Part shown: in pieces, positions 1-64,000 of the stretch | Layout: every line of letters starts with the position of its first letter | Numbering within the stretch: position 1 is the first letter of the stretch | DNA from: Methylocystis rosea | GTDB taxonomy: Bacteria > Pseudomonadota > Alphaproteobacteria > Rhizobiales > Beijerinckiaceae | Direction of reading: 5' to 3' | Length of the DNA stretch: 64,000 nt | Assembly (NCBI RefSeq): GCF_003855495.1 | Contig: NZ_CP034086.1 | Location: 3,137,501-3,201,500, forward strand | Notes under the pieces: generated by a model | What the model saw: only the letters and a program-made list of their open reading frames with translations | The model's database searches: none | What the model was told of the DNA's origin: nothing | Program-made: the position numbers and the translations under genes

Positions 1-45
1 ACGGGGCCGGCCCGTCGGGCTCAGGCCGAGAATTTCGCTCTTCAT
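1..45 (-). CDS. Possible 5' end of an unidentified gene
   Basis: An ATG read leftward from position 45 opens a frame of 15 codons that stays open to the window edge (begins MKSEILGLSPTG). Too little is visible to identify it. The stronger ribosome-binding-like sequence (AGGAGA on the minus strand, near 70-75) precedes a six-codon frame whose TGA overlaps this ATG, so either translational coupling or a misassigned start is possible. It would be divergent from the yebC-like gene at 182. Confidence 0.3.
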   Translation of the reverse strand, partial: MKSEILGLSPTGRPR

Positions 46-181
46 CGCTTGCGCTCAATCATACTCTCCTTTGGCGCCCATACTCGCCTTGGCGCTTTTC
101 TTTATTTCCGGATACGTCCGGCGTATATGAGCCGCCGGACGCCGGACGGCGAAGATTGATCGAGGAGCAGGGCGGGAGCGC

Positions 182-928
182 ATGGCCGGGCATAGTCAAT
201 TCAAGAATATCATGCACAAGAAGGGCAAGCAGGACGCGATCCGCTCCAAGCTGTTTTCAAAGCTCGCCCGAGAAATCACCGTCGCCGCCAAGATGGGCAT
301 GCCCGACCCGAATATGAACGCGCGGCTGCGCGCCGCCGTTCTCGCCGCTCGGGCGGAGAACATGCCAAAGGACAACATCGAACGCGCGATCAAGAAGGCC
401 TCGGGCGCCGACGCCGAAAATTACGATGAAGTGCGTTACGAGGGCTACGCGCCGGGCGGCGTCGCCGTAATCGTCGAGGCGTTGACCGACAATCGCAACC
501 GCACGGCCGGCGAGGTGCGCTCCTATTTCACCAAGGCTGGCGGCGCGCTCGCCGAGACCGGCGCCGTGTCCTTCATGTTCGACCGCGTCGGGCTCATCGA
601 ATTCGATAAGAAGGCGGCGACTGAAGATGCGATGATGGAGGCGGCGATCGACGCCGGCGCCGACGACGTCTCGACGACCGACGAGACGCATGAAGTCATC
701 ACGTCCGTCGAATCGCTGCGCGACGTCGCCAAGGCGCTCGAGGAGAAATTCGGCGAGCCGCGCAAGGCGGCGCTCGTCTGGCGCCCGCAGAACACGATCA
801 AGGTCGACGATGATTCGGGCGAGAAGATCCTCAAGCTCGTCGGCGCGCTCGAGGACAATGACGACGTTCAGACCGTCTACGCCAATTTCGAGGTCTCCGA
901 CGCGCTGGTCGCCAAGCTCTCGGGATAA
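182..928 (+). CDS. YebC/PmpR family regulatory protein
   Basis: A 248-residue protein of the normal length for the YebC/TACO1 family. It opens with the family signature [18 protein letters not shown], followed by the basic, Met-rich segment around residues 35-75 and the [10 protein letters not shown] motif near residue 106. Family members act in the cytosol as DNA-binding regulators or, in some branches, as translation factors that relieve ribosome stalling at proline runs; the sequence does not decide between these roles. The start is supported by GGAG-type sequences shortly upstream. In many proteobacteria yebC lies near ruvC/ruvAB, but those genes are not visible here. The next gene, a TetR regulator, starts 43 bases after the stop and may be co-transcribed. 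Confidence 0.93.
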
Positions 929-971
929 CCCGGCGACGGGGCGATGACGCCGATCCGCGCCGGGGTGAGAG

Positions 972-1592
972 ATGCACAATAAGCGAGGCTATCACCACGG
1001 TTCGCTCAAACAGGCGCTGATCGACGCCGCTTTGGACATTCTCGCCGAAGGCGGACCATCGGCGCTGACGCTGACCGAGGCGGCGCGCCGCGCCGGCGTT
1101 TCGCCCGCCGCCCCCTACCGTCACTTCAGCGGACGCGACGCGCTGATGAGCGAGCTGGCGCGCCGCGGTTTCGAGACCTTTGGCGCACGAATTGAAACGG
1201 CGTGGGACGAAGGCCGGCCTGACGCCAAGAGCGCGATGCGGGCGATGTGCGCCGCCTATCTCAAATTTGCGCGCGAAGAGCCCGGACTCTACGCGGCGAT
1301 GTTCGGGCAGGCGAAGACGCTTGCCGATCCCGGCGCCGGCGGCGCCGCCGACCATGCGCTCGAAATCCTTTGGCGCGCCGTCGTGGCCTGGCTGCAGCAG
1401 GCGGGCGCGCCGGCGCAGGGCGCGCGCTACGCGGCGCTGCAAATATGGTCGCTCGCCCATGGCGTCGCGATGCTGACCATCTCGGGCCATTTCGATCCCG
1501 TCAAAAGCGCCGATCCCGCGCTGGTGCTCGAGAGCGCCGCGCAAGGCGTCATGGAGAGCGCTGCGGCGCGCGCGAAAGCCGCGCCAGCTTAA
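972..1592 (+). CDS. TetR/AcrR family transcriptional regulator
   Basis: 206 residues, typical TetR length. The N-terminal helix-turn-helix spans about residues 8-55 and includes TLTEAARRAGVSPAAPYRHF, the classic TetR recognition-helix pattern. The remainder (about 70-200) resembles the WHG-type ligand-binding and dimerisation domain, with EEPGLYAAMFG in the middle. It probably represses a nearby gene in the absence of an unknown ligand. No clear palindromic operator was found in the 43 bases upstream, and the flanking genes (yebC-like and minC) do not suggest a substrate. Confidence 0.88.
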   Translation: MHNKRGYHHGSLKQALIDAALDILAEGGPSALTLTEAARRAGVSPAAPYRHFSGRDALMSELARRGFETFGARIETAWDEGRPDAKSAMRAMCAAYLKFAREEPGLYAAMFGQAKTLADPGAGGAADHALEILWRAVVAWLQQAGAPAQGARYAALQIWSLAHGVAMLTISGHFDPVKSADPALVLESAAQGVMESAAARAKAAPA

Positions 1593-1685
1593 TCTCTTGA
1601 TAAAGCGCGACCGGGCGCCAAATTACGCGCGCGCTTTAATCCTTCATTAACGTTAACGCCCTCAAATGACGCAAATCCCAATTGC

Positions 1686-2498
1686 GTGAGGGCTCCCGTG
1701 ACGCAAGCGTCATCCCGACACATCCGCTTCAGAGGCAGGTCCTTTCCCGTCCTGACGCTGGAGCCCGAGCAGCCGATCGAAGGCTGGTTCGAGCAGCTCG
1801 ACGCGCTGCTTGAGCAGTCGCCCGCCTTTTTCAGCCGGAAGTCGATCGTCATCGACCTCGCCAAACTGACGATTGAGCGGCCACAACTCACCGAACTCCT
1901 CGAAAATCTCACCCGGCGCGGCATACGCCTGATGGGATTGTCGGGGGTCGACCCTTCATGGGCCTGCGACGATCTGCCGCCGATTCTGGCCGGTGGTCGC
2001 GCCACCCCGCAACCGCCGCCGGACGTCAGCGCAACGCGCGCCAAAGACGCAAGCCCTGGAACGCTGTCCCCAAGCGAAGAAGCAGCCTTCGAGGATATCG
2101 CCAACGCGCTCGGCGCCGGCGGCGCGCAGTCCGCCGATCCCAAAGCGTCCGAGCCCCCGGCGCCGACGGCTGCGCCGCTGATCCTGCTGGAGCCGGTGCG
2201 CTCCGGGCAGTCGATTTATCACCCGGACGGCGACGTGACGGTCATCGGCTCCGTCGCGTCGGGCGCGGAAATCATGGCGGGCGGCTCCGTGCATATCTAC
2301 GGAACGCTGCGCGGCCGCGCGATGGCCGGCGCCTATGGCGAAAAGCGCGCGCGAATTTTTTGCCGCAAGCTCGAAGCCGAGCTGCTCTCGGTTTGCGGCG
2401 TTTATCTCACCGCCGACGAGATCTCGGCGAATGTTCAGAGCCAATCCATCCAGGCCTGGCTCGAAAACGAGACGGTCAAGATCGCGCGGCTCGATTAA
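1686..2498 (+). CDS. minC: Septum site-determining protein MinC
   Basis: About 270 residues. The N-terminal domain (about 10-110) matches the MinC N fold that antagonises FtsZ polymers. A Pro/Ala-rich linker (about 110-165) leads to a beta-helical C-terminal domain (about 170-270) containing VYGTLRGRA-like and AGAYGEKRARIFC segments, which dimerises and binds MinD. It is the inhibitor of the Min system that keeps Z-rings away from the poles. The chosen start is GTG; a second GTG lies four codons downstream. minD follows after 13 bases and minE overlaps minD, forming the standard minCDE operon. Confidence 0.95.
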   Translation: MRAPVTQASSRHIRFRGRSFPVLTLEPEQPIEGWFEQLDALLEQSPAFFSRKSIVIDLAKLTIERPQLTELLENLTRRGIRLMGLSGVDPSWACDDLPPILAGGRATPQPPPDVSATRAKDASPGTLSPSEEAAFEDIANALGAGGAQSADPKASEPPAPTAAPLILLEPVRSGQSIYHPDGDVTVIGSVASGAEIMAGGSVHIYGTLRGRAMAGAYGEKRARIFCRKLEAELLSVCGVYLTADEISANVQSQSIQAWLENETVKIARLD

Positions 2499-2511
2499 GA
2501 GAGGACGAACA

Positions 2512-3327
2512 ATGGCCAAGACTTTGGTGGTGACCTCCGGCAAAGGAGGCGTCGGAAAGACAACGTCGACCGCGGCTCTCGGGGCCGCGCTGGCCCAACA
2601 GGGTCACAAGGTCGCGGTCGTCGACTTCGACGTCGGCCTGCGCAACCTCGATCTCGTCATGGGCGCCGAGCGGCGCGTGGTCTTCGATCTCATCAACGTC
2701 GCGCAGGGCGACGCGAAGCTGCATCAGGCGCTCATCCGCGACAAGCGCTTAAACAATCTCTATCTGCTGCCCGCATCGCAGACGCGCGACAAAGACGCTT
2801 TGACCGAAGAGGGCGTGCAGCGCGTCATCAATGAATTGCGCGAGAAATTCGACTGGATCGTCTGCGACAGTCCCGCCGGCATCGAACGCGGCGCGACGCT
2901 CGCGATGCGCTTCGCCGACGTCGCGGTGGTCGTCGCCAATCCGGAAGTCTCCTCGGTGCGCGATTCCGATCGCATCATCGGATTGCTCGACGCCAAGACC
3001 GAACGCGCCGAAAAGGGCGAACGCGTCGAGAAGCATCTGCTGCTGACGCGCTATGACGCGCAGCGCGCCGGCCGCGGCGAGATGCTCAGCGTCGACGACG
3101 TGCTCGAAATTCTCTCGATACCGCTGCTTGGGATCGTGCCGGAGAGCGAAGACGTCCTGCGCGCGTCGAACGTCGGCGCGCCCATCATTCTTCACAACGC
3201 CATGAGCCCCGCGGCGCGCGCCTATTCGGAAGCGGCTAAGAGGCTGTGCGGCGAAAAACTGCCGGTGAACATTCCCGCGGACAAGAGGGGACTCTTCGTT
3301 CGGCTCTTTGGTCGGAGGGCGGCATGA
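2512..3327 (+). CDS. minD: Septum site-determining ATPase MinD
   Basis: 271 residues starting at ATG 2512, preceded by GAGAGGA. The frame stays open further upstream inside minC, but that extension is not MinD-like. A deviant Walker A motif KGGVGKTT lies at residues 11-18, switch-type residues follow (DFDVGLRNLDLVMG), and the CDSPAGIERG segment corresponds to Walker B. The C-terminus RGLFVRLFGRRAA is an amphipathic membrane-targeting helix. MinD dimerises on the inner membrane with ATP, recruits MinC, and is released by MinE-stimulated hydrolysis. Its stop overlaps the minE start. Confidence 0.97.
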   Translation: MAKTLVVTSGKGGVGKTTSTAALGAALAQQGHKVAVVDFDVGLRNLDLVMGAERRVVFDLINVAQGDAKLHQALIRDKRLNNLYLLPASQTRDKDALTEEGVQRVINELREKFDWIVCDSPAGIERGATLAMRFADVAVVVANPEVSSVRDSDRIIGLLDAKTERAEKGERVEKHLLLTRYDAQRAGRGEMLSVDDVLEILSIPLLGIVPESEDVLRASNVGAPIILHNAMSPAARAYSEAAKRLCGEKLPVNIPADKRGLFVRLFGRRAA

Positions 3328-3644
3328 ATATTTTTGGATTGTTCGGGCGCCGCGGCGCCACCGCGCCGGTTGCGCGCGAGCGCCTGCAGATCCTTCTCGC
3401 GCATGAACGCAAGTCGGCGCGCGATTCGGATCTGATCGCCGTGCTGCACAAGGAAGTCCTCATCGCGATCTCCAAGCACATCAACGTCGACCCTGAAAAG
3501 GTCATGGTGAAGATGCATCGCAAGGAAGACATGTCGCTGCTCGAAATCGACATTGAAATCGAGCCGGCGGCGACGCTCGAGAGCGCCGCGGCCTTCGCGG
3601 ATGACGCCGTGCTTGAAGAGGATCTGAGCGGCAAGGCGGCTTGA
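3324..3644 (+). CDS. minE: Cell division topological specificity factor MinE
   Basis: 106 residues, slightly longer than the E. coli protein (88) but normal for alphaproteobacteria. The ATG overlaps the minD stop codon (ATGA), so translation is probably coupled; longer upstream starts would run into minD. The N-terminal MNIFGLFG segment is the membrane-targeting helix. RERLQILLAHERK is the MinD-contacting region, and the rest (SLLEIDIEIE) is the dimerisation domain. It stimulates the MinD ATPase and sets pole-to-pole oscillation. A strong hairpin terminator follows 26 bases after the stop. Confidence 0.95.
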   Translation: MNIFGLFGRRGATAPVARERLQILLAHERKSARDSDLIAVLHKEVLIAISKHINVDPEKVMVKMHRKEDMSLLEIDIEIEPAATLESAAAFADDAVLEEDLSGKAA

Positions 3645-3670
3645 TTTCTCGACGCGAAGCGGTTGACGGG

Positions 3671-3707
3671 GCGCCGCGCCAATTTTCTTGGCGCGGCGCT
3701 TTCCCTT
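3671..3707 (+). terminator. Rho-independent terminator of minCDE
   Basis: A perfect 12-bp stem (GCGCCGCGCCAA, 3671-3682, pairing with 3688-3699) encloses a five-base loop TTTTC and is followed by TTTCCCTT. Its place 26 bases after minE marks the end of the min operon. Confidence 0.75.
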
Positions 3708-3784
3708 GCGCCAATGTTAATGCATATTACATTGGTGTCGGCCCCGCTTTGCGGCGGGCGGCCGTTGACAAACTGGAGCCCATC

Positions 3785-4267
3785 ATGAGCTGCCATCGTT
3801 ATTCTCGCATGTCGTCATCCGCAGAGGGCGGCACGCCCTGGGGGCATCACGGACGAATGTCCTGGAGGCCCTACGAGATCGCGGCGGTGATCCTTGGCTT
3901 TTTGATCTTCTGGCCGCTCGGCCTCGGCATATTGGTCTGGAAGCTTTGGCAGCGCAGCCAGGGCTTTGAAGGCGACTTCTTCGCCTTCGCCCAGGAGCAG
4001 GGCGCGCGGGTGAAGGAGGCCGTGAGCGGCGTCGCTCGAGAGGGTTCGGCCGCCTGGGGCGGTCCCTCCTTCATGCGCTCGACCGGCAATGTCGCCTTTG
4101 ATGAGTGGCGCGAAGGCGAACTCGCGCGTCTCGAGGAAGAGCGTCGCAAGGTCGCCGAAGCGGAGCGCGACTTCGCCGAACATATCGACCAACTGCGCCG
4201 CGCCCGCGACCGCGAGGAGTTCGAATCCTTTATGCGTGGCCGCAAAGGCGAGGATAAAGGCGCATAA
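3785..4267 (+). CDS. DUF2852 family membrane protein
   Basis: About 160 residues from the ATG at 3785. One hydrophobic segment near residues 33-55 (YEIAAVILGFLIFWPLGLGIL) is followed by a KLW motif and a charged C-terminal half. The stretch from about 115 to 150 is rich in Glu/Arg with heptad-like spacing and is probably a coiled coil. The layout matches DUF2852, a family of unknown function common in Rhizobiales and Rhodobacterales. It lies between two strong terminators (3671-3707 and 4307-4347), so it is probably transcribed alone. An alternative start lies at 3809. Confidence 0.82.
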   Translation: MSCHRYSRMSSSAEGGTPWGHHGRMSWRPYEIAAVILGFLIFWPLGLGILVWKLWQRSQGFEGDFFAFAQEQGARVKEAVSGVAREGSAAWGGPSFMRSTGNVAFDEWREGELARLEEERRKVAEAERDFAEHIDQLRRARDREEFESFMRGRKGEDKGA

Positions 4268-4306
4268 CGCCGGTTAAGGCTGCTCAAGCGCTTACCTGAA
4301 CAGAAG

Positions 4307-4347
4307 AGGCGCAAATCGGCGATGTCCGATTTGCGCCTTTATTTTTT
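4307..4347 (+). terminator. Strong terminator between convergent genes
   Basis: A perfect 13-bp stem (AGGCGCAAATCGG, 4307-4319, with 4326-4338) has a six-base loop CGATGT and a T-rich tail TTATTTTTT. It ends the DUF2852 transcript. A diverged copy without the T tail lies at 5248-5279. Confidence 0.85.
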
Positions 4348-4386
4348 GCGCCTTTGGGGCCGAATTTTCTCGCCTCGCCCGCGTTC

Positions 4387-4872
4387 TTAACGGGGAATGA
4401 CGGACCTTTGGCGCGTCAAAAGACCCCCTCTGACGAATCCGGTCTTGCCCTGATAGGAGACGCGGCACCAGCCCCTGCCGAGACCACTTCTGCAGCGAAG
4501 GACGTCGACCTTTTTGCCGCCGGGAATCACCGTGATAACGGAGGAAAACATGCTGGCGCGCCGTTTTAGGCTGGCTGCGTCAGTCGTCACGACTGGCGCA
4601 ACGATGACCTGCGATCCGGAGGTCCCGAGCGCAGGCGCGTTCACCCATCCCGTCTTCGAACCATAGCGGATCTGGCACCAGCTGTGACGCCAGCCCGGGT
4701 TGCAGCTCAACACCTGCACATCCGATCCGGCCGGGATCTGGCCAATTCTACGCCACGAGGTTCCCGGTCCAGAGCGTAGCGTCGCCGGACTTTGAGCGGT
4801 GGCGGCCTGGGCGATGTCGTGGACAAGAAAAACGACGAGGCCGACCGTCGCTGCAGCGAGAATGTTTCGCAT
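4387..4872 (-). CDS. Secreted SH3-domain protein
   Basis: 161 residues from the ATG at 4872, which has a GGGAG ribosome binding site nine bases upstream. The longer upstream frame lacks such a site. Residues 1-23 (MRNILAAATVGLVVFLVHDIAQA) form a Sec signal peptide. Two bacterial SH3 (SH3_3-type) repeats follow, at about 27-75 (ATLRSGPGTSW to TGWVNAP) and about 100-150 (SGLGRGWCRVSYQGKTGFV). Each carries paired cysteines that could form disulfides in the periplasm. SH3_3 domains commonly bind peptidoglycan or peptides; the specific role is unknown. Confidence 0.82.
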   Translation of the reverse strand: MRNILAAATVGLVVFLVHDIAQAATAQSPATLRSGPGTSWRRIGQIPAGSDVQVLSCNPGWRHSWCQIRYGSKTGWVNAPALGTSGSQVIVAPVVTTDAASLKRRASMFSSVITVIPGGKKVDVLRCRSGLGRGWCRVSYQGKTGFVRGGLLTRQRSVIPR

Positions 4873-5467
4873 GATTAAATCTCCCAGGTGAACGTCAATG
4901 GACTTCTGTTTTCTCGCGTTGCGCCGACATATCAGGCGAGCGAATGGAGGGTTTTGCTGATCCGTTAGAGTGCCTTTCAGCAACGCTCCGAGTCGTTCGT
5001 TGTTGGAGAGACAAGAAGAACACAAATCGCAGCGCTTGATCGTTTCTCAGTTGGGATAGACCTCAAGCTTTTCTAGAGGGGTTGCACAACATTCTGAGAT
5101 CGGAGCGCGCAGCCCATCGCCGCAGCGTGCGTCTGCAAGAGACGCCTCCGACCCTTACGAATTCAGAGTTGGCGCCAGCAGAGGGAACGCGCATTTCATT
5201 CAACGGAAGCCGTTTTTCCTTCGGAACGGCGGCGACAGCGGACTCGCGAGGCGCAAATCGGCAATGTCCCCTTTGCGCCATCAGTGGGCCATTACGATGA
5301 CTTCTTGCGGCTTTTCTGTTATAGGTAGCAAATGTCCTTCGTCTCAGACGCTTGGACTGAGCGTCATGCCCGGGCGTTTTATCAATACTCAATTACGCTT
5401 GTGCCGAGGCGGGTCTTTCGAGCGACCTTCCTTGCCATATACGTCAACAGAAAGATCTTCAGCTTCA
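4873..5467. other. 595-base gap without a convincing gene
   Basis: No reading frame here has a credible start, ribosome binding site and codon use together; a 72-codon frame at 5082-5300 looks random. The gap should hold the promoter of the SH3 gene and of the gene at 5468. It also contains a hairpin-like sequence at 5248-5279, nearly identical to the terminator at 4306-4337. Confidence 0.6.
5248..5279 (+). repeat. Diverged copy of the 4307 terminator hairpin
   Basis: 32 bases differ from 4306-4337 at three positions by direct comparison. The substitutions break two base pairs of the stem, and no T-run follows, so this copy is unlikely to terminate transcription well. Confidence 0.7.
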
Positions 5468-6049
5468 ATGCGCCAGCCCACTCGTCCGTTCATAACGGCC
5501 TATAAAGGTCGGTCTCCCAAATCTCGCACTTCAAATCCATGGAAGATCGACGAGCCTGAAAATGCGAGTGGGAGTCCATCGCTTAATGGCTCCAGCGCTT
5601 CGGCGGCACCAGAGGTCGAACGCGACGCCTCATATTTGGCGGCTCTAAACGCGGCGGACGCGGTTTTCGGCGCCAAAATGGCTGAACGTCCCCAGATTCT
5701 CTCGCCATCGACAGGCCTGCCGGGACGTGTGCTCCCGAACCTCTTGCAGGACGACGTCATAAGCGATCCTCCGGCGCGAGGCGCATCAACTCGGACGCGT
5801 CGTGTGCGTCAGCCGGCCAAAGTTGCAGAGGCTGTTCCTGCGAAACCAAAAAAGGCGAAGCCGCAGACCGCGCCGCAGGCAGTAGTGACCCCGATTTTCA
5901 CGGCGCCGCGCGCGAAAGAACCGGAACCGGAAGTCATTCTCGAGACATCGTCGCGGGCGATCAGGACGATTCGCAGGAAATGGGTGTTGAAGACCGAACT
6001 CAAGGCCGGCGAAACATGGAAGCGGCGCTTGAGCAAATTTGCGCGCTGA
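5468..6049 (+). CDS. Hypothetical basic protein
   Basis: 193 residues from ATG 5468 (starts MRQPTRPFITAYKGRSPKS). The frame stays open upstream to 5264, but codon use there looks non-coding. The protein is low in hydrophobic residues and probably largely disordered. A Lys/Pro/Ala-rich linker lies in the C-terminal half, and the end is strongly basic (RTIRRKWVLKTELKAGETWK). There is no signal peptide or membrane segment. A basic terminus of this kind fits nucleic-acid or membrane contact, but nothing proves a function. Confidence 0.62.
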   Translation: MRQPTRPFITAYKGRSPKSRTSNPWKIDEPENASGSPSLNGSSASAAPEVERDASYLAALNAADAVFGAKMAERPQILSPSTGLPGRVLPNLLQDDVISDPPARGASTRTRRVRQPAKVAEAVPAKPKKAKPQTAPQAVVTPIFTAPRAKEPEPEVILETSSRAIRTIRRKWVLKTELKAGETWKRRLSKFAR

Positions 6050-6196
6050 TCACGTCGCCCGTTATCGCGCTCGTGAGCAGCACATCCCGTGCAGCTTGCG
6101 CGGGCGTGTGGATCGCCCGCCACAGTCCTCAAATATCTGAGCATTAACCACAATTCTCGACCCTGAATTAACGGCCCGGCGCCCATTGTCGCGGCC

Positions 6197-7141
6197 ATGG
6201 TCCGCCGCGCCCATCACTCGTTGCTCGTGCCGGCGCTCGTCGCGTCGACGCTTTCCGCTTGCTCGATCGGGCAGAAGCCGCAGCGCCCGGCCTGGCGCAC
6301 GCAGGCTGAAAACGCCTGTCTCGCCGAAAAGCGCGTCAACCCTTCCGACTACATCGCGCTCGCGCCCGAAGTCGACGGTCCGGGCATTTGCGGCCTGACG
6401 AGGCCGTTCAAAGTGACGGCGCTGCAGGGCGGGGCCGTTTCGTTCAACGCGACCGCCACGCTCGACTGCTCGATGGTGGCCGAACTCGACGCCTGGCTCG
6501 CCGACACTGTCCAGCCCGCCGCGCAGGCGCGCTTCGGACAGCAGGTGATTCAGATCAATTCAATGGGCTCTTATGCCTGCCGCGGCATGAACAATCAGCG
6601 CGGCGCGCAGCTTTCTGAACATTCCTTCGGCAATGCGCTGGACATCGGCGGCTTTGTGCTCGCCGACGGCCGCGAGATCACGCTTGTCCGCGACTGGGGG
6701 CGCGGCGACGCGCAGACACGCGCCTTTCTGATGGACGTGCATCGCGGCTCATGCGGGCATTTCTCGACGGTGCTGTCGCCAGGCTCCAACGCCTTTCACT
6801 ACAATCATATTCACGTCGATCTCGCCCTGCACGGCCGCTCGGGGCGCAGCATCTGCAAGCCCGCGCCGCAAGAGACGCTGCCGCCGCCCGACCCATCGCC
6901 GCTGATCGCGCAGGGACGCGCGCCGCCTGCGCCGGATGACGAGACCGACAATGACACGACGGGCAAGCCGCCGCTCGCCGCGTTCGAAGGACCGGGAGTC
7001 GGCGCGCGGGACGGGTTCGGCCCCGTCGCCGGACCTGAGGCCTATGCGCCGCCGCCGCTTCCGCCGCGCCGGGACGGCATCGGCCAGCTCATCGAAGATC
7101 CGGATCAGACGTCGAGCATCGACCGGCGCCGAAGACTATAA
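6197..7141 (+). CDS. Extensin-like C-terminal domain lipoprotein
   Basis: 314 residues. Residues 1-22 form a short signal ending in the lipobox-like LSAC, so it is probably an outer-membrane or periplasmic lipoprotein. The domain from about 30 to 215 matches the bacterial extensin-like C domain: conserved cysteines (ACLAEKRV, GICGL, DCSM, YACRG, GSCGHF), the SEHSFGNALDIGGF motif and a late HYNHIHVDLA motif. The His/Asp pattern resembles D,D-peptidase/VanY-like metal sites, and these proteins are thought to work on the cell wall. The tail after 220 is Pro-rich and disordered. The 3' end overlaps the convergent hicA-like gene by six bases. Confidence 0.88.
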   Translation: MVRRAHHSLLVPALVASTLSACSIGQKPQRPAWRTQAENACLAEKRVNPSDYIALAPEVDGPGICGLTRPFKVTALQGGAVSFNATATLDCSMVAELDAWLADTVQPAAQARFGQQVIQINSMGSYACRGMNNQRGAQLSEHSFGNALDIGGFVLADGREITLVRDWGRGDAQTRAFLMDVHRGSCGHFSTVLSPGSNAFHYNHIHVDLALHGRSGRSICKPAPQETLPPPDPSPLIAQGRAPPAPDDETDNDTTGKPPLAAFEGPGVGARDGFGPVAGPEAYAPPPLPPRRDGIGQLIEDPDQTSSIDRRRRL

Positions 7142-7348
7142 ATCTTCCCGCGTCAGTCCTGTTCGTTTGGCTATCCTCGCCAACATTCGTGGCCCGATCT
7201 CCTCGCCATCGTGAAACGCAAATATGAAATCAGGAAACCCACTTTTGGCATACGTCCGGTGAGAGCCGGCGGATCGCTTTTCCGTCCAACCTTTTCTTTC
7301 CAGCGCCGCACGAAGACGCTTCGCCTTTACGCTCGGCCATGGCGTCAT
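7136..7348 (-). CDS. HicA-family mRNA interferase toxin
   Basis: 70 residues with the HicA double-stranded-RNA-binding-like fold. The segment LRAALERKGWTEKRSAGSHRTY contains the conserved Gly-Ser-His at residues 28-30, the catalytic His motif of the family. Toxins of this family cleave mRNA and are neutralised by HicB. The order here is antitoxin first, then toxin, with a four-base ATGA overlap, so the toxin would be translated only after the antitoxin. The gene overlaps the end of the extensin-like gene by six bases. Confidence 0.85.
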   Translation of the reverse strand: MTPWPSVKAKRLRAALERKGWTEKRSAGSHRTYAKSGFPDFIFAFHDGEEIGPRMLARIAKRTGLTREDL

Positions 7349-7551
7349 GCAGCCGCGAAAGTAATATGAATCGGCTCAGTCGGGCGTTCGCCATGTTCGA
7401 TGCGGTCTGCGATGACGCGTAGGGCCAGCGCCTCCACCTGAGCGATGGCCGCCTCGCGGGTCGTCGCGTATTTCAACGCGCCGGGAATTTCCAGAATTTC
7501 GGCGATCCAGCGGCCGTCCACCTCCTGCTCGGTCTCAACAGTCAGTTTCAT
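7345..7551 (-). CDS. HicB-like antitoxin, short form
   Basis: 68 residues with the partial RNase H-like fold of HicB antitoxins: a beta strand TVETEQEVDGRWIAEI, then EIPGALKYATTREAAIAQVEALALRVIADR. It lacks the C-terminal DNA-binding helix-turn-helix or ribbon-helix-helix found on longer HicB proteins, so autoregulation by this protein alone is doubtful. It overlaps the downstream hicA-like gene and would form an inactive complex with the toxin. Confidence 0.82.
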   Translation of the reverse strand: MKLTVETEQEVDGRWIAEILEIPGALKYATTREAAIAQVEALALRVIADRIEHGERPTEPIHITFAAA

Positions 7552-7560
7552 CGCCCTTCC

Positions 7561-7842
7561 TCAGCGCTTGCTCGCGCCCACATTGACGAGCCGCAGAACG
7601 AGCCAAGCCGGGACGACGAAAATGGCGCCGGCGAGCACATAGCTCACAAGCTCCCGCACCGCGCCGAAGCCCAGCTGATAGATGCGGTCGAAGAAGGCCT
7701 GCACCCCGCGAAAAATGTCGATCGGCCGCAGTTCCAGCCACATCAGCAGGGCGCCGACGACGAGCGAAATGACGAGCAACCGCGCGAGAATGTTGAGCGG
7801 CGAGCCGCCGAGGAAATTTTCAAGCGTGTTGTTCGACGCCAT
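7561..7842 (-). CDS. Small membrane protein, DUF6460-like
   Basis: 93 residues from ATG 7842 (MASNNTLENFLGGSPLNILARL). An upstream start at 7971 is possible but adds a Pro-rich stretch of uncertain coding quality. Two hydrophobic segments, about residues 18-40 and 65-88, suggest an inner-membrane protein with both transmembrane helices separated by an amphipathic stretch. The pattern resembles DUF6460 of Rhizobiales; function unknown. It ends nine bases before the HicB-like start on the same strand, so the three genes may form one transcript. Confidence 0.72.
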   Translation of the reverse strand: MASNNTLENFLGGSPLNILARLLVISLVVGALLMWLELRPIDIFRGVQAFFDRIYQLGFGAVRELVSYVLAGAIFVVPAWLVLRLVNVGASKR

Positions 7843-8007
7843 CTCTCTGGTTTCCTGTGAAATTTTATCCGAATTCGGCAGAAGCAGCACGTCATGCGCG
7901 GCCTCTGGCCGCTCAGGCCGGGGCGGCTTGTCGAGATGCGGCCAATTGGCGAAGGGTCCCTGATCAGCCACCGGGGCGCTCCCGCGGACACGTCGTCGCT
8001 TTGGTTC

Positions 8008-8442
8008 TCACAGCGCGCCTCCAGGCGATGTCTCTTCGCGGAAGAGGCGCATTATGCGGCGCAGAAAGCGCTCGGTAAAGGAGAGCGCGCGTTCGAATTC
8101 CTCTTCGCTCGGCGCGATGTTCGGCCTTGCCGTGGGCGGGACGGGCGCAGCCTCGGCGCGCGCTTTGAGCGCGGCGTTCTCCTTGCGCAGACGGTCGATC
8201 TCCGCCTCAAAAGCGGCGCGCTCCTCGGCGCCAAGCCGACACGCCGTGACGCCGTCCTTCACCGAGCAATAGGACAGGGCGCCGGTCTCTTTGTTCAGCC
8301 GGACATAGCCGCCCTCGGCGGGGGTGAGCGTGAAGCGTTCGCCTTCCGGCGCGATGATCGGGGGCGGCGTTTCGGCGGCCGCCGGCGCCCCGAAAAGCGC
8401 GACAAGGACGATCGCGAGGAAGAAATGCTGTGCTTTGCCCAT
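8008..8442 (-). CDS. Secreted protein with coiled-coil segment
   Basis: 144 residues from ATG 8442. Residues 1-24 (MGKAQHFFLAIVLVALFGAPAAAE) form a signal peptide with an AxA cleavage motif. The mature part begins with a beta-rich segment (RFTLTPAEGGYVRLNKETGALSYC) with two cysteines, then a Leu/Glu/Arg heptad region (about 75-100), a Pro-rich linker and an amphipathic basic C-terminus. The function is not recognised. The gene is divergent from hsp20. Confidence 0.72.
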   Translation of the reverse strand: MGKAQHFFLAIVLVALFGAPAAAETPPPIIAPEGERFTLTPAEGGYVRLNKETGALSYCSVKDGVTACRLGAEERAAFEAEIDRLRKENAALKARAEAAPVPPTARPNIAPSEEEFERALSFTERFLRRIMRLFREETSPGGAL

Positions 8443-8525
8443 GGTCGCCGCTCTTAAGGGGAAGCTTGCTGGCACATGGGCGTTTGTCGTTCGCGCGTCA
8501 ATGGCGGGCGCGCGCATCGGCCGCG

Positions 8526-8554
8526 CTTGAATGGCTCGGCCGGCTCGGCCATAT
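8526..8554 (+). promoter_or_regulatory. Predicted sigma-32 (RpoH) promoter of hsp20
   Basis: CTTGAA at 8526-8531 and CCATAT at 8549-8554 are separated by 17 bases, which fits the heat-shock sigma consensus. The site lies about 60 bases upstream of the Hsp20 start codon on the same strand. Confidence 0.6.
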
Positions 8555-8615
8555 AGCTGGAGCCGGAGCGCTTCACGGGCTCTGGCCGAAGAGGCGCCAA
8601 CAGGGCTTCAACGAC

Positions 8616-9041
8616 ATGTCGCGTCCGCCGCTCAATTCGCCGTTCCTGCTCGGCTTCGATGAGATCGAACGGGCGCTCGACCGCGTCGCCCGCACCGCCT
8701 CCGACGGCTACCCTCCCTATAATATTGAGCGCATTCCGCGCGTCGAAAGCGCGCCGGAGCGGCTTCGGATCACGCTCGCCGTCGCCGGCTTCACCCGCGA
8801 CCAGCTCGACGTCTCGCTCGAAGAAAATCAGCTCGTCATCCGCGGGCGCCAAACCGAGGATCGAGAGCGGCATTTCCTGCATCGCGGCATCGCCGCGCGG
8901 CAGTTTCAGCGCGCCTTTCTCCTGGCCGAAGGAATGCAGGTGCTGGGGGCCGATCTCGTCAACGGGCTGCTCTCCATCGATCTGGCGCGGCCCGAGCCGG
9001 AGCGGGTCATCAAAAAGATCGAAATCGCGGCTCGCGACTGA
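8616..9041 (+). CDS. Hsp20 family small heat-shock protein
   Basis: 141 residues. The alpha-crystallin domain runs from about 35 to 125: YNIERIPRVESAPERLRITLAVAGF, then DVSLEENQLVIRGRQ and a terminal GLLSIDLARP strand. Members are ATP-independent holdases that bind unfolding proteins as oligomers. The N-terminus (SPFLLGFDEIERALDRV) is of the IbpA type. The start at 8616 follows a weak AGGG; the open frame upstream would include the predicted heat-shock promoter and is unlikely to be coding. A perfect palindrome follows at 9052-9071. Confidence 0.93.
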   Translation: MSRPPLNSPFLLGFDEIERALDRVARTASDGYPPYNIERIPRVESAPERLRITLAVAGFTRDQLDVSLEENQLVIRGRQTEDRERHFLHRGIAARQFQRAFLLAEGMQVLGADLVNGLLSIDLARPEPERVIKKIEIAARD

Positions 9042-9051
9042 GCGCTTCCGG

Positions 9052-9071
9052 ATCACAGGGAACCCTGTGAT
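9052..9071 (+). terminator. Perfect 20-base palindrome after hsp20
   Basis: ATCACAGGG and CCCTGTGAT pair perfectly across AA and are followed by GTCCTTTTC. It may act as a weak terminator between hsp20 and the CorC-like gene. The symmetry would also fit a protein-binding site. Confidence 0.45.
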
Positions 9072-9197
9072 GTCCTTTTCGGACCGGTCGATTGCCCGCC
9101 TCGGCAGGATCGACGCCCAGGCGACAAATGTCGTCGCCCTCAACGCTTGCCGGCGCCATTTGCTTGAGAGCCTGCGCAGAAAGCCCTATCAGGTGTC

Positions 9198-10481
9198 ATG
9201 TTCGAGCTCGCCGTCGCGCTTGTGTTGATAGTCATCAACGGGATTTTCTCGTTGTCAGAACTCGCCATCGTTTCGTCGCGCAAAGTGCGGCTGAAGACTT
9301 TGGCCGCCGAAGGTCGCCGCGGCGCCGCCGCCGCCCTGGCGCTGGCGGAAAATCCGGGACGCTTCCTCTCCACCGTTCAGATCGGGATCACGCTCGTCGG
9401 AGTCCTCGCAGGCGCCTTTTCAGGCGCCGCGCTGGGTCAGCGGCTTTCGCAAGAGCTGCGCGCGCTTGGTCTGTCGGACAGTGCGGCGGATTGGATCGGC
9501 TATGGCGGCGTCATCGGCGTCATCACCTACCTTTCCGTCGTGATTGGCGAATTGCTGCCCAAGAACATCGCGCTGCGCCATGCGGAAGCCATCGCCTGCC
9601 GCATGGCGGCGCCGATGGCGTTGCTTTCCACTCTGGTCACGCCGGTGGTCTGGCTGCTCGATGAGTCGACGAAGCTCATCTTGCTATTCGTCGGCCAGGC
9701 CAACGAGCTTCAGTCCTGGGTCACCGATGAGGAAATCAAGACCTTCGTCGCCGAGGCGCATTCGGCGGGGGCGATCGAGGCCGACGAACAGCAGATGATC
9801 GCGGGCGTGCTGCGCCTTGGCGATCGCGCCGCGCGTGCGCTGATGACCCCGCGCACGGAGGTGGACTGGCTCAATCTCAGCGAGCCGGAGAACCTTCTGC
9901 GGGAGAAGCTCATCGAGACGTCCCATGCGCGCCTGCCCGTCAGTCGGGGCGACATGGACGACATGATCGGCGTCCTGCTGATCCGAGACCTGCTTGGACC
10001 CGCGCTGCGCGGCGAGCCGCTCGACCTCGAATCCCATGTGAGGTCGGCGCCGGTCGTGCCCGATTCGATCGACGCGCTCGACGCGCTGAATGTTCTGCGC
10101 GAAGCCGAGACGCCGATGGCGCTCGTGCACGACGAATATGGCCATTTCGAAGGCGTGGTGACGCCGGCCGATATTCTCGACGCCATCGCCGGGGCGTTCA
10201 GATCCGACGAGGGGCATGAGGAGCCAGAGGCGCTTCAGCGCGAAGACGGCAGCTGGCTGCTGGCCGGCTGGATGCCGGTCGACGAAATGGCCGAGCTTTT
10301 GCACGTTGCCCTGCCCGAGAACAGGAGCTTTGAAACGGTGGCCGGCCTTGTCCTCGATGGGCTGATCCGCTTCCCGACCCTCGGCGAAACGGTGGAGAAG
10401 CTCGGATGGCGCTTCGAAGTCATCGACCTCGACGGACGCCGTCTCGACAAGGTGCTCGCGTCCAAGCTCCCCCCCGATTAA
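9198..10481 (+). CDS. CNNM/CBS-domain transporter (HlyC/CorC family)
   Basis: 427 residues. The N-terminal DUF21/CNNM membrane domain (about 1-180) has three to four hydrophobic segments, including FELAVALVLIVINGIFSLSELAIVSSR and a GELLPKNIALRHAE motif typical of the family. Two CBS domains follow (about 205-330; DDMIGVLLIRDLL, VHDEYGHFEGVVTPADILDAIAG). The CorC/HlyC-type C-terminal domain (about 340-425) ends the protein. The family is linked to Mg2+/Co2+ efflux, with CBS domains sensing nucleotides. The old name 'hemolysin' is not supported by function. The ATG at 9198 gives the natural membrane start. Confidence 0.92.
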   Translation: MFELAVALVLIVINGIFSLSELAIVSSRKVRLKTLAAEGRRGAAAALALAENPGRFLSTVQIGITLVGVLAGAFSGAALGQRLSQELRALGLSDSAADWIGYGGVIGVITYLSVVIGELLPKNIALRHAEAIACRMAAPMALLSTLVTPVVWLLDESTKLILLFVGQANELQSWVTDEEIKTFVAEAHSAGAIEADEQQMIAGVLRLGDRAARALMTPRTEVDWLNLSEPENLLREKLIETSHARLPVSRGDMDDMIGVLLIRDLLGPALRGEPLDLESHVRSAPVVPDSIDALDALNVLREAETPMALVHDEYGHFEGVVTPADILDAIAGAFRSDEGHEEPEALQREDGSWLLAGWMPVDEMAELLHVALPENRSFETVAGLVLDGLIRFPTLGETVEKLGWRFEVIDLDGRRLDKVLASKLPPD

Positions 10482-10594
10482 CGGCGCCCGCTCGAGAGAA
10501 GCTAACGGCTGAGTTGCGGGAGGGGTCGTCGGCCGAGCGTGTGAGGTTTGCCCGGGCGGCAGGCGCGCCGGCGGCGCGCCTCTGAGTGGGACGG

Positions 10595-10864
10595 TTAGTG
10601 CAGGCTCACCATCTGCAGATGATTTTCACGGGCGTTGCCGATGCAGCCTTCTTCTGAATCCGCAAGCACGATCGGCGCGCCATCCGCACCGAAAAGCGCA
10701 AAGATCGTCAGCCCTGGCGCAATCTGCGGCGCCTGCGGGTAAAGCCGGTTGACGTCTTCCGAACTCATCGATCGCACGTAAGCGATGAGGCCATCGCCAA
10801 GTTGCGCGAACTGCTCGGGCGTCAGCGGAGACTCTCTGGTTTCGGTGGCGGTTTTCATTTCCAT
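10595..10864 (-). CDS. DUF1150 family protein
   Basis: 89 residues from the ATG at 10864, placed five bases after a GGAGG site; a TTG four codons upstream lies inside that site and is rejected. The LTPEQFAQLGDGLIAYVRSM, APGLTIFALFGADGAPI and ENHLQMVSLH segments match DUF1150, a small alphaproteobacterial family often encoded directly after hsp20. Here it is separated from hsp20 by the CorC-like gene and lies on the other strand. Function unknown. Confidence 0.85.
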   Translation of the reverse strand: MEMKTATETRESPLTPEQFAQLGDGLIAYVRSMSSEDVNRLYPQAPQIAPGLTIFALFGADGAPIVLADSEEGCIGNARENHLQMVSLH

Positions 10865-10968
10865 TTCTACCTCCAAGGCGGTCCTTTCGTCCCCGCCGAC
10901 GGCCCCATTAGCGGGCGCGCCGTCTGATTTAAGATGTGTAGCCTTTGGAGATTTTGAAGGGGTCGCGG

Positions 10969-12270
10969 CTACAGGCCGAGCGCCAGCCGTGCAGGATCTT
11001 CGAGCAACTCTTTGACGCGCACCAGGAAAGTCACGGCTTCTTTCCCATCGACGACACGGTGATCGTAGGAAAGCGCCAGATACATCATCGGCCGCGCTTC
11101 GATCTTGCCGTCAACGACCACAGGGCGTTCCTGAATCTTGTGCATGCCGAGAATGCCCGATTGCGGCGCATTCAGGATCGGCGTGGACATCAGCGAACCA
11201 TAGACGCCGCCGTTGGAAATCGTGAACGTGCCACCCTGCAGATCGGAGATGTCGAGCGAGCCCTCGCGCGCTTTGCGGCCAAGTTCGGCGATGGTTTTTT
11301 CGATATCGGCGAGCGATAGACGGTCGGTGTCGCGCACCACCGGCACGACGAGTCCCTTCTCCGTGCCGACGGCGACTCCGATATGGCAGAAGCGCTTGTA
11401 GATGATATCCGTCCCGTCGATCTCCGCATTGACGGCGGGGATCTCTTCCAGCGCCTGGCAACAGGCCTTCACGAAGAAGCCCATGAAGCCCAGCTTCACG
11501 CCGTGCCGCTTCTCGAACGCCTCCTTGTAGCGTTTGCGCAATTCGATGAGCGCCGACATGTCGACTTCGTTGAACGTCGTCAGAATGGCGGCGGTGTTTT
11601 GCGCTTCTTTCAGCCGGCGCGCGATCGTCTGACGCAAGCGCGTCATTTTAACCCGCTCTTCGTGGCGTGCGTCTTCCTGCGGAACTGGGACGCGGGGCGG
11701 CGGCGCCTCGACTCGCGCTTCCTGGGCGGGAAGCTCCTGGACGCGGCCTTCTTGCGCGGGCTGCGGCGCAGCCGCCTGACGCGCGGCGAATTGAACGACG
11801 TCCGATTTCAGCGCCTGGCCGCGCTTGCCGCTGCCGGGAACCTGAGCAACGTCGATCCCTTGCTCGACGGCGATCTTGGCGGCTGACGGCGCGGGCGGCA
11901 TCTGGGTCGCGGCGGGCGCGGGCGCTGCCGGCGCCGGAGCCGGAGCGGATTTGGGCGCAGGCGCTGCGGGGGCTGGCGCCGGTTTAGGCGCGGGGCTTTT
12001 GCCGGCGGTCTCGCCTGCCTTCGCCGGCGCCGCGGCGCCCTCGGCGATCTGTCCGAGCAGCGCGCCAGGACCGACAGTTTCGCCCTCCTTGGCGACGATC
12101 TCGGCGAGCACGCCGGCTGCGGGGGCGTTGACTTCGAGCGTGACTTTGTCGGTCTCGAGCTCGGCGAGCGCCTCGTCGGCGCGCACCGCGTCGCCCGCCT
12201 TCTTGAACCAGCGGCCGATCGTCGCTTCAGTCACCGATTCGCCCAAGGTCGGCACGCGTATTTCAGCCAT
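10969..12270 (-). CDS. sucB: 2-oxoglutarate dehydrogenase E2, dihydrolipoyl succinyltransferase
   Basis: 433 residues. The lipoyl domain (about 1-77) carries the lipoylated lysine in [11 protein letters not shown] (K43). A long Ala/Pro linker leads to the E3/E1-binding domain (about 130-170; [23 protein letters not shown]). The catalytic acyltransferase domain (about 200-433) ends with the active-site motif [12 protein letters not shown] (HxxxDG). It transfers succinyl groups from E1 to CoA in the TCA cycle. It starts 27 bases after the E1 stop on the same strand. The E3 gene (lpd) is not in the adjacent sequence. Confidence 0.97.
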
Positions 12271-12297
12271 CGGCTCTCTCTTCGCTCGCGTCGCGTC

Positions 12298-15285
12298 TCA
12301 AGGCGCGAACGCTTCCTCCAGGAACAATTTCAGCTGTGCGAGGTGCCGGGACATGGTGCCCGTGGCCGTCGACGCCGAGGCGGCGCGTCCAACGTAGCGG
12401 GCGCGCTTCGACTTGCCGCCGATTTGCGTCAGCACCCATTCGAGATAGGAGTCGACGAAGGACCAGGCGCCCATGTTCTTGGGCTCTTCCTGGCACCACA
12501 CGACGTCCGCGTCCTTGAAGCGCCCAAGCGCCGCGACGAGGCCCTTGAGCGGAAAAGGGTAGAGCTGCTCGACCCGCAGCAGATAAACGTCGTCAACGCC
12601 GCGTTTCTCGCGTTCGTCGAGGAGATCGTAATAGACCTTGCCCGAACACAAAATGACCCGGCGAATGTTTTCGTCGGCTTTGAGGACGAACGTCTCCGTC
12701 GGCGACGTTTCGGCGTCGTCGAGGAGCAGCCGCTGGAAGCTTGAGGCCATGCCCATTTCGCCGAGCCGCGAGACGGCGCGCTTATGGCGCAGCAGCGATT
12801 TCGGGGTCATCAGCACCAGCGGCTTGCGGAAGCTTCTGTGCAGCTGCCGGCGAAGGATATGGAAGTAGTTCGCAGGCGTCGTGCAATTGGCCACCTGCAT
12901 ATTGTCTTCGGCGCACAGCTGCAGATAGCGCTCGAGCCGCGCCGAGGAATGTTCCGGACCCTGGCCTTCGTAGCCATGCGGCAAGAGGCAGACGAGTCCC
13001 GACATGCGCAGCCACTTGCGCTCGGCCGATGAAATGAACTGGTCGAAGACGACCTGCGCGCCATTGGCGAAATCGCCGAACTGCGCCTCCCACAACACCA
13101 GCGCGTCGGGCTCGGCCAGCGAATAGCCATATTCGAAGCCGAGCACCGCCTCTTCGGAGAGCATCGAATTGACCACTTCGTAGCGGCCCTGGCCTTCGGC
13201 GATGTGATTGAAGGGCAGATAGCGCGCTTCATTCTCCTGATCGATGAGCACGCTGTGACGTTGCGAAAAGGTGCCGCGCTCGCTGTCCTGCCCGGAGAGC
13301 CGCACATTGTAGCCTTCATAGAGCAGCGAACTGATCGCCAGCGCTTCGGCCGTCGCCCAGTCGATCGGCCCGCCATGTTCGATGGCCGCCTTCCGATTGT
13401 CGAGAAAACGCTGGATCGTGCGGTGGGCGTGGAAATCGGGCGGCGTCGACGTGATCTCGGCGCCGATGTGCTGCAGGGTCTCGAGCGCTACGCCGGTCTG
13501 TCCGCGACGTTCGTTCTCCGAGAGTTGCCAGCCCGATTTCTTTCCCGCCCAACGGCCGTCGAGCCAATCCGCCTTGTTGGGCTTGTAGCTCTGGCCCGCT
13601 TCGAACTCTTCGTTGAGCCGCGTGCGCCAGTCTTCCTTCATGCGATCGACATCTTCGCGAGTCGTCACGCCTTCCGCGATCAGACGGTCCGCATAGATAT
13701 CGAGCGCCGTGCGGTGCGCCCGGATTTTCTTATACATCAGCGGCTGGGTGAATCCCGGCTCGTCGCCCTCATTATGGCCGAAGCGGCGATAGCACCACAT
13801 GTCGATGACGACGGGCTTTTGGAACTGCTGACGGAATTCGGCCGCGACGCGGGCGGCGAAGACGACGGCCTCCGGGTCATCGCCGTTCACGTGGAGAATC
13901 GGCGCCTCGACCATCTTCGCGACATCGGACGGATAGGGCGAGGACCGCGAGTAGCGCGGATAGGTCGTGAAGCCGATCTGATTGTTGATGATGAAGTGTA
14001 TCGAGCCGCCGGTGCGATGCCCCTTCAATCCGGAAAGGCCGAAACATTCCGCGACGACGCCCTGGCCGGCGAAGGCCGCGTCGCCGTGGATGAGGAGCGG
14101 CATCACCGAGCGGCGGTCGCCGTCGGCGCAATGATGCTGATCCTGCTTGGCGCGCACTTTGCCGAGCACGACCGGATCGACGATCTCGAGATGCGACGGA
14201 TTGGCGGTGAGCGAAAGATGCACCTTGTTGTCGTCGAACACGCGATCCGATGACGCGCCGAGGTGATATTTGACGTCGCCGGAGCCTTCGACTTCATCGG
14301 GCAGGAAGGAGCCGCCCTTGAATTCGTGAAACAGCGCGCGATGCGGCTTCGCCATCACTTGCGAAAGCAAGTTGAGACGGCCGCGGTGGGCCATGCCGAG
14401 AACGATTTCCTGGACGCCGAGCGCGCCGCCGCGCTTGATGATCTGCTCCAGCGCCGGAACAATGGATTCGGCGCCGTCGAGCCCGAAGCGCTTCGTGCCG
14501 GTGTATTTCACGTCGAGGAACTTTTCGAAACCTTCCGCCTCGACGAGCTTGTTGAGAATGGCGCGTTTGCCTTCCTGCGTGAAGACGATCTCCTTCTTGG
14601 GACCTTCGATGCGCGCCTGCAGCCAGGCCTTCTCCTCCGGATTGGAGATATGCATGAATTCGAAGCCGATCGTCCCGCAATAGGTGCGGCGCAGGATCGT
14701 GACCATTTCAAAGAGCGTGGCGTATCGCATCCCCAACACGCCATCGAGGAAGATTTTGCGCTCGTAGTCCTCGTCGGTGAACCCGTAGGTCTGCGGATTG
14801 AGCTCGCCGTGATCGTAGCGCTGCTCCAGTCCGAGCGGATCAAGATTGGCGTGTAGATGGCCGCGCATGCGATAGGCGCGGATCATCATCAGGGCGCGCA
14901 CGGAATCGCGCGTCGCCCGCAGCACGTCCTCGCCGCCGGGCGTCGGGGCGGCGACGGGAGCGACTGGCGATTTAACAGGCGCCGGCGCCTCGCCGACGAT
15001 CGCGCTCACCCATTCGCCGTTCGGCTGCGGCCAGTCGCGCCGCGCCCAGCTCGGGCCGTCGGCGGCGGCCTGCTCCTGCGGTCTGACGCCCATCTCGGCG
15101 AAGAAATTGCGCCAGTCGGCGCTGACGGAAGAGGGATCGGCCTCGTAGGCCGCAAGCAGGCCCTCGAGATAGCCCGCGTTCGCCCCCTGCAGAAACGATG
15201 TCGAAGCAAGAAAGTCATTTTGCGGCGAGCGCGCGCCCACCGGCGCGGCGGGTCCGGCGCCGCCATTGGTTTCAAAACGCGCCAT
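12298..15285 (-). CDS. sucA: 2-oxoglutarate dehydrogenase E1 component
   Basis: About 995 residues from ATG 15285; a TTG five codons earlier is possible but GGGAAAG favours the ATG. The N-terminal E2-binding segment (about 15-60; NDFLASTSFLQGANAGYLEGLL) is followed by the thiamine-diphosphate domain with GDAAFAGQGVVAE and IINNQIGFTT, then a transketolase-like pyrimidine domain and the E1 C-terminal domain (CQEEPKNMGAW near the end). It decarboxylates 2-oxoglutarate and passes the succinyl group to E2. It follows sucD by 70 bases and precedes sucB, a common alphaproteobacterial TCA operon (odhA is the alternative symbol). Confidence 0.97.
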   Translation of the reverse strand: MARFETNGGAGPAAPVGARSPQNDFLASTSFLQGANAGYLEGLLAAYEADPSSVSADWRNFFAEMGVRPQEQAAADGPSWARRDWPQPNGEWVSAIVGEAPAPVKSPVAPVAAPTPGGEDVLRATRDSVRALMMIRAYRMRGHLHANLDPLGLEQRYDHGELNPQTYGFTDEDYERKIFLDGVLGMRYATLFEMVTILRRTYCGTIGFEFMHISNPEEKAWLQARIEGPKKEIVFTQEGKRAILNKLVEAEGFEKFLDVKYTGTKRFGLDGAESIVPALEQIIKRGGALGVQEIVLGMAHRGRLNLLSQVMAKPHRALFHEFKGGSFLPDEVEGSGDVKYHLGASSDRVFDDNKVHLSLTANPSHLEIVDPVVLGKVRAKQDQHHCADGDRRSVMPLLIHGDAAFAGQGVVAECFGLSGLKGHRTGGSIHFIINNQIGFTTYPRYSRSSPYPSDVAKMVEAPILHVNGDDPEAVVFAARVAAEFRQQFQKPVVIDMWCYRRFGHNEGDEPGFTQPLMYKKIRAHRTALDIYADRLIAEGVTTREDVDRMKEDWRTRLNEEFEAGQSYKPNKADWLDGRWAGKKSGWQLSENERRGQTGVALETLQHIGAEITSTPPDFHAHRTIQRFLDNRKAAIEHGGPIDWATAEALAISSLLYEGYNVRLSGQDSERGTFSQRHSVLIDQENEARYLPFNHIAEGQGRYEVVNSMLSEEAVLGFEYGYSLAEPDALVLWEAQFGDFANGAQVVFDQFISSAERKWLRMSGLVCLLPHGYEGQGPEHSSARLERYLQLCAEDNMQVANCTTPANYFHILRRQLHRSFRKPLVLMTPKSLLRHKRAVSRLGEMGMASSFQRLLLDDAETSPTETFVLKADENIRRVILCSGKVYYDLLDEREKRGVDDVYLLRVEQLYPFPLKGLVAALGRFKDADVVWCQEEPKNMGAWSFVDSYLEWVLTQIGGKSKRARYVGRAASASTATGTMSRHLAQLKLFLEEAFAP

Positions 15286-15355
15286 CTCAATCTTTCCCAA
15301 AAGCGCCGGCGCTCAAAGCCCCCGACGACTTTCGAAGCGATGAGCGGGCGAGCCG

Positions 15356-16240
15356 CTAGCCCTTCAGCGCTTCGACCAAGGTCTTTCCCAGCCTCGCAGG
15401 CGAGGGCGACACTTTGATGCCCGCCGACTCCATGGCTGCGATTTTACTTTCGGCGTCGCCTTTGCCGCCCGAGACGATCGCGCCCGCGTGGCCCATACGG
15501 CGGCCGGGAGGCGCGGTGCGGCCCGCGATGAACCCGACCATTGGCTTCTTGCGGCCGCGCTTAGCTTCGTCTTTCAAGAATTGGGCCGCGTCTTCCTCGG
15601 CCGCCCCGCCGATCTCGCCGATCATGATGATGGACTTAGTTGCCTCGTCTGCGAGAAACAACTCCAGCACTTCAATAAAATCCGTGCCTTTGACGGGATC
15701 GCCGCCGATGCCGACGGCTGTCGTCTGACCTAAGCCTTCGCGCGTCGTCTGGAACACCGCCTCATAGGTGAGCGTGCCGGAGCGCGACACGACCCCGACC
15801 GAGCCACGTGAGAAAATATTGCCGGGCATGATGCCGATCTTGCTCTCGCCGGCGGTGACGACGCCGGGGCAGTTCGGGCCGATGAGCCGGGATTTGGAGC
15901 CGCAGAGCGCGCGCTTGACGCGGATCATGTCCTGGACCGGAACGCCCTCGGTGATGCAGACGATGAGCGGGATCTCCGCCTCGATCGCCTCGCAGATGGC
16001 GTCGGCGGCGCCCGGCGGGGGCACATAGACCACGGACGCGTCGGCGCCGGTCTTTTCGCGCGCCTCGAGCACCGTGTCGAAGACCGGAAGATCGAGATGG
16101 ATCGACCCGCCTTTGCCGGGCGACACGCCGCCGACCATTTTGGTGCCGTAGTCGAGCGCCTGGACGGAGTGGAAGGTGGCGGTCTTGCCGGTGAAGCCTT
16201 GGGTGATGACTTTGGTGTTCTTGTCGATCAGCACGGACAT
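15356..16240 (-). CDS. sucD: Succinate-CoA ligase alpha subunit
   Basis: 294 residues from ATG 16240; earlier frame positions look non-coding. The CoA-binding Rossmann domain starts with [20 protein letters not shown]. The phosphohistidine motif [12 protein letters not shown] lies near residue 250 and the ligase domain follows. With the SucC beta subunit it interconverts succinyl-CoA and succinate with nucleotide synthesis. The ligase-like sequence is of the SucD rather than malate thiokinase type as far as can be judged by eye. SucC is usually encoded immediately upstream, but here that position is occupied by non-coding sequence and an unrelated gene. Confidence 0.95.
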
Positions 16241-16548
16241 GAAGCGCAAATCCCGAAACAAGCGAAAACGGCGCGCGCGCCTTTGAATAAGCGAAAAACC
16301 GGAGCCGCCGCCCGTCGTCGCCCGCGCGGAACCTATTGACAAAAGCTCAGCCGCACAAGGCGGAGAAGGCCCCTGCGACAGGGGGCCGCGATGAAGGGCA
16401 GCCAGACTTGCCGTGAGCGCCGCTGCAACCTGTGGAAAGTTGTCTCAATAGCTTGACGACAACGCAGAGCTATATTGTCATAAACCAGTCACTAAACCAG
16501 TTGCGAGCGTAAAACGGAGTCATCAACGCATTTGCATAGGTGATTGAA
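16241..16548. other. Intergenic region between sucD and an AT-richer gene
   Basis: This 308-base gap between divergent genes must hold both promoters. GC-rich sequence near sucD gives way to AT-richer sequence from about 16440. A weak imperfect hairpin (GGCCCCTG / CAGGGGGCC) lies near 16366-16388. No remnant of sucC is recognisable. Confidence 0.6.
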
Positions 16549-17571
16549 ATGAAGTCCATTTTCCGGACATCAACGATATTTAGTTTATCGATCTTCACAG
16601 CGTCATGCGGGTCGGGGCCGGCTCAGAATTCAGTTCACGTCCGCGCAGGAGACGAGATTCCATCTGCAAAAGTGTATTATTTGCCAAGAGGAATTGTAAA
16701 GCTGGAATTCAAATCGGACGGTAATACAGTAACTGTTGCCGCTCCTACTGCGGAGATTATTCCTGATTCCCGGGCGCAATTTGCGGCCTTATGGAATGAA
16801 GCATCCTCAGCAGAGGATAAATTTACATTTGCTATTAATAGCAAGGGTTTGCTTACGTCAGTATCCTCAATTAACGAAGATAAAATCCCAGAAATTATTC
16901 AGAAAATTGCGGACATAGCAAAAGAAGCTGGGAAGGGCCTGATTCCATTTTCAGCACCAAGCGGATTAGCAGCTCAGCCGCCGAAATTTGATATCAGGAA
17001 AACTATAGATCCGTTTTGTAGCGAAAAGAAATGCAATAGTTCGGCAAGTAATGAGTTCTTTGATGTCTCTTTCAGAAAAATGAACGGGAACAGAATCTCA
17101 CGCCTTACTGATGCTGAGATTGATGCTTTAGCTGACGATTGTATTGCTGCGATTTGCCTTCGTGTGCCGGTGCCCATCAAAGTAAGAGTGACAAGCACCC
17201 GCGCCCTGGAGCAAAGTATTCCAGTGCATATTGACAACGAATTTGTAGTGATGCTTCCAGACCCTTCATCCGTAGTCAGGTTTGAGATTGAGCGTGGCCC
17301 TTGTATTAAGCGCCAAACAGACCTGACTTTTGAGTCAGGGATGTTAACAAAGGCAGAATTGACAAAGCCAAGCGAAATACTTGAGTGCTTAGAGATACCT
17401 TTAAGTATTGCGAAGGCAATTGCCGAAATTCCAGGGGCGATATTGACTGCTAAAATAAAGCTAATGCAAGATGAGCGGGCAATCGTTTCCGAGCAGGCAG
17501 CATACTATAGAGAAATTAGGACTTTGCTTGACAATCAATACGCTCTGCTTGCTGCGTTGGCCAAAAAATGA
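16549..17571 (+). CDS. Putative lipoprotein, unlike its neighbours in base composition
   Basis: 340 residues from ATG 16549, preceded by AGGTG; a GTG three codons upstream overlaps that site. Residues 1-20 form a signal ending in a lipobox-like TASC, predicting lipid attachment at Cys-20. The rest has no recognised domain. A Ser/Lys-rich middle holds two close cysteines (DPFCSEKKC), and the C-terminal third is helical (IPLSIAKAIAEIPGAILTAKIKLMQDERAIVS). Codon use is clearly AT-richer than in the flanking sucD and rplA genes, with AAT, AAA and ATT common, which suggests horizontal acquisition. Function unknown. Confidence 0.75.
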   Translation: MKSIFRTSTIFSLSIFTASCGSGPAQNSVHVRAGDEIPSAKVYYLPRGIVKLEFKSDGNTVTVAAPTAEIIPDSRAQFAALWNEASSAEDKFTFAINSKGLLTSVSSINEDKIPEIIQKIADIAKEAGKGLIPFSAPSGLAAQPPKFDIRKTIDPFCSEKKCNSSASNEFFDVSFRKMNGNRISRLTDAEIDALADDCIAAICLRVPVPIKVRVTSTRALEQSIPVHIDNEFVVMLPDPSSVVRFEIERGPCIKRQTDLTFESGMLTKAELTKPSEILECLEIPLSIAKAIAEIPGAILTAKIKLMQDERAIVSEQAAYYREIRTLLDNQYALLAALAKK

Positions 17572-17575
17572 ACGG

Positions 17576-17602
17576 AGCCGGCGGTTTCCCGCCGGCTTTT
17601 TT
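17576..17602 (+). terminator. Terminator between convergent lipoprotein gene and rplA
   Basis: AGCCGGCGG pairs with CCGCCGGCT across TTTC and is followed by six T residues. The hairpin starts four bases after the lipoprotein stop. On the minus strand the same stem lies 16 bases beyond rplA and is followed by a T-run after nine bases, so it may serve both genes. Confidence 0.85.
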
Positions 17603-17618
17603 GTCGAAAGGACTTGGC

Positions 17619-18323
17619 TCAGTGCGGGGCGGCGCCCAGGCTCGACACGTCGACCTTCACGCCCGGCCCCTGGGTGGAGCTGAGCGCGACGCGCTGAATA
17701 TAGGTGCCCTTGGCGCCCTGCGGCTTCGCCTTGGCCACGGCGTCGACGAAAGCCTTGATGTTCTCGACGAGCTTGCCGTCGTCGAACGAGGCCTTGCCGA
17801 TCGTTCCCTGCACGATGCCAGCCTTTTCGACGCGAAACTCGACCGCGCCGCCCTTCGAGGCCTTCACCGCGCCGGCGACGTCCATCGTCACCGTGCCGAC
17901 CTTCGGGTTCGGCATCAGGCCGCGCGGGCCGAGCACCTTGCCGAGACGGCCGACGAGCGGCATCATGTCGGGCGTCGCGATGCAGCGGTCGAAGTCGATC
18001 GTTCCGCCCTGCACCGTCGTCACGAGATCCTCGGCGCCGACGACGTCGGCGCCCGCCGCCGTGGCTTCATCAGCCTTGGCGCCGCGCGCGAAAACCGCGA
18101 CGCGCAGAACGCGGCCGGTGCCGTTCGGCAGATTGACCACGCCGCGCACCATCTGGTCGGCGTGTTTGGGGTCGACGCCGAGATTCATGGCGATTTCGAC
18201 AGACTCGTCGAATTTGGCCTTAGCGCGCTCGCGCACGAGCTTCACCGCCTCGTCAATCGCATAGAGCTTGGTGCGTTCGATGCCCTCGCGGGACTTGGCA
18301 ATACGTTTTCCGACATGCGCCAT
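17619..18323 (-). CDS. rplA: 50S ribosomal protein L1
   Basis: 234 residues from ATG 18323 ([21 protein letters not shown]). The family pattern is present throughout: [36 protein letters not shown] and [24 protein letters not shown]1 forms the L1 stalk that moves with E-site tRNA, and in many bacteria it represses its own L11-L1 mRNA. rplK ends four bases upstream, the usual rplK-rplA pair. Confidence 0.98.
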
Positions 18324-18327
18324 GGTC

Positions 18328-18774
18328 TTACTCCACCACCTCAAGGCCCATCGCGCGGGCGGAGCCGGCGATCATCGACATCGCGGATTCGATCGAAGCG
18401 CAGTTGAGATCGACGATCTTCTTTTCCGCGATGTCGCGGATCTGCGCCTGTGTGATCTTTCCGACGACGTTGCGGCCCGGCAATTTGGAGCCGGAGGCCG
18501 GCTTCTTGCCGATCTTGAGGCCCACCGCCTTCTTGAGGAAGAAGCTGACCGGCGGCTGCTTCATTTCGAAGGTGAAGGAGCGGTCCTGATAGGCGGTGAT
18601 GACGACGGGGATGGGCGTCCCCTTCTCGATCTGTCCCGTCTTGGCGTTGAACGCCTTGCAGAACTCCATGATGTTGAGGCCGCGCTGGCCGAGCGCGGGA
18701 CCGATCGGCGGCGACGGATTGGCCGCGCCGGCCGGCACTTGCAGTTTGATATAGCCGGCGATTTTCTTCGCCAT
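18328..18774 (-). CDS. rplK: 50S ribosomal protein L11
   Basis: 148 residues, standard length. The N-terminal domain ([39 protein letters not shown]) carries the proline-rich hinge that binds elongation factors and release factors. The C-terminal domain binds the 23S GTPase centre. It starts after GGAG and is followed by rplA. In most bacteria nusG lies directly upstream, but here a gene on the opposite strand lies between them. Confidence 0.98.
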
Positions 18775-19091
18775 TTGCTTTCTCCAACGTTTGACGCCCG
18801 CCGCGATTTTTCACGCGTCGGCGCCGGTTGCAGTTCGTGGTCCGGTCTGAGCTCCCCAATGGCGTCGGGGCAGACCCGCCACGTATGATGTCCAGCGCAA
18901 AGTTGCCGCAGGAACCCGAGCTTCTAAGCGATGCCCGAGAAATGATCAACTGCCTGATCTGAATCGAACAAATCTGTTAATTTGGGGGTCGGCAAAAGCC
19001 CGGATTGTAAGCTCATCAACTTGGCAGAACCGTTGGTTCCAGGCTCATTAATATTGAGAAATCAAGCAGATCTGAGAGGTCAGCCCAGAAT
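18775..19091. other. Leader of rplK and left edge of the inserted block
   Basis: The part next to rplK is GC-rich and should carry the leader or promoter of rplK-rplA, including a possible hairpin GACGC/GCGTC at about 18795-18821. From about 18900 the composition becomes more AT-rich and must contain the promoter of the gene at 19092. No direct repeat, tRNA or integrase scar marking a junction was seen. Confidence 0.55.
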
Positions 19092-20228
19092 ATGCTGTCT
19101 CGAAATAAGCCCTGTTTCTGTGGAAGCGGAAAACGCTTCAAGCACTGTCATGGTGCCTACACCATCAATCGTCCCGACGCGCCGATAGAGAACTGGCATG
19201 TTGTGCCGCAATATGTGCGCGACGCCTTCAACCAAGGCCAAATGGCAAAGGTGAGGCATTATCAGCAATTTGGTCTGCATCGCCCTCCTCTAGTTGCGGG
19301 CAGTGACCGCGATCGCTTCATCGTTCGCGGGGATCAAATTCTGCATTGGGCTGGCGGAGGCAGCTTTCTCAACTTTTTGGAGTCTGACTTACTTCGCGAC
19401 ATGGGCGAAGGGTTTCGCCGCAATGAAGCACATCCTCTCCACGTATGGTGGAAGTCTATGCGTGCCCATGCCGAGGCTTACAGTAAGTCTGGCGCGCACG
19501 GCAAAATTCTGTCGACAGTGGCAGCAATTAACTTCTTCACCGTCGCTCACGATCTTTTTATCATCGCCGACAATGCGAGACCCAGGGAGCGGCTGTTGAA
19601 GTCGCTACGAGTCCCAGATCAATTCCACGGCGCGCGCCACGAGTTAATGGTCGCCGCTTCCCTTGTGCGGGCGGGCTTCAAGATCGACTTTTCTGACGAA
19701 ACGGATTCTGACCGGAAACATTGCGATGCAACAGCAATACACAGAAGGACGGCCCGAAGCTATTTCGTCGAAATGAAAGCAAAGGGCCGACCCGGCATCC
19801 TGGGCAAACCTGGCCCGAGTCCCTCGCCGGACGAAATGAAGCGCGACGTTTCTCGTCTACTCCGAGTTGCCTTGGAAAAGCCAGCCTCTGGCGAGCGACT
19901 TATCTTTCTTGATATGAATTTACCTCCAATGCCGTCGGGGACTGATGAGGGTGTATGGTGGCAGAGCGATGCTATCGCTTCAGTCCGCGCAGTAGAAAAG
20001 CAGCCGGGTAATTTAAAGCCTGACATATCGGCATTTATTGTTTTCACCAATGTCCCAAGCTACCAGATGGGGATGGAAGATTATTACGCTGGGCTTGAGA
20101 TCGCCTTTACTGCTTTCCGCAAGCCGGGTTTCGCCACAGAGACAACGCTGCTTGGCGATCGCTACCCTGACATCGCCGATTTGTTTAACGCGCTCAAGGC
20201 GCATGACTTAGTGCCCGACTCATTTTAG
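19092..20228 (+). CDS. SEC-C motif protein with nuclease-like core
   Basis: 378 residues. The N-terminus carries a SEC-C zinc motif: C8, C10, C19 and H20 in PCFCGSGKRFKHCHG. A middle region (about 180-230) has the spacing of a PD-(D/E)XK nuclease core: E184 in a helix (HELMVAASLVRAGF), D212 in CDAT and the E-M-K triplet at 227-229 on a beta strand (SYFVEMKAK). The nuclease reading is an inference from this pattern. The gene runs against the ribosomal operon and sits between nusG and rplK. Base composition is less GC-rich than its neighbours. A defence or mobile accessory role is possible but unproven. Confidence 0.75.
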   Translation: MLSRNKPCFCGSGKRFKHCHGAYTINRPDAPIENWHVVPQYVRDAFNQGQMAKVRHYQQFGLHRPPLVAGSDRDRFIVRGDQILHWAGGGSFLNFLESDLLRDMGEGFRRNEAHPLHVWWKSMRAHAEAYSKSGAHGKILSTVAAINFFTVAHDLFIIADNARPRERLLKSLRVPDQFHGARHELMVAASLVRAGFKIDFSDETDSDRKHCDATAIHRRTARSYFVEMKAKGRPGILGKPGPSPSPDEMKRDVSRLLRVALEKPASGERLIFLDMNLPPMPSGTDEGVWWQSDAIASVRAVEKQPGNLKPDISAFIVFTNVPSYQMGMEDYYAGLEIAFTAFRKPGFATETTLLGDRYPDIADLFNALKAHDLVPDSF

Positions 20229-20318
20229 CGACCAGGGCTAAGTTCCGTTGAACGAGAATTGTCGTAGCGCCTCAGAAAAACGGGTGCGAAAACCTCCTCG
20301 TTCCGTCCGCAATAGACC

Positions 20319-20666
20319 TCAGTGCCCCTCGGGCGTGAGTCCTACATGTTGTTCGAGGCGGCGTAAGCGCTCTTCGAATTCGGTCAGCAGAACTCCGTGC
20401 CCGATTTGCGAGGAATGATATTCCATCACCGAGCGGCGCAGCCCGGAAATCTGGTCACTCAGGCGCTTCTCCTGCTCCTTGATCTGCTTTTCCAGATTCA
20501 TCATGTCCGAGGCCACGTCGGCGCGCAGCGAATGAATCTCAGAGCTAAGCTCCGAGCGGACGTCAGCTAGGTCGCTCTTCGTCGCCATCTCTTCGCGAAG
20601 GCCATCCACCTTCGCGTCGATCTTGCGCAGCAGCGCCAGCGTGAAATTCTCGGGCTCGTCGCTCAT
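20319..20666 (-). CDS. Small coiled-coil protein
   Basis: 115 residues from ATG 20666; an in-frame ATG at 20708 is an alternative. Residues 15-75 (KIDAKVDGLREEMATKSDL through KQIKEQEKRLSDQ) follow heptad spacing with Leu/Ile/Val at a/d positions. The C-terminus has another short helix (TEFEERLRRLEQHVGL). Similar small helical proteins are frequent in Rhizobiales without known function. It lies downstream of nusG, separated by a palindromic repeat, so it may be on an extended transcript. Confidence 0.7.
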   Translation of the reverse strand: MSDEPENFTLALLRKIDAKVDGLREEMATKSDLADVRSELSSEIHSLRADVASDMMNLEKQIKEQEKRLSDQISGLRRSVMEYHSSQIGHGVLLTEFEERLRRLEQHVGLTPEGH

Positions 20667-20756
20667 CGCGGCTCCGATCGCCGCTGAACACGGGCGGCGT
20701 TCTTTCATAACATGATTTTGCAAAAGCGCGGGACGAACCCAGTTGATCCGAGCCTC

Positions 20757-20873
20757 TACCTCGCCCCGTGCGGGGAGGTCGATCGCCGCAGGAGATCGGG
20801 TTGGGGATGCTTTGCACCCCGCCCGGCTTGCTGCGCAAGCCACCCTCCCCGTCAAGGGGAGGGATGCGCCTCT
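20757..20873. repeat. REP-like mosaic palindrome downstream of nusG
   Basis: Several short palindromes lie in a row: CCCCGTGCGGGG, GGATGCTTTGCACC, GCTTGCTGCGCAAGC and CCTCCCCGTCAAGGGGAGG. The outer parts are complementary. The order resembles the element at 60003-60128, so the two probably belong to one dispersed family. Confidence 0.75.
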
Positions 20874-20889
20874 TCCGGCAGCAGGCGGC

Positions 20890-21420
20890 TTAAACCTTCT
20901 CGACCTGGGCGAACTCCAGCTCGACCGGCGTCGGCCGGCCGAAGATCGACACGGCGACCTTGAGGCGTGAACGCGCCTCGTCGATTTCTTCGACGAGGCC
21001 GTTGAAAGAGGCGAAAGGCCCGTCGGCGACGCGCACCGTCTCGCCCACCTCGAACATGATCGTCGGCTTTGGCCGCTCGACGCCATCGGCGACCTGGCCC
21101 TTGATGCGCAGGGCCTCTTCTTCGCTGATCGGCATCGGCTTGTTGTCGGCGCCCAGAAAGCCCGTGACCTTCGGCGTATTCTTGATGAGCGAGAACACCT
21201 GATCGGTGAGTTCGCATTTCACCAGCACATAGCCGGGGAAGAATTTGCGCTCGGCGGAGACCTTGCGTCCGCGCCGCACTTCCATGACCTGTTCGGTCGG
21301 GACCAGAATCTCTTCGAATTGGTCGGCGAGCCCGCGCTGCGCCGCGCCCTCGCGGATCGCCTCGGCGACCTTCTTTTCGAAGTTCGAATAGGCGTGGACG
21401 ATGTACCAGCGCATGCTCAT
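20890..21420 (-). CDS. nusG: Transcription termination/antitermination factor NusG
   Basis: 176 residues. The NGN domain begins [20 protein letters not shown] and includes [14 protein letters not shown]. The C-terminal KOW domain (about 120-176) contains [23 protein letters not shown] and ends FAQVEKV. NusG links RNA polymerase with Rho or the ribosome. MSMRW allows start at either Met. It lies 24 bases after secE, but the usual rplK-rplA continuation is displaced by about 2.1 kb of other sequence. Confidence 0.97.
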
Positions 21421-21444
21421 AGCGGCGCGACTAGCTCCAATTGT

Positions 21445-21636
21445 CTATCGACCGACGCCCAGCATCAACCCGACGCCGAAACGCAGCGCCGAATCGACGA
21501 CGACGAAAAAAAGGCTTGCGAATAGCACCATCAGTATGACGAGGCCGGTGGTGATGAGCGTCTCGCGCCGCGAAGGCCAGGTGACCTTGCCCGCCTCGGC
21601 GCGGACTTCCTGCAGGAATTGAAACGGATTGACCAT
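21445..21636 (-). CDS. secE: Preprotein translocase subunit SecE
   Basis: 63 residues, the short single-span form usual in alphaproteobacteria. FLQEVRAEAGKVTWPSRRET is the conserved cytosolic amphipathic helix, and residues about 30-58 form one transmembrane segment. SecE clamps SecY in the inner-membrane translocon. It precedes nusG in the common secE-nusG pair. No tRNA-Trp gene was found upstream, where many bacteria have one. Confidence 0.95.
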   Translation of the reverse strand: MVNPFQFLQEVRAEAGKVTWPSRRETLITTGLVILMVLFASLFFVVVDSALRFGVGLMLGVGR

Positions 21637-21835
21637 TCGGCTACCGGGCTGTGCGGGGGCGCGCGATCCACCCCTCTGAACTCACGTCGCGAATGACTCG
21701 CGCCGTAAAACGATCGCGGCGCGGGACCTGCCGGCCGCGCGCCACGAATTCAAGCGGCTTATAGCCCCTTAGCGCCGCGCCGCCAAGCGAAAAACGCGGG
21801 AGCCCCGGGCCACCGACGCCGGGTCGTCCTGCCGT

Positions 21836-23056
21836 TCACGGCGTCGCGTCGGCAGGCTGGCCGGCGCTGGCCTTCGCCAGCTCGACGAGATCGGGCGGCA
21901 GCAATCGCGCCTCCTCTTCGGTGATGGACGCCACCCTTCCGGCGAGGTTCGAGCCGAGCCGCGCCATCGCTTCTTTCAGGTTTGGAGGATCGTAAGGACT
22001 ATTGGCGCCATAGATGTTGCAGCTGCGACCGAGCTTGGCCAGCACGCTCCAATGGACCTTCTCATTGACCTGTTCCTCGGCGGGATCGCCGCCGGAGCTG
22101 AAAAAACTGTTGGCGGGCGCCCCGGCCGGAAACATCTCGCGGCTGCGCGGAAAGTTCCTGTCGATCGGATATTTCTCGGCGGAATCGGGGATGTTTCCGT
22201 CGATATTGGGCTTCAGCGCGCGCCGGATCGCCGCTTCGTCGAAGGAGAGTCCAGTGAGCGCCTGCGTGCGCGCAATCATCCAGATCAAAGCGATGTCCGA
22301 AAGGCCAGATTCCGGATAGCCGCCGCCCACGTTGCAATGAACGCCCGGAAACCAGTTCTGCTCGATGTTCGAGGGATGCGGCGTCCCTTTCTTCACCGTC
22401 CAGAAAGTCGGCGTAAAGGGACGGCGGCGCTCGTCGACGCCGATCGCGTGCAGCGCGTGGTCGACATGCGGACCGAGCTGCGTGTCCTCAAAACCGCCGA
22501 ACACCGCCAGCGTGACGTAGCGGCCGAGCGGCGCAAGCCCACTGAAACCGGCGGGCACGCCATATGAGCCGACGGTGTCGAAAACGCCGAGCAGCTTGAT
22601 GCGATTGTTCGCCTGAACGTCGGGATCGCTCGGCGGCGCGCCGAGCCGCGCCGCCTTCTTCGCGCTCTTGTTGGTCTTCACGATGTCGAAGATGTTTTTG
22701 TCTTTTGTCTTTCGGATGCCGCAGGCGCCGATCAGGCCGGCCAAGGCGCGGGCGGCATAGGCGCCGCGCGAAAATCCATAAATATACAGCTCTTGATCGT
22801 CCCGATAATTGTCGACGACCCAATTGTAGGCGTCCTGCACGATGGTCCGCAGGCCGAGGCCGGCGGCGCCGCCGACGATCTTGAATCCTTCGGCGCCGAC
22901 GCCGGAAAAGTAGCGGACGTTCTGCTCGACGCCGTCCGCGCCTTTCGGCGGGATGAGCTTTTCGGCGACTTTCTCATCCCAGGACTTTTTGCAGATGCTG
23001 GTGAAATCGCGCGGCGTATTCCATGTGCCGTCGAGCAGGATAATGTTGCGAATCAT
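21836..23056 (-). CDS. DUF2235 alpha/beta-hydrolase-like protein
   Basis: 406 residues from ATG 23056 with a clear GGAGG site; the longer upstream frame lacks one. The N-terminus NIILLDGTWNTPRD is typical of DUF2235, and the nucleophile elbow GFSRG (residues 94-98, Ser-96) is followed by AYAARALAGLIGACG. FDTVGSYG and an HALHAIGVDERRRPFTPTFW segment complete the family pattern. The domain is shared with type VI secretion phospholipase effectors (Tle1), but no T6SS, VgrG or immunity gene is visible nearby. No signal peptide was seen. A cytosolic lipase or esterase is the cautious reading. Confidence 0.85.
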   Translation of the reverse strand: MIRNIILLDGTWNTPRDFTSICKKSWDEKVAEKLIPPKGADGVEQNVRYFSGVGAEGFKIVGGAAGLGLRTIVQDAYNWVVDNYRDDQELYIYGFSRGAYAARALAGLIGACGIRKTKDKNIFDIVKTNKSAKKAARLGAPPSDPDVQANNRIKLLGVFDTVGSYGVPAGFSGLAPLGRYVTLAVFGGFEDTQLGPHVDHALHAIGVDERRRPFTPTFWTVKKGTPHPSNIEQNWFPGVHCNVGGGYPESGLSDIALIWMIARTQALTGLSFDEAAIRRALKPNIDGNIPDSAEKYPIDRNFPRSREMFPAGAPANSFFSSGGDPAEEQVNEKVHWSVLAKLGRSCNIYGANSPYDPPNLKEAMARLGSNLAGRVASITEEEARLLPPDLVELAKASAGQPADATP

Positions 23057-23219
23057 TTTTTCCTCCAACAGCTTAAGCAACTGCGGACAAAAGAGCGTCA
23101 GGGCGCTTTGCGATGCTGACGCGGTTTGGCGGCGCCGGCAAGCGAAGAGGACATATTTGCCCAAGACGGGCGCTCGCCGTTATGAGAAGCCAAACCTCAG
23201 CCAAGCATTGGAGAAACGG

Positions 23220-23561
23220 ATGCGCGCAGGTTTGCTTTTCTTGGCCGCATGCGCCGCGGCTGGCCTCGCCGGCTGCAACGCCGCGCGCCAACCGCAGATC
23301 GTTCCTCCGGGACCAGCAGACCCGCCGCCGGCGCGGATGGGCGAAGCGCCTCCGCCGGACGCCCCGGGCTGCGCCGGCGCCGTCGCCCGCTATCGCTCAG
23401 TGATCGACAATGATCTCGCGATGGGACACGTCAATAAGAGCGTCCATGCTCAGATCTCGAATGAGATCGGCGAGGCGGCGTCAGCCTGCTCCAACGGTCA
23501 GGACGGCCGCGCGCTATCGCTGCTGCGCGCCTCGAAATCGCGGCACGGCTATCCAGGGTGA
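23220..23561 (+). CDS. Small lipoprotein
   Basis: 113 residues from ATG 23220. Residues 1-19 are a signal with lipobox LAGC, and Cys-19 is the probable lipidation site. A Pro-rich linker (about 25-50) leads to a helical domain with two cysteines (GCAGAVARYRSVI and ASACSNGQDG) that may form a disulfide. It ends SKSRHGYPG. The layout resembles small Rhizobiales lipoproteins of unknown function. The frame is open further upstream, inside the promoter region of the DUF2235 gene, but that part is not credible coding. Confidence 0.75.
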   Translation: MRAGLLFLAACAAAGLAGCNAARQPQIVPPGPADPPPARMGEAPPPDAPGCAGAVARYRSVIDNDLAMGHVNKSVHAQISNEIGEAASACSNGQDGRALSLLRASKSRHGYPG

Positions 23562-23684
23562 GGCGCGCGCCCCTGCGACATCAGCTTGGAAGCGCTCCAG
23601 ACTAGATTGATTGACCTCATGTTTTGGGCTTCTTACTTTTGATGAGGACGCGGCGGGACCGTCGGCGCTCAGCGAACTCGGGAG

Positions 23685-24026
23685 ATGCGGTTTTTGAAGC
23701 GCGACCATTTTGTGGGGGTCCTCGTGGCCTCGGTTATGGGCATTTCCGCCGCCGCTGCGGCTGAGAACGCCTTTACGCTCACGATCAAGGATCACCGCTT
23801 CGAACCGGCCGAACTTCGCGTTCCAGCCAATCAGCCGGCGACGCTGACCGTGAAGAACCTCGACGCCACGCCCGAAGAATTTGAAAGCAAGAGCCTGCGG
23901 ATCGAGAAGGTGATCCCCGGCAATAGCGAGGCGACCTTCACGCTTCGGCCGCTGAAAGCCGGCCGCTACAAATTCGAAGGCGAGTTTCACGATAATACGG
24001 CCAAGGGCGAGGTCATCGCGGAATAG
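23685..24026 (+). CDS. Periplasmic cupredoxin-like iron-uptake partner
   Basis: 113 residues. A signal peptide ends at about residue 26 (ISAAAAA), followed by a single cupredoxin-fold domain (FTLTIKDHRFEPAELRVPANQPATLTV, then KAGRYKFEGEFHDNTAKGEV). No cysteine is present in the mature part, so a type 1 blue copper centre is unlikely; His and Glu residues remain as possible ligands. The next gene, an FTR1 permease, begins two bases after the stop. The pair looks like an Efe/FTR1-type iron importer, with this protein delivering or oxidising Fe in the periplasm. Confidence 0.85.
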   Translation: MRFLKRDHFVGVLVASVMGISAAAAAENAFTLTIKDHRFEPAELRVPANQPATLTVKNLDATPEEFESKSLRIEKVIPGNSEATFTLRPLKAGRYKFEGEFHDNTAKGEVIAE

Positions 24027-24028
24027 CC

Positions 24029-24862
24029 ATGCTCGGCGCGCTCATCATCGTCTTCCGCGAGGCCATCGAAGCCGGTCTCATCATTGGCATTGTTCTGGCC
24101 GTGACGCGCGGCGTCGCCGGCTCTCGCGGCTTCGTCGCTGCCGGCGTCGGAGTTGGCGCGCTGGGCGCGATTGTCGTCGCCGCTTTCGCCGACCGGCTCT
24201 CGCAAGCTTTCGCCGGCAGCGGGCAGGAGCTCTTTAACGCCTCGATCCTCGCGATCGCCGTCGTCATGCTCGTCTGGCACAACATCTGGATGGCGCAGCA
24301 TGGGCGCGAGCTGGCGCAGAACCTTTCCGACGTCGGGCGGGCGGTGGCGCGCGGCGACGAGACGCTCTTCGCGCTGACGGCCGTCGTCGGACTGGCCGTC
24401 TTGCGCGAGGGCGCCGAGGTGGCGCTGTTTCTTTACGGCATTCTCGCCTCTGGCGAATCCGGCTGGGACGTCTTCGCCGGGGGACTCGCCGGACTGGCGC
24501 TCGGCGCGTTGACGAGCGTCGCGACATTCTATGGGCTCGTCGCGATCCCCCCGCGGCGCCTATTCGCCGTAACGACATGGCTCATCACGCTGCTCGCCGC
24601 CGGCCTTGCGGCGCAATGCGTCGCTTTTCTGCAGCAGGCGGGCTTCGTGACGGCGCTCTCCGACACCGCCTGGGACTCGTCGTGGATTTTGTCGGATAAG
24701 AGCATCGTCGGCCGGGTGCTGCACACGCTGATCGGCTATGCCGACCAGCCTTCCGCCATGCAGGTCGCAGTGTATCTCGCGACGCTCGTCGTCATCGTCG
24801 CGGCCACCAAATTTTTTGCCGCGCGGCCGCCTTCGGCCTCGGTGGGCGCTCCGGCGGAGTAG
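24029..24862 (+). CDS. FTR1 family iron permease
   Basis: 277 residues with seven likely transmembrane segments. Two REXXE motifs essential for Fe transport in this family are visible: REAIE near residue 11 and REGAE near residue 132. The C-terminus (about 230-265) contains YADQPSAMQVAVYLATLVVIV. It lies two bases after the cupredoxin gene, so they are co-translated. Unlike EfeUOB, no DyP-type peroxidase gene follows. The convergent PBP gene ends 38 bases away. Confidence 0.9.
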   Translation: MLGALIIVFREAIEAGLIIGIVLAVTRGVAGSRGFVAAGVGVGALGAIVVAAFADRLSQAFAGSGQELFNASILAIAVVMLVWHNIWMAQHGRELAQNLSDVGRAVARGDETLFALTAVVGLAVLREGAEVALFLYGILASGESGWDVFAGGLAGLALGALTSVATFYGLVAIPPRRLFAVTTWLITLLAAGLAAQCVAFLQQAGFVTALSDTAWDSSWILSDKSIVGRVLHTLIGYADQPSAMQVAVYLATLVVIVAATKFFAARPPSASVGAPAE

Positions 24863-24899
24863 CGTCTGGCGGTCGCGCGCGCGGCGATCGACCGCTGCC

Positions 24900-27149
24900 T
24901 CAGCCGCCGCCGAAGAGATCCTCGAATATGCTTCTATCCGGCGCCCCGCGCCTCTGCCGCGGCCGTTCGATCGAGCCGACCGTCGGGATGTCTTCCGGCG
25001 GCAGAAGATCGTCGATCGCGCGAGGCGGCGGCGACCTGGGCGGAGCGTCGCGTGGCGCGGGCGACGCCTCCGCTACGGGCGGTTGGTCGGGCGAGTCGGC
25101 GGGGATATGCGCGGGCGGTCGCGGCGCCGGCGTCGTTCTCGCGGACTGCGGCCGGGGCGCAGGCCTCGACTCCCCGGTGAACAAGCCGATGAGGTCATCC
25201 ATCGGCTTGGCGATCTCCTCGGGGAGCGTAATGTTCTCTGACCGCCAGGCGCCCGCGGGCAGTCCGGCGACGGGTTGGCCCTTCAAGGCGACGCTCATGA
25301 AGCGGCTCCAGATTTCGACCGGCAGATTGCCCCCGGAAGCTTTTTTCGTCGGCGAGTTGTCGTCGTTGCCGAGCCAGACGCCCGCGACCAGCCGGCCCGT
25401 GTAGCCGACGAACCAGGCGTCGCGGAAATCCTGGCTCGTGCCGGTTTTGCCGGCGGCGTTCCATCCCGGAAGCTCGGCCTTGCGGGCGGTGCCGGTGAGC
25501 AGCGTCTCGCGCATCATGTCGTTCATCATCGCCACATATTGCGGCGCGATGACGCGGCCGAGCGACGCATTCTTGCGCTGATAGAGAGTCTTGCCGGCGG
25601 CGGTCTTCACCTTGAGAATGACATGCGGTTGGACGCCGATCCCGCCATTGGCGAAAGGCGTATAGGCGGCGACGAGCTCCAGCGGCGTCACCTCCGACGT
25701 GCCGAGCGCGATCGAAGCGTTCGCCTGCAGGTCGGACTGGACGCCGAGGCGATGCGCAGTCTTCGCCACGGCCTTGGGGCCGACTTCGAGGCCCACGCGC
25801 ACGGCCACGGTGTTGAGCGACAGCGACAGCGCCTTGGTGAGCGTGACGGGTCCGAGATATTGACGGCTGTAGTTTTCGGGCCGCCAGCCTTTGACGTCGA
25901 GCGGCCCATCCTCGCGCACGGACTCAGGGGTAAGTCCCTGTTCGAGCCCCGTCAGATAGACAAAGGGTTTGAAGGCGGAGCCGGGTTGGCGTTTCGCCGA
26001 GACCGCGCGATTGAACTGGCTGGCCGAATAGTCGCGTCCGCCGACGAGCGCCCGGATCGCGCCTGTGGGATCGAGGGCGACGATCGCGCCCTGGGCGACG
26101 CCGAATTTCGCGCCTTTCTCGTCGAGCTCCTGCTTGAGCGCGCCTTCCGCCGCCATCTCCATGCGCGCGTCGATCGTCGTTGTGACGACGATGTCCTGGT
26201 CGATCGCGCCGATCGTGTCGTCGAGCATGTCCATGACATAGTCGGCGGCGTAATTGATCGACCCTGCGCCGATGTCGCTCCGCGCGCGTGCGGAATGCGA
26301 CAGCGCCGTCGTCGCCGTCGACTCGCTGATATGGCCTTCCTGCGCCATGGCGGCGATCACCTGCGCCGCGCGCTCGGCCGCTCCCTCCGGATTGCGATCC
26401 GGCGCAAGCTTGCTCGGCGCCTTCATCAGCCCGGCGAGGACGGCGGCTTCAGACAAGGTGATGGTTTTCGCGCCATGGCCGAAGTAACGCTCTGCCGCGG
26501 CTTCGACGCCATAGGCGCCGGACCCGAAATAGACGCGGTTGAGGTAGAGTTCGAGGATCTGGTCCTTTGAGTATTTGTGCTCGAGCCAGAGCGCGAGGAT
26601 CGCCTCCTGGATCTTGCGCGAGATGGTGCGCTCCTGGGTCAGAAACAGGTTTTTGGCGAGCTGCTGAGTCAGGGTCGAGCCGCCCTGCATGCCGCCGCGG
26701 CCCGTGACGTTGCGGACGATGGCGCGGCCGATGCCGATCGGATCGACCCCCCAATGCGAATAGAAACGGCGATCCTCAATGGCGATGAAGGCCTTTGGGA
26801 CATAGGGCGGGAGGTCCGCGAGCCGGATCGCCGCGCCGCCGGTGTCGCCGCGGTTGGCGAGGAGTTCGCCGTTCACGTCGAGGATGGCGATATTGGGCGG
26901 GCGCTTGGGCACCGCCAGCTGATCGATCGGCGGCAGTCGCGCGCCGTAATAGACGGCGAGGCCGCCCCCGGCGATGGCTCCCCAGAGCGCCAGCGTGAAG
27001 CTCCAGTAGATCAGCGCGCCGAAGAGCGAGCGGGAGCGGCGCGGCGTTTTGCGGGCGCGCGAACGGGGCGGCGGACGGCGCTCGGCGCGCAATTCGCCGT
27101 CATCGTCGTCGTCGAACCGCGGTTCGCGACGCTTATCGCTGCGCGCCAT
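24900..27149 (-). CDS. Class A penicillin-binding protein (PBP1A type)
   Basis: 749 residues. A basic cytoplasmic N-terminus (1-42) precedes one transmembrane helix (about 43-68). The GT51 glycosyltransferase domain has EDRRFYSHWG (E125 catalytic), GGSTLTQQLAKNLF (157-170) and the RKIQEAILALWLE and KDQILELYLN motifs. The transpeptidase domain has SAFK (S391, K394), SLN (444-446) and KTGTS (568-572). A Pro/Ala-rich periplasmic tail of about 100 residues follows, and its role is unknown. It polymerises and cross-links peptidoglycan. Confidence 0.95.
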   Translation of the reverse strand: MARSDKRREPRFDDDDDGELRAERRPPPRSRARKTPRRSRSLFGALIYWSFTLALWGAIAGGGLAVYYGARLPPIDQLAVPKRPPNIAILDVNGELLANRGDTGGAAIRLADLPPYVPKAFIAIEDRRFYSHWGVDPIGIGRAIVRNVTGRGGMQGGSTLTQQLAKNLFLTQERTISRKIQEAILALWLEHKYSKDQILELYLNRVYFGSGAYGVEAAAERYFGHGAKTITLSEAAVLAGLMKAPSKLAPDRNPEGAAERAAQVIAAMAQEGHISESTATTALSHSARARSDIGAGSINYAADYVMDMLDDTIGAIDQDIVVTTTIDARMEMAAEGALKQELDEKGAKFGVAQGAIVALDPTGAIRALVGGRDYSASQFNRAVSAKRQPGSAFKPFVYLTGLEQGLTPESVREDGPLDVKGWRPENYSRQYLGPVTLTKALSLSLNTVAVRVGLEVGPKAVAKTAHRLGVQSDLQANASIALGTSEVTPLELVAAYTPFANGGIGVQPHVILKVKTAAGKTLYQRKNASLGRVIAPQYVAMMNDMMRETLLTGTARKAELPGWNAAGKTGTSQDFRDAWFVGYTGRLVAGVWLGNDDNSPTKKASGGNLPVEIWSRFMSVALKGQPVAGLPAGAWRSENITLPEEIAKPMDDLIGLFTGESRPAPRPQSARTTPAPRPPAHIPADSPDQPPVAEASPAPRDAPPRSPPPRAIDDLLPPEDIPTVGSIERPRQRRGAPDRSIFEDLFGGG

Positions 27150-27422
27150 CGGATGCTCGCCTGTCGCCGCCGCACGGGGCCGAAGTGCCTGATGAAGCGT
27201 AACGAAGGCCGTTTAAGGGCCGGTTAAGGGGCGGCGTCCTTATGCCATCCAGCATTTGAGCGCAGTTAGGCTGTGGCCAAACCGACACAGGTAAGTAAAA
27301 TTGAAGCAATCATCTTACGCCGCGCTAGACGCAGGCGCCTCTCCTGCTAACGTTAAGCTAATTTACTAAAGAGTGCATACTCTGCGGCGCGCGCCCAGAG
27401 CCAAGCTCTGGGGGGATCGCCG
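27150..27422. promoter_or_regulatory. Divergent promoter region, PBP and TonB receptor
   Basis: A 273-base divergent gap with an AT-rich stretch (27290-27370) suited to promoters. A hairpin at 27394-27412 (stem CCCAGAGC/GCTCTGGG, loop CAA) abuts and partly includes the G-rich ribosome binding site of the receptor gene. No cobalamin riboswitch core or Fur box was recognised. Confidence 0.45.
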
Positions 27423-29906
27423 ATGCGCCACATGCGCCGCACGCCAGCTATTTTCAGTATCGTCTGCCTCAGCGGCGTCTCGGCGTCTGTCGCGCTCGCC
27501 CAACAGGCGCTGCCGACGATCGAGGTCGGCGGCGCGCGGCGGCAGGCAAGCGCTGCGCGGCCGGGCCCACCCGGTCCAGGCCGCGCGCTCGCGCCCGCGC
27601 CCGCGCAACAACCGTCCTCGACGCTGCTTGCCCTGCGCGACGCGCCGCGCGTTCCGAGCGCCATGCAGCCGGCGCCTGGCGCTGAGATCGCGACCCTCTC
27701 GCGCGCGCAAATCGATAAATCGGTCAATTCGCTGACGACCATGGGCGTGGTGAAATATATGCCGAGCGTCACCGTGCGCGAGCGCTTCATTGGCGACCGC
27801 AACGGCATACTGTCCCTGCGCACGAACAGCACGCTCGCGGGCGCGCAGACCATGGTGTTCGCCGACAACGTCCTGCTGTCGAATTATCTCGGCAACAGCC
27901 CCAGCTTTCCGCCGCGCTGGGGGATGGTTTCGCCTGCGGAAATCGAACGTGTGGACATCATGTATGGGCCGTTTTCGGCGGCCTACCCGGGCAATTCAAT
28001 CAGCGGCGTTATGACCATCACGACGCGGATGCCGGAGAAATTCGAGGTCCATTATCAGGGCGACGGCGCGTTTCAGAACTTCGGCATCTTCGGCGCCAAG
28101 GAGAACAACCTCTCAGGCCATATGAATTTGTTGATCGGCGATAAGATTAACAATTTGAGATATTGGGTCGGTTACGACTGGCTCGACGCGCGCGGTCAGT
28201 CCGCTGATTTTACCGTCGCCAATCCGACGGTAGGGAGCGGCGGAACGCCCGTCATCGCCAAGGGATGGTTCGACGTTGACCCGCAAGGGCGCCCGCGCCT
28301 CATTGCCGCGCTGACCGGTCGCGACCATTCGCAGCAACATCTTGGCAAGGTCAAACTCGATTACGAGTTCCTACCCAATGTGCACGCCAAATATCAGGCG
28401 GGCTTGTGGTCTTTCGTCTCCGACGCGGTTGTGACTCCCTTCCTGCGTCGCGCCGACAATGGCGCCGAATTCTATAATTCGCCAAGCAACGCCGTGCAGT
28501 TCGGCCCTTGGCGTTTCAATCTGCCGGCCACAAATCCGGCGCACGCCAACGCCAGCCATCTGATGCAGGCGGCGTCGTTGGTAAAGAAGGATGGCGGCGT
28601 TTTCGATTTCGACATCACCGGCACGTCCTATAATTTCCTCCGGGACTATCGCCACGCCGCCGTTCGCTATGGCGTGCAGCCGGGCGGCGTGAATGTCGTG
28701 CAAACCGGCACATATTGGCGCACGCTTGACGCGCGCGGCACGTGGCGTCCCGAATGGGATCTTTTCGGCAAGCATGAAGTGTCGATGGGCGGCCATTGGG
28801 ATGTCTATTCGCTGGCCTCGACGCAGACCAATACGCCAGTCTTCACCGACACGTTCTTCACATCGATTCAGGCGGTTAACACCGGCAAGACGTCAACTAA
28901 GGGCGTCTATGTCCAGGACGCATGGCGCTTTCATCCCGACTGGCTGATCAGCGCCGGAGGGCGCGGCGACTTTTGGGAAGCCTTTAACGGCATGAACCAG
29001 ACGCTGACAGGCTTCAACACCTTTGGCGTTCGAGCGGCGCCGACCTTCTTCACCAATCGTTACAAGCAGTCCTTCTCGCCGAGCGGCGGACTCGTATGGA
29101 ATGTGTCGCGGGATTTTGTGATGCGCGGCGCGATCGGACGCGCCTATCGCTATCCGACGGTCAATGAATTGTTCCAAAACCTCGTGACCCCGAACGCCAT
29201 CACCATCGCCAATCCCGATCTTCAGCCGGAGATTTCGACGGTCTATGAGCTGAGCGGAGAATATACGCTTGAGAACCTGTGGGGGTCGATCGGCTGGGCG
29301 CGGCCGCGCGTCACCCTGTTCATGGACGACCGCTGGAACTCCATCGCCAACCTCATCGATCCGGCTCTTCGAACCAGCGCCAATGTCAATGTCGACAAGG
29401 TGCGTTTCCGCGGCGTCGAGGGCGCGATCGACATGAAGGACTTCTTGACGGAACGCCTCGACATCAATGGCAGCGTGACCTTCACGGACGCGAAAACCCT
29501 ATCCAATTGGCGCCAGCCCAATACGCAGGGCATGCAGTTCCTGCGCATTCCGCGCATCCGCCTGCGCGGTCTTGCTGTCTATACGCCGCCGTGGGAGCCC
29601 AATCTCATCCTGTCGGCCGGCGTGCGATACCAAACCGCCGCCTTCAACAACCTCGACAATTCTGACTTCAACCATGACGTGCTTGCCGGCGGCTCCAGTT
29701 CGTTCCTGTTTTTCGACGCCAAGGCGAGCTACCGGCTTACGCCCGAGTGGACGCTCGCGGCGGGCGTCGACAATATCGGCCGCTATAAGGCCTATGCCTT
29801 CCACCCCTATCCCCAACGCACCTATTATCTGAGCTTGCGATACGACTTCGCCGAAAAAACTCCAGGCGGTTTCATGCGCTCCCTGCCGGGTTTGAATGCT
29901 TTGTGA
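27423..29906 (+). CDS. TonB-dependent outer-membrane receptor
   Basis: 827 residues. The signal peptide (1-27) ends SVALAQQ and is followed by a Pro/Ala/Gln-rich segment (about 35-75). The plug domain (about 85-200) has VDIMYGPFSAAYPGNSISGVMTITT, the typical end of a plug. The 22-strand barrel fills the rest, with PTVNELFQNLV and LQPEISTVYELSGEY features. The last predicted strand (YYLSLRYDF) is followed by about 18 extra residues, whereas most receptors end at an aromatic residue. No siderophore, TonB or ABC gene is adjacent, so the substrate is open; the FTR1 genes are nearby but separated by the PBP gene. Confidence 0.9.
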   Translation: MRHMRRTPAIFSIVCLSGVSASVALAQQALPTIEVGGARRQASAARPGPPGPGRALAPAPAQQPSSTLLALRDAPRVPSAMQPAPGAEIATLSRAQIDKSVNSLTTMGVVKYMPSVTVRERFIGDRNGILSLRTNSTLAGAQTMVFADNVLLSNYLGNSPSFPPRWGMVSPAEIERVDIMYGPFSAAYPGNSISGVMTITTRMPEKFEVHYQGDGAFQNFGIFGAKENNLSGHMNLLIGDKINNLRYWVGYDWLDARGQSADFTVANPTVGSGGTPVIAKGWFDVDPQGRPRLIAALTGRDHSQQHLGKVKLDYEFLPNVHAKYQAGLWSFVSDAVVTPFLRRADNGAEFYNSPSNAVQFGPWRFNLPATNPAHANASHLMQAASLVKKDGGVFDFDITGTSYNFLRDYRHAAVRYGVQPGGVNVVQTGTYWRTLDARGTWRPEWDLFGKHEVSMGGHWDVYSLASTQTNTPVFTDTFFTSIQAVNTGKTSTKGVYVQDAWRFHPDWLISAGGRGDFWEAFNGMNQTLTGFNTFGVRAAPTFFTNRYKQSFSPSGGLVWNVSRDFVMRGAIGRAYRYPTVNELFQNLVTPNAITIANPDLQPEISTVYELSGEYTLENLWGSIGWARPRVTLFMDDRWNSIANLIDPALRTSANVNVDKVRFRGVEGAIDMKDFLTERLDINGSVTFTDAKTLSNWRQPNTQGMQFLRIPRIRLRGLAVYTPPWEPNLILSAGVRYQTAAFNNLDNSDFNHDVLAGGSSSFLFFDAKASYRLTPEWTLAAGVDNIGRYKAYAFHPYPQRTYYLSLRYDFAEKTPGGFMRSLPGLNAL

Positions 29907-30056
29907 TGACGCCTTAGCGCAGCGCCCGGCCGAAATTCGTGGACGAACCCCCGGCGGCGCGTCACCCGCCCTTGCGCTTCGCGTCCCGCCGCGCCAAAGT
30001 CTTCGCCCCCGGCGCGGCGGCCTGCCGCGCCGCAATAATATGCGGATTTTCCGGCG

Positions 30057-31175
30057 ATGAAGGTCACCATCGAGAGAGCGGCGCTGTTGCGGGCGCTCGG
30101 CCATGTTCACCGCGTGGTGGAGCGACGCACGACCATTCCGATCCTGGCGAATGTGCTGCTGTCCGCCAAGGACGGCGCGCTGACGCTCAAGGCCACTGAT
30201 CTCGATCTTGAGATTACCGAGAAGACCGCGGCGGAGGTCTCCCAACCCGGCGCGACGACGCTGCCGGCGCATATGCTCTACGACATCGTGCGCAAACTGC
30301 CGGAGGGCGCGCAGGTCTCTTTGGAAGCGACGGGGGACGCCGGGCAGCTGACGCTGCGTTCGGGACGTTCGCGGTTCAACCTCTCGAGTCTTCCCGAGAG
30401 CGACTTTCCCGACGTCACCTCCGGCGACTTCAGCCATAAGTTCGCGCTCGCGCCGGCGGATCTCAAGCGGCTGATCGAAAAAACGCAATTCGCCATCTCT
30501 TCCGAAGAGACGCGCTACTACCTCAACGGCATCTATCTTCACACGCTTGACGTCGAGGGCCGGCCGATGCTCCGGGCCGTCGCGACCGACGGCCATCGTC
30601 TGGCGCGGCTGGAGCTTCCCGCGCCCGAAGGCAGCGCCGGCATGCCGGGAATCATCCTGCCTCGCAAGGCCGTCACCGAAGTGATGCGTCTGATCGAGGA
30701 CGCACAGGGAGAGGTTTCAGTCGAGCTTTCGATCAACAAGATGCGCTTCACCTTCGGCGACGCGCTGCTAACGACCAAACTGATCGACGGCACGTTCCCC
30801 GATTACGGGCGCGTCATTCCCGCCGGCAATGACAAGCGGCTCACCGTCGAGCGCGACGTCTTCGCCAAGGCGGTCGATCGCGTCTCGACGATCTCCTCCG
30901 AGCGCGGCCGCGCCGTCAAACTTTCGCTCTCCGAGAGCAAACTCGTGCTGTCCGTCACCAATCCGGACCAGGGCTCGGCGGTCGAGGAGCTCGAAGCCGA
31001 CTATGACGGGCCGCCGCTCGATATCGGCTTCAACGCCCGCTATCTCTTGGACATCACCCAGCAGCTCGACAGCGACACGGCGCTCTTCAAGCTCGCCGAC
31101 CCCGGCTCGCCGACGCTGGTGCAGGACCGCGACGGGGCCACTGCGCTCTACGTCTTGATGCCGATGCGCGTTTAA
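30057..31175 (+). CDS. dnaN: DNA polymerase III beta sliding clamp
   Basis: 372 residues in three repeated clamp domains. It begins MKVTIERAALLRALGHVHRVVERRTTIPILAN, with FLRTTNLDLEI-type ATDLDLEI strands and the C-terminal ALYVLMPMRV. It forms the dimeric ring that tethers polymerase III to DNA. dnaA and recF are not adjacent here; a separate dnaN is common in Hyphomicrobiales. No cluster of DnaA boxes was seen, so this is not evidence of an origin. Confidence 0.97.
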   Translation: MKVTIERAALLRALGHVHRVVERRTTIPILANVLLSAKDGALTLKATDLDLEITEKTAAEVSQPGATTLPAHMLYDIVRKLPEGAQVSLEATGDAGQLTLRSGRSRFNLSSLPESDFPDVTSGDFSHKFALAPADLKRLIEKTQFAISSEETRYYLNGIYLHTLDVEGRPMLRAVATDGHRLARLELPAPEGSAGMPGIILPRKAVTEVMRLIEDAQGEVSVELSINKMRFTFGDALLTTKLIDGTFPDYGRVIPAGNDKRLTVERDVFAKAVDRVSTISSERGRAVKLSLSESKLVLSVTNPDQGSAVEELEADYDGPPLDIGFNARYLLDITQQLDSDTALFKLADPGSPTLVQDRDGATALYVLMPMRV

Positions 31176-31213
31176 GTCTTGGTGCGACGCCATTAGCTCG
31201 TTAGGGTCGGCGC

Positions 31214-32065
31214 GTGCTTGTTGAATTCCCTCGCCTCTGGCCGTGGCTTCTCGCCTGTTTCGCCATCGGCGCCGCCGCCGGGGCGTTGACCCGGCGCGCG
31301 CCTGAAAACGGCATCGTCGCCCGCTGGCTGGTGTGGACCGCGCTCGCTTTCGGCGTCGGCCTCCTTCTCGTCCGCCTCGGCGCGCTCGACGCCGCCGCGC
31401 CTTTGGTCGAGGGCGGGCTCGCGGCCTATGCGGCATTGATTATCGGCGCCGCCCTCGGCGCCTTGGCCAGGCATCGTTCGATCTGGGCGCATGAGGGCTG
31501 GGCCGTAGGGCTGGTCGCCGCCTCGCTCCTCTGGGTCGGAGCGGTCGTGATCGGCCAGTCCGACGGCGAAGAGGGTCGCCGCCTGGCCGCGCCGACAAAA
31601 AGCGCGGGCGCCGACAAGCCGCCCGCGACGTCGCCGCCTGCCGACGAAACGCCAACCGCCGGCGCGACCATATCGCCCGTCCACGCGCAAGGGCCGAGCG
31701 CGTCAGCCACGGCCGTATCAGGCGGCATGACGCTCGTCGACTGCCAGACGGCCCTTAAAGCCTCTTCGACGCCCGGCGTACTGGTCTTTCGCAAAGGCAG
31801 CGCGCAACTCACGCCGTCAGCAACGCGCGCGCTCGACAAGGCGGCGGCGATCATTCGCCGGTGCCCGGAAAACGCGACGATCGCGATCAGGGGCCATGTT
31901 CGCGGTTCGGGCGCCAGAGCGCCCAATGACGCGCTGGCGCAGAGGCGCGCGGAGGCCGCGACGGGCTATATCGAGGGTCAGGGCGTCGGCGGGCGCCGCC
32001 TCGTCGCATCCCCCGGCGAACCGGATCAGGCGGAAAACCGCGCCCTCACCTTTGAGGTTCGATGA
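31214..32065 (+). CDS. Membrane protein with OmpA-like peptidoglycan-binding domain
   Basis: 283 residues from GTG 31214. The N-terminal part has three or four hydrophobic helices (about 5-125), then an Ala/Pro linker (about 130-170). The C-terminal OmpA-like domain (about 175-283) includes LVFRKGSAQLTPSATRALDKAAAI and the peptidoglycan-binding motif DALAQRRAEAATGY. It would be anchored in the inner membrane with the OmpA domain in the periplasm, a MotB-like arrangement. It lies between dnaN and glgP with no evident link to glycogen metabolism. Confidence 0.8.
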   Translation: MLVEFPRLWPWLLACFAIGAAAGALTRRAPENGIVARWLVWTALAFGVGLLLVRLGALDAAAPLVEGGLAAYAALIIGAALGALARHRSIWAHEGWAVGLVAASLLWVGAVVIGQSDGEEGRRLAAPTKSAGADKPPATSPPADETPTAGATISPVHAQGPSASATAVSGGMTLVDCQTALKASSTPGVLVFRKGSAQLTPSATRALDKAAAIIRRCPENATIAIRGHVRGSGARAPNDALAQRRAEAATGYIEGQGVGGRRLVASPGEPDQAENRALTFEVR

Positions 32066-32187
32066 GCAGCGCTCGGCGCCTCAACTTCAGGCGCCGGCGC
32101 GGCCCGGTAGCGCCAAATTCCAATTCTACTTAAAACAGCGGCCTCTAAGACTGTCTGGGGAGCCCCGTCCGCCGCGAAAGGATCGCC

Positions 32188-34641
32188 TTGAACGCTTTTG
32201 ACCCGCCCAAGGCCGCCCATAAGGCCGTCGTCGCCGCGCTGCGCGACGACGTGCAGCGGCGTCTCACTTACACGGTCGGCAAGGACAACGCCGACGCCAG
32301 TCCGCGCGACTGGTTCGTCGCGACCGCGCTTGCGACCCGCGATCGGCTCGTTCCTTCTTGGCTCGCGTCGACGAAGCGCAATTATCAGGAAGACCGGCGG
32401 CGCGTTTATTATCTCTCGCTCGAATTTCTGATTGGCCGACTGCTCATCGACACGCTGACCAATCTCGGCCTGACCGAGGCGATGCGCGACGCGCTCGCCG
32501 AACTTGGCGTCGACCTCGATATGCTGCGCGCCCTGGAGCCCGATGCGGCGCTCGGCAATGGCGGGCTCGGGCGCCTCGCCGCCTGTTTCATGGACAGCAT
32601 GGCGACGCTCGAAATCGCCGCCATGGGATATGGCATTCGTTACGACCACGGCCTGTTTCGCCAGACGCTCAAGGACGGCTGGCAGCATGAATATCCCGAA
32701 GACTGGCTCTCCTTCGGCAATTCCTGGCAATTTCCGCGGCCGGAAATCACCTATGACGTCGGCTTCTTCGGCCATGTCGAAAGTTCGCGCCTCGCCGACG
32801 GCATGCTGGCGCATGTGTGGCGGCCGGGCGAAACCATCGTCGCCGTCGCCTATGACACGCCCGTCGTCGGGTGGCGCGGCAAACACGTCAACACGCTGCG
32901 GCTGTGGTCGGCGAGAGCGCCTGACGCGCTGCGCCTCGACGCCTTCAATCAGGGCGATCACGTGGGCGCGCAATCGGAGCAGGCGCGCGCCGAGGCGATT
33001 TCCAAAGTTCTTTATCCAAGCGACTCGACGCCCGCGGGACAGGAGCTGCGGCTGCGGCAGGAATATTTCTTCGCCTCCGCCTCGCTGCAGGATTTGATCC
33101 GCCGTCACCTGAGGCAGACCGGCGACATCCACAGGCTCGCCGACAAGGTGGCGATCCAGCTCAACGACACGCATCCGGCGATCGGCGTCGCGGAACTGAT
33201 GCGGCTTCTCGTCGACGTCCACGGCGTTGAATGGAAGGAGGCCTGGCGCATCACCCAGGCGACCTTCTCCTACACCAATCACACGCTCTTGCCGGAAGCG
33301 CTCGAAACCTGGCCGGTGCAGCTGATGGAGCGGCTGCTGCCGCGCCACATGCAGATCATCTATCTCATCAACGCCATGCACCTCGACTGCCTGCGCGCCA
33401 AGGGCGCGAGCGACCCGGCGACGCTCTCCTCGGTGTCGCTCATCGATGAGCATAACGGCCGGCATGTGCGTATGGGCCATCTGGCGTTTCTGGGTTCGCA
33501 CAAGGTGAATGGCGTCTCGGCGTTGCATAGCGCGCTGGTCAAGGAGACGGTGTTCAAGGATTTCCATCGGCTCTACCCCGACCGCATCGTCAACAAGACC
33601 AATGGCGTCACCTTCCGCCGCTGGCTGCTCGAGGCCAATCCGCCGCTGTCGCGATTGCTCGCCGACACGATTGGCGCTGGCGTCTTCGATGAGCCGGAAA
33701 GACTGATCGAACTCGAGAAATTCGCCGACGACGTCGAGTTCCAGAACCGATTCGCGGCGGCCAAGCGCGAGAACAAGTCGCGCCTTGCGGCCACGGTCTT
33801 CGAGCGCGTCGGCGTCAGCGTCGATCCTGCCGCGCTCTTCGACGCGCAGATCAAACGAATCCATGAATATAAGCGCCAGCTTTTGAACGTGCTTGAAGCC
33901 GTCGCGCTCTATCAGGACATCATCGCGCAGCCGGCGCGCGAATTCGCGCCGCGGGTGAAGATCTTCGCCGGCAAGGCGGCGGCGAGCTATCATCAGGCGA
34001 AGCTCATCATCAAGCTCGCGAACGATGTGGCGAAGGTCGTGAACGCCGATCCGGCGACGCGCGGCCTTTTGAAGATCGTGTTCCTGCCGAATTACAATGT
34101 GAGCCTCGCCGAGATGATCATCCCGGCGGCCGATCTTTCCGAGCAGATTTCGACCGCCGGCATGGAGGCGTCCGGCACCGGCAATATGAAATTCGCGCTC
34201 AACGGCGCGCTCACCATTGGCACGCTGGACGGCGCCAATGTCGAAATCAGGGAGCGTGTCGGCGACGACAATATTTTCATCTTCGGCCTCACGGCGCAGG
34301 AAGTGGAGGAATGCCGCGCGAAGGGCATCGACGCGCGCGAGACGATCGCGGCGAGTCCCCGTCTCGCCGAGGCGCTGCGGGCGATCGCCGCCGGCGTCTT
34401 TTCGCCCGACGATCCGCACCGCTATGCGCAACTCGTCGATACGCTCACCTATTACGATCACTTTTTGGTCGCGAAGGACTTCGACTCCTATTGGGAGGCG
34501 CAGCGCCGCGTCGACGCCCGCTGGCGAGACCAGAAGGCGTGGCGGCGGTCGAGCATTCTCAATACGGCGCGTGTTGCATGGTTTTCCTCCGACCGCACGA
34601 TCCGCGAATATGCGCAAGAGATCTGGAATGTCGCGGTGTGA
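32188..34641 (+). CDS. glgP: Glycogen phosphorylase
   Basis: 817 residues from TTG 32188 (MNAFDPPKAAHKAVVAAL); the start codon is unusual but the N-terminus aligns with the family length. YYLSLEFLIGRLL, ALGNGGLGRLAACFMDS and the pyridoxal-phosphate lysine motif EASGTGNMKFALNGAL (near residue 670) identify the family, with NDTHPAIGVAELMR and HEYKRQLLN also present. It removes glucose-1-phosphate from non-reducing ends. First gene of the glg cluster. A palindromic repeat separates it from glgB. Confidence 0.97.
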   Translation: MNAFDPPKAAHKAVVAALRDDVQRRLTYTVGKDNADASPRDWFVATALATRDRLVPSWLASTKRNYQEDRRRVYYLSLEFLIGRLLIDTLTNLGLTEAMRDALAELGVDLDMLRALEPDAALGNGGLGRLAACFMDSMATLEIAAMGYGIRYDHGLFRQTLKDGWQHEYPEDWLSFGNSWQFPRPEITYDVGFFGHVESSRLADGMLAHVWRPGETIVAVAYDTPVVGWRGKHVNTLRLWSARAPDALRLDAFNQGDHVGAQSEQARAEAISKVLYPSDSTPAGQELRLRQEYFFASASLQDLIRRHLRQTGDIHRLADKVAIQLNDTHPAIGVAELMRLLVDVHGVEWKEAWRITQATFSYTNHTLLPEALETWPVQLMERLLPRHMQIIYLINAMHLDCLRAKGASDPATLSSVSLIDEHNGRHVRMGHLAFLGSHKVNGVSALHSALVKETVFKDFHRLYPDRIVNKTNGVTFRRWLLEANPPLSRLLADTIGAGVFDEPERLIELEKFADDVEFQNRFAAAKRENKSRLAATVFERVGVSVDPAALFDAQIKRIHEYKRQLLNVLEAVALYQDIIAQPAREFAPRVKIFAGKAAASYHQAKLIIKLANDVAKVVNADPATRGLLKIVFLPNYNVSLAEMIIPAADLSEQISTAGMEASGTGNMKFALNGALTIGTLDGANVEIRERVGDDNIFIFGLTAQEVEECRAKGIDARETIAASPRLAEALRAIAAGVFSPDDPHRYAQLVDTLTYYDHFLVAKDFDSYWEAQRRVDARWRDQKAWRRSSILNTARVAWFSSDRTIREYAQEIWNVAV

Positions 34642-34650
34642 GTAAGACTG

Positions 34651-34732
34651 CGTCATTGCGAGCGAAGCGAAGCAATCCAGCGTCGTTCGATCATATCTAG
34701 TTTGCTTCGTCGCTTCGCTCCTCGCAATGACG
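34651..34732. repeat. Inverted repeat between glgP and glgB
   Basis: CGTCATTGCGAGCGAAGCGA at 34651-34670 and onward is matched in inverse by 34704-34732 (GCTTCGTCGCTTCGCTCCTC and following). This repeat type is seen dispersed in alphaproteobacterial genomes. The transcript would fold it into one large hairpin 10 bases after glgP and 22 bases before glgB. Confidence 0.85.
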
Positions 34733-34754
34733 ATGCGGCTTCAAGGACGATAGA

Positions 34755-36962
34755 GTGACAAAAGCCGACTGGCGCGCTTCCGCAAATGACATCGACGCCA
34801 TCATCGGCGCGCGCCATGGCGACCCGTTCGCCGTGCTCGGCCTGCATGAAACGCCCGCGGGTTACGTGATCCGCGCGTTCGTCCCAGGCGCGACGCGAGT
34901 GGAGGCGATTGCGCCCGACGGCGCCATGATCGCGCCGCTGGGTCGCGTTCACGCCGATGGCTTCTTCGAAGGGGTGACGCCGCTGAAGGCGCGTGCGCCG
35001 TATCGCCTTGTCGCCTCGAACGACGCGGCGCGAGGGGAATTCGCCGACCCTTACGCCTTTTCCCCGGTGCTCGGTCCCACAGACGACCATCTTCTCGTCG
35101 AGGGCGCCCATCAGAAGCTCTATGACAAGCTCGGCGCGCATGTGCTGACGCATGAGAGCGTCGAGGGAACGCATTTCGCCGTCTGGGCGCCGAACGCCAA
35201 GCGCGTCTCCGTCGTCGGCGACTTCAACCAGTGGGACGGGCGCCGCGCGCAGATGCGCAAGCGGATCGACAGCGGCGTCTGGGAGATCTTCGTTCCCGGC
35301 GTTGGGGCGGGCGCGAATTACAAATACGAAATCATCGGGCGGCATGGCGAGCTCTTGCCGCTCAAAGCCGATCCGCTCGGCTTCGAGGCGGAGCTGCGGC
35401 CTTCGACCGCTTCCGTCGTCGCCTCGAACGCGCCCTATCACTGGGGCGATGAGAGTCACATGCGCGCGCGCGCCGAAGTTGACCCGCGACGTTCGCCCAT
35501 GTCGGTCTATGAAGTGCATCTGCCGTCGTGGCGGCGCGGCGAGGATGGGCGCTTTCTCACCTATGACGAACTCGCCGATCAGCTCGTGACCTATGTCGCC
35601 GATCTCGGCTTCACGCACATCGAGTTGATGCCGATCAACGAGCATCCGCTCGACGCCTCCTGGGGCTATCAGCCGATAGGGCTCTTTGCGCCGACGCGGC
35701 GGCACGGCGACTCCTATGGCTTTCGCCGCTTCGTCGATCGCGCGCATCAGGCCGGCCTCGGCGTCATTCTCGACTGGGTTCCGGCGCATTTTCCGACCGA
35801 TGAACATGGCCTCGCGCAATTCGACGGCGGGCCGCTCTATGAGCATTCCGATCCCAAGCGCGGTTTTCATCCCGACTGGAACACCGCGATCTATGATTAC
35901 GGGCGTCGCGAGGTGGCGAATTTTCTCATCGCCAGCGCGCTCTATTGGCTCGACCGCTTCCACATCGACGGGCTGCGCGTCGACGCCGTCGCCTCCATGC
36001 TCTATCTCGACTATTCGCGAAAGCCGGGCGAATGGTCGCCAAATCCCGACGGCTCCAATGACAATCGCGACGCCGTCGCCTTTCTTCAAAAGTTCAATTC
36101 GCTCGTCTACGCGCTTTATCCGGGCGTCGTGACGATCGCTGAGGAATCGACCGCCTGGGCCGGCGTGACGCGGCCGACATATGCAGGCGGACTCGGCTTC
36201 GGCTTCAAATGGAACATGGGGTGGATGAACGATACGCTGCGCTATCTTTCATCCGAACCCGTCCATCGCAAATGGCGCCATAGCGAGCTGACCTTCGGCC
36301 TGCTCTACGCCTTTACCGAAAACTTCGTGCTGCCGATCTCCCACGACGAGGTCGTGCACGGCAAGGGCGCGATCGTCGGCAAGATTCCCGGCGACGAATG
36401 GCGCCGCTTCGCGACAGCGCGCGCCTATTACGGATTCATGTGGGGCCATCCCGGCAAGAAGCTCCTGTTCATGGGTCAGGAGTTTGGTCAGACGGGCGAG
36501 TGGAATTTCGCGAACAGCCTCGACTGGTGGTTGCTCGATTTTCCCCCGCATCGCGGACTTCAGGCGTTCATTCGCGATCTCAACCGCGTCTATCGCGAAA
36601 ACGAAGCGCTCTACGCGCGCGACTGCGAGGCCGAAGGCTTTCAGTGGATCGTCGCGGACGACGCGGAGAGTTCGGTATTCGCCTTCGCGCGTTTTGGCGC
36701 GGATCGTTCCCGCGCGATCGTCGTCGTCACGAATTTTACGCCGGTGACGCGCAGCGCCTATCGGCTCGGCTTGCCGCGCGCGGGACGCTGGCGTGAACTC
36801 GTCAATTCCGACGCGGCGATCTATGGCGGCTCGGGACTTGGCAATCTTGGCGCGATTCATGCGCGCGCCGAACCGTTCCGCGACTTTCCCGCGAGCGCCG
36901 AAATTCTTCTGCCGCCGCTGTCGACTCTCTTCTTCGCATTCGAAAGCGATGAATTAGAATGA
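34755..36962 (+). CDS. glgB: 1,4-alpha-glucan branching enzyme
   Basis: 735 residues from GTG 34755. An N-terminal CBM48-type domain (about 15-225; VWAPNAKRVSVVGDFNQWDGR) precedes the GH13 catalytic barrel. Catalytic residues are visible: the nucleophile Asp in GLRVDAVASMLYLDYSR, the acid Glu in TIAEESTAW, and Asp in LPISHDEVVHGKG. The C-terminal domain is of the GH13 beta-sandwich type. It makes alpha-1,6 branches. A 48-base GC-rich region with a second repeat lies before glgC. Confidence 0.97.
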   Translation: MTKADWRASANDIDAIIGARHGDPFAVLGLHETPAGYVIRAFVPGATRVEAIAPDGAMIAPLGRVHADGFFEGVTPLKARAPYRLVASNDAARGEFADPYAFSPVLGPTDDHLLVEGAHQKLYDKLGAHVLTHESVEGTHFAVWAPNAKRVSVVGDFNQWDGRRAQMRKRIDSGVWEIFVPGVGAGANYKYEIIGRHGELLPLKADPLGFEAELRPSTASVVASNAPYHWGDESHMRARAEVDPRRSPMSVYEVHLPSWRRGEDGRFLTYDELADQLVTYVADLGFTHIELMPINEHPLDASWGYQPIGLFAPTRRHGDSYGFRRFVDRAHQAGLGVILDWVPAHFPTDEHGLAQFDGGPLYEHSDPKRGFHPDWNTAIYDYGRREVANFLIASALYWLDRFHIDGLRVDAVASMLYLDYSRKPGEWSPNPDGSNDNRDAVAFLQKFNSLVYALYPGVVTIAEESTAWAGVTRPTYAGGLGFGFKWNMGWMNDTLRYLSSEPVHRKWRHSELTFGLLYAFTENFVLPISHDEVVHGKGAIVGKIPGDEWRRFATARAYYGFMWGHPGKKLLFMGQEFGQTGEWNFANSLDWWLLDFPPHRGLQAFIRDLNRVYRENEALYARDCEAEGFQWIVADDAESSVFAFARFGADRSRAIVVVTNFTPVTRSAYRLGLPRAGRWRELVNSDAAIYGGSGLGNLGAIHARAEPFRDFPASAEILLPPLSTLFFAFESDELE

Positions 36963-37020
36963 AGATCGAATCGAGCAGGGCGATGAAGATGTCCGCTTCA
37001 AGAGATCGGGGCAGGGGTTT

Positions 37021-37073
37021 CCTCATCCTGAGGAGGCCCGAAAGGGCTTCGAGACGCCGCCTCAGCATGAGGG
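37021..37073. repeat. Palindromic repeat between glgB and glgC
   Basis: CCTCATCCTGAGGAGG at 37021-37036 pairs loosely with CCGCCTCAGCATGAGG at 37057-37072 around GCCCGAAAGGGC. It belongs to the same family as the copies at 53608-53715 and 53775-53824. Confidence 0.8.
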
Positions 37074-37127
37074 CGAAGGCGCCCCATTCGCGCGATCACC
37101 GCGTCATCGATTTGTTGGGAACTGGCG

Positions 37128-38390
37128 ATGTCCGCCTTTGAAAATCCGCCCCTCGCGCGCCACGCCATGGCCTATGTCCTCGCCGGCGGCCGCGGCGCTC
37201 GGCTGATGGAATTGACCGACAGGCGCGCCAAGCCCGCGGTTTATTTCGGCGGCAAGTCGCGCATCATCGACTTCGCGCTCTCCAATGCGCTGAACTCCGG
37301 CATCAGGCGCATTTGCGTTGCGACGCAGTACAAAGCGCACAGCCTCATCCGCCATTTGCAGCGCGGCTGGAGCTTCTTTCGCACCGAACGCAACGAGAGC
37401 TTCGACATTCTGCCGGCAAGTCAGCGCGTGTCCGAAGATCATTGGTATCTCGGCACGGCGGACGCCGTCTATCAGAACCTCGACATCGTCGAGAGCTATG
37501 ATCCCAAATATATCGTGCTGCTCGCCGGCGATCACGTCTACAAGATGGATTACGAGCCCATGCTGCAACAGCATGTGGATTCCGGCGCCGACGTGACGAT
37601 TGGCTGTTTCGAGGTGCCGCGCGCCGAGGCGTCCGGTTTCGGCGTCATGCATATCGACGAAAACGACCGCATCATCTCCTTCATCGAAAAGCCGCGCGAT
37701 CCGCCGGCAATGCCGGGACGTCCGGACCGTGCGCTCGTCAGCATGGGCATCTATGTTTTCGAGGCGAAGTTTCTCTACGAGCAATTGCGCCGCGACGCCG
37801 CGGAGACGCTCTCGACGCATGACTTCGGCAAGGATTTGATCCCCTATATCGTCTCGCACGGCAAGGCGGTCGCGCATCATTTCGAGCGCTCCTGCGTGCG
37901 CGCGGCGAGCGAGCCCAACGCCTATTGGCGCGACGTCGGGACGGTGGACGCCTATTGGGCGGCCAATATCGATCTCACCGATTTCACGCCGCAGCTCGAT
38001 CTTTACGATCGCAACTGGCCGATCTGGACATATGCCGAAATCACCCCGCCGGCGAAATTCGTGCACGACCAGGTCGGACGGCGCGGACAGGCGCTGTCCT
38101 CGCTCGTCTCGGGGGGCTGCATCGTTTCCGGCTCGACGCTGCGGCGAACGCTGCTCTTTACCGGCGTGCGCGTGAATTCCTACGCGACCGTCGAGAACGC
38201 CGTCGTCCTGCCCTATGTCGACGTCGGCCGCTCGGCGCGACTCACCAATGTCGTCGTCGACCGCGGCGTGCAGATCCCGCAGGGCCTTATCGTTGGGGAG
38301 GACCCGGCGTTAGACGCCGCGCGTTTCCGCCGCACCGAGGGCGGGGTCTGTCTCATCACCCAGCCGATGATCGACAGGCTCGGCGCATGA
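37128..38390 (+). CDS. glgC: Glucose-1-phosphate adenylyltransferase
   Basis: 420 residues. The nucleotide-binding signature [24 protein letters not shown] lies at about 12-35 and the [17 protein letters not shown] motif follows. The C-terminal left-handed beta-helix contains the [20 protein letters not shown] repeat region. It makes ADP-glucose, the rate-setting step of glycogen synthesis, and is normally allosterically controlled by sugar phosphates. The stop overlaps glgA (ATGA). Confidence 0.97.
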
Positions 38391-39844
38391 GTTCGCTGCG
38401 CGCGCTCGCCATTGCTTCGGAGATGGCGCCTTTGGTCAAGACCGGCGGACTCGCCGATGTCGTCGGCGCGCTGCCGCATGCGCTCGCCGCTGAAAACATC
38501 GAGCTGCGCACGCTCATTCCGGGCTATCCCGAGGTTCTCGGCGTCTTACATGCGGGCGAAACGGTTCTTGAGTTCGATGATCTCTTTGGCGGCCCGGCCT
38601 GGATCCACGCGGCGCGCCATAACGGAGCCGCGATCTATGCGCTCATCGCGCCGCATCTTTATGCGCGCGAAAGCGGACTCTATACGGGACCGGACGGCGC
38701 CGATTATCCCGACAACGCCTTCCGCTTCGCCGCGCTCGCCTGGGCCGGCGCGCAGATCGGGCTCGGCGCGCTCGATGGCTTTACGCCCGACGTTGTGCAT
38801 GCGCATGACTGGCAGGCGGCGCTCGCGCCGGCCTATATGCATTATGCAGAGCGGCCGCGGCCGGCGACGATCGTCAGCATCCACAACATCGCCTTCCAGG
38901 GACAATTCCCCAAAGAACTGCTGCAGCCTTTGCGACTGCCGCCGCACGCGTTCGATATCGACGGCGTCGAATATTACGGCGCGATCGGCTTCTTGAAGGC
39001 TGGCCTGCAACTCGCCGACCGCATCACCACGGTGTCACCCAGCTATGCACGCGAGATCGAGACGCCGGAATTCGGCATGGGCCTCGAGGGCCTGTTGCGC
39101 GCACGCGCGGATCGCGTGAGCGGCATATTGAACGGCGTCGATGAAGAGACGTGGAATCCGGCGACCGATGCGCATCTTGGAACGCGCTACGATCATTGGA
39201 GCCTGCCGTCGCGCGCCAGGAACAAGGCGGCTTTGCAGAAACGTCTGCGACTGCGCGTCGATCCCGACGCCTTTCTCCTCGGCGTCGTCAGCCGGCTGTC
39301 CTGGCAGAAGGGGCTCGACCTGCTGCTCGACGTTTTGCCGCAGCTCATGCGCGGCCGCGCGCAACTCGCGCTGCTTGGCGCTGGCGACAAGACGCTTGAA
39401 GAAGGATTTGTCGCTGCAGAAGCGGCGCATGTGGGCCGCGTCGGCGTTCATATCGGCTATAGCGAAGAGCTTGCGCATATGATCCAGGCTGGCGTTGACG
39501 CCTTCCTCGTGCCGTCGCGCTTCGAGCCTTGCGGACTGACGCAGCTCTATGCGCTGCGCTACGGCGCCGTGCCGATCGTTTCGCGCGTCGGCGGACTGAA
39601 AGATACGATCGTCGACGCCAATGAGATGGCCCTGCAGGCCGACGTCGCCACCGGCCTGCAATTTTCGCCGACGACCGCCGATGCGCTCGCCATCGCGCTG
39701 CGCGAAGCCGAACGCCTATTCGAGGACGCCGAGACGTGGCGCAAGATTCAGGTCAATGGCATGAGAACGGATGTCTCCTGGCGCAATCCGGCGCGCCGCT
39801 ACGCAAGGCTGTTTCGGGACGTGGCCGCCACGAGGGTTGGGTGA
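38387..39844 (+). CDS. glgA: Glycogen synthase, ADP-glucose type
   Basis: 485 residues from ATG 38387, which overlaps the glgC stop. The long frame upstream of this start is a shadow of glgC. The ADP-glucose binding motif [13 protein letters not shown] lies near residue 18, and the GT5 fold continues with [13 protein letters not shown] and [28 protein letters not shown]. It adds glucosyl units from ADP-glucose. Tight coupling to glgC suggests a fixed ratio of the two enzymes. Confidence 0.97.
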
Positions 39845-39860
39845 CTGTTTCGGCGATAAA

Positions 39861-39998
39861 GCCCCCTCCCTGTCCCTCCCCCGCTTTCGCGGGAGAGGGA
39901 ACCCTAGCGATCGGCATAGCGCGCGATGTGCGACATGCGCCGCGTCTGCCTCCCTCTCCCCCAAGCGAAGCGCAGCGGGGGAGGGATGGGGAGGGGGC
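39861..39998. repeat. Inverted repeat upstream of glgX-malQ
   Basis: 25-base arms at 39861-39885 and 39974-39998 are inverse complements except at two positions. The arms begin GCCCCCTCCC and the right arm ends GGGGAGGGGGC, one base before the ATG at 39999. The right arm therefore appears to form the ribosome binding site of the next gene. Confidence 0.85.
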
Positions 39999-42900
39999 AT
40001 GAGCGGCGTCACCGAGGGCGCGCCGGAGCCGCTCGGCCTCACGCCGGACGCGAGCGGCGCGAATGTCGCGGTGTTTTCCGCTCATGCGGAGGCGATCGAA
40101 CTTTGTCTCTTCGATGATTCCGACGAGGAGATCGCCCGCATAAAATTGCCGGCGCGCAGCGGCGACGTTTTTCATGGCCATATCGAGGGCCTCACAGAAG
40201 GCCAGCGCTATGGCTTTCGCGCTCACGGACCCGATGCGCCGGAGGCGGGCCATCGCTTCAGTCCGGCGAAACTGCTCGTCGATCCTTATGCGCTGGCGCT
40301 CGATCGCGCCTTCACGCTGCATCCTTCGCTCTTCGCCTATGGCGAGACGGCGCGTGTCGACAGCGCCCTGCATGTGCCGAAAGCCATTGTCACGAAGCCA
40401 GTCCCTGCGGAGTCGCTGCGGCCAAAGCATCCCTGGCGCGATACGATCATCTACGAGCTTCACGTCAAGGGTTTCACCGCGACGCATCCCGACATTCCGC
40501 AACATCTGCGCGGGACCTTCGCCGGTCTCGCGCATGACGCGGCGATTGCGCATTTGAGGCGGCTCGGCGTCACGACGCTGGAGCTTCTGCCTTGCGCGGC
40601 GTGGATCGACGAGCGTCATTTGCCGCCACTCGGCCTTTCCAATTACTGGGGCTACAATCCCATCGCCATGATGGCGCCCGACCCGCGCCTCGCACCGGGC
40701 GGCTGGCGTGAAGTTCGCGAAGCCGTCGCCAGGCTCCACGACGCCGGGCTCGAAGTCATTCTTGACGTCGTGTTCAACCATACCGGCGAGAGCGACGAAT
40801 TCGGCCCGACAGTCTCGTTCCGAGGATTGGACAACGCCAGCTATTATCGGCTCGCTGACGACCGCGCGCGCTATGTGAACGACTCCGGCTGCGGCAATAT
40901 TCTCGACTGCGACCGTGCGCCTGTCGTGCGGCTCATCATGGATGCGCTGCGCGCCTGGGCGGTCTATGGCGGCGTCGATGGCTTTCGCTTCGATCTCGCG
41001 ACGACGCTTGCGCGTCGATCCTCGGGGTTCGATCGCGACGCGCCACTGCTTTCGGCCATCCTGCAAGACCCGGTGCTGCGGGACTTAAAGCTCATCGCCG
41101 AACCCTGGGACATGGGCCAAGGCGGCTATCGGCTCGGCGATTTTCCCGAGCCTTTCGCCGAATGGAACGATCGCTATCGCGACAGCGCGCGCGGTTTCTG
41201 GCGCGGCGACTCCTGCGGCGTCGCCGAGCTCGCGACGCGCTTTTCCGGCTCGCAGGACGTGTTTGCGCGCAGGCGCCCGTCACGCAGCGTCAATTTCATT
41301 ACGGCGCATGACGGCTTCACTCTGCGTGATCTCGTTTCCTACGCGCATAAGCACAATGAAGCGAACGGCGAAGAGAACCGTGACGGCGCCGACCACAATC
41401 TTTCCTGGAACAATGGCGTCGAAGGCGAGAGCGCAGACGCCGCGATCCATGCGGCGCGGGCGCGGGATGCGCGCAATCTGCTCGCGACGCTGCTTTTCTC
41501 TCGCGGAACGCCGATGCTTGCGATGGGCCCGGAGTTGGGTAAGACGCAGTCCGGCAACAATAACGCCTATGCACAGGACAACGCCCTCTCATGGATCGAT
41601 TGGGCGCACGCCGACGAAGAACTGATCGCGACGACGTCGAAGCTCATCGCACTGCGCAAGCGACACGCGGCCTTGCACGATGATCGCTTTCTCGACGGCG
41701 CGCCGCGTGACGCTTCGCTCATCCCCGACGTCGAATGGTTGCGTCCTGACGGCGCGACGATGCGCGAAGACGACTGGCGCGACGGCGATGCGCAGACGCT
41801 TGTCGCCGCGCTTTATGCCGAAGGCGATCGGGTTCTCGTGATTTTGCATCGCGGTTCCGGCGAGATCATCGTGCGCCCGCCCCCCGCTCGTGACAATCAC
41901 GGCTGGAAATGGGCGTTTAATTCGGCGAACGACGGCGCGACCGAAGACGTTGAACAATTCCTCCGTATGGGGCCGCGCTCCGTGGCGCTTCTGATCGAGG
42001 AAAAGCGCGCGCGGCGCCGATCTTCCGCGCCTGCTTCGGAAGACATCCTCTCGCGTCTCGCCGAGGCGACAGGCGTTGAACGACAATGGCGCGACGTCGA
42101 AGGCGGGCTGCATGATGTACCGCGCGAGACGGTCTGCGCACTATTGGCGCAGCTCGGCTTTCCGTCCTGCACGCTCGATGAGGCCCGCGAGAGTCTCGCG
42201 CGGCTTTCGGACTTTCGCGACAGGCGGGCCCTTCCCGCAAGTTTACCGGCTAGGGAGGGCAAGTCCTTCACGCTTCGGCTCGCCGCGCGCGACGGCCGCA
42301 CGCCGGGCTGGATCGTCGTCACGCAGGAAGGCGGAAGCTGTTCGCACATCGCGCTGCGCGCGGAGAACGCCGCACCCGTCACATGGCGCGGATTGGATGG
42401 CCGGCGCTGCGACGGCGTCGAGGCGCGAATGCCGCCGATGCCCGCCGGTCGTCATCATTTGTCGATTGAGGGCGGCGAAGACTGTGCGCTCACTATCGCG
42501 CCGCCGCGCTGCTATCTGCCTCACGATGCGCGCCGCGAATTTGGTCTCTCCGCACAGCTCTATTCCGTTCGCCGCGACGGCGATCAGGGAATCGGCGACT
42601 TCTCGACGCTTAGCGAACTCGCGCGCGCTGGCGCCAAGGCCGGCGCGGCGCTCATCGCGATCAATCCGCTGCACGCCTTGTTTGCGCAAGACCGCACGCG
42701 CGTCAGCCCGTATTATCCGTCCGACCGGCGTTTCCTCGATCCGCTCTATATCGATGTCGTTGCATTGCAGCGCACGCTCGGCGCGTCCTTTGATTTCGCC
42801 GAGAAGACCACGGCTCTCAGCGCCGCCGCGGATGTCGACTATCCAGCCGTTCATGCGCTGAAGATGGAAGCGCTCGAACGCGCCTTCGCCGTCTTCCTTA

Positions 42901-44213
42901 ATCTGTCGCGCCGCCAGCCTGACGCCGCGCCCGCCGCCTCATTCGCGCGCTTCGTCGCCGAGGGCGGGGCGGCGCTCGCGCGCTTCTGCGTCTTCCAGGC
43001 GATCAGCGAGGCGCGCAACGGCCAAAGCTGGCGGATGTGGCCGAAAGAGCTGCGTGAGGCGCGCCCCGCGGCGCTGAGCGCCTTCGCGCGCGAACATGCG
43101 ACGCGGGTCCAATTTCACCAATTTCTGCAATGGCTCGCCGATGCGCAATTTGCGCGATCCGCGCAGGACGCGCGCGCCGCTGGTCTGTCGCTCGGCTTCT
43201 GCCGCGACCTCGCCATCGGCGCGGCGCCCGACGGCGCCGAGAGCTGGAGCCGCGCGGGATGTTTCGTCGACGGCTTTTCGATCGGCGCGCCGCCCGACGC
43301 CTTCAGTCGGGAGGGCCAGAATTGGGGCTTGCCGCCGCCAAATCCAATCGAAATCGGGAAGAACGGGGGCGCCGATTTCGCGGAGCTGCTGCGCGCCAAT
43401 ATGCGCCACGCGGGCGCGCTGCGCATCGACCACGTCATGGGCCTGGCGCGGCTTTTCGTCATTCCGGACGGCGAAAAGCCTGCGGCCGGCGCTTACGTCA
43501 ATTACCCGTTCGAAACCTTGATGGGTCAGCTCGCGCTCGAAAGCCAACGCGGGCAATGTCTCGTCGTCGGCGAAGATCTCGGCACGGCGCCGTGGGGCTT
43601 CCGCGAGCGCATCGCCCATGCCGACGTGCTGAGCTACCGGGTTCTATGGTTCGAACGTTCGGGAGAGGGCTTCGCGTCGCCGACGCACTATCCCATGAAA
43701 GCCATGGCCTGCGTCTCGACGCATGACTTGCCGACGCTTGAAGGCTGGTGGGCGGCGGCGGACATCGCCGAGAAGGAAGCCCTGGGGCTGATCGCGCCAG
43801 ACCTGGCCGAAGCCGCCCGCGCTGCGCGCCGCGCGGAAAAGGACGCGCTTCTCGACGCATTGCGCGCGCAGTCGCTGATCGACGGCGCGCATCACGCATC
43901 AAACGACTTCGACGACGCCTTGGCTCGGGCGCTCCATGCCTTCATCGCGCGCACGCCGTCATTGCTCGCCATGGCGCAACTCGACGATCTCGCGGGGCAA
44001 ACGCAGGCGATCAACTTGCCCGGCACCGATCGCGAACGCTTGAACTGGCGACGCAGACTGCCAGAATCGCTCGACGCGCTCTTTGATTTGCGCCGCGCCC
44101 GCGCGATCCTCGCCGGGCTTTGCCGCAATGTGGACGCGATTCCCGGCGCATATCGGCCTCCGGGCGAAATTGATGCCGCGGACGGACATGAGCGTTTCGA
44201 GCATGGCGGGTAA
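39999..44213 (+). CDS. GlgX-MalQ fusion: debranching enzyme plus 4-alpha-glucanotransferase
   Basis: 1404 residues. Residues about 1-670 are a GlgX-type isoamylase/debranching enzyme: a CBM48-like start, then GH13 with D332 in FRFDLAT, E368 in IAEPWD and D438 in TAHDGF. After a short basic linker (about 668-680), residues about 680-1404 are a MalQ-type GH77 4-alpha-glucanotransferase, with D1144 in LRIDHVMGL, E1192 in VVGEDLG and D1243 in STHDLPT. All six predicted catalytic residues are intact and no stop interrupts the join, so both halves should be active. The protein would couple debranching of glycogen to transfer of the released maltodextrins. The ATG is preceded directly by the right arm of an inverted repeat. 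Confidence 0.93.
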   Translation: MSGVTEGAPEPLGLTPDASGANVAVFSAHAEAIELCLFDDSDEEIARIKLPARSGDVFHGHIEGLTEGQRYGFRAHGPDAPEAGHRFSPAKLLVDPYALALDRAFTLHPSLFAYGETARVDSALHVPKAIVTKPVPAESLRPKHPWRDTIIYELHVKGFTATHPDIPQHLRGTFAGLAHDAAIAHLRRLGVTTLELLPCAAWIDERHLPPLGLSNYWGYNPIAMMAPDPRLAPGGWREVREAVARLHDAGLEVILDVVFNHTGESDEFGPTVSFRGLDNASYYRLADDRARYVNDSGCGNILDCDRAPVVRLIMDALRAWAVYGGVDGFRFDLATTLARRSSGFDRDAPLLSAILQDPVLRDLKLIAEPWDMGQGGYRLGDFPEPFAEWNDRYRDSARGFWRGDSCGVAELATRFSGSQDVFARRRPSRSVNFITAHDGFTLRDLVSYAHKHNEANGEENRDGADHNLSWNNGVEGESADAAIHAARARDARNLLATLLFSRGTPMLAMGPELGKTQSGNNNAYAQDNALSWIDWAHADEELIATTSKLIALRKRHAALHDDRFLDGAPRDASLIPDVEWLRPDGATMREDDWRDGDAQTLVAALYAEGDRVLVILHRGSGEIIVRPPPARDNHGWKWAFNSANDGATEDVEQFLRMGPRSVALLIEEKRARRRSSAPASEDILSRLAEATGVERQWRDVEGGLHDVPRETVCALLAQLGFPSCTLDEARESLARLSDFRDRRALPASLPAREGKSFTLRLAARDGRTPGWIVVTQEGGSCSHIALRAENAAPVTWRGLDGRRCDGVEARMPPMPAGRHHLSIEGGEDCALTIAPPRCYLPHDARREFGLSAQLYSVRRDGDQGIGDFSTLSELARAGAKAGAALIAINPLHALFAQDRTRVSPYYPSDRRFLDPLYIDVVALQRTLGASFDFAEKTTALSAAADVDYPAVHALKMEALERAFAVFLNLSRRQPDAAPAASFARFVAEGGAALARFCVFQAISEARNGQSWRMWPKELREARPAALSAFAREHATRVQFHQFLQWLADAQFARSAQDARAAGLSLGFCRDLAIGAAPDGAESWSRAGCFVDGFSIGAPPDAFSREGQNWGLPPPNPIEIGKNGGADFAELLRANMRHAGALRIDHVMGLARLFVIPDGEKPAAGAYVNYPFETLMGQLALESQRGQCLVVGEDLGTAPWGFRERIAHADVLSYRVLWFERSGEGFASPTHYPMKAMACVSTHDLPTLEGWWAAADIAEKEALGLIAPDLAEAARAARRAEKDALLDALRAQSLIDGAHHASNDFDDALARALHAFIARTPSLLAMAQLDDLAGQTQAINLPGTDRERLNWRRRLPESLDALFDLRRARAILAGLCRNVDAIPGAYRPPGEIDAADGHERFEHGG

Positions 44214-45540
44214 CCAAGCCACCGAGCGCGGGCTCATCTCTGCGGCGCTCTTTGCGATTTCTGTCGCATTTTCCGCGCATGCCGAACAACAAGGTCCAGA
44301 CGCCAAAGACATCTCGTCGAAGCAACAAGAATTGCGCGGCGTCGAAGACACGATGGGCGCCGCCCAGGAGCGCGCGCGTCGACTCGAAGAGCAGCTTGTC
44401 GATCACGCCGCCGCGCGCGAACGACTGAATGGCGCGCTCATCGAAGCGACGCAGCGGCTGCAGGAGACGGAAAGTCGCGCGGCTGAAATCGAAGAGCGGC
44501 TTTCGGCGCTCACCGAGAATGAGCGCAAGATCGTCTCTTCGCTCGAGAGCCGCCGCGGATTGATCATGGAGATCCTTACCGTTCTGCAACGGATGGGCCG
44601 TAAGCCGCCGCCGGCGCTGATCGCGCGTCCGAACGAGATTCTCGAGGCCGTCCGGGCGTCGCTCGCGCTCGGCGCCCTGCTGCCGCAAATGCGCGCCGAA
44701 GCGCGCCAGCTGCAGCGCGATCTATCGGAGCTGGAGCAGGTGCGCGATGGCGTTCGGCGCGAGCGCGAACGCCTCGCGGAGCAGCAAGCGAGTCTCAGCG
44801 CTCAGCGCGAAAGGCTCGCCCCGATGATCGGAGAACGTCAGGAGGCGCTTTCCACTGCGCAAAGCGCCTTGCAGGCGGAGACGGAGCGCGCGCGCACGCT
44901 GGCGCAGCGCGCCACGAGCCTCAAAGACCTGATCTCGCGCATGGAGGCGGACAGCGCGGCGGCGCGGCGCGCGGCGGAGGCGGCGCGCAAGGCCGACGAC
45001 GAGCGTACAAAAGCTCAAGCGATGCTTTCCGAGCGGGAGCGGCTCAAAGCGCTGTCTGCGCCGTTCAAGGATCCGGCGCGGCTTGCACCCGCCGTCGCTT
45101 TCATTGATCTTAAAGGCCGGCTGCCGGCCCCGGCCGCGGGATCGGTGGTGCGGCGTTTCGGCGCGCCCGACGGTTTTGGCGGCAAGGAGAAGGGCCTGTC
45201 GATCGCGGCGCGCGAAAATGGGGTGGTTATCGCTCCCTGCGACGGATGGATCGCTTTTTCAGGGCCTTACCGAAGTTATGGACAACTCTTGATCATTAAC
45301 GCCGGCGGCGGTTATTATGTGGTCCTGGCCGGCATGAGTCGCACCAATGTGAACGTGGGACAGTTCGTTCTCGCAGGTGAGCCGGTTGCCAGCATGGGAG
45401 ACGGAGCCGCGCAAACCGCGGCGACCATCGCAATCGGCGCGAAACAACCCATTCTTTATGTTGAGTTCCGCAAGGACGGAGCGTCAATCGACTCGGGCCC
45501 ATGGTGGGCAAAGTCAGACAGTCGGAAGGTCGGCGGATGA
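44188..45540 (+). CDS. EnvC-like murein hydrolase activator
   Basis: About 450 residues; start chosen at ATG 44188, overlapping the end of the fusion gene, with 44173 and 44203 as alternatives. A signal peptide (ISAALFAISVAFSAHAE) precedes a long coiled-coil region (about 30-300, Glu/Arg/Ala-rich). The C-terminal LytM/M23-like domain (about 320-440) contains VVRRFGAPDGFGGKEKGLSIAARENGVVIAPCDGWI. The canonical HxxxD and HxH zinc ligands are absent, as in EnvC, so it probably activates amidases rather than cutting peptidoglycan itself. ctpA follows with an overlap. Confidence 0.88.
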   Translation: MSVSSMAGNQATERGLISAALFAISVAFSAHAEQQGPDAKDISSKQQELRGVEDTMGAAQERARRLEEQLVDHAAARERLNGALIEATQRLQETESRAAEIEERLSALTENERKIVSSLESRRGLIMEILTVLQRMGRKPPPALIARPNEILEAVRASLALGALLPQMRAEARQLQRDLSELEQVRDGVRRERERLAEQQASLSAQRERLAPMIGERQEALSTAQSALQAETERARTLAQRATSLKDLISRMEADSAAARRAAEAARKADDERTKAQAMLSERERLKALSAPFKDPARLAPAVAFIDLKGRLPAPAAGSVVRRFGAPDGFGGKEKGLSIAARENGVVIAPCDGWIAFSGPYRSYGQLLIINAGGGYYVVLAGMSRTNVNVGQFVLAGEPVASMGDGAAQTAATIAIGAKQPILYVEFRKDGASIDSGPWWAKSDSRKVGG

Positions 45541-46901
45541 TTCGCAAAACAGCCCTTATCGCCACAGGAATCGCAATTGGAGCGGGATGCGCCACGCTTG
45601 GCCAGCAGGCGCGCGCCGTCATCGGCGCTCCGGCTCAAGCCGCTTCCGCCGACACCTACAAGAACCTCAGCCTGTTTGGCGACGTGTTCGACAAGGTGCG
45701 CGCCGACTATGTCGAGAAGCCCGATGAGCAAAAGCTCGTCGAAAACGCCATCAACGGCATGCTGACCTCGCTCGATCCGCATTCGAGCTACCTGGACGCC
45801 AAGGCCTTCAAGGATATGCGGACGCAGACCGAGGGCAAGTTCGGCGGCTTGGGCATCGAGGTCACGCAGGAAGACGGGCTCGTGAAGGTCGTCACGCCGA
45901 TCGACGACACGCCAGCGTCGCGCGCCGGGATCATGTCCGGCGATCTCATCGGCGCCATCGACGACGAGACCGTGCAGGGCATGACCCTCAATCAGGCCGT
46001 CGACAAAATGCGCGGCGCGATCAACACGCCTGTCAAGCTGACGCTCTTCCGCGGCAAGAACAAGGACAAGGTCGAGGTCAAGCTGGTCCGCGCCGAGATC
46101 CACATCAAATCCGTGCGCTCGCGCAAACAGGGCGACGACATCGCCTATGTCCGTATTTCGCAGTTCAATGAAGAAACCGCGGAGGGCCTGCGCACCGCCA
46201 TGGCCAAGGCGCAGCAGGACATCCCCGCGGACAAGTTCAAAGGCTACATCCTCGATCTGCGCAACAATCCGGGCGGCTTGCTGGATCAGTCCATCCAGGT
46301 CGTCAACTCCTTCATCGACAAGGGCGAGATCGTCTCGACGCGCGGCCGCAACGCTGATGAAACCCAGCGCTACAACGCCCGCGGCTCCGGCGATCTGTCG
46401 AAGGGCAAGCCGGTCGTCGTGCTGATCAACGGCGGTTCGGCCTCGGCGTCCGAAATCGTCGCCGGCGCTTTGCAGGATCACAAGCGCGCGACGCTGATCG
46501 GCACGCGCTCCTTCGGCAAGGGCTCGGTGCAGACGATCATTCCGCTCGGCGGCTCCAGCGGCGCGTTGCGGCTGACGACGGCGCGCTATTACACGCCGTC
46601 CGGCCGCACGATCCAGGCCAAGGGCATCGATCCCGACATGATCATCCTGCAGGACGTGCCGGACGAGCTCAAAGGCAAGGACGACACCAAGGGCGAAGCC
46701 TCGCTGAAGGGCCATCTCAAGACTGGCGACGAGGAAAAGACCGGCTCGCAAGCTTATGTCCCGCCGGATGAGGCGAAGGACAAGCAGCTGACGGCCGCGG
46801 TCGAGCTTCTGCACGGCAAGCCGAGGGCGCAGATCCTCGCCGAACAGTCCAAGGAAGTCGCCAAGGACACGACCAAGCCGCCGTCAAAGGCCGCCAATTG
46901 A
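45537..46901 (+). CDS. ctpA: Periplasmic S41 C-terminal processing protease
   Basis: 454 residues from ATG 45537 (MIRKTALIATGIAIG), overlapping the preceding stop as ATGA. A signal anchor (about 1-30) leads to a helical domain, then a PDZ domain (about 95-180; GIEVTQEDGLVKVVTPIDDTPA). The catalytic core has the Ser in NGGSASASEIVAGAL and the Lys in GKGSVQ of the SFGKGSVQTIIPLGG motif. It cleaves C-termini of envelope proteins. Pairing with an EnvC-like gene is common in Rhizobiales and suggests a cell-wall remodelling unit. Confidence 0.95.
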   Translation: MIRKTALIATGIAIGAGCATLGQQARAVIGAPAQAASADTYKNLSLFGDVFDKVRADYVEKPDEQKLVENAINGMLTSLDPHSSYLDAKAFKDMRTQTEGKFGGLGIEVTQEDGLVKVVTPIDDTPASRAGIMSGDLIGAIDDETVQGMTLNQAVDKMRGAINTPVKLTLFRGKNKDKVEVKLVRAEIHIKSVRSRKQGDDIAYVRISQFNEETAEGLRTAMAKAQQDIPADKFKGYILDLRNNPGGLLDQSIQVVNSFIDKGEIVSTRGRNADETQRYNARGSGDLSKGKPVVVLINGGSASASEIVAGALQDHKRATLIGTRSFGKGSVQTIIPLGGSSGALRLTTARYYTPSGRTIQAKGIDPDMIILQDVPDELKGKDDTKGEASLKGHLKTGDEEKTGSQAYVPPDEAKDKQLTAAVELLHGKPRAQILAEQSKEVAKDTTKPPSKAAN

Positions 46902-46950
46902 CGGTGATGGCCGTGGGGCTTAGACGGTCGGCGGGAGTTTCCGGCGGTCG

Positions 46951-47715
46951 ATGAGCTTTCTGTCCACTTACGCTAATCCAACGCGCTTTCTGCGTTTCGC
47001 AGAACGCGCGTTGCCGTGGCTCTCAAGCGCCACGGCGCTGCTGCTCGCGATCGGGCTCTACGGCGCCTTCACGGCGCCGCCCGATTATCAGCAGGGCGAA
47101 ACCGTTCGGATCATGTACATCCATGTTCCGTCCGCCTGGCTTGCCATCTTCGCCTATATCGTGATGACCTCGGCGTCGCTCGGCGTTCTGGTGTGGCGTC
47201 ATCCCCTCGCCGACGCGGCGCAGAAAACCGCCGCCAGCCTCGGCGCCGCTTTCACCTTCATCTGCCTCGTCACGGGCTCGCTTTGGGGCAAGCCGATGTG
47301 GGGGACGTTCTGGGTCTGGGACGCGCGCCTCACCTCGATGCTGGTTCTTTTTCTTCTCTATCTCGGCCTCATCGCCGTCAGGCAGACGATGGACGATACG
47401 CCGCGCGGCGCGCGCATCGCGGCGATCATGACGCTCGTCGGCGCCATCGACATTCCGATCATCAAATATTCGGTCGACTGGTGGAATACGTTGCACCAGC
47501 CGGCCTCGGTGTTTCGCATTGACGGACCCGCGATCTCCGGATCGATGCTGTGGCCGCTGATCGTCATGGCGCTCGCCGCGACGCTGTTGTTTTCGACGCT
47601 GCATATCATGGCGATCCGCAACGAAATCCTGCGCCGGCGCCTCGCGCGCCTGTCGATGCAGGCCGTCCGCGCCGGCGAAGTCGCCGGAGACGAAAGCATG
47701 GAGGCGGCGGAATGA
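46951..47715 (+). CDS. ccmC: Heme exporter protein CcmC
   Basis: 254 residues with six likely transmembrane segments. The tryptophan-rich motif GKPMWGTFWVWDARLTSML, the WWD domain that holds heme, is present, and conserved His residues flank it (HVPSAWLAI, WWNTLHQPASVF). CcmC presents heme to CcmE in cytochrome c maturation system I. ccmD and ccmG follow with overlaps; ccmA and ccmB are not seen upstream. Confidence 0.95.
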   Translation: MSFLSTYANPTRFLRFAERALPWLSSATALLLAIGLYGAFTAPPDYQQGETVRIMYIHVPSAWLAIFAYIVMTSASLGVLVWRHPLADAAQKTAASLGAAFTFICLVTGSLWGKPMWGTFWVWDARLTSMLVLFLLYLGLIAVRQTMDDTPRGARIAAIMTLVGAIDIPIIKYSVDWWNTLHQPASVFRIDGPAISGSMLWPLIVMALAATLLFSTLHIMAIRNEILRRRLARLSMQAVRAGEVAGDESMEAAE

Positions 47716-47870
47716 GCGGCCACGGGTTCTATATCGCCGCCGCCTATGGCGTGACGGCCGCGACGCTCGGCGTCGTGACCTTGCGCATCGTCCTGGATTA
47801 TCGCCGCCTGCGCGCGGCGCTGGCGCGCTTTGGCGCGGCGGGCGCGCGCGATGAAGGAGAGGGCGCGTGA
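47712..47870 (+). CDS. ccmD: Heme exporter protein CcmD
   Basis: 52 residues; the ATG overlaps the ccmC stop. HGFYIAAAYGVTAATLGVVTLRI forms a single transmembrane segment with the family's early Tyr, and the basic YRRLRAALARF follows. It helps release holo-CcmE from the CcmABC complex. The stop overlaps the GTG of ccmG. Confidence 0.88.
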   Translation: MSGHGFYIAAAYGVTAATLGVVTLRIVLDYRRLRAALARFGAAGARDEGEGA

Positions 47871-48463
47871 GCGACGCCGTCGCGCCGCGCTCGGCGCTGC
47901 GCTTTCTGCCGCTGGCGCTTTTCGCGCTGCTGGCGCTCGTCTTCCTGGTGCGACTCTTCTCCGGCGACGCGTCGCGTATCCCCTCGGCGCTGATTGGCAA
48001 GCCCGCGCCGGCTTTCGATCTGCCGGCGCTTGAAGGACTGGCCGGCGTTCCCGGTCTCTCGACCGAAGATTTGAGCAAGGGTCACGTGAGCCTCGTCAAT
48101 GTCTTCGCGAGTTGGTGCGGACCCTGCCGACAGGAGCACTCGGCGCTCATGGCGATCGCCGGCGACGAAGCGCTCGGGGCCAAAGGCGTCGAGCTTTACG
48201 GGCTCTCCTACAAGGATGAAACGACCAAGGCCTTAGGTTTTCTTGAGGAGGGCGGCAATCCTTTCGCGCGCGTCGGCGTCGATCCTGCCGGCCGCACGGC
48301 GATCGACTTCGGCGTGTACGGCGTGCCGGAGACCTTCGTGATCAAGGGCGACGGAACGATCGCCTATAAGTTCGTCGGACCGCTGACGCCTTCCGCCATT
48401 GCGACGACGCTTATTCCCGAGATCGAAAAAGCGATGGCGGGCGGGGCGGCCACGACGCGCTGA
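47867..48463 (+). CDS. ccmG: Cytochrome c biogenesis thioredoxin CcmG/DsbE
   Basis: 198 residues from GTG 47867. An N-terminal membrane anchor (about 12-32) is followed by a periplasmic thioredoxin fold with the active site WCGPC (C84, C87) and the GVYGVPETFVI cis-Pro motif. It reduces the heme-binding cysteines of apocytochrome c. The start overlaps ccmD, so ccmC-ccmD-ccmG form one operon. Confidence 0.95.
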   Translation: MSDAVAPRSALRFLPLALFALLALVFLVRLFSGDASRIPSALIGKPAPAFDLPALEGLAGVPGLSTEDLSKGHVSLVNVFASWCGPCRQEHSALMAIAGDEALGAKGVELYGLSYKDETTKALGFLEEGGNPFARVGVDPAGRTAIDFGVYGVPETFVIKGDGTIAYKFVGPLTPSAIATTLIPEIEKAMAGGAATTR

Positions 48464-48482
48464 ACGCGTCGGGCGCCCGGGA

Positions 48483-49223
48483 TTATGGCGCTCTGAGGAA
48501 GAGGCCGACGGTCAGCGCCGCGCCGACCACGACGATGAAGGTGCGCAGGATTTTTTCGTCGATGTGATGGATGAGGCGGGCGCCGGCGACGCCGCCGATC
48601 GTCGCGCCCACGCTCGTCACCAGCGCCTGCGGCCAGTGCAGATCCGGCGAGAACAGGAAGATCGCGACGGCGGAGGCGTTCATGACGCCGGCCAGAACAT
48701 TTTTCGTCGCGCTGGCGACGCGCACGCCCTGTCCGGCCATGGTCAGAGCGGCGACCATGAGGAAGCCGATGCCGCCGCCGAAATAGCCGCCGTAAACCGA
48801 AATTAGAAATTGCGCGAGGGCCGCGCGCGGCGGGCCGAGATGGCTATGCGTTTCGACGGGCTTGCGAAAGAAGCTGCCCCAGGCGAAGACCAGCGTCGCA
48901 AAGAGCACGAGCCATGGCACGAGACGCGCGAAGAGTCCGCGCGGCGTGCCAAGCAACACCGCCGCGCCGACGGCGCCGCCGACGATGCTGATAACGAACA
49001 GCGTGCGCAGCGAAAGCCCATTGGCGCCCCTCGCCAGCTTACGGCCGGTCCAGCCGGTCGCGACCTGCGCCGGAAACAGCGCCGCGCATGACGTGATATT
49101 GGCGGCGAGCGCGTCCATGCCCGTGAACATCAGGGCGGGAAGCGTGAGGAACGAGCCGCCGCCGGCGAGCGCATTCTGCGCGCCCGCCCAGGTCGCTACC
49201 GCAAACAGCAGAATGTAAGCCAT
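48483..49223 (-). CDS. TauE/SafE family membrane exporter
   Basis: 246 residues with seven to eight hydrophobic helices. The family repeat is visible as GAQNALAGGGSFLTLPALMF near the start and GGYFGGGIGFLMVAALTM in the middle. Members export sulfite, sulfoacetate or other small organic anions; the substrate cannot be read from sequence. The gene converges with ccmG and lies downstream of a TetR gene on the same strand (26-base gap), so the two could be co-transcribed. Confidence 0.9.
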   Translation of the reverse strand: MAYILLFAVATWAGAQNALAGGGSFLTLPALMFTGMDALAANITSCAALFPAQVATGWTGRKLARGANGLSLRTLFVISIVGGAVGAAVLLGTPRGLFARLVPWLVLFATLVFAWGSFFRKPVETHSHLGPPRAALAQFLISVYGGYFGGGIGFLMVAALTMAGQGVRVASATKNVLAGVMNASAVAIFLFSPDLHWPQALVTSVGATIGGVAGARLIHHIDEKILRTFIVVVGAALTVGLFLRAP

Positions 49224-49248
49224 GCGCGCCTATGTCAGCTCGCGCGGC

Positions 49249-49896
49249 TCAAATCAAGCGGGCCGACTCCATCATCAGTCCCGCCGCGAGAAGTCGTATC
49301 AGCACGCCGAGCTGCTCATCCAGCAACTTTGGCGGGGTCTCAGCGATCTTCTCCTCAAGCCCTAGCGCGATGACTCCATGCACGGCCGAAAACAGCGTGC
49401 GCGCGAGCGCGGCGCGCGCCGTCGCGTCCTTGCCTGGCAGCAGTTGCGCAAGCGGCGCGTCCAACCGACTGAACAGCCGGTTGCGCGCGTCCGCATACCA
49501 GGCCGGCACGGGCGCGCCAGGGGGCAATCGGTGCTCGAACAGCGCGCGCCAGCTCGGCTCCTCTTTTCTCGCAAAGCTCAGATAGGCCCGCGCCATGGCT
49601 TCGAGCGCCTGCTCCGCCTCTGCGTCAACGAAGGCCGCGTCGAGCGCGAGCTCCAGGCGCGCCAGCGTGCGCGCGTTGACCCGCAGGATCAGCTCGTCGA
49701 GGTCATGAAAAGCGGTATAGATCGCGCCGAGCGCGCAGCCGGCCGCGGCGGCGAGATCGCGCGCTTTCAGTCCGGCGAGACCCTGCGCCGCCACCGTTTC
49801 CTGCGCGATGTCGATAAGCCGGTCACGCAATTGCGTCCGGCGGTCGGCTCCCGCGTCGGCATTCTTCTCGTTCAAGGGCGTCTCCCAATTCGACAT
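49249..49896 (-). CDS. TetR family regulator, divergent from acyltransferase gene
   Basis: 215 residues from ATG 49896; a GTG two codons upstream is an alternative. The helix-turn-helix lies at about 20-65 (GLKARDLAAAAGCALGAIYTAFHDLDELI). The ligand domain is of the WHG-like type (KEEPSWRALFEHRLPPGAP). Two copies of the palindrome TGAAC-N3-GTTCA occur in the divergent gap, one overlapping the start of this gene, so autoregulation and control of the gene at 50100 are both likely. The partner encodes acyl-lipid enzymes, which would fit a fatty-acid or acyl-CoA ligand. Confidence 0.88.
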   Translation of the reverse strand: MSNWETPLNEKNADAGADRRTQLRDRLIDIAQETVAAQGLAGLKARDLAAAAGCALGAIYTAFHDLDELILRVNARTLARLELALDAAFVDAEAEQALEAMARAYLSFARKEEPSWRALFEHRLPPGAPVPAWYADARNRLFSRLDAPLAQLLPGKDATARAALARTLFSAVHGVIALGLEEKIAETPPKLLDEQLGVLIRLLAAGLMMESARLI

Positions 49897-49909
49897 GAAC
49901 ACCGTTCAT
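49895..49909 (+). promoter_or_regulatory. Palindromic operator overlapping the TetR start
   Basis: ATGAAC-ACC-GTTCAT has perfect six-base arms. It covers the start codon of the TetR gene on the opposite strand, a position suited to direct repression. Confidence 0.65.
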
Positions 49910-49951
49910 TTTCTTGTTGACGGCAGAGCGAAAGCGCTGCAGTCTCCATAT

Positions 49952-49964
49952 TGAACATAGTTCA
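49952..49964 (+). promoter_or_regulatory. Second copy of the TetR-type operator
   Basis: TGAAC-ATA-GTTCA has perfect five-base arms and the same spacing as the site at 49895-49909. The centres are 56 bases apart. It lies about 140 bases upstream of the acyltransferase fusion gene. Confidence 0.65.
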
Positions 49965-50099
49965 TGGCGAAAGGCTGACCTTCACCCCCTCGCAACCCGA
50001 TTGCAACGCCGATCGCCACGCCCATTGCAACGCGTCCGGTTTGACCGATCCTTAAGGCTGATCGGCGAAAGTCACGACGCACCTCCCGGAAGCTTCGAC

Positions 50100-53000
50100 A
50101 TGACGCATTCGCTTCTCGCTTCTCGGCGTTTCGCGCCATTGTTCTGGCGTCAGTTCTTCGCCGCCTTCAACGACAATTTCCTGAAGAACGCCCTGGTTCT
50201 CTTGATCCTGGCGCATGCGGCCGAAGGCGGCGCGTCGCTTGTGACGCTCGCCGGCGCGGCCTTCATCGCGCCGTTCTTTCTTCTGTCGGCGATCGGCGGC
50301 GAATTCGCCGACAAATACGACAAGGCGCGCGTCGTGCGCTGGCTTAGCGTCGCGGAGATCGCCGTGGCGGCATTGTCCGCGACCGGCTTTCTGTTCGCCA
50401 ATATCCCCACGCTCTTTGGCGCGCTCATCCTCTTCGGCGTCACCGGCGCGCTGTTCGGTCCCGTCAAATACGGCATCTTGCCCGACCATCTGACGCGCGA
50501 GGAACTTCCGGCGGGCAATGCCCTCGTCGAGAGCGCGACCTTTTTCGCAATTCTCAGCGGCACGGTCGCCGGCGGCATGGCGTTGCATGTCGGCGACGGG
50601 GTGATCCTCGCCGCGGGAGTCATGGGCGTCGCGGCGCTGGCTCTTGGCGCGGCGTGGCTGATTCCCCCAACGCGGCGCGCCGATCCCGATCTTACGATCG
50701 ACGCCAATGTCTTCCGCTCAACCTTCAAATTGCTGCGGCATCTGCGTGGTCAAATAGAACTGCGGCGGCTGGCCGTGGTGACGAGCCTCTTCTGGCTGTT
50801 CGGCTCCGTCGCCATGTCGCTCACGCCCTCGCTTATCACTCAGACGCTGCATGGCGCGGAGATCCTCGTCAGCATTCATCTGGCGCTGTTCGCCGTGGGC
50901 ATCGCCATCGGATCGGGGCTCGCCGCCTTCCTGCTCAAGGGCAAGATCGTGCTGCTGCCCTCCGCCGTCGGCGCGGCGCTCGTCGCTTTTGCGTCCGCGG
51001 ACCTTGGCCTCGCGCTGCTGCTTTCGAATGCGCCCGCCGCAGCGACGGCGCTGTCGCCGCAAGCCTATTTCGCTCAACCGCTCGCCTGGCGCGCCGCGAT
51101 TGATCTTTCACTGCTCGCGCTCGCCGGCGGACTGATGATCGTTCCGTCCTTCGCCGCCATTCAGGCGCAGAGCGCGCCTCAGCAGCGCGCCCGCACCATC
51201 GCCGCCGTGAATGTGCAGAACGCCGCCTTCATGGCGCTCGGCGGCGTGGGGGTTGCGGGTCTGCAGAGCCTGGGCGTCTCTTTCGCGGCGCTCCTGATTG
51301 GCATGGCCGTCGTCGCGCTCGTCGCTTCGATCTGGATCGTCAAGGCGGTCGTCGCGTCGCCTTTGCAGGATCTGCTCTCGATCTATTTTCGCGCCTTCTA
51401 CCGTCTCGAGGTTAAGGGACTCGAGAATTTCGAGAAGGCGGGACCCAATCCGATCGTCGCGCTCAACCATGTGAGTTTTCTCGACGCCGCGGCGATTTTC
51501 GCCGTCATGCCAAAGCAGCCGGTCTTCGCCGTTGACCGCGCGATCTCGAAGACATGGTGGGCGAAGCCGTTTTTGAAATTCATGCGCGTGATCCCGCTCG
51601 ATCCAGCCAATCCGCTTGGCGCGCGCGCGCTCATCAATGCGGTCAAGGACGGAAACCCGCTCGTCATCTTCCCGGAAGGCCGTCTCACGGTCACCGGCAG
51701 TCTGATGAAAGTCTATGACGGCGCGGGGCTGATCGCGGAGAAATCCGGCGCGATGGTCGTCCCGGTGCACATCGACGGCGCCGAGGCGACGATGTTCTCG
51801 CGGCTGACGCGCGAACAGGCGCGCCGGCGCTGGTTTCCGAAATTCACGCTCACCGTGCTCGAACCGATCCGCCTGACGGTCGATGACGCGCTGAAGGGCA
51901 AGGCGCGGCGGATGGCGGCCGGCGCGGCGCTCTATCAGATCATGTCGGATCTCGTCTTTCGCGCGACCAACGCCGATCGCACGCTTTTTGAAGCCGTCGT
52001 TGAAGCCGCGCGCACGCATGGGCTGTCGCGCGTCGCTCTCGAAGACCCGATCGCCGGCAAGCTCAGCTATCGCAGGCTGCTGATCGGGACGCGCGCGCTC
52101 GCCGGCAAGATTGCGCGCATTGGAAGGCCGGGCGAGGCGATCGGTCTGATGCTGCCGAACGCCAATGGCGCGGGAATAGCGTTCCTCGCGGTCATTTCGG
52201 CCGGCCGCACGCCGGCGATGATCAACTTCACCGCCGGCGCCGCCAATATTCTGGCGGGCTGCGAGGCGGCGCAGGCGAGGACGATTCTGACGTCGCGCGG
52301 CTTCATCGAGAAAGCCAAGCTCGAAAAGCTTGTCGCGGCGCTCGAAGAGAAAGTTGCGCTCGTCTATCTCGAAGATATTCGGGCGCGCATCTCCTTCGCC
52401 GACAGACTCGACGCCTTTAGGCGGCTCCGCAAACCCGTCGCCCCGCGCAAGGCCGAGGAGATGGCGGCGATACTTTTCACCTCGGGTTCAGAGGGCGCGC
52501 CAAAGGGCGTGGCGTTGTCGCATCGAAACATGCTCGCCAATGCCGCCCAAGCGGCGGCGCGCATCGACTTCGGACGCACCGACAAGGTCTTCAACGTGCT
52601 GCCGATGTTCCATTCCTTCGGTCTGACGGTCGGCTTCACGTTGCCGCTCATCTCCGGCGTTCCGATCTATCTTTATCCCTCGCCCTTGCACTATCGCATC
52701 GTGCCGGAACTCGTTTACGGCTCAAACGCCACGATTCTTTTCGGGACGGACACTTTTCTCGCCGGTTACGCGCGCCCGGCCCACGCTTATGACTTCCGGT
52801 CGATCCGTTATGTCGTCGCCGGCGCCGAGCCGGTGAAGCAATCGACGCGCGATCTGTGGATGGAGAAGTTCGGCGTCCGCATCCTTGAAGGCTATGGCGT
52901 GACGGAAGCGTCGCCGGTCCTCGCGCTCAACACGCCGATGTTCAACAGATTCGGCTCTGTCGGACGCCTGATGCCGGGCGTCGAACATCGGCTCGAACCC

Positions 53001-53558
53001 GTGCCGGGTGTGGAGGACGGCGGGAGGCTCTTGGTGCGGGGGCCCAATGTGATGATGGGCTATCTCAAGATCGACAAACCGGGCGTGGTGCAGCCGACGG
53101 AGAACGGCTGGCATGATACGGGCGATATCGTCACCATCGACGCGCAGGGCTATGTGACGATCAAGGGTCGCGCCAAGCGCTTCGCCAAGGTCGGCGGCGA
53201 GATGGTGTCGCTCGCGGCGATCGAACAGCTGGCGGCGGAACTTTGGCCAAACGCGCTGTCGGCGGCGGCGACCGAGATCGATCCGCGCAAGGGCGAGAGA
53301 ATCACTCTCATCACGCAGCAGAAGGACGCGACGCGCGCCGATTTCCAGGCCTACGCCAAATCGAAGGGCGCCTCCGACCTGATGATTCCGGCGGAAATCA
53401 TGCTTGTGGAGCAGGTGCCGCTTCTGGGCTCCGGCAAGCTCGATTTCGCGGCGGTGACCAAAATGGTGCGCGAGCGCGGGCGCTACATTCTGCCCAATCC
53501 GCGCCTACCCAACGGCCTGCAGGGGCGCATCGACGGCAACGCCGCTGCGCCCGCGTGA
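50100..53558 (+). CDS. MFS transporter / PlsC acyltransferase / acyl-ligase fusion (Aas-LplT like)
   Basis: 1152 residues. Residues about 10-415 form an LplT-like MFS domain (WRQFFAAFNDNFLKNALVLL opens it). Residues about 430-620 are a PlsC-type acyltransferase with NHVSFLD (456-462) and PEGR (525-528). Residues about 630-1150 are an AMP-dependent acyl ligase with the P-loop ILFTSGSEGAPKG (791-803) and EGYGVTEASP. In E. coli, LplT imports lysophospholipids and Aas re-acylates them with ACP-bound fatty acids; this gene joins all three activities. The frame is open upstream, but start ATG 50100 fits the MFS N-terminus. Controlled probably by the divergent TetR. Confidence 0.93.
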   Translation: MTHSLLASRRFAPLFWRQFFAAFNDNFLKNALVLLILAHAAEGGASLVTLAGAAFIAPFFLLSAIGGEFADKYDKARVVRWLSVAEIAVAALSATGFLFANIPTLFGALILFGVTGALFGPVKYGILPDHLTREELPAGNALVESATFFAILSGTVAGGMALHVGDGVILAAGVMGVAALALGAAWLIPPTRRADPDLTIDANVFRSTFKLLRHLRGQIELRRLAVVTSLFWLFGSVAMSLTPSLITQTLHGAEILVSIHLALFAVGIAIGSGLAAFLLKGKIVLLPSAVGAALVAFASADLGLALLLSNAPAAATALSPQAYFAQPLAWRAAIDLSLLALAGGLMIVPSFAAIQAQSAPQQRARTIAAVNVQNAAFMALGGVGVAGLQSLGVSFAALLIGMAVVALVASIWIVKAVVASPLQDLLSIYFRAFYRLEVKGLENFEKAGPNPIVALNHVSFLDAAAIFAVMPKQPVFAVDRAISKTWWAKPFLKFMRVIPLDPANPLGARALINAVKDGNPLVIFPEGRLTVTGSLMKVYDGAGLIAEKSGAMVVPVHIDGAEATMFSRLTREQARRRWFPKFTLTVLEPIRLTVDDALKGKARRMAAGAALYQIMSDLVFRATNADRTLFEAVVEAARTHGLSRVALEDPIAGKLSYRRLLIGTRALAGKIARIGRPGEAIGLMLPNANGAGIAFLAVISAGRTPAMINFTAGAANILAGCEAAQARTILTSRGFIEKAKLEKLVAALEEKVALVYLEDIRARISFADRLDAFRRLRKPVAPRKAEEMAAILFTSGSEGAPKGVALSHRNMLANAAQAAARIDFGRTDKVFNVLPMFHSFGLTVGFTLPLISGVPIYLYPSPLHYRIVPELVYGSNATILFGTDTFLAGYARPAHAYDFRSIRYVVAGAEPVKQSTRDLWMEKFGVRILEGYGVTEASPVLALNTPMFNRFGSVGRLMPGVEHRLEPVPGVEDGGRLLVRGPNVMMGYLKIDKPGVVQPTENGWHDTGDIVTIDAQGYVTIKGRAKRFAKVGGEMVSLAAIEQLAAELWPNALSAAATEIDPRKGERITLITQQKDATRADFQAYAKSKGASDLMIPAEIMLVEQVPLLGSGKLDFAAVTKMVRERGRYILPNPRLPNGLQGRIDGNAAAPA

Positions 53559-53607
53559 AACGGGGTTGCGCGGGGGAGCGCTGCATCGCCAACCTTTGGC
53601 GTCGCGG

Positions 53608-53715
53608 CCCTCGTCCTTCGAGATGCCGCCTTCGATCTCGGGCTTGCCGAAGATCGACATTCAAATTCGCAAGTCGGGTAAACCCGACTTGCGGGCGGCT
53701 CCTCAGGATGAGGAC
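53608..53715. repeat. Palindromic repeat with a nested hairpin
   Basis: The outer arms CCCTCGTCCTTCGAGATGCC (from 53608) and GGCGGCTCCTCAGGATGAGG (to 53713) match the two ends of the repeat at 53775-53824 in reverse orientation. Between them lies an added perfect hairpin at 53668-53693 (11-bp stem, loop TAAA). Confidence 0.75.
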
Positions 53716-53774
53716 CGCAGGGGCTCTAAAAAGCTTGGACCCTCTAAAACAGGTCAGTTTTGCGAAACCAAAGG

Positions 53775-53824
53775 CCCCTCATCCTGAGGAGGCCGCTTAG
53801 CGGCCGTCTCGAAGGACGAGGGGC
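53775..53824. repeat. REP-like palindrome, standard form
   Basis: CCCCTCATCCTGAGGAGGCC pairs with the inverted end GTCTCGAAGGACGAGGGG around GCTTAGC. Same family as 37021-37073 and 53608-53715. Confidence 0.8.
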
Positions 53825-53954
53825 GCTGGCGTTAGCCCCGCAAAAGCGCGGGCGGCGCCACGCCATGCGCCCGCCGTCAATCTCTCAAGCTCTTGATTAA
53901 TACGTCCACGCTTGCTTTATCGCGGCGCAATATCTTTCTCGGGAGCTGCGCCTC

Positions 53955-55388
53955 ATGTCGACTTGGCCAAACTACGGCAAAATCACCGGTCCGATCGTGC
54001 TGATCGGCTTCGGCTCCATCGGCCGAGGCATTTTGCCGCTGATCGAGCGCCATTTCGATTTCGACAAATCGCGCTTCACCGTCATCGACCCGGTCGATAC
54101 GCATCGCCGTTTGCTCGACGAGCGCGGCATCGCTTTTCTCAAAACCAAGCTGACGCCGGAGAACTACCGCGAGGTCTTGACCCCGCTGCTGACGAAGGGC
54201 GAAGGCCAGGGCTTTATCGTCAATCTCTCAGTCGACGTTTCCTCGCTCGCGATCATCAAGCTCGCGCGCGAATTGAACGCGCTATGCGTCGACACGGTGG
54301 TGGAGCCATGGCCGGGCTTCTATTTCGACAAGACCATGTCCAATGAAGCGCGCACCAATTATGCCCTGCGCGAGACGGTGCTCGACGAGCGCCGCAAAAA
54401 TCCCGGCGGATCGACGGCGGTTTCCTGCGTCGGCGCCAATCCCGGCATGGTGTCCTGGTTCGTCAAGCAGGCGCTCGTCGATATCGCGCGCGACACGGGC
54501 GCTTTCGACAAGGAGCCGGCGACGCGCGCCGAATGGGGCGCGCTCGCCCAAAAGCTCGGGGTCAAGGGCGTTCACATCGCCGAACGCGACACGCAGCGCG
54601 CGCGCGATCCGAAGCCGCGCAATGTTTTCGTCAACACCTGGTCGGTCGAAGGCTTCGTCTCCGAGGGCTTGCAGCCCGCCGAACTCGGCTGGGGCACGCA
54701 TGAAAAATCTTTGCCCGACATCGGCCGCACGCATCCCTCCGGCTGCGGCGCGGCGATCTATCTGCTCTCGCCCGGCGCCAATACGCGCGTGCGCTCATGG
54801 TGCCCGACGCCGGGGCCGCAATATGGCTTCCTCGTCACTCACAATGAGTCGATCTCGATCGCGGACTATCTCACCCTGCGCGACGATAAGGGTCAGGCGA
54901 TCTATCGTCCGACCTGTCACTACGCCTATCATCCCGCCGACGACGCCGTGCTTTCCCTGCACGAGATGTTCGGCGCCGCCGGCAAGATGCAGGAGAGCTG
55001 GAAGATTCTCGACGAGCATGAAATCGTCGACGGAATCGACGAGCTCGGCGTGCTGCTCTATGGCCACGCCAAGAACGCCTATTGGTACGGGTCGCAGCTC
55101 TCGATCGAGGAGACGCGCGATCTCGCGCCCTATCAGAACGCCACCGGACTGCAGGTGAGTTCGGCGGCGCTCGCCGGCATGGTCTGGGCGCTGGAGAACC
55201 CGCAGGCGGGAATCGTCGAAGCCGACGAGGTCGACTACAAGCGCTGCCTCGACGTGCAGCTGCCGTATCTCGGCCCGGTGAAGGGCTATTACACGGATTG
55301 GACGCCGCTCGAGGGGCGTCCCGGGCTGTTCCCGGAAGATATCGACGAAAGCGATCCGTGGCAGTTCAAAAACATTCTGGTGCGGTGA
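53955..55388 (+). CDS. hss: Homospermidine synthase
   Basis: 477 residues. The N-terminal NAD-binding segment GPIVLIGFGSIGRGILPLI precedes TVIDPVD. The family motifs CVGANPGMVSWFVKQAL, the long central domain and QLPYLGPVKGYYTDWTPLEGRPGLFPED at the end match bacterial homospermidine synthase. It condenses putrescine (or spermidine and putrescine) into homospermidine, a main polyamine in many alphaproteobacteria. ATG 53955 follows GGGAG. A T-rich hairpin follows the stop at about 55417. Confidence 0.95.
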   Translation: MSTWPNYGKITGPIVLIGFGSIGRGILPLIERHFDFDKSRFTVIDPVDTHRRLLDERGIAFLKTKLTPENYREVLTPLLTKGEGQGFIVNLSVDVSSLAIIKLARELNALCVDTVVEPWPGFYFDKTMSNEARTNYALRETVLDERRKNPGGSTAVSCVGANPGMVSWFVKQALVDIARDTGAFDKEPATRAEWGALAQKLGVKGVHIAERDTQRARDPKPRNVFVNTWSVEGFVSEGLQPAELGWGTHEKSLPDIGRTHPSGCGAAIYLLSPGANTRVRSWCPTPGPQYGFLVTHNESISIADYLTLRDDKGQAIYRPTCHYAYHPADDAVLSLHEMFGAAGKMQESWKILDEHEIVDGIDELGVLLYGHAKNAYWYGSQLSIEETRDLAPYQNATGLQVSSAALAGMVWALENPQAGIVEADEVDYKRCLDVQLPYLGPVKGYYTDWTPLEGRPGLFPEDIDESDPWQFKNILVR

Positions 55389-55416
55389 GGGCGCGCATCA
55401 GAGTCGGCCTCAACAC

Positions 55417-55442
55417 GCGCGGGGCCCCTCGGCGCGCTTTTT
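55417..55442 (+). terminator. Probable terminator of hss
   Basis: GCGCG and CGCGC pair around a short GC-rich loop and are followed by five T residues. The inner pairing is imperfect. Confidence 0.5.
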
Positions 55443-55555
55443 CGTTCAGATAGCCGCTTGCCTCACTTTAATGTTCTCTATATGTTCTGGCTAGCGTCAG
55501 TTCTGAGCAATCGCCCAAGCGATGCTCAGCGCGACGCTGGGCAGAGGTTGCGGAC

Positions 55556-56686
55556 ATGGGGCGTGCGGCTCAGGCATCGGTAGAAATCAAAGGAGCGCCG
55601 CAGCCGATCGACGCTGCGGCCCTCATCGACGCCGATCGCCGGCGCGGACGCGGCGCCTTGTCGAAGCGCAGCGGCCGGTTCGAAAAGGAGACCCGCGAGG
55701 AGGCCGACGACGGCTGGGGATCGCTGGAGAGCTTGCCGGCGCTCAAGACCAATTTCCACGTCGAGAAGCCGCGCACGATCATCACCAGGAATGATTCGCC
55801 GGATATTTCCTTCGATCGCTCAATCAATCCCTATCGCGGCTGCGAGCATGGCTGCGTCTATTGCTTCGCGCGGCCGACGCACGCCTATATGGGCTTTTCG
55901 CCGGGCCTCGACTTCGAGACCGAGATCTTCGTCAAGGAAGGCGCGGCGCAGCTTCTCGAACGCGAATTATCGGCGCCGCGCTACGTCCCCAAGACGATCG
56001 CCATCGGCACCAACACCGATCCCTATCAGCCCGCCGAGAAGAGCCATCGAATCATGCGTTCGATCCTCGAAGTGCTGGCGCGCGCCAATCATCCGGTCGG
56101 CATCGTGACGAAGTCCGCGCTCGTCCTGCGCGACCTCGATCTGCTCGCGCCAATGGCGGCGAAGGGCCTCGCGAAGGTCGCGATCTCGGTGACGACGCTC
56201 GACCGCAAGTTGGCGCGGCTGATGGAGCCGCGCGCCGCGACGCCCGAGTTGCGGCTTGATGCGCTGGAGAAGCTCAGCGCCGCCGGCGTGCCGACGGCGG
56301 TGATGACGGCGCCGATCATTCCCGCCATCAATGACGACGAAATCGAGCGGATCTTGGCGCGGGCGCACGCCGCCGGCGCTCGCGAGGCTGGCTATGTGAT
56401 GCTGCGCCTGCCGCTCGAATTGCGCGATCTCTTCACCGAATGGCTGGCGACGCATTTTCCTGAAAGGGCCCGCCGAGCCCTCGCGCTCGTGCGCTCGACG
56501 CGAGACGGCAAGCTTTACGATCCGTCCTTCGGGACCCGCATGAAAGGCGAGGGGCCCTACGCCTGGATGATCGGCCGGCGTTTTGAGCTCGCGGCCGCCC
56601 GGCTCGGTTTTGCGCAGAAAACAAGAATGCGAACGGATCTGTTCGAGCCGCCCCGACGCGCGCCGCAGCAGCTCAACCTCTTCTGA
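55556..56686 (+). CDS. PA0069-type radical SAM protein
   Basis: 376 residues. The iron-sulfur motif CxxxCxxC lies at C96, C100 and C103 (GCEHGCVYCFARPTHAYMG). The domain continues with IAIGTNTDPYQPAEKS and VAISVTTLDRKLARLMEPRAA, features of the SplB/PA0069 branch of radical SAM enzymes. The C-terminus (about 300-376) has FGTRMKGEGPYAWMIGRRFELA. Members are related to spore photoproduct lyase, but the substrate is unknown. The next gene, rnhB, follows with a 188-base gap. Confidence 0.9.
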   Translation: MGRAAQASVEIKGAPQPIDAAALIDADRRRGRGALSKRSGRFEKETREEADDGWGSLESLPALKTNFHVEKPRTIITRNDSPDISFDRSINPYRGCEHGCVYCFARPTHAYMGFSPGLDFETEIFVKEGAAQLLERELSAPRYVPKTIAIGTNTDPYQPAEKSHRIMRSILEVLARANHPVGIVTKSALVLRDLDLLAPMAAKGLAKVAISVTTLDRKLARLMEPRAATPELRLDALEKLSAAGVPTAVMTAPIIPAINDDEIERILARAHAAGAREAGYVMLRLPLELRDLFTEWLATHFPERARRALALVRSTRDGKLYDPSFGTRMKGEGPYAWMIGRRFELAAARLGFAQKTRMRTDLFEPPRRAPQQLNLF

Positions 56687-56874
56687 GCCCACTCTTAGGC
56701 TGGTCTCCGGCGAGCTTATCGCGCTCGCGCGGGCCGAGAATTCTTTGGACGCCGCCGCAAACGCCGTCTTTCCGGTTGCCAGCCGCCCGCCCTCCGCGCT
56801 TTATTCGCTGCGCGGTCCTGCACTGACGCCACTGTCGCGCAGAACCCTAGCGATTCGCCCCGGGGGGAGCGTTG

Positions 56875-57486
56875 GTGACGGCCAAGGGGCCCCATTTTCG
56901 ACTGGAAGCCCAGCTGCGCCGGAAAGGCGTCTGGCCGATCGCCGGCGTCGACGAGGTCGGACGGGGGCCGCTCGCGGGTCCGGTGGCGGCGGCGGCGGTG
57001 ATTCTCGATCCCGAACGACGGCCGCGGGGCCTCGATGATTCGAAGGCGCTGAACCAGGCGCAGCGCGAAGAAGCGTTTGAGCGCATCATGGCGAGCGCGC
57101 TCGCGGTGAGCGTCGCCTTCGTCGCCCCCGCCGAGATCGACCGCATCAATATCCGCCAGGCGACGCTCGCGGCGATGGCGCGGGCCGTCGCCGGCCTTTC
57201 TCATACGCCGGCCTATCTTCTCATCGACGGCAACGACCGGCCGCCGGTCAACTGCCCCTGCCAGCTGATCATCAAGGGCGACGCGACGGCGCTCAGCATC
57301 GCCGCCGCCTCGATCGTCGCCAAGGTCGCGCGCGACGCCATGATGCGCCGCCTCGCCGTCCACTATCCGCACTATGGTTTTGAGACCAATGTCGGCTACG
57401 CCGTGCAGCGTCACCTCGATGCGCTGGCGCTGCACGGCGCGAGCCCGGCGCACCGCGTCAGCTTCGCGCCCGTCCGCGAGGCGTGA
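56875..57486 (+). CDS. rnhB: Ribonuclease HII
   Basis: 203 residues from GTG 56875, which follows a GGGGGAG site; a TTG one codon earlier is an alternative. The [14 protein letters not shown] motif holds the first catalytic Asp-Glu pair (near residue 23). DDSKAL, the [12 protein letters not shown] motif and [13 protein letters not shown] complete the family pattern. It cuts RNA of RNA-DNA hybrids and removes misincorporated ribonucleotides. In alphaproteobacteria rnhB commonly precedes the ccrM gene, as here. Confidence 0.96.
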
Positions 57487-57568
57487 GGCCTCGTCAACTA
57501 TTCGCTAACCTTTTTACTTCTTTAAGACTTCCGTTCGAAAAAGAGACGTCTGCATTTTGCCAATCTAA

Positions 57569-58804
<1,236 letters not shown>

Positions 58805-58866
58805 CCTGCTCTCTTCCATGAGGAAGGGTAGAGCGCCTCAAACTATTTCGGTCTGAACCTTCTCAC

Positions 58867-58968
58867 GTCATTCCCGACGCGCGAAGCGCGATCGGGAATC
58901 CAGAGCAGACCAGCATTCTTGTATCGGCTCTGGATTCCCGATCAGGCCTTCGGCCTGTCGGGAATGAC
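58867..58968. repeat. Long inverted repeat between ccrM and uppP
   Basis: Left arm 58867-58906 and right arm 58927-58968 share GTCATTCCCGAC and ATCGGGAATCCAGAG in inverse orientation. Inside each arm is a different small palindrome (GCGCGAAGCGCG left, CAGGCCTTCGGCCTG right). It may also terminate the two convergent genes. Confidence 0.85.
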
Positions 58969-58997
58969 ACCCAGCGCAGGGGTCGACGGAATTCGTA

Positions 58998-59870
58998 TCA
59001 GACCAAAAAGCCTGCGTAGAAGCCGACGAGCAGCACGATTCCGATGAAGGCGCGGTAGAAGACGAAGGGCCAGGCGGAGAAGCGCTCGAGAATTCGCAAC
59101 AAGCCCCAGATCGCGACAAAGGCGGAGATCGACGCGACGAAAAGCCCGAGCGTCAGCACCGCCCAGCCGTGGAAATCGAGCTGCGCCTTATGCAGCTCCC
59201 ACAGCTCCTTCAGTCCCGCGAGGGCGATCGCCGGCAGGCCAAGCAGGAAGGAAAAGCGCGCCGCTTCCTCCCGCTTCAAATCGAGAAACAGCGCCGCCGT
59301 CAGAGTCGAGCCCGAGCGCGAGACGCCCGGAATGAGCGCGCCGACCTGCGCGAAGCCGACGATCATCGCGTCCTTCAGGCTGACATGTTCGAGCGTGCGC
59401 TTGTGATTGCAATAGAGTTCGGCGATGGCGAGCAGCGCCGCCATGACGATGCAGGAAATCCCGATCACCGGCAGCGTGCGTAGCGGCGAGCCGCAGGTGT
59501 TGAGCGTATGCGACAGCGCGAGGCCGGCGATGCCGATCGGGACGGTCGCGAGCGCGATCCAGACCACGAAACGAAAGGTCCAGTCGTTGAAGTCGCGCCG
59601 CACCAGCGCCCGCACGGATCCCTCGGCAAGCGCGCGAATGTCGCTCCAGAAATAGCTGACGACGGCGGCGAGCGCCGCGAGCTGCATCGCCGCGGAGAAG
59701 GCGGAGCCGGGGTCCTTCCAGCCGAGCAGCGCCGGCACGATGCGCATATGCGCGGTGGAGGAGATCGGCAGAAGCTCGGTGATGCCCTGCACCACGCCAA
59801 GAACGGCGACTTTCCAATAGCCGAGATCGACAAAACCGGTGTCGAGCCCATTCGTGCAAGCGGTCGCCAT
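58998..59870 (-). CDS. uppP: Undecaprenyl-diphosphate phosphatase
   Basis: 290 residues with about eight hydrophobic helices. The catalytic motifs QGITELLPISSTAH (near residue 30) and PGVSRSGST (near residue 185) are both complete. The enzyme recycles the lipid carrier for peptidoglycan synthesis and gives low bacitracin resistance. Start at ATG 59870. It converges with ccrM across the repeat at 58867-58968. Confidence 0.96.
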   Translation of the reverse strand: MATACTNGLDTGFVDLGYWKVAVLGVVQGITELLPISSTAHMRIVPALLGWKDPGSAFSAAMQLAALAAVVSYFWSDIRALAEGSVRALVRRDFNDWTFRFVVWIALATVPIGIAGLALSHTLNTCGSPLRTLPVIGISCIVMAALLAIAELYCNHKRTLEHVSLKDAMIVGFAQVGALIPGVSRSGSTLTAALFLDLKREEAARFSFLLGLPAIALAGLKELWELHKAQLDFHGWAVLTLGLFVASISAFVAIWGLLRILERFSAWPFVFYRAFIGIVLLVGFYAGFLV

Positions 59871-60002
59871 AGAGGCCCTCGTCTCGTTTGTCGGCCCCGC
59901 GACGAATCACGAAGGCGTCAAGCGACTCCGACTTCTGGCAAACAAGCCGGCCCCGATCAAGGCGAGGCGCAGGCAATCGCGCGACGCCTGTGCGTTTGCG
60001 CG

Positions 60003-60128
60003 TCCCTCCCCTTTACGGGGAGGGTGGCCCCGCGAAGCGGGGGCGGGTGGGGTCACATCCACTCGATCTGGGACGCCAAGCGCCCACCCGGCGGGCTGCG
60101 CCCGCCGACCTCCCCGCAAGGGGGAGGC
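60003..60128. repeat. REP-like mosaic palindrome upstream of uppP
   Basis: CCTCCCCTTTACGGGGAGG, GCCCCGCGAAGCGGGGGC, GGCGGGCTGCGCCCGCC and CTCCCCGCAAGGGGGAG occur in series. The order resembles the element at 20757-20873 read in reverse, indicating a dispersed family. Confidence 0.78.
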
Positions 60129-60149
60129 ATTTCACGCACCTACACAAGA

Positions 60150-61874
60150 TCAGTGAAACAGCGCGGCGGTCTTGAGGAGCGTCGACCAGACGCCCCAGGC
60201 GAGGGGGACGCCAACGGCGGCCCAGGCGAAGACCAGCAGCAGCGATCCGCCCTTTGAGCCGGGTGGCGCGCGCCTGGCGCCAGGCGGAATGGCGTCAGTC
60301 GTCGGGACGGGGTCCAACCCTTCTTCGACGAAATCCTCGAAATCGGCGTGGGTCTCGTCCTCTTCCTTGAGGACTTCAGCGACCGTGACGTGCTTTTGCG
60401 CCGCGACCTCTTCGTCGCTCATGTAATATTTCTCGGCGCAGGGCCGCACGAGCAGATTGCAGACGAGACCGCAGAGCAGCAGGCCTGCGAGCACATACAT
60501 CGTCTGATTATAGGCGGCCTCGCGCGGCGCGCCGACGCTCAGCTGATATTCGCGAATGTAATTGACAAGCACGGGTCCGAGCACGCCCGCCGTCGACCAG
60601 GCGGTCAGAAGCCGGCCGTGGATGGCGCCGACATGATGCGTGCCGAAAATGTCGGCGAGATAAGCGGGGATCGTCGAAAAGCCGCCGCCATACATGGTGA
60701 TGATGACCGCAAAGAGCAGGACGAAGACGCCCACCATGCCGCCCTTCGCCGCGAAGGGTTCGGCCGAATACAGCGCGATGCCGACGACAAAAAAAATCGC
60801 GTAAGTGAGCTTGCGGCCAAACTTATCGGAGGCCGAGGCCCAGCCGATGCGCCCGCCGATGTTGCACAGGCTCAAGAGGCCGGTGAAGCCTGCCGCGATC
60901 GCCGCGATCTGCTTTTTCTGATCGGGGGCGAGCAGGTCAAAACCGATGTCCAGGCCGATCAGTCTGCCGCCGAAGACTTCCTGCAGCATTGGCGAGGCCA
61001 TGCCCAGAACGCCGATGCCGGCGGAGACGTTGAGACAGAGCACGGCCCAGAGCAGCCAGAATTGCGGCGTCTTCCATGCGACGTCGAGATGCACATGACG
61101 GTGCGTCACCATGGCGTTCTTGGCCGCCGTGGGCGGCGTGAATCCTTCCGGCGCCCAACCTTCGGGCGGCACCCGATAGCTGAGCGCGCCGGCGACCATG
61201 AAGGCGAAATAAATCGCCGCGAGCGTGACGAAGGTCTGCCAGACGCCCGGCGAAGCCGGCGTCGCATAGAAGCCCATCAGCCGGTCGGCGAGCGGCGCGC
61301 CGATCATCGCGCCGCCGCCAAACCCCATGATCGCGAGACCGGTGGCCAGGCCGCGCCGGTCGGGAAACCATTTGATGAGCGTCGAGACGGGCGAGATGTA
61401 TCCAAGCCCGAGACCAATGCCGCCGATCACGCCGGAGCCGATCCACAGCATCCAGATCTGATGGAGATAGACCCCGAGCGCCGAGATCAGCAGGCCTCCG
61501 CACCAGCAGCAGGCTGCCGCGAGTCCGGCCTTGCGAGGTCCGGCCGACTCCAGCCAATGGCCGAAGACCGCCGCCGAGGAGCCCAGAAACACGAAGAACA
61601 GCGTGAACGTCCACCCGAGCCAGCTGATCTTCCAGTCGCAATCGGTGGCGATAAGCGTCGCGAAAAGACCGAGCGTTTCTGCGCATTCCTTCGGCTGCGC
61701 GCCGCCAATGATCCGCGACAGCGGCAGCCAGAAGACCGAAAAGCCATAGGCCATGCCGATGCACAGATGAATGGCGAGCGCCGCCGGCGGCACGAGCCAG
61801 CGATTGAATGTCGGCGCGGCGACAGTTCGCTCCCGGCTGAAAAAATCGGTTCGGGCGATGGCGTCGGCAGACAT
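60150..61874 (-). CDS. OFA-family major facilitator transporter
   Basis: 574 residues, longer than most MFS proteins. Twelve hydrophobic segments are visible, starting FNRWLVPPAALAIHLCIGMAYGFSVFWLPL. GIGLGLGYISPVSTLIKWFPDRRGLATGLAIMGFGGGA is the classic OFA (oxalate/formate antiporter) motif. An acidic cytoplasmic loop (about 480-545) precedes a last hydrophobic segment. The family carries small carboxylates; oxalate, formate or another C1/C2 acid would fit the physiology, but the substrate cannot be stated. Confidence 0.9.
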   Translation of the reverse strand: MSADAIARTDFFSRERTVAAPTFNRWLVPPAALAIHLCIGMAYGFSVFWLPLSRIIGGAQPKECAETLGLFATLIATDCDWKISWLGWTFTLFFVFLGSSAAVFGHWLESAGPRKAGLAAACCWCGGLLISALGVYLHQIWMLWIGSGVIGGIGLGLGYISPVSTLIKWFPDRRGLATGLAIMGFGGGAMIGAPLADRLMGFYATPASPGVWQTFVTLAAIYFAFMVAGALSYRVPPEGWAPEGFTPPTAAKNAMVTHRHVHLDVAWKTPQFWLLWAVLCLNVSAGIGVLGMASPMLQEVFGGRLIGLDIGFDLLAPDQKKQIAAIAAGFTGLLSLCNIGGRIGWASASDKFGRKLTYAIFFVVGIALYSAEPFAAKGGMVGVFVLLFAVIITMYGGGFSTIPAYLADIFGTHHVGAIHGRLLTAWSTAGVLGPVLVNYIREYQLSVGAPREAAYNQTMYVLAGLLLCGLVCNLLVRPCAEKYYMSDEEVAAQKHVTVAEVLKEEDETHADFEDFVEEGLDPVPTTDAIPPGARRAPPGSKGGSLLLVFAWAAVGVPLAWGVWSTLLKTAALFH

Positions 61875-62093
61875 TAAACTTCCGGGCTGGTTTTTGTAGG
61901 TCGGTTATTGCGCATGCGCGGCGCGCGGCACAAGCGCGGATTCTCACGGCCTATGCCGCAATGTCTTCGACCTGTCGCGCGACTCCCGTGGGCGGCATCG
62001 CGCTCACCCTGCTGTCCAATAATGTTCAGCACGCCAATTGAATAATCCTTCCACAGATGACAATAGCATCGCGCTGAGCTGGGGAGAGATACT

Positions 62094-62546
62094 ATGAAAA
62101 TTAGATTGCTTCTTATCGTGGGCGCCGCTTTGGGATTTGCCGCGCCGGCGATGAGTAGCGCAATGGCGGCCGCTGCTGGAGCGATCTTGGTCTTTGGGAA
62201 GAGCGGCGGCGCCTCCCGTCTCGCCGATATCTCAAGTGATGCGGCTGAGGTCGTCAAAGTGCGTGGGGTTTCAGGCAGCGACAGAGCTAGTCTTATAAGC
62301 GGCGGTATGAAGACTTGCGTCCCCGCAGCGAGCAAACAGCTTGAGGGCAATGAAGAAGCCCTGAAAAAGGCCGGCGTTTCGGCAGAAACGATTCGCATGT
62401 ATTGCGAATGCGCGTTGAACTATGCAGCCGACAACATAGAACCTTCTGATGCGATCAATATCTTGAAGGGGGACTCGCCGTCGCTTTTCTTGGAGAAGGT
62501 GAAAACCGGCGCTTCGGAGTGCGCGAAGTCAATTTTTAAGAAGTGA
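62094..62546 (+). CDS. Secreted protein of unknown function
   Basis: 150 residues from ATG 62094 with a GGGGAGAG site. A signal peptide (MKIRLLLIVGAALGFAAPAMSSAMA) precedes a helical mature part. Three or four cysteines (GGMKTCVPAASK, RMYCECALNY, GASECAKSIF) suggest disulfides. The composition is less GC-rich than that of neighbours. No domain is recognised. Confidence 0.72.
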   Translation: MKIRLLLIVGAALGFAAPAMSSAMAAAAGAILVFGKSGGASRLADISSDAAEVVKVRGVSGSDRASLISGGMKTCVPAASKQLEGNEEALKKAGVSAETIRMYCECALNYAADNIEPSDAINILKGDSPSLFLEKVKTGASECAKSIFKK

Positions 62547-62766
62547 GCCGGCGAGTCTTCGCGGAAGGAGGGTCAATCGCGGCTAAACCAAAACCCTTTG
62601 TCATAATATTTCGCTCGTACATCGAGACAGGGCATCGGTTCTATGACAACCAGCTAATTCAATAATTTTCGACGCAACACTCCTGCTCCATTTGAGGACG
62701 CCTGTTTCGGTGCATTCTTAAGCGCCCGGCACAATTCCACTGCTGGTGCTAAATCGCCACGACCGA

Positions 62767-63135
62767 TCAGTGAAAGTAGAAATCCTGCGCCAGATACAGT
62801 TCCCGACCATTCGGGGGACGCGGTGGACGAATGCTCGCGAACAGACGGCGTAGAATTTCAGCGTGGACCTCCGTACCGCCCGTAATTCGAACTATCCTCA
62901 TACGCCCGCTTGGCGCGATCTTGAACGCTACGCCAACACGCGCTTCCCCCGGGGATTGAGACTGTGGCAGGCGTCGCCGCAGCTCCAGCGCCAGCCAATT
63001 GTAAAATCCACGCATTGCGCCGAGGTCAGCATTCATCGAAGCCTCCGGCGTGGGCGCAAGATATTGCGCATGCGCGAACGGCGAAACGAACAACGCAACT
63101 AAAACGACCGTGAGGGGAAATTTGTAGATCAGCAC
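62767..63135 (-). CDS. TonB C-terminal-like secreted protein
   Basis: 122 residues from GTG 63135. A signal peptide (MLIYKFPLTVVLVALFVSPFAHA) is followed by FYNWLALELRRRLPQSQSPGEARVGVAFKIAPSGRMRIVRITGGTEVHAE in outline: the pattern of TonB C-terminal domains (basic R-R-L-P, then beta strands). There is no transmembrane anchor or Pro-rich spacer, so it cannot act as a conventional TonB energiser. It starts three bases after the ecm-like stop on the same strand, so translation may be coupled. Confidence 0.7.
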   Translation of the reverse strand: MLIYKFPLTVVLVALFVSPFAHAQYLAPTPEASMNADLGAMRGFYNWLALELRRRLPQSQSPGEARVGVAFKIAPSGRMRIVRITGGTEVHAEILRRLFASIRPPRPPNGRELYLAQDFYFH

Positions 63136-63138
63136 CTT

Positions 63139-64000
63139 CTAAACGGCCGCCTTCTCGATGATGTGGGCGAGGTCGGTCATGATGGCGTTGAGGTCGTAGT
63201 TCTTCGGCGTATAGACCGCCGCCACGCCCGCTTCGCGCAAGAGCTTCTCATCGGCCGGGGGAATGATGCCGCCGACGACCAGCGGCGCGTCGACGCCTTC
63301 CTGCTTCATCAGCTTGATCACCTCATGGGCGAGCGTCACATGCGAGCCGGAGAGAATGGAGAGGCCGATGCAATGCGCGCCTTCCTTCTTCGCCGCCTCG
63401 ACAAGTTCAGCCGGCGTCGAGCGGATGCCGGCATAGATGACGTCGAAGCCGGCGTCGCGCGCGCGCACGGCGATCTGCTCGGCGCCGTTGGAATGGCCAT
63501 CGAGGCCCGGCTTGCCGACCAGGAATTTCGCCCGCTTGCCGAGCTTTTGCGAGACGCGTTCGACTTCGCCGCGCACCGCGTCGAGCGCGCCGCCGACCTG
63601 ACGGGCCGTCGAAGAGACGCCGGTCGGGGCGCGGTATTCCCCAAACACGCCGCGCAAAACATTGCCCCATTCGCCGGTGGTGACGCCCGCCTTCGCCGCG
63701 GCGATGGAAGGCTCGACCATGTTGCGGCCTTCCTTGGCGGCGCGCGCCAACTCTTCGATCGCGGCTTGGGCGGCCTTCTGGTCGCGGGCTTCGCGCCAGG
63801 CCTTCAGCCGCGAAATCTGTTCGGATTCGACATGTTCCGGAACGACCATGATCTGGTCGTCGCCCGAGGCGAGCGGCGACGGTTCGCCGCCGATGAATTT
63901 ATTGACGCCGACGACGATCTGCTCGCCGGCTTCGATCGACTCAAGACGCGCGGTGTTAGCTTCGACGAGCTTGCCCTTCATATAGCCGATCTCGACCGCC
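63139..64000 (-). CDS. Ethylmalonyl-CoA mutase-like protein, C-terminal part (5' truncated)
   Basis: About 287 codons are visible and the frame continues past the window edge, so only the C-terminal part is seen. The B12-binding domain (last about 130 residues) has the LDGHSNG cobalamin motif (DxHxxG), then CIGLSILSGSH and VVGGIIPPADEKLL. The upstream part is the end of the mutase TIM barrel (NKFIGGEPSPLASGDDQIM). Variation around LDGHSNGAEQIA resembles ethylmalonyl-CoA mutase (MeaA/Ecm) more than methylmalonyl-CoA mutase. It would serve glyoxylate regeneration in the ethylmalonyl-CoA pathway of serine-cycle methylotrophs. Confidence 0.85.
   Translation of the reverse strand, partial: AVEIGYMKGKLVEANTARLESIEAGEQIVVGVNKFIGGEPSPLASGDDQIMVVPEHVESEQISRLKAWREARDQKAAQAAIEELARAAKEGRNMVEPSIAAAKAGVTTGEWGNVLRGVFGEYRAPTGVSSTARQVGGALDAVRGEVERVSQKLGKRAKFLVGKPGLDGHSNGAEQIAVRARDAGFDVIYAGIRSTPAELVEAAKKEGAHCIGLSILSGSHVTLAHEVIKLMKQEGVDAPLVVGGIIPPADEKLLREAGVAAVYTPKNYDLNAIMTDLAHIIEKAAV

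Follow-up and report, generated by a model that had tools for sequence, protein, structure and literature searches.

A single-frame fusion of the glycogen debranching enzyme GlgX and the 4-alpha-glucanotransferase MalQ in the glycogen gene cluster of Methylocystis rosea

In Escherichia coli, GlgX and MalQ are encoded in two operons, and it is established for the enzyme families concerned that glycogen phosphorylase (GlgP) trims the outer chains of glycogen to four-glucose stubs. A combination of the two proteins in one chain has been named in NCBIfam as family NF011082 (PRK14510.1-1), bifunctional glycogen debranching protein GlgX/4-alpha-glucanotransferase, and a search of the open-access literature, covering titles and the beginnings of abstracts, returned no publication on a GlgX-MalQ fusion or its biochemistry. 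MalQ is also joined to another alpha-glucan enzyme in the MalQ-TreY fusion (NF011077), whose partner differs from GlgX, and, according to the accessible portion of one account, to yet another partner in a Neisseria glgB-malQ fusion, where MalQ occupies the N-terminus (PMC11046441). The same portion relates that GlgP halts four glucoses from a branch, that GlgX/TreX prefers DP4 stubs, and that MalQ lengthens short glucans (PMC11046441). In the excerpted text of a further source, MalQ takes the reducing-end glucose off small maltodextrins and passes the rest to another chain (PMC8062543). That text additionally lists the MalQ and GlgX proteins of Methylotuvimicrobium alcaliphilum under a single accession, and this may reflect either another fusion or a slip.

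We analyzed a 64,000-nt stretch of Methylocystis rosea DNA, referred to as the window, in which positions 39999..44213 of the plus strand constitute one stop-free frame that translates to 1404 residues (approximately 154 kDa). In the open reading frame listing, the frame measured from stop to stop is longer (39771-44213, 1480 aa). Comparison with relatives favors the ATG at 39999 as the start, since the starts of their proteins lie no more than a few residues away, and this ATG carries an SD-like count of 5/6 by a crude measure. The GlgX half (40017..41990, plus strand; residues ~7-664) comprises a CBM48 domain at residues 11-98, the GH13 catalytic part, and a C-terminal beta domain. It is followed on the same strand by a short linker that is variable in alignment (41991..42044; residues ~665-682) and then by the MalQ half (42045..44126; residues ~683-1376), in which an N-terminal part precedes the GH77 catalytic part at residues 853-1356.

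Both families are recognized above curated cut-offs. The GlgX model TIGR02100 scores 849.2 bits against a cut-off of 640.9 over residues 7-664 (model positions 2-685 of 688), the MalQ model TIGR00217 scores 365.4 bits against 205.65 over residues 811-1362, and the GH77 model PF02446 scores 382.6 against 25. A longer MalQ model, NF008274, aligns to residues 682-1374 with 516.9 bits, below its cut-off of 806. Family NF011082 yields a single end-to-end match, spanning residues 3-1376 of 1404 and model positions 5-1406 of 1410, so that its domain order, GlgX then GH77 in one chain, is reproduced in the M. rosea protein, with a score of 1717.7 bits that lies under the curated cut-off of 2511.

A first-pass annotation of this DNA had claimed that GlgX and MalQ share one uninterrupted 1404-residue frame with six predicted catalytic residues intact, and both claims are borne out by the translation and the family matches. 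The GH13 nucleophile, acid/base, and third carboxylate (D332, E368, and D438) and the GH77 catalytic triad (D1144, E1192, and D1243) all occupy the positions given, and every one of the 44 fused loci retains the aligned residues. All six are likewise intact in 45 separate glgX/malQ pairs, as are the GlgX catalytic residues in 23 GlgX-only loci, and the catalytic residues are invariant across a 34-row alignment. The predicted structure of the fused protein has a mean pLDDT of 86.5 and a pTM of 0.78, with both halves confident. When folds are compared, each half resembles a solved enzyme across its modelled part; no eukaryotic debranching enzyme occurs among the 50 rows listed, which is no proof of absence. 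We conclude that 39999-44213 is a genuine single-frame fusion in which GlgX (GH13) and MalQ (GH77) are each complete, with the GlgX half predicted from its sequence to hydrolyze DP3-4 branches and the MalQ half to disproportionate.

Adjacent but unfused glgX and malQ genes are common, and the long frame could in principle be an assembly artefact that unites two such neighbors. Across ten close Methylocystis-type loci from other assemblies (L032-L041), however, the frame is unbroken in nine, and it is also present in 41 of the best 80 named loci described below. The one broken case, L041, is a MAG with a frameshift near residue 570-582, within the GlgX homology and away from the joint. No stop or frameshift was seen near residue 670, where, according to the first-pass annotation, a break would speak against the fusion. 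In comparisons with nine relatives, dN/dS is 0.16-0.21 for the GlgX half, 0.16-0.42 for the N-terminal part of MalQ, and 0.21-0.32 for its catalytic part; purifying selection acts on both halves. Selection is weaker at the joint (residues 640-700, 0.26-0.83 against the same nine relatives), and the linker itself gives 0.24-0.74 in the seven of nine comparisons that could be computed. The nine other assemblies, together with purifying selection, refute an artefact or a chance frame for the family, and for the M. rosea locus we assign this explanation a negligible probability.

The joint is also where the chain might be cleaved, or where MalQ might additionally be initiated, such that two separate proteins would be present in the cell. 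Residues 671-680 of the linker are modelled with lower confidence (pLDDT block mean 68) and are arginine-rich, and this segment could thus be cut. Moreover, a GTG at residue 662, which is the sole in-frame start codon within residues 658-715 and carries an SD-like stretch of 4/6, could in principle start MalQ. Against such an arrangement, residues 658-760 contain no in-frame ATG, none of the six in-frame start codons within residues 600-760 exceeds 4/6 in the crude SD count, and the frame is retained in nine of the ten close relatives. We therefore regard an internal start for a separate MalQ, for which GTG 662 is a candidate, as poorly supported, and the presence of two separate proteins as improbable.

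The fused gene is the last in a cluster whose members share one strand, in the order glgP-glgB-glgC-glgA-[glgX-malQ]. Glycogen phosphorylase is encoded by glgP (32188..34641, plus strand; TIGR02093, 1145.4 bits, the single match in the genome), the branching enzyme by glgB (34755..36962, plus; TIGR01515, 915.6 bits), ADP-glucose pyrophosphorylase by glgC (37128..38390, plus; TIGR02091, 497.8 bits), and glycogen synthase by glgA (38387..39844, plus; NF010699, 771.1 bits, over the cut-off of 762). The start of glgA, whose start codon was checked, overlaps the stop of glgC (ATGA). A genome-wide search returned one GH77, one GlgX over cut-off, and one GlgP, and these sole copies hold at the sensitivity of the searches used; the profile search of the genome gave no TreY over cut-off. 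One more GH13 gene is located elsewhere in the genome, and its matched part of 437 residues is nearest to NCBIfam models of the BglA, TreC, and TreS type while exceeding the cut-off of none. Apart from this additional gene, the fused gene is the only route from glycogen stubs to reusable chains found in this methanotroph-like genome. Among relatives, the gene immediately preceding the fused gene is glgA in 31 of 44 fused loci; for the 45 separate glgX/malQ pairs, the gene in that position is glgB in 33. In 37 of the 41 genomes examined, no GH77 was found other than the copy at the locus. These 41 genomes stand for 40 of the 44 fused loci and for the frameshifted L041, and they include some MAGs that may be incomplete.

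Between the glgA stop codon and the fused gene's ATG resides a dispersed palindromic element of 138 bases (39861..39998, no strand assigned). Its RNA is predicted to fold into a hairpin (-103.2 kcal/mol, z -8.35), with the SD-like GGGGAGGGGGC located in the predicted stem directly before the AUG of the fused gene. The element has 61 matches that merge to at least 26 places in the genome, from 40 of 76 first-look candidates that were scored. It is found at the same position in L033-L037 with 90.6-97.1% identity, is decayed in L038 and L039, and has no match in L040; L032 and L041 have a different spacer there. No Rfam family reaches its gathering score anywhere in the 64,000-nt window, the element included, and scans of 31900-45600 for consensus promoters and terminators gave counts near chance (3 versus 1.5 and 16 versus 13.5 expected, respectively). 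The element may separate the expression of breakdown from that of synthesis.

GlgX and MalQ had been described in the first-pass annotation as usually separate, and this is fair as a rule. In a class sample of 385 genomes, at least 3 have an unbroken full-span frame, a lower bound for which 26 adjacent pairs (L112-L137) were read; in a phylum sample of 398 genomes, at least 15 do, and one further full-span match has an internal TGA. Additional candidates from the class sample, with frames of 1420-1531 aa, were dropped on finding stops between the genes in L119-L126. A search for the same two-domain order, as the annotation had proposed, recovered the named family NF011082 and revealed that the order recurs in several lineages. 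The NF011082 cut-off of 2511 is reached by none of the 385 class-sample and none of the 398 phylum-sample genomes, and a genome of the same order, at 2209.8, likewise falls below it. For closer comparison, relatives were taken as the best 80 of 446 loci from one scan of named genomes, a choice that favors long matches. These best 80 of 446 consist of 41 fused loci, two of which carry a compact GH77, 19 loci with separate genes on the same stretch, and 20 that are GlgX-only. Among 34 near pairs (the 45 separate loci minus L041 and L081, which have frameshifts, and nine pairs with large gaps), the two genes are in the same frame in 13, close to the one in three that chance predicts, and we therefore set aside stop-codon read-through between unfused in-frame neighbors.

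Relationships were evaluated with unrooted FastTree trees of 112 GlgX rows and 89 MalQ rows. In the MalQ tree, most alphaproteobacterial fused cases fall into one group with a support of 99, made up of 33 rows (31 fused and two frameshifted MAGs), and 14 sampled members of this group cluster at 100 in a mixture-model tree of 50 rows. The fused MalQ of a Burkholderiales locus (L066) joins the group with a support of 91. Fusions from Magnetococcales, Leptospiraceae, Sandaracinaceae, and Kordiimonadaceae fall outside, the last of these being also alphaproteobacterial and yet apart from the main group. A single clade of all 21 sampled fused MalQ halves is rejected by an AU test on a quick tree (p 0.00293); the 50 rows tested include 21 of the 44 fused loci and leave out L076 and L083, which have the other GH77 type. 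In the 50-row tree, the starred branches alone force just two changes of the fused label. The AU result fits several fusions as well as a single old fusion that was later split several times, two histories that unrooted trees cannot separate. The two Gemmatimonadota loci, in which a GlgX of alphaproteobacterial type is joined to a different, compact GH77, speak for either a second joining or an exchange of the GH77 domain. The compact GH77 of L076 scores 670.4 bits on NF011080 (versus 477), and the GH77 parts of both Gemmatimonadota loci give full matches to PF02446 (559.2 and 545.3 bits).

GlgX-only members are interspersed among fused ones in the GlgX tree. No GH77 was found in seven of the 11 GlgX-only genomes examined, one of which (L075) is ambiguous, and GlgX can thus be kept without MalQ. 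In the other four, the stand-alone MalQ belongs to a different lineage, outside the fused clade. The placement of the GlgX-only members and the separate lineage of these MalQ proteins are consistent with loss of the MalQ half, although change could have occurred in either direction. As proof of such loss, these loci are weakened by the incompleteness of several of the 23: L078 and L080 end at a contig edge and bear the start of MalQ, which makes them truncated fusions; L086 and L111 are likewise cut, and in L077 the cut is at the 5′ end. Downstream of the remaining GlgX-only loci, no convincing MalQ remnant was detected (best E 0.085, in L096). Given the scattered occurrence of the fusion, including the second GH77 type, a comparison of fused, split, and GlgX-only relatives would show what tethering is worth.

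The best explanation for these findings is very probably a genuine two-enzyme fusion that would perform the second stage of glycogen breakdown. This assessment draws on the domains, the catalytic residues, their conservation, selection, gene order, and the sole copies in the genome, whereas the activities and the net reaction are predictions. In the proposed pathway, GlgP would shorten outer chains to four-glucose stubs, and the CBM48 domain should keep the GlgX half on the glycogen particle. The GlgX half would then hydrolyze the alpha-1,6 bond to free maltotetraose, which the MalQ half could use as a donor; one glucose would be released as a maltotriosyl unit moves to a non-reducing end. Because the acceptor chain would be lengthened by the MalQ half, GlgP could go on. 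By combining the literature on GlgX/TreX and on MalQ, the net reaction is expected to convert a four-glucose branch and water into a neighboring chain longer by three glucoses and one free glucose. Joining the two enzymes would chiefly serve to fix their ratio and to hold MalQ at the particle, the latter perhaps through CBM48.

Short maltodextrins may pass directly from the GlgX half to the MalQ half, as suggested in the first-pass annotation. We consider the chances even that the chain simply carries two independent enzymes, with the fusion setting a 1:1 ratio and providing neither channelling nor anchoring to the particle. The short, variable linker is consistent with such independence, as is the completeness of each half as an enzyme by sequence and fold. 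A precedent is provided by the fungal debrancher, whose sites, according to the part of the report available, are more than 50 Å apart and show no preference for transfer within one molecule (PMC4837477), which counsels caution in assuming a hand-over between the GlgX and MalQ halves. On the other hand, the scattering of fused forms over the tree and the joining of GlgX to two GH77 types hint at a gain from fusion, although a fixed ratio would be a gain as well. A more ambitious proposal, which we advance tentatively and hold to be possible rather than probable, is that bacteria have built, more than once, their own one-chain debrancher from unrelated parts. In such an enzyme, GlgX would cut the four-glucose stub and the tethered MalQ would at once graft three glucoses onto a neighboring chain of the same particle while the fourth is freed, giving the animal and fungal balance with the steps reversed.

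Among known systems, the M. rosea protein is closest in architecture to NF011082, with which it shares the same two domains in the same order. The architecture is already named, and the protein is a further example of it and not a new kind of enzyme; with its score below the curated cut-off, it represents a relative outside the curated set. Each half matches its E. coli counterpart (GlgX, 2wsk; MalQ, 4s3p/4s3r) over most of its length in both sequence and fold, the difference being that E. coli makes two proteins and M. rosea one chain. The eukaryotic glycogen debranching enzyme, to which the first-pass annotation had likened the fusion, likewise has two active sites per chain. It combines an N-terminal GH13 transferase with a C-terminal amylo-1,6-glucosidase, whereas the M. 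rosea protein has a GlgX-type debrancher at its N-terminus and GH77 at its C-terminus. As described in the accessible text of PMC4837477, the eukaryotic enzyme begins with the transfer and removes a single glucose afterwards, whereas in the M. rosea protein cleavage of the entire branch should come first. The expected net result is similar, with three glucoses moved and one freed, the bacterial side of this comparison being a prediction. The likeness therefore holds for the expected outcome and fails for the families, the order of steps, and the bond that is cut first. If the two sites do cooperate, the fusion would be a bacterial equivalent, assembled from different parts, of an enzyme whose deficiency causes a human glycogen storage disease.

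Placed exactly between the stop codon of glgA and the glgX-malQ start codon is a dispersed palindromic element of 138 nt (39861-39998), which occurs at no fewer than 26 places in the genome and at the equivalent position before the fused gene in the Methylocystis-type loci L033-L037. The Shine-Dalgarno-like stretch of the fused gene is predicted to lie inside a very stable hairpin formed by this element. At the opposite end of the gene (region 44091-44240), dS values of 0-0.05 for residues 1377-1404 of the fused protein against L032-L037 reveal unusually high conservation among Methylocystis. An M23 peptidase gene starts within this 3′ end in a different reading frame, which is probably the reason for its conservation.

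In Acetobacteraceae-type fused genes, alignment reveals long linkers of 46 (L055) and 52 residues (L050). The linker-region observation for this type covers these two loci and the contig-end fusions L078 and L080. The linker stretch of L078, like that of the unclear GlgX-only locus L075, gives the impression of translated repeat sequence.

Related GlgX proteins are also carried by Kaistia and Prosthecomicrobium pneumaticum genomes (loci L073, L074, L082, L084, L088 and L095) and by genome G070, in all of which genome searches found no GH77. Some other factor must therefore handle freed maltotetraose in these genomes.

In two Gemmatimonadota MAGs, GlgX is fused to a different, compact GH77 subtype (L076:7998-11648 and L083:7836-11636), as assessed with NCBIfam models on L076 only and with PF02446 on both loci. 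For Methylotuvimicrobium alcaliphilum, the Discussion of PMC8062543 gives one identical accession for MalQ and GlgX, which represents either a slip or a further fusion.
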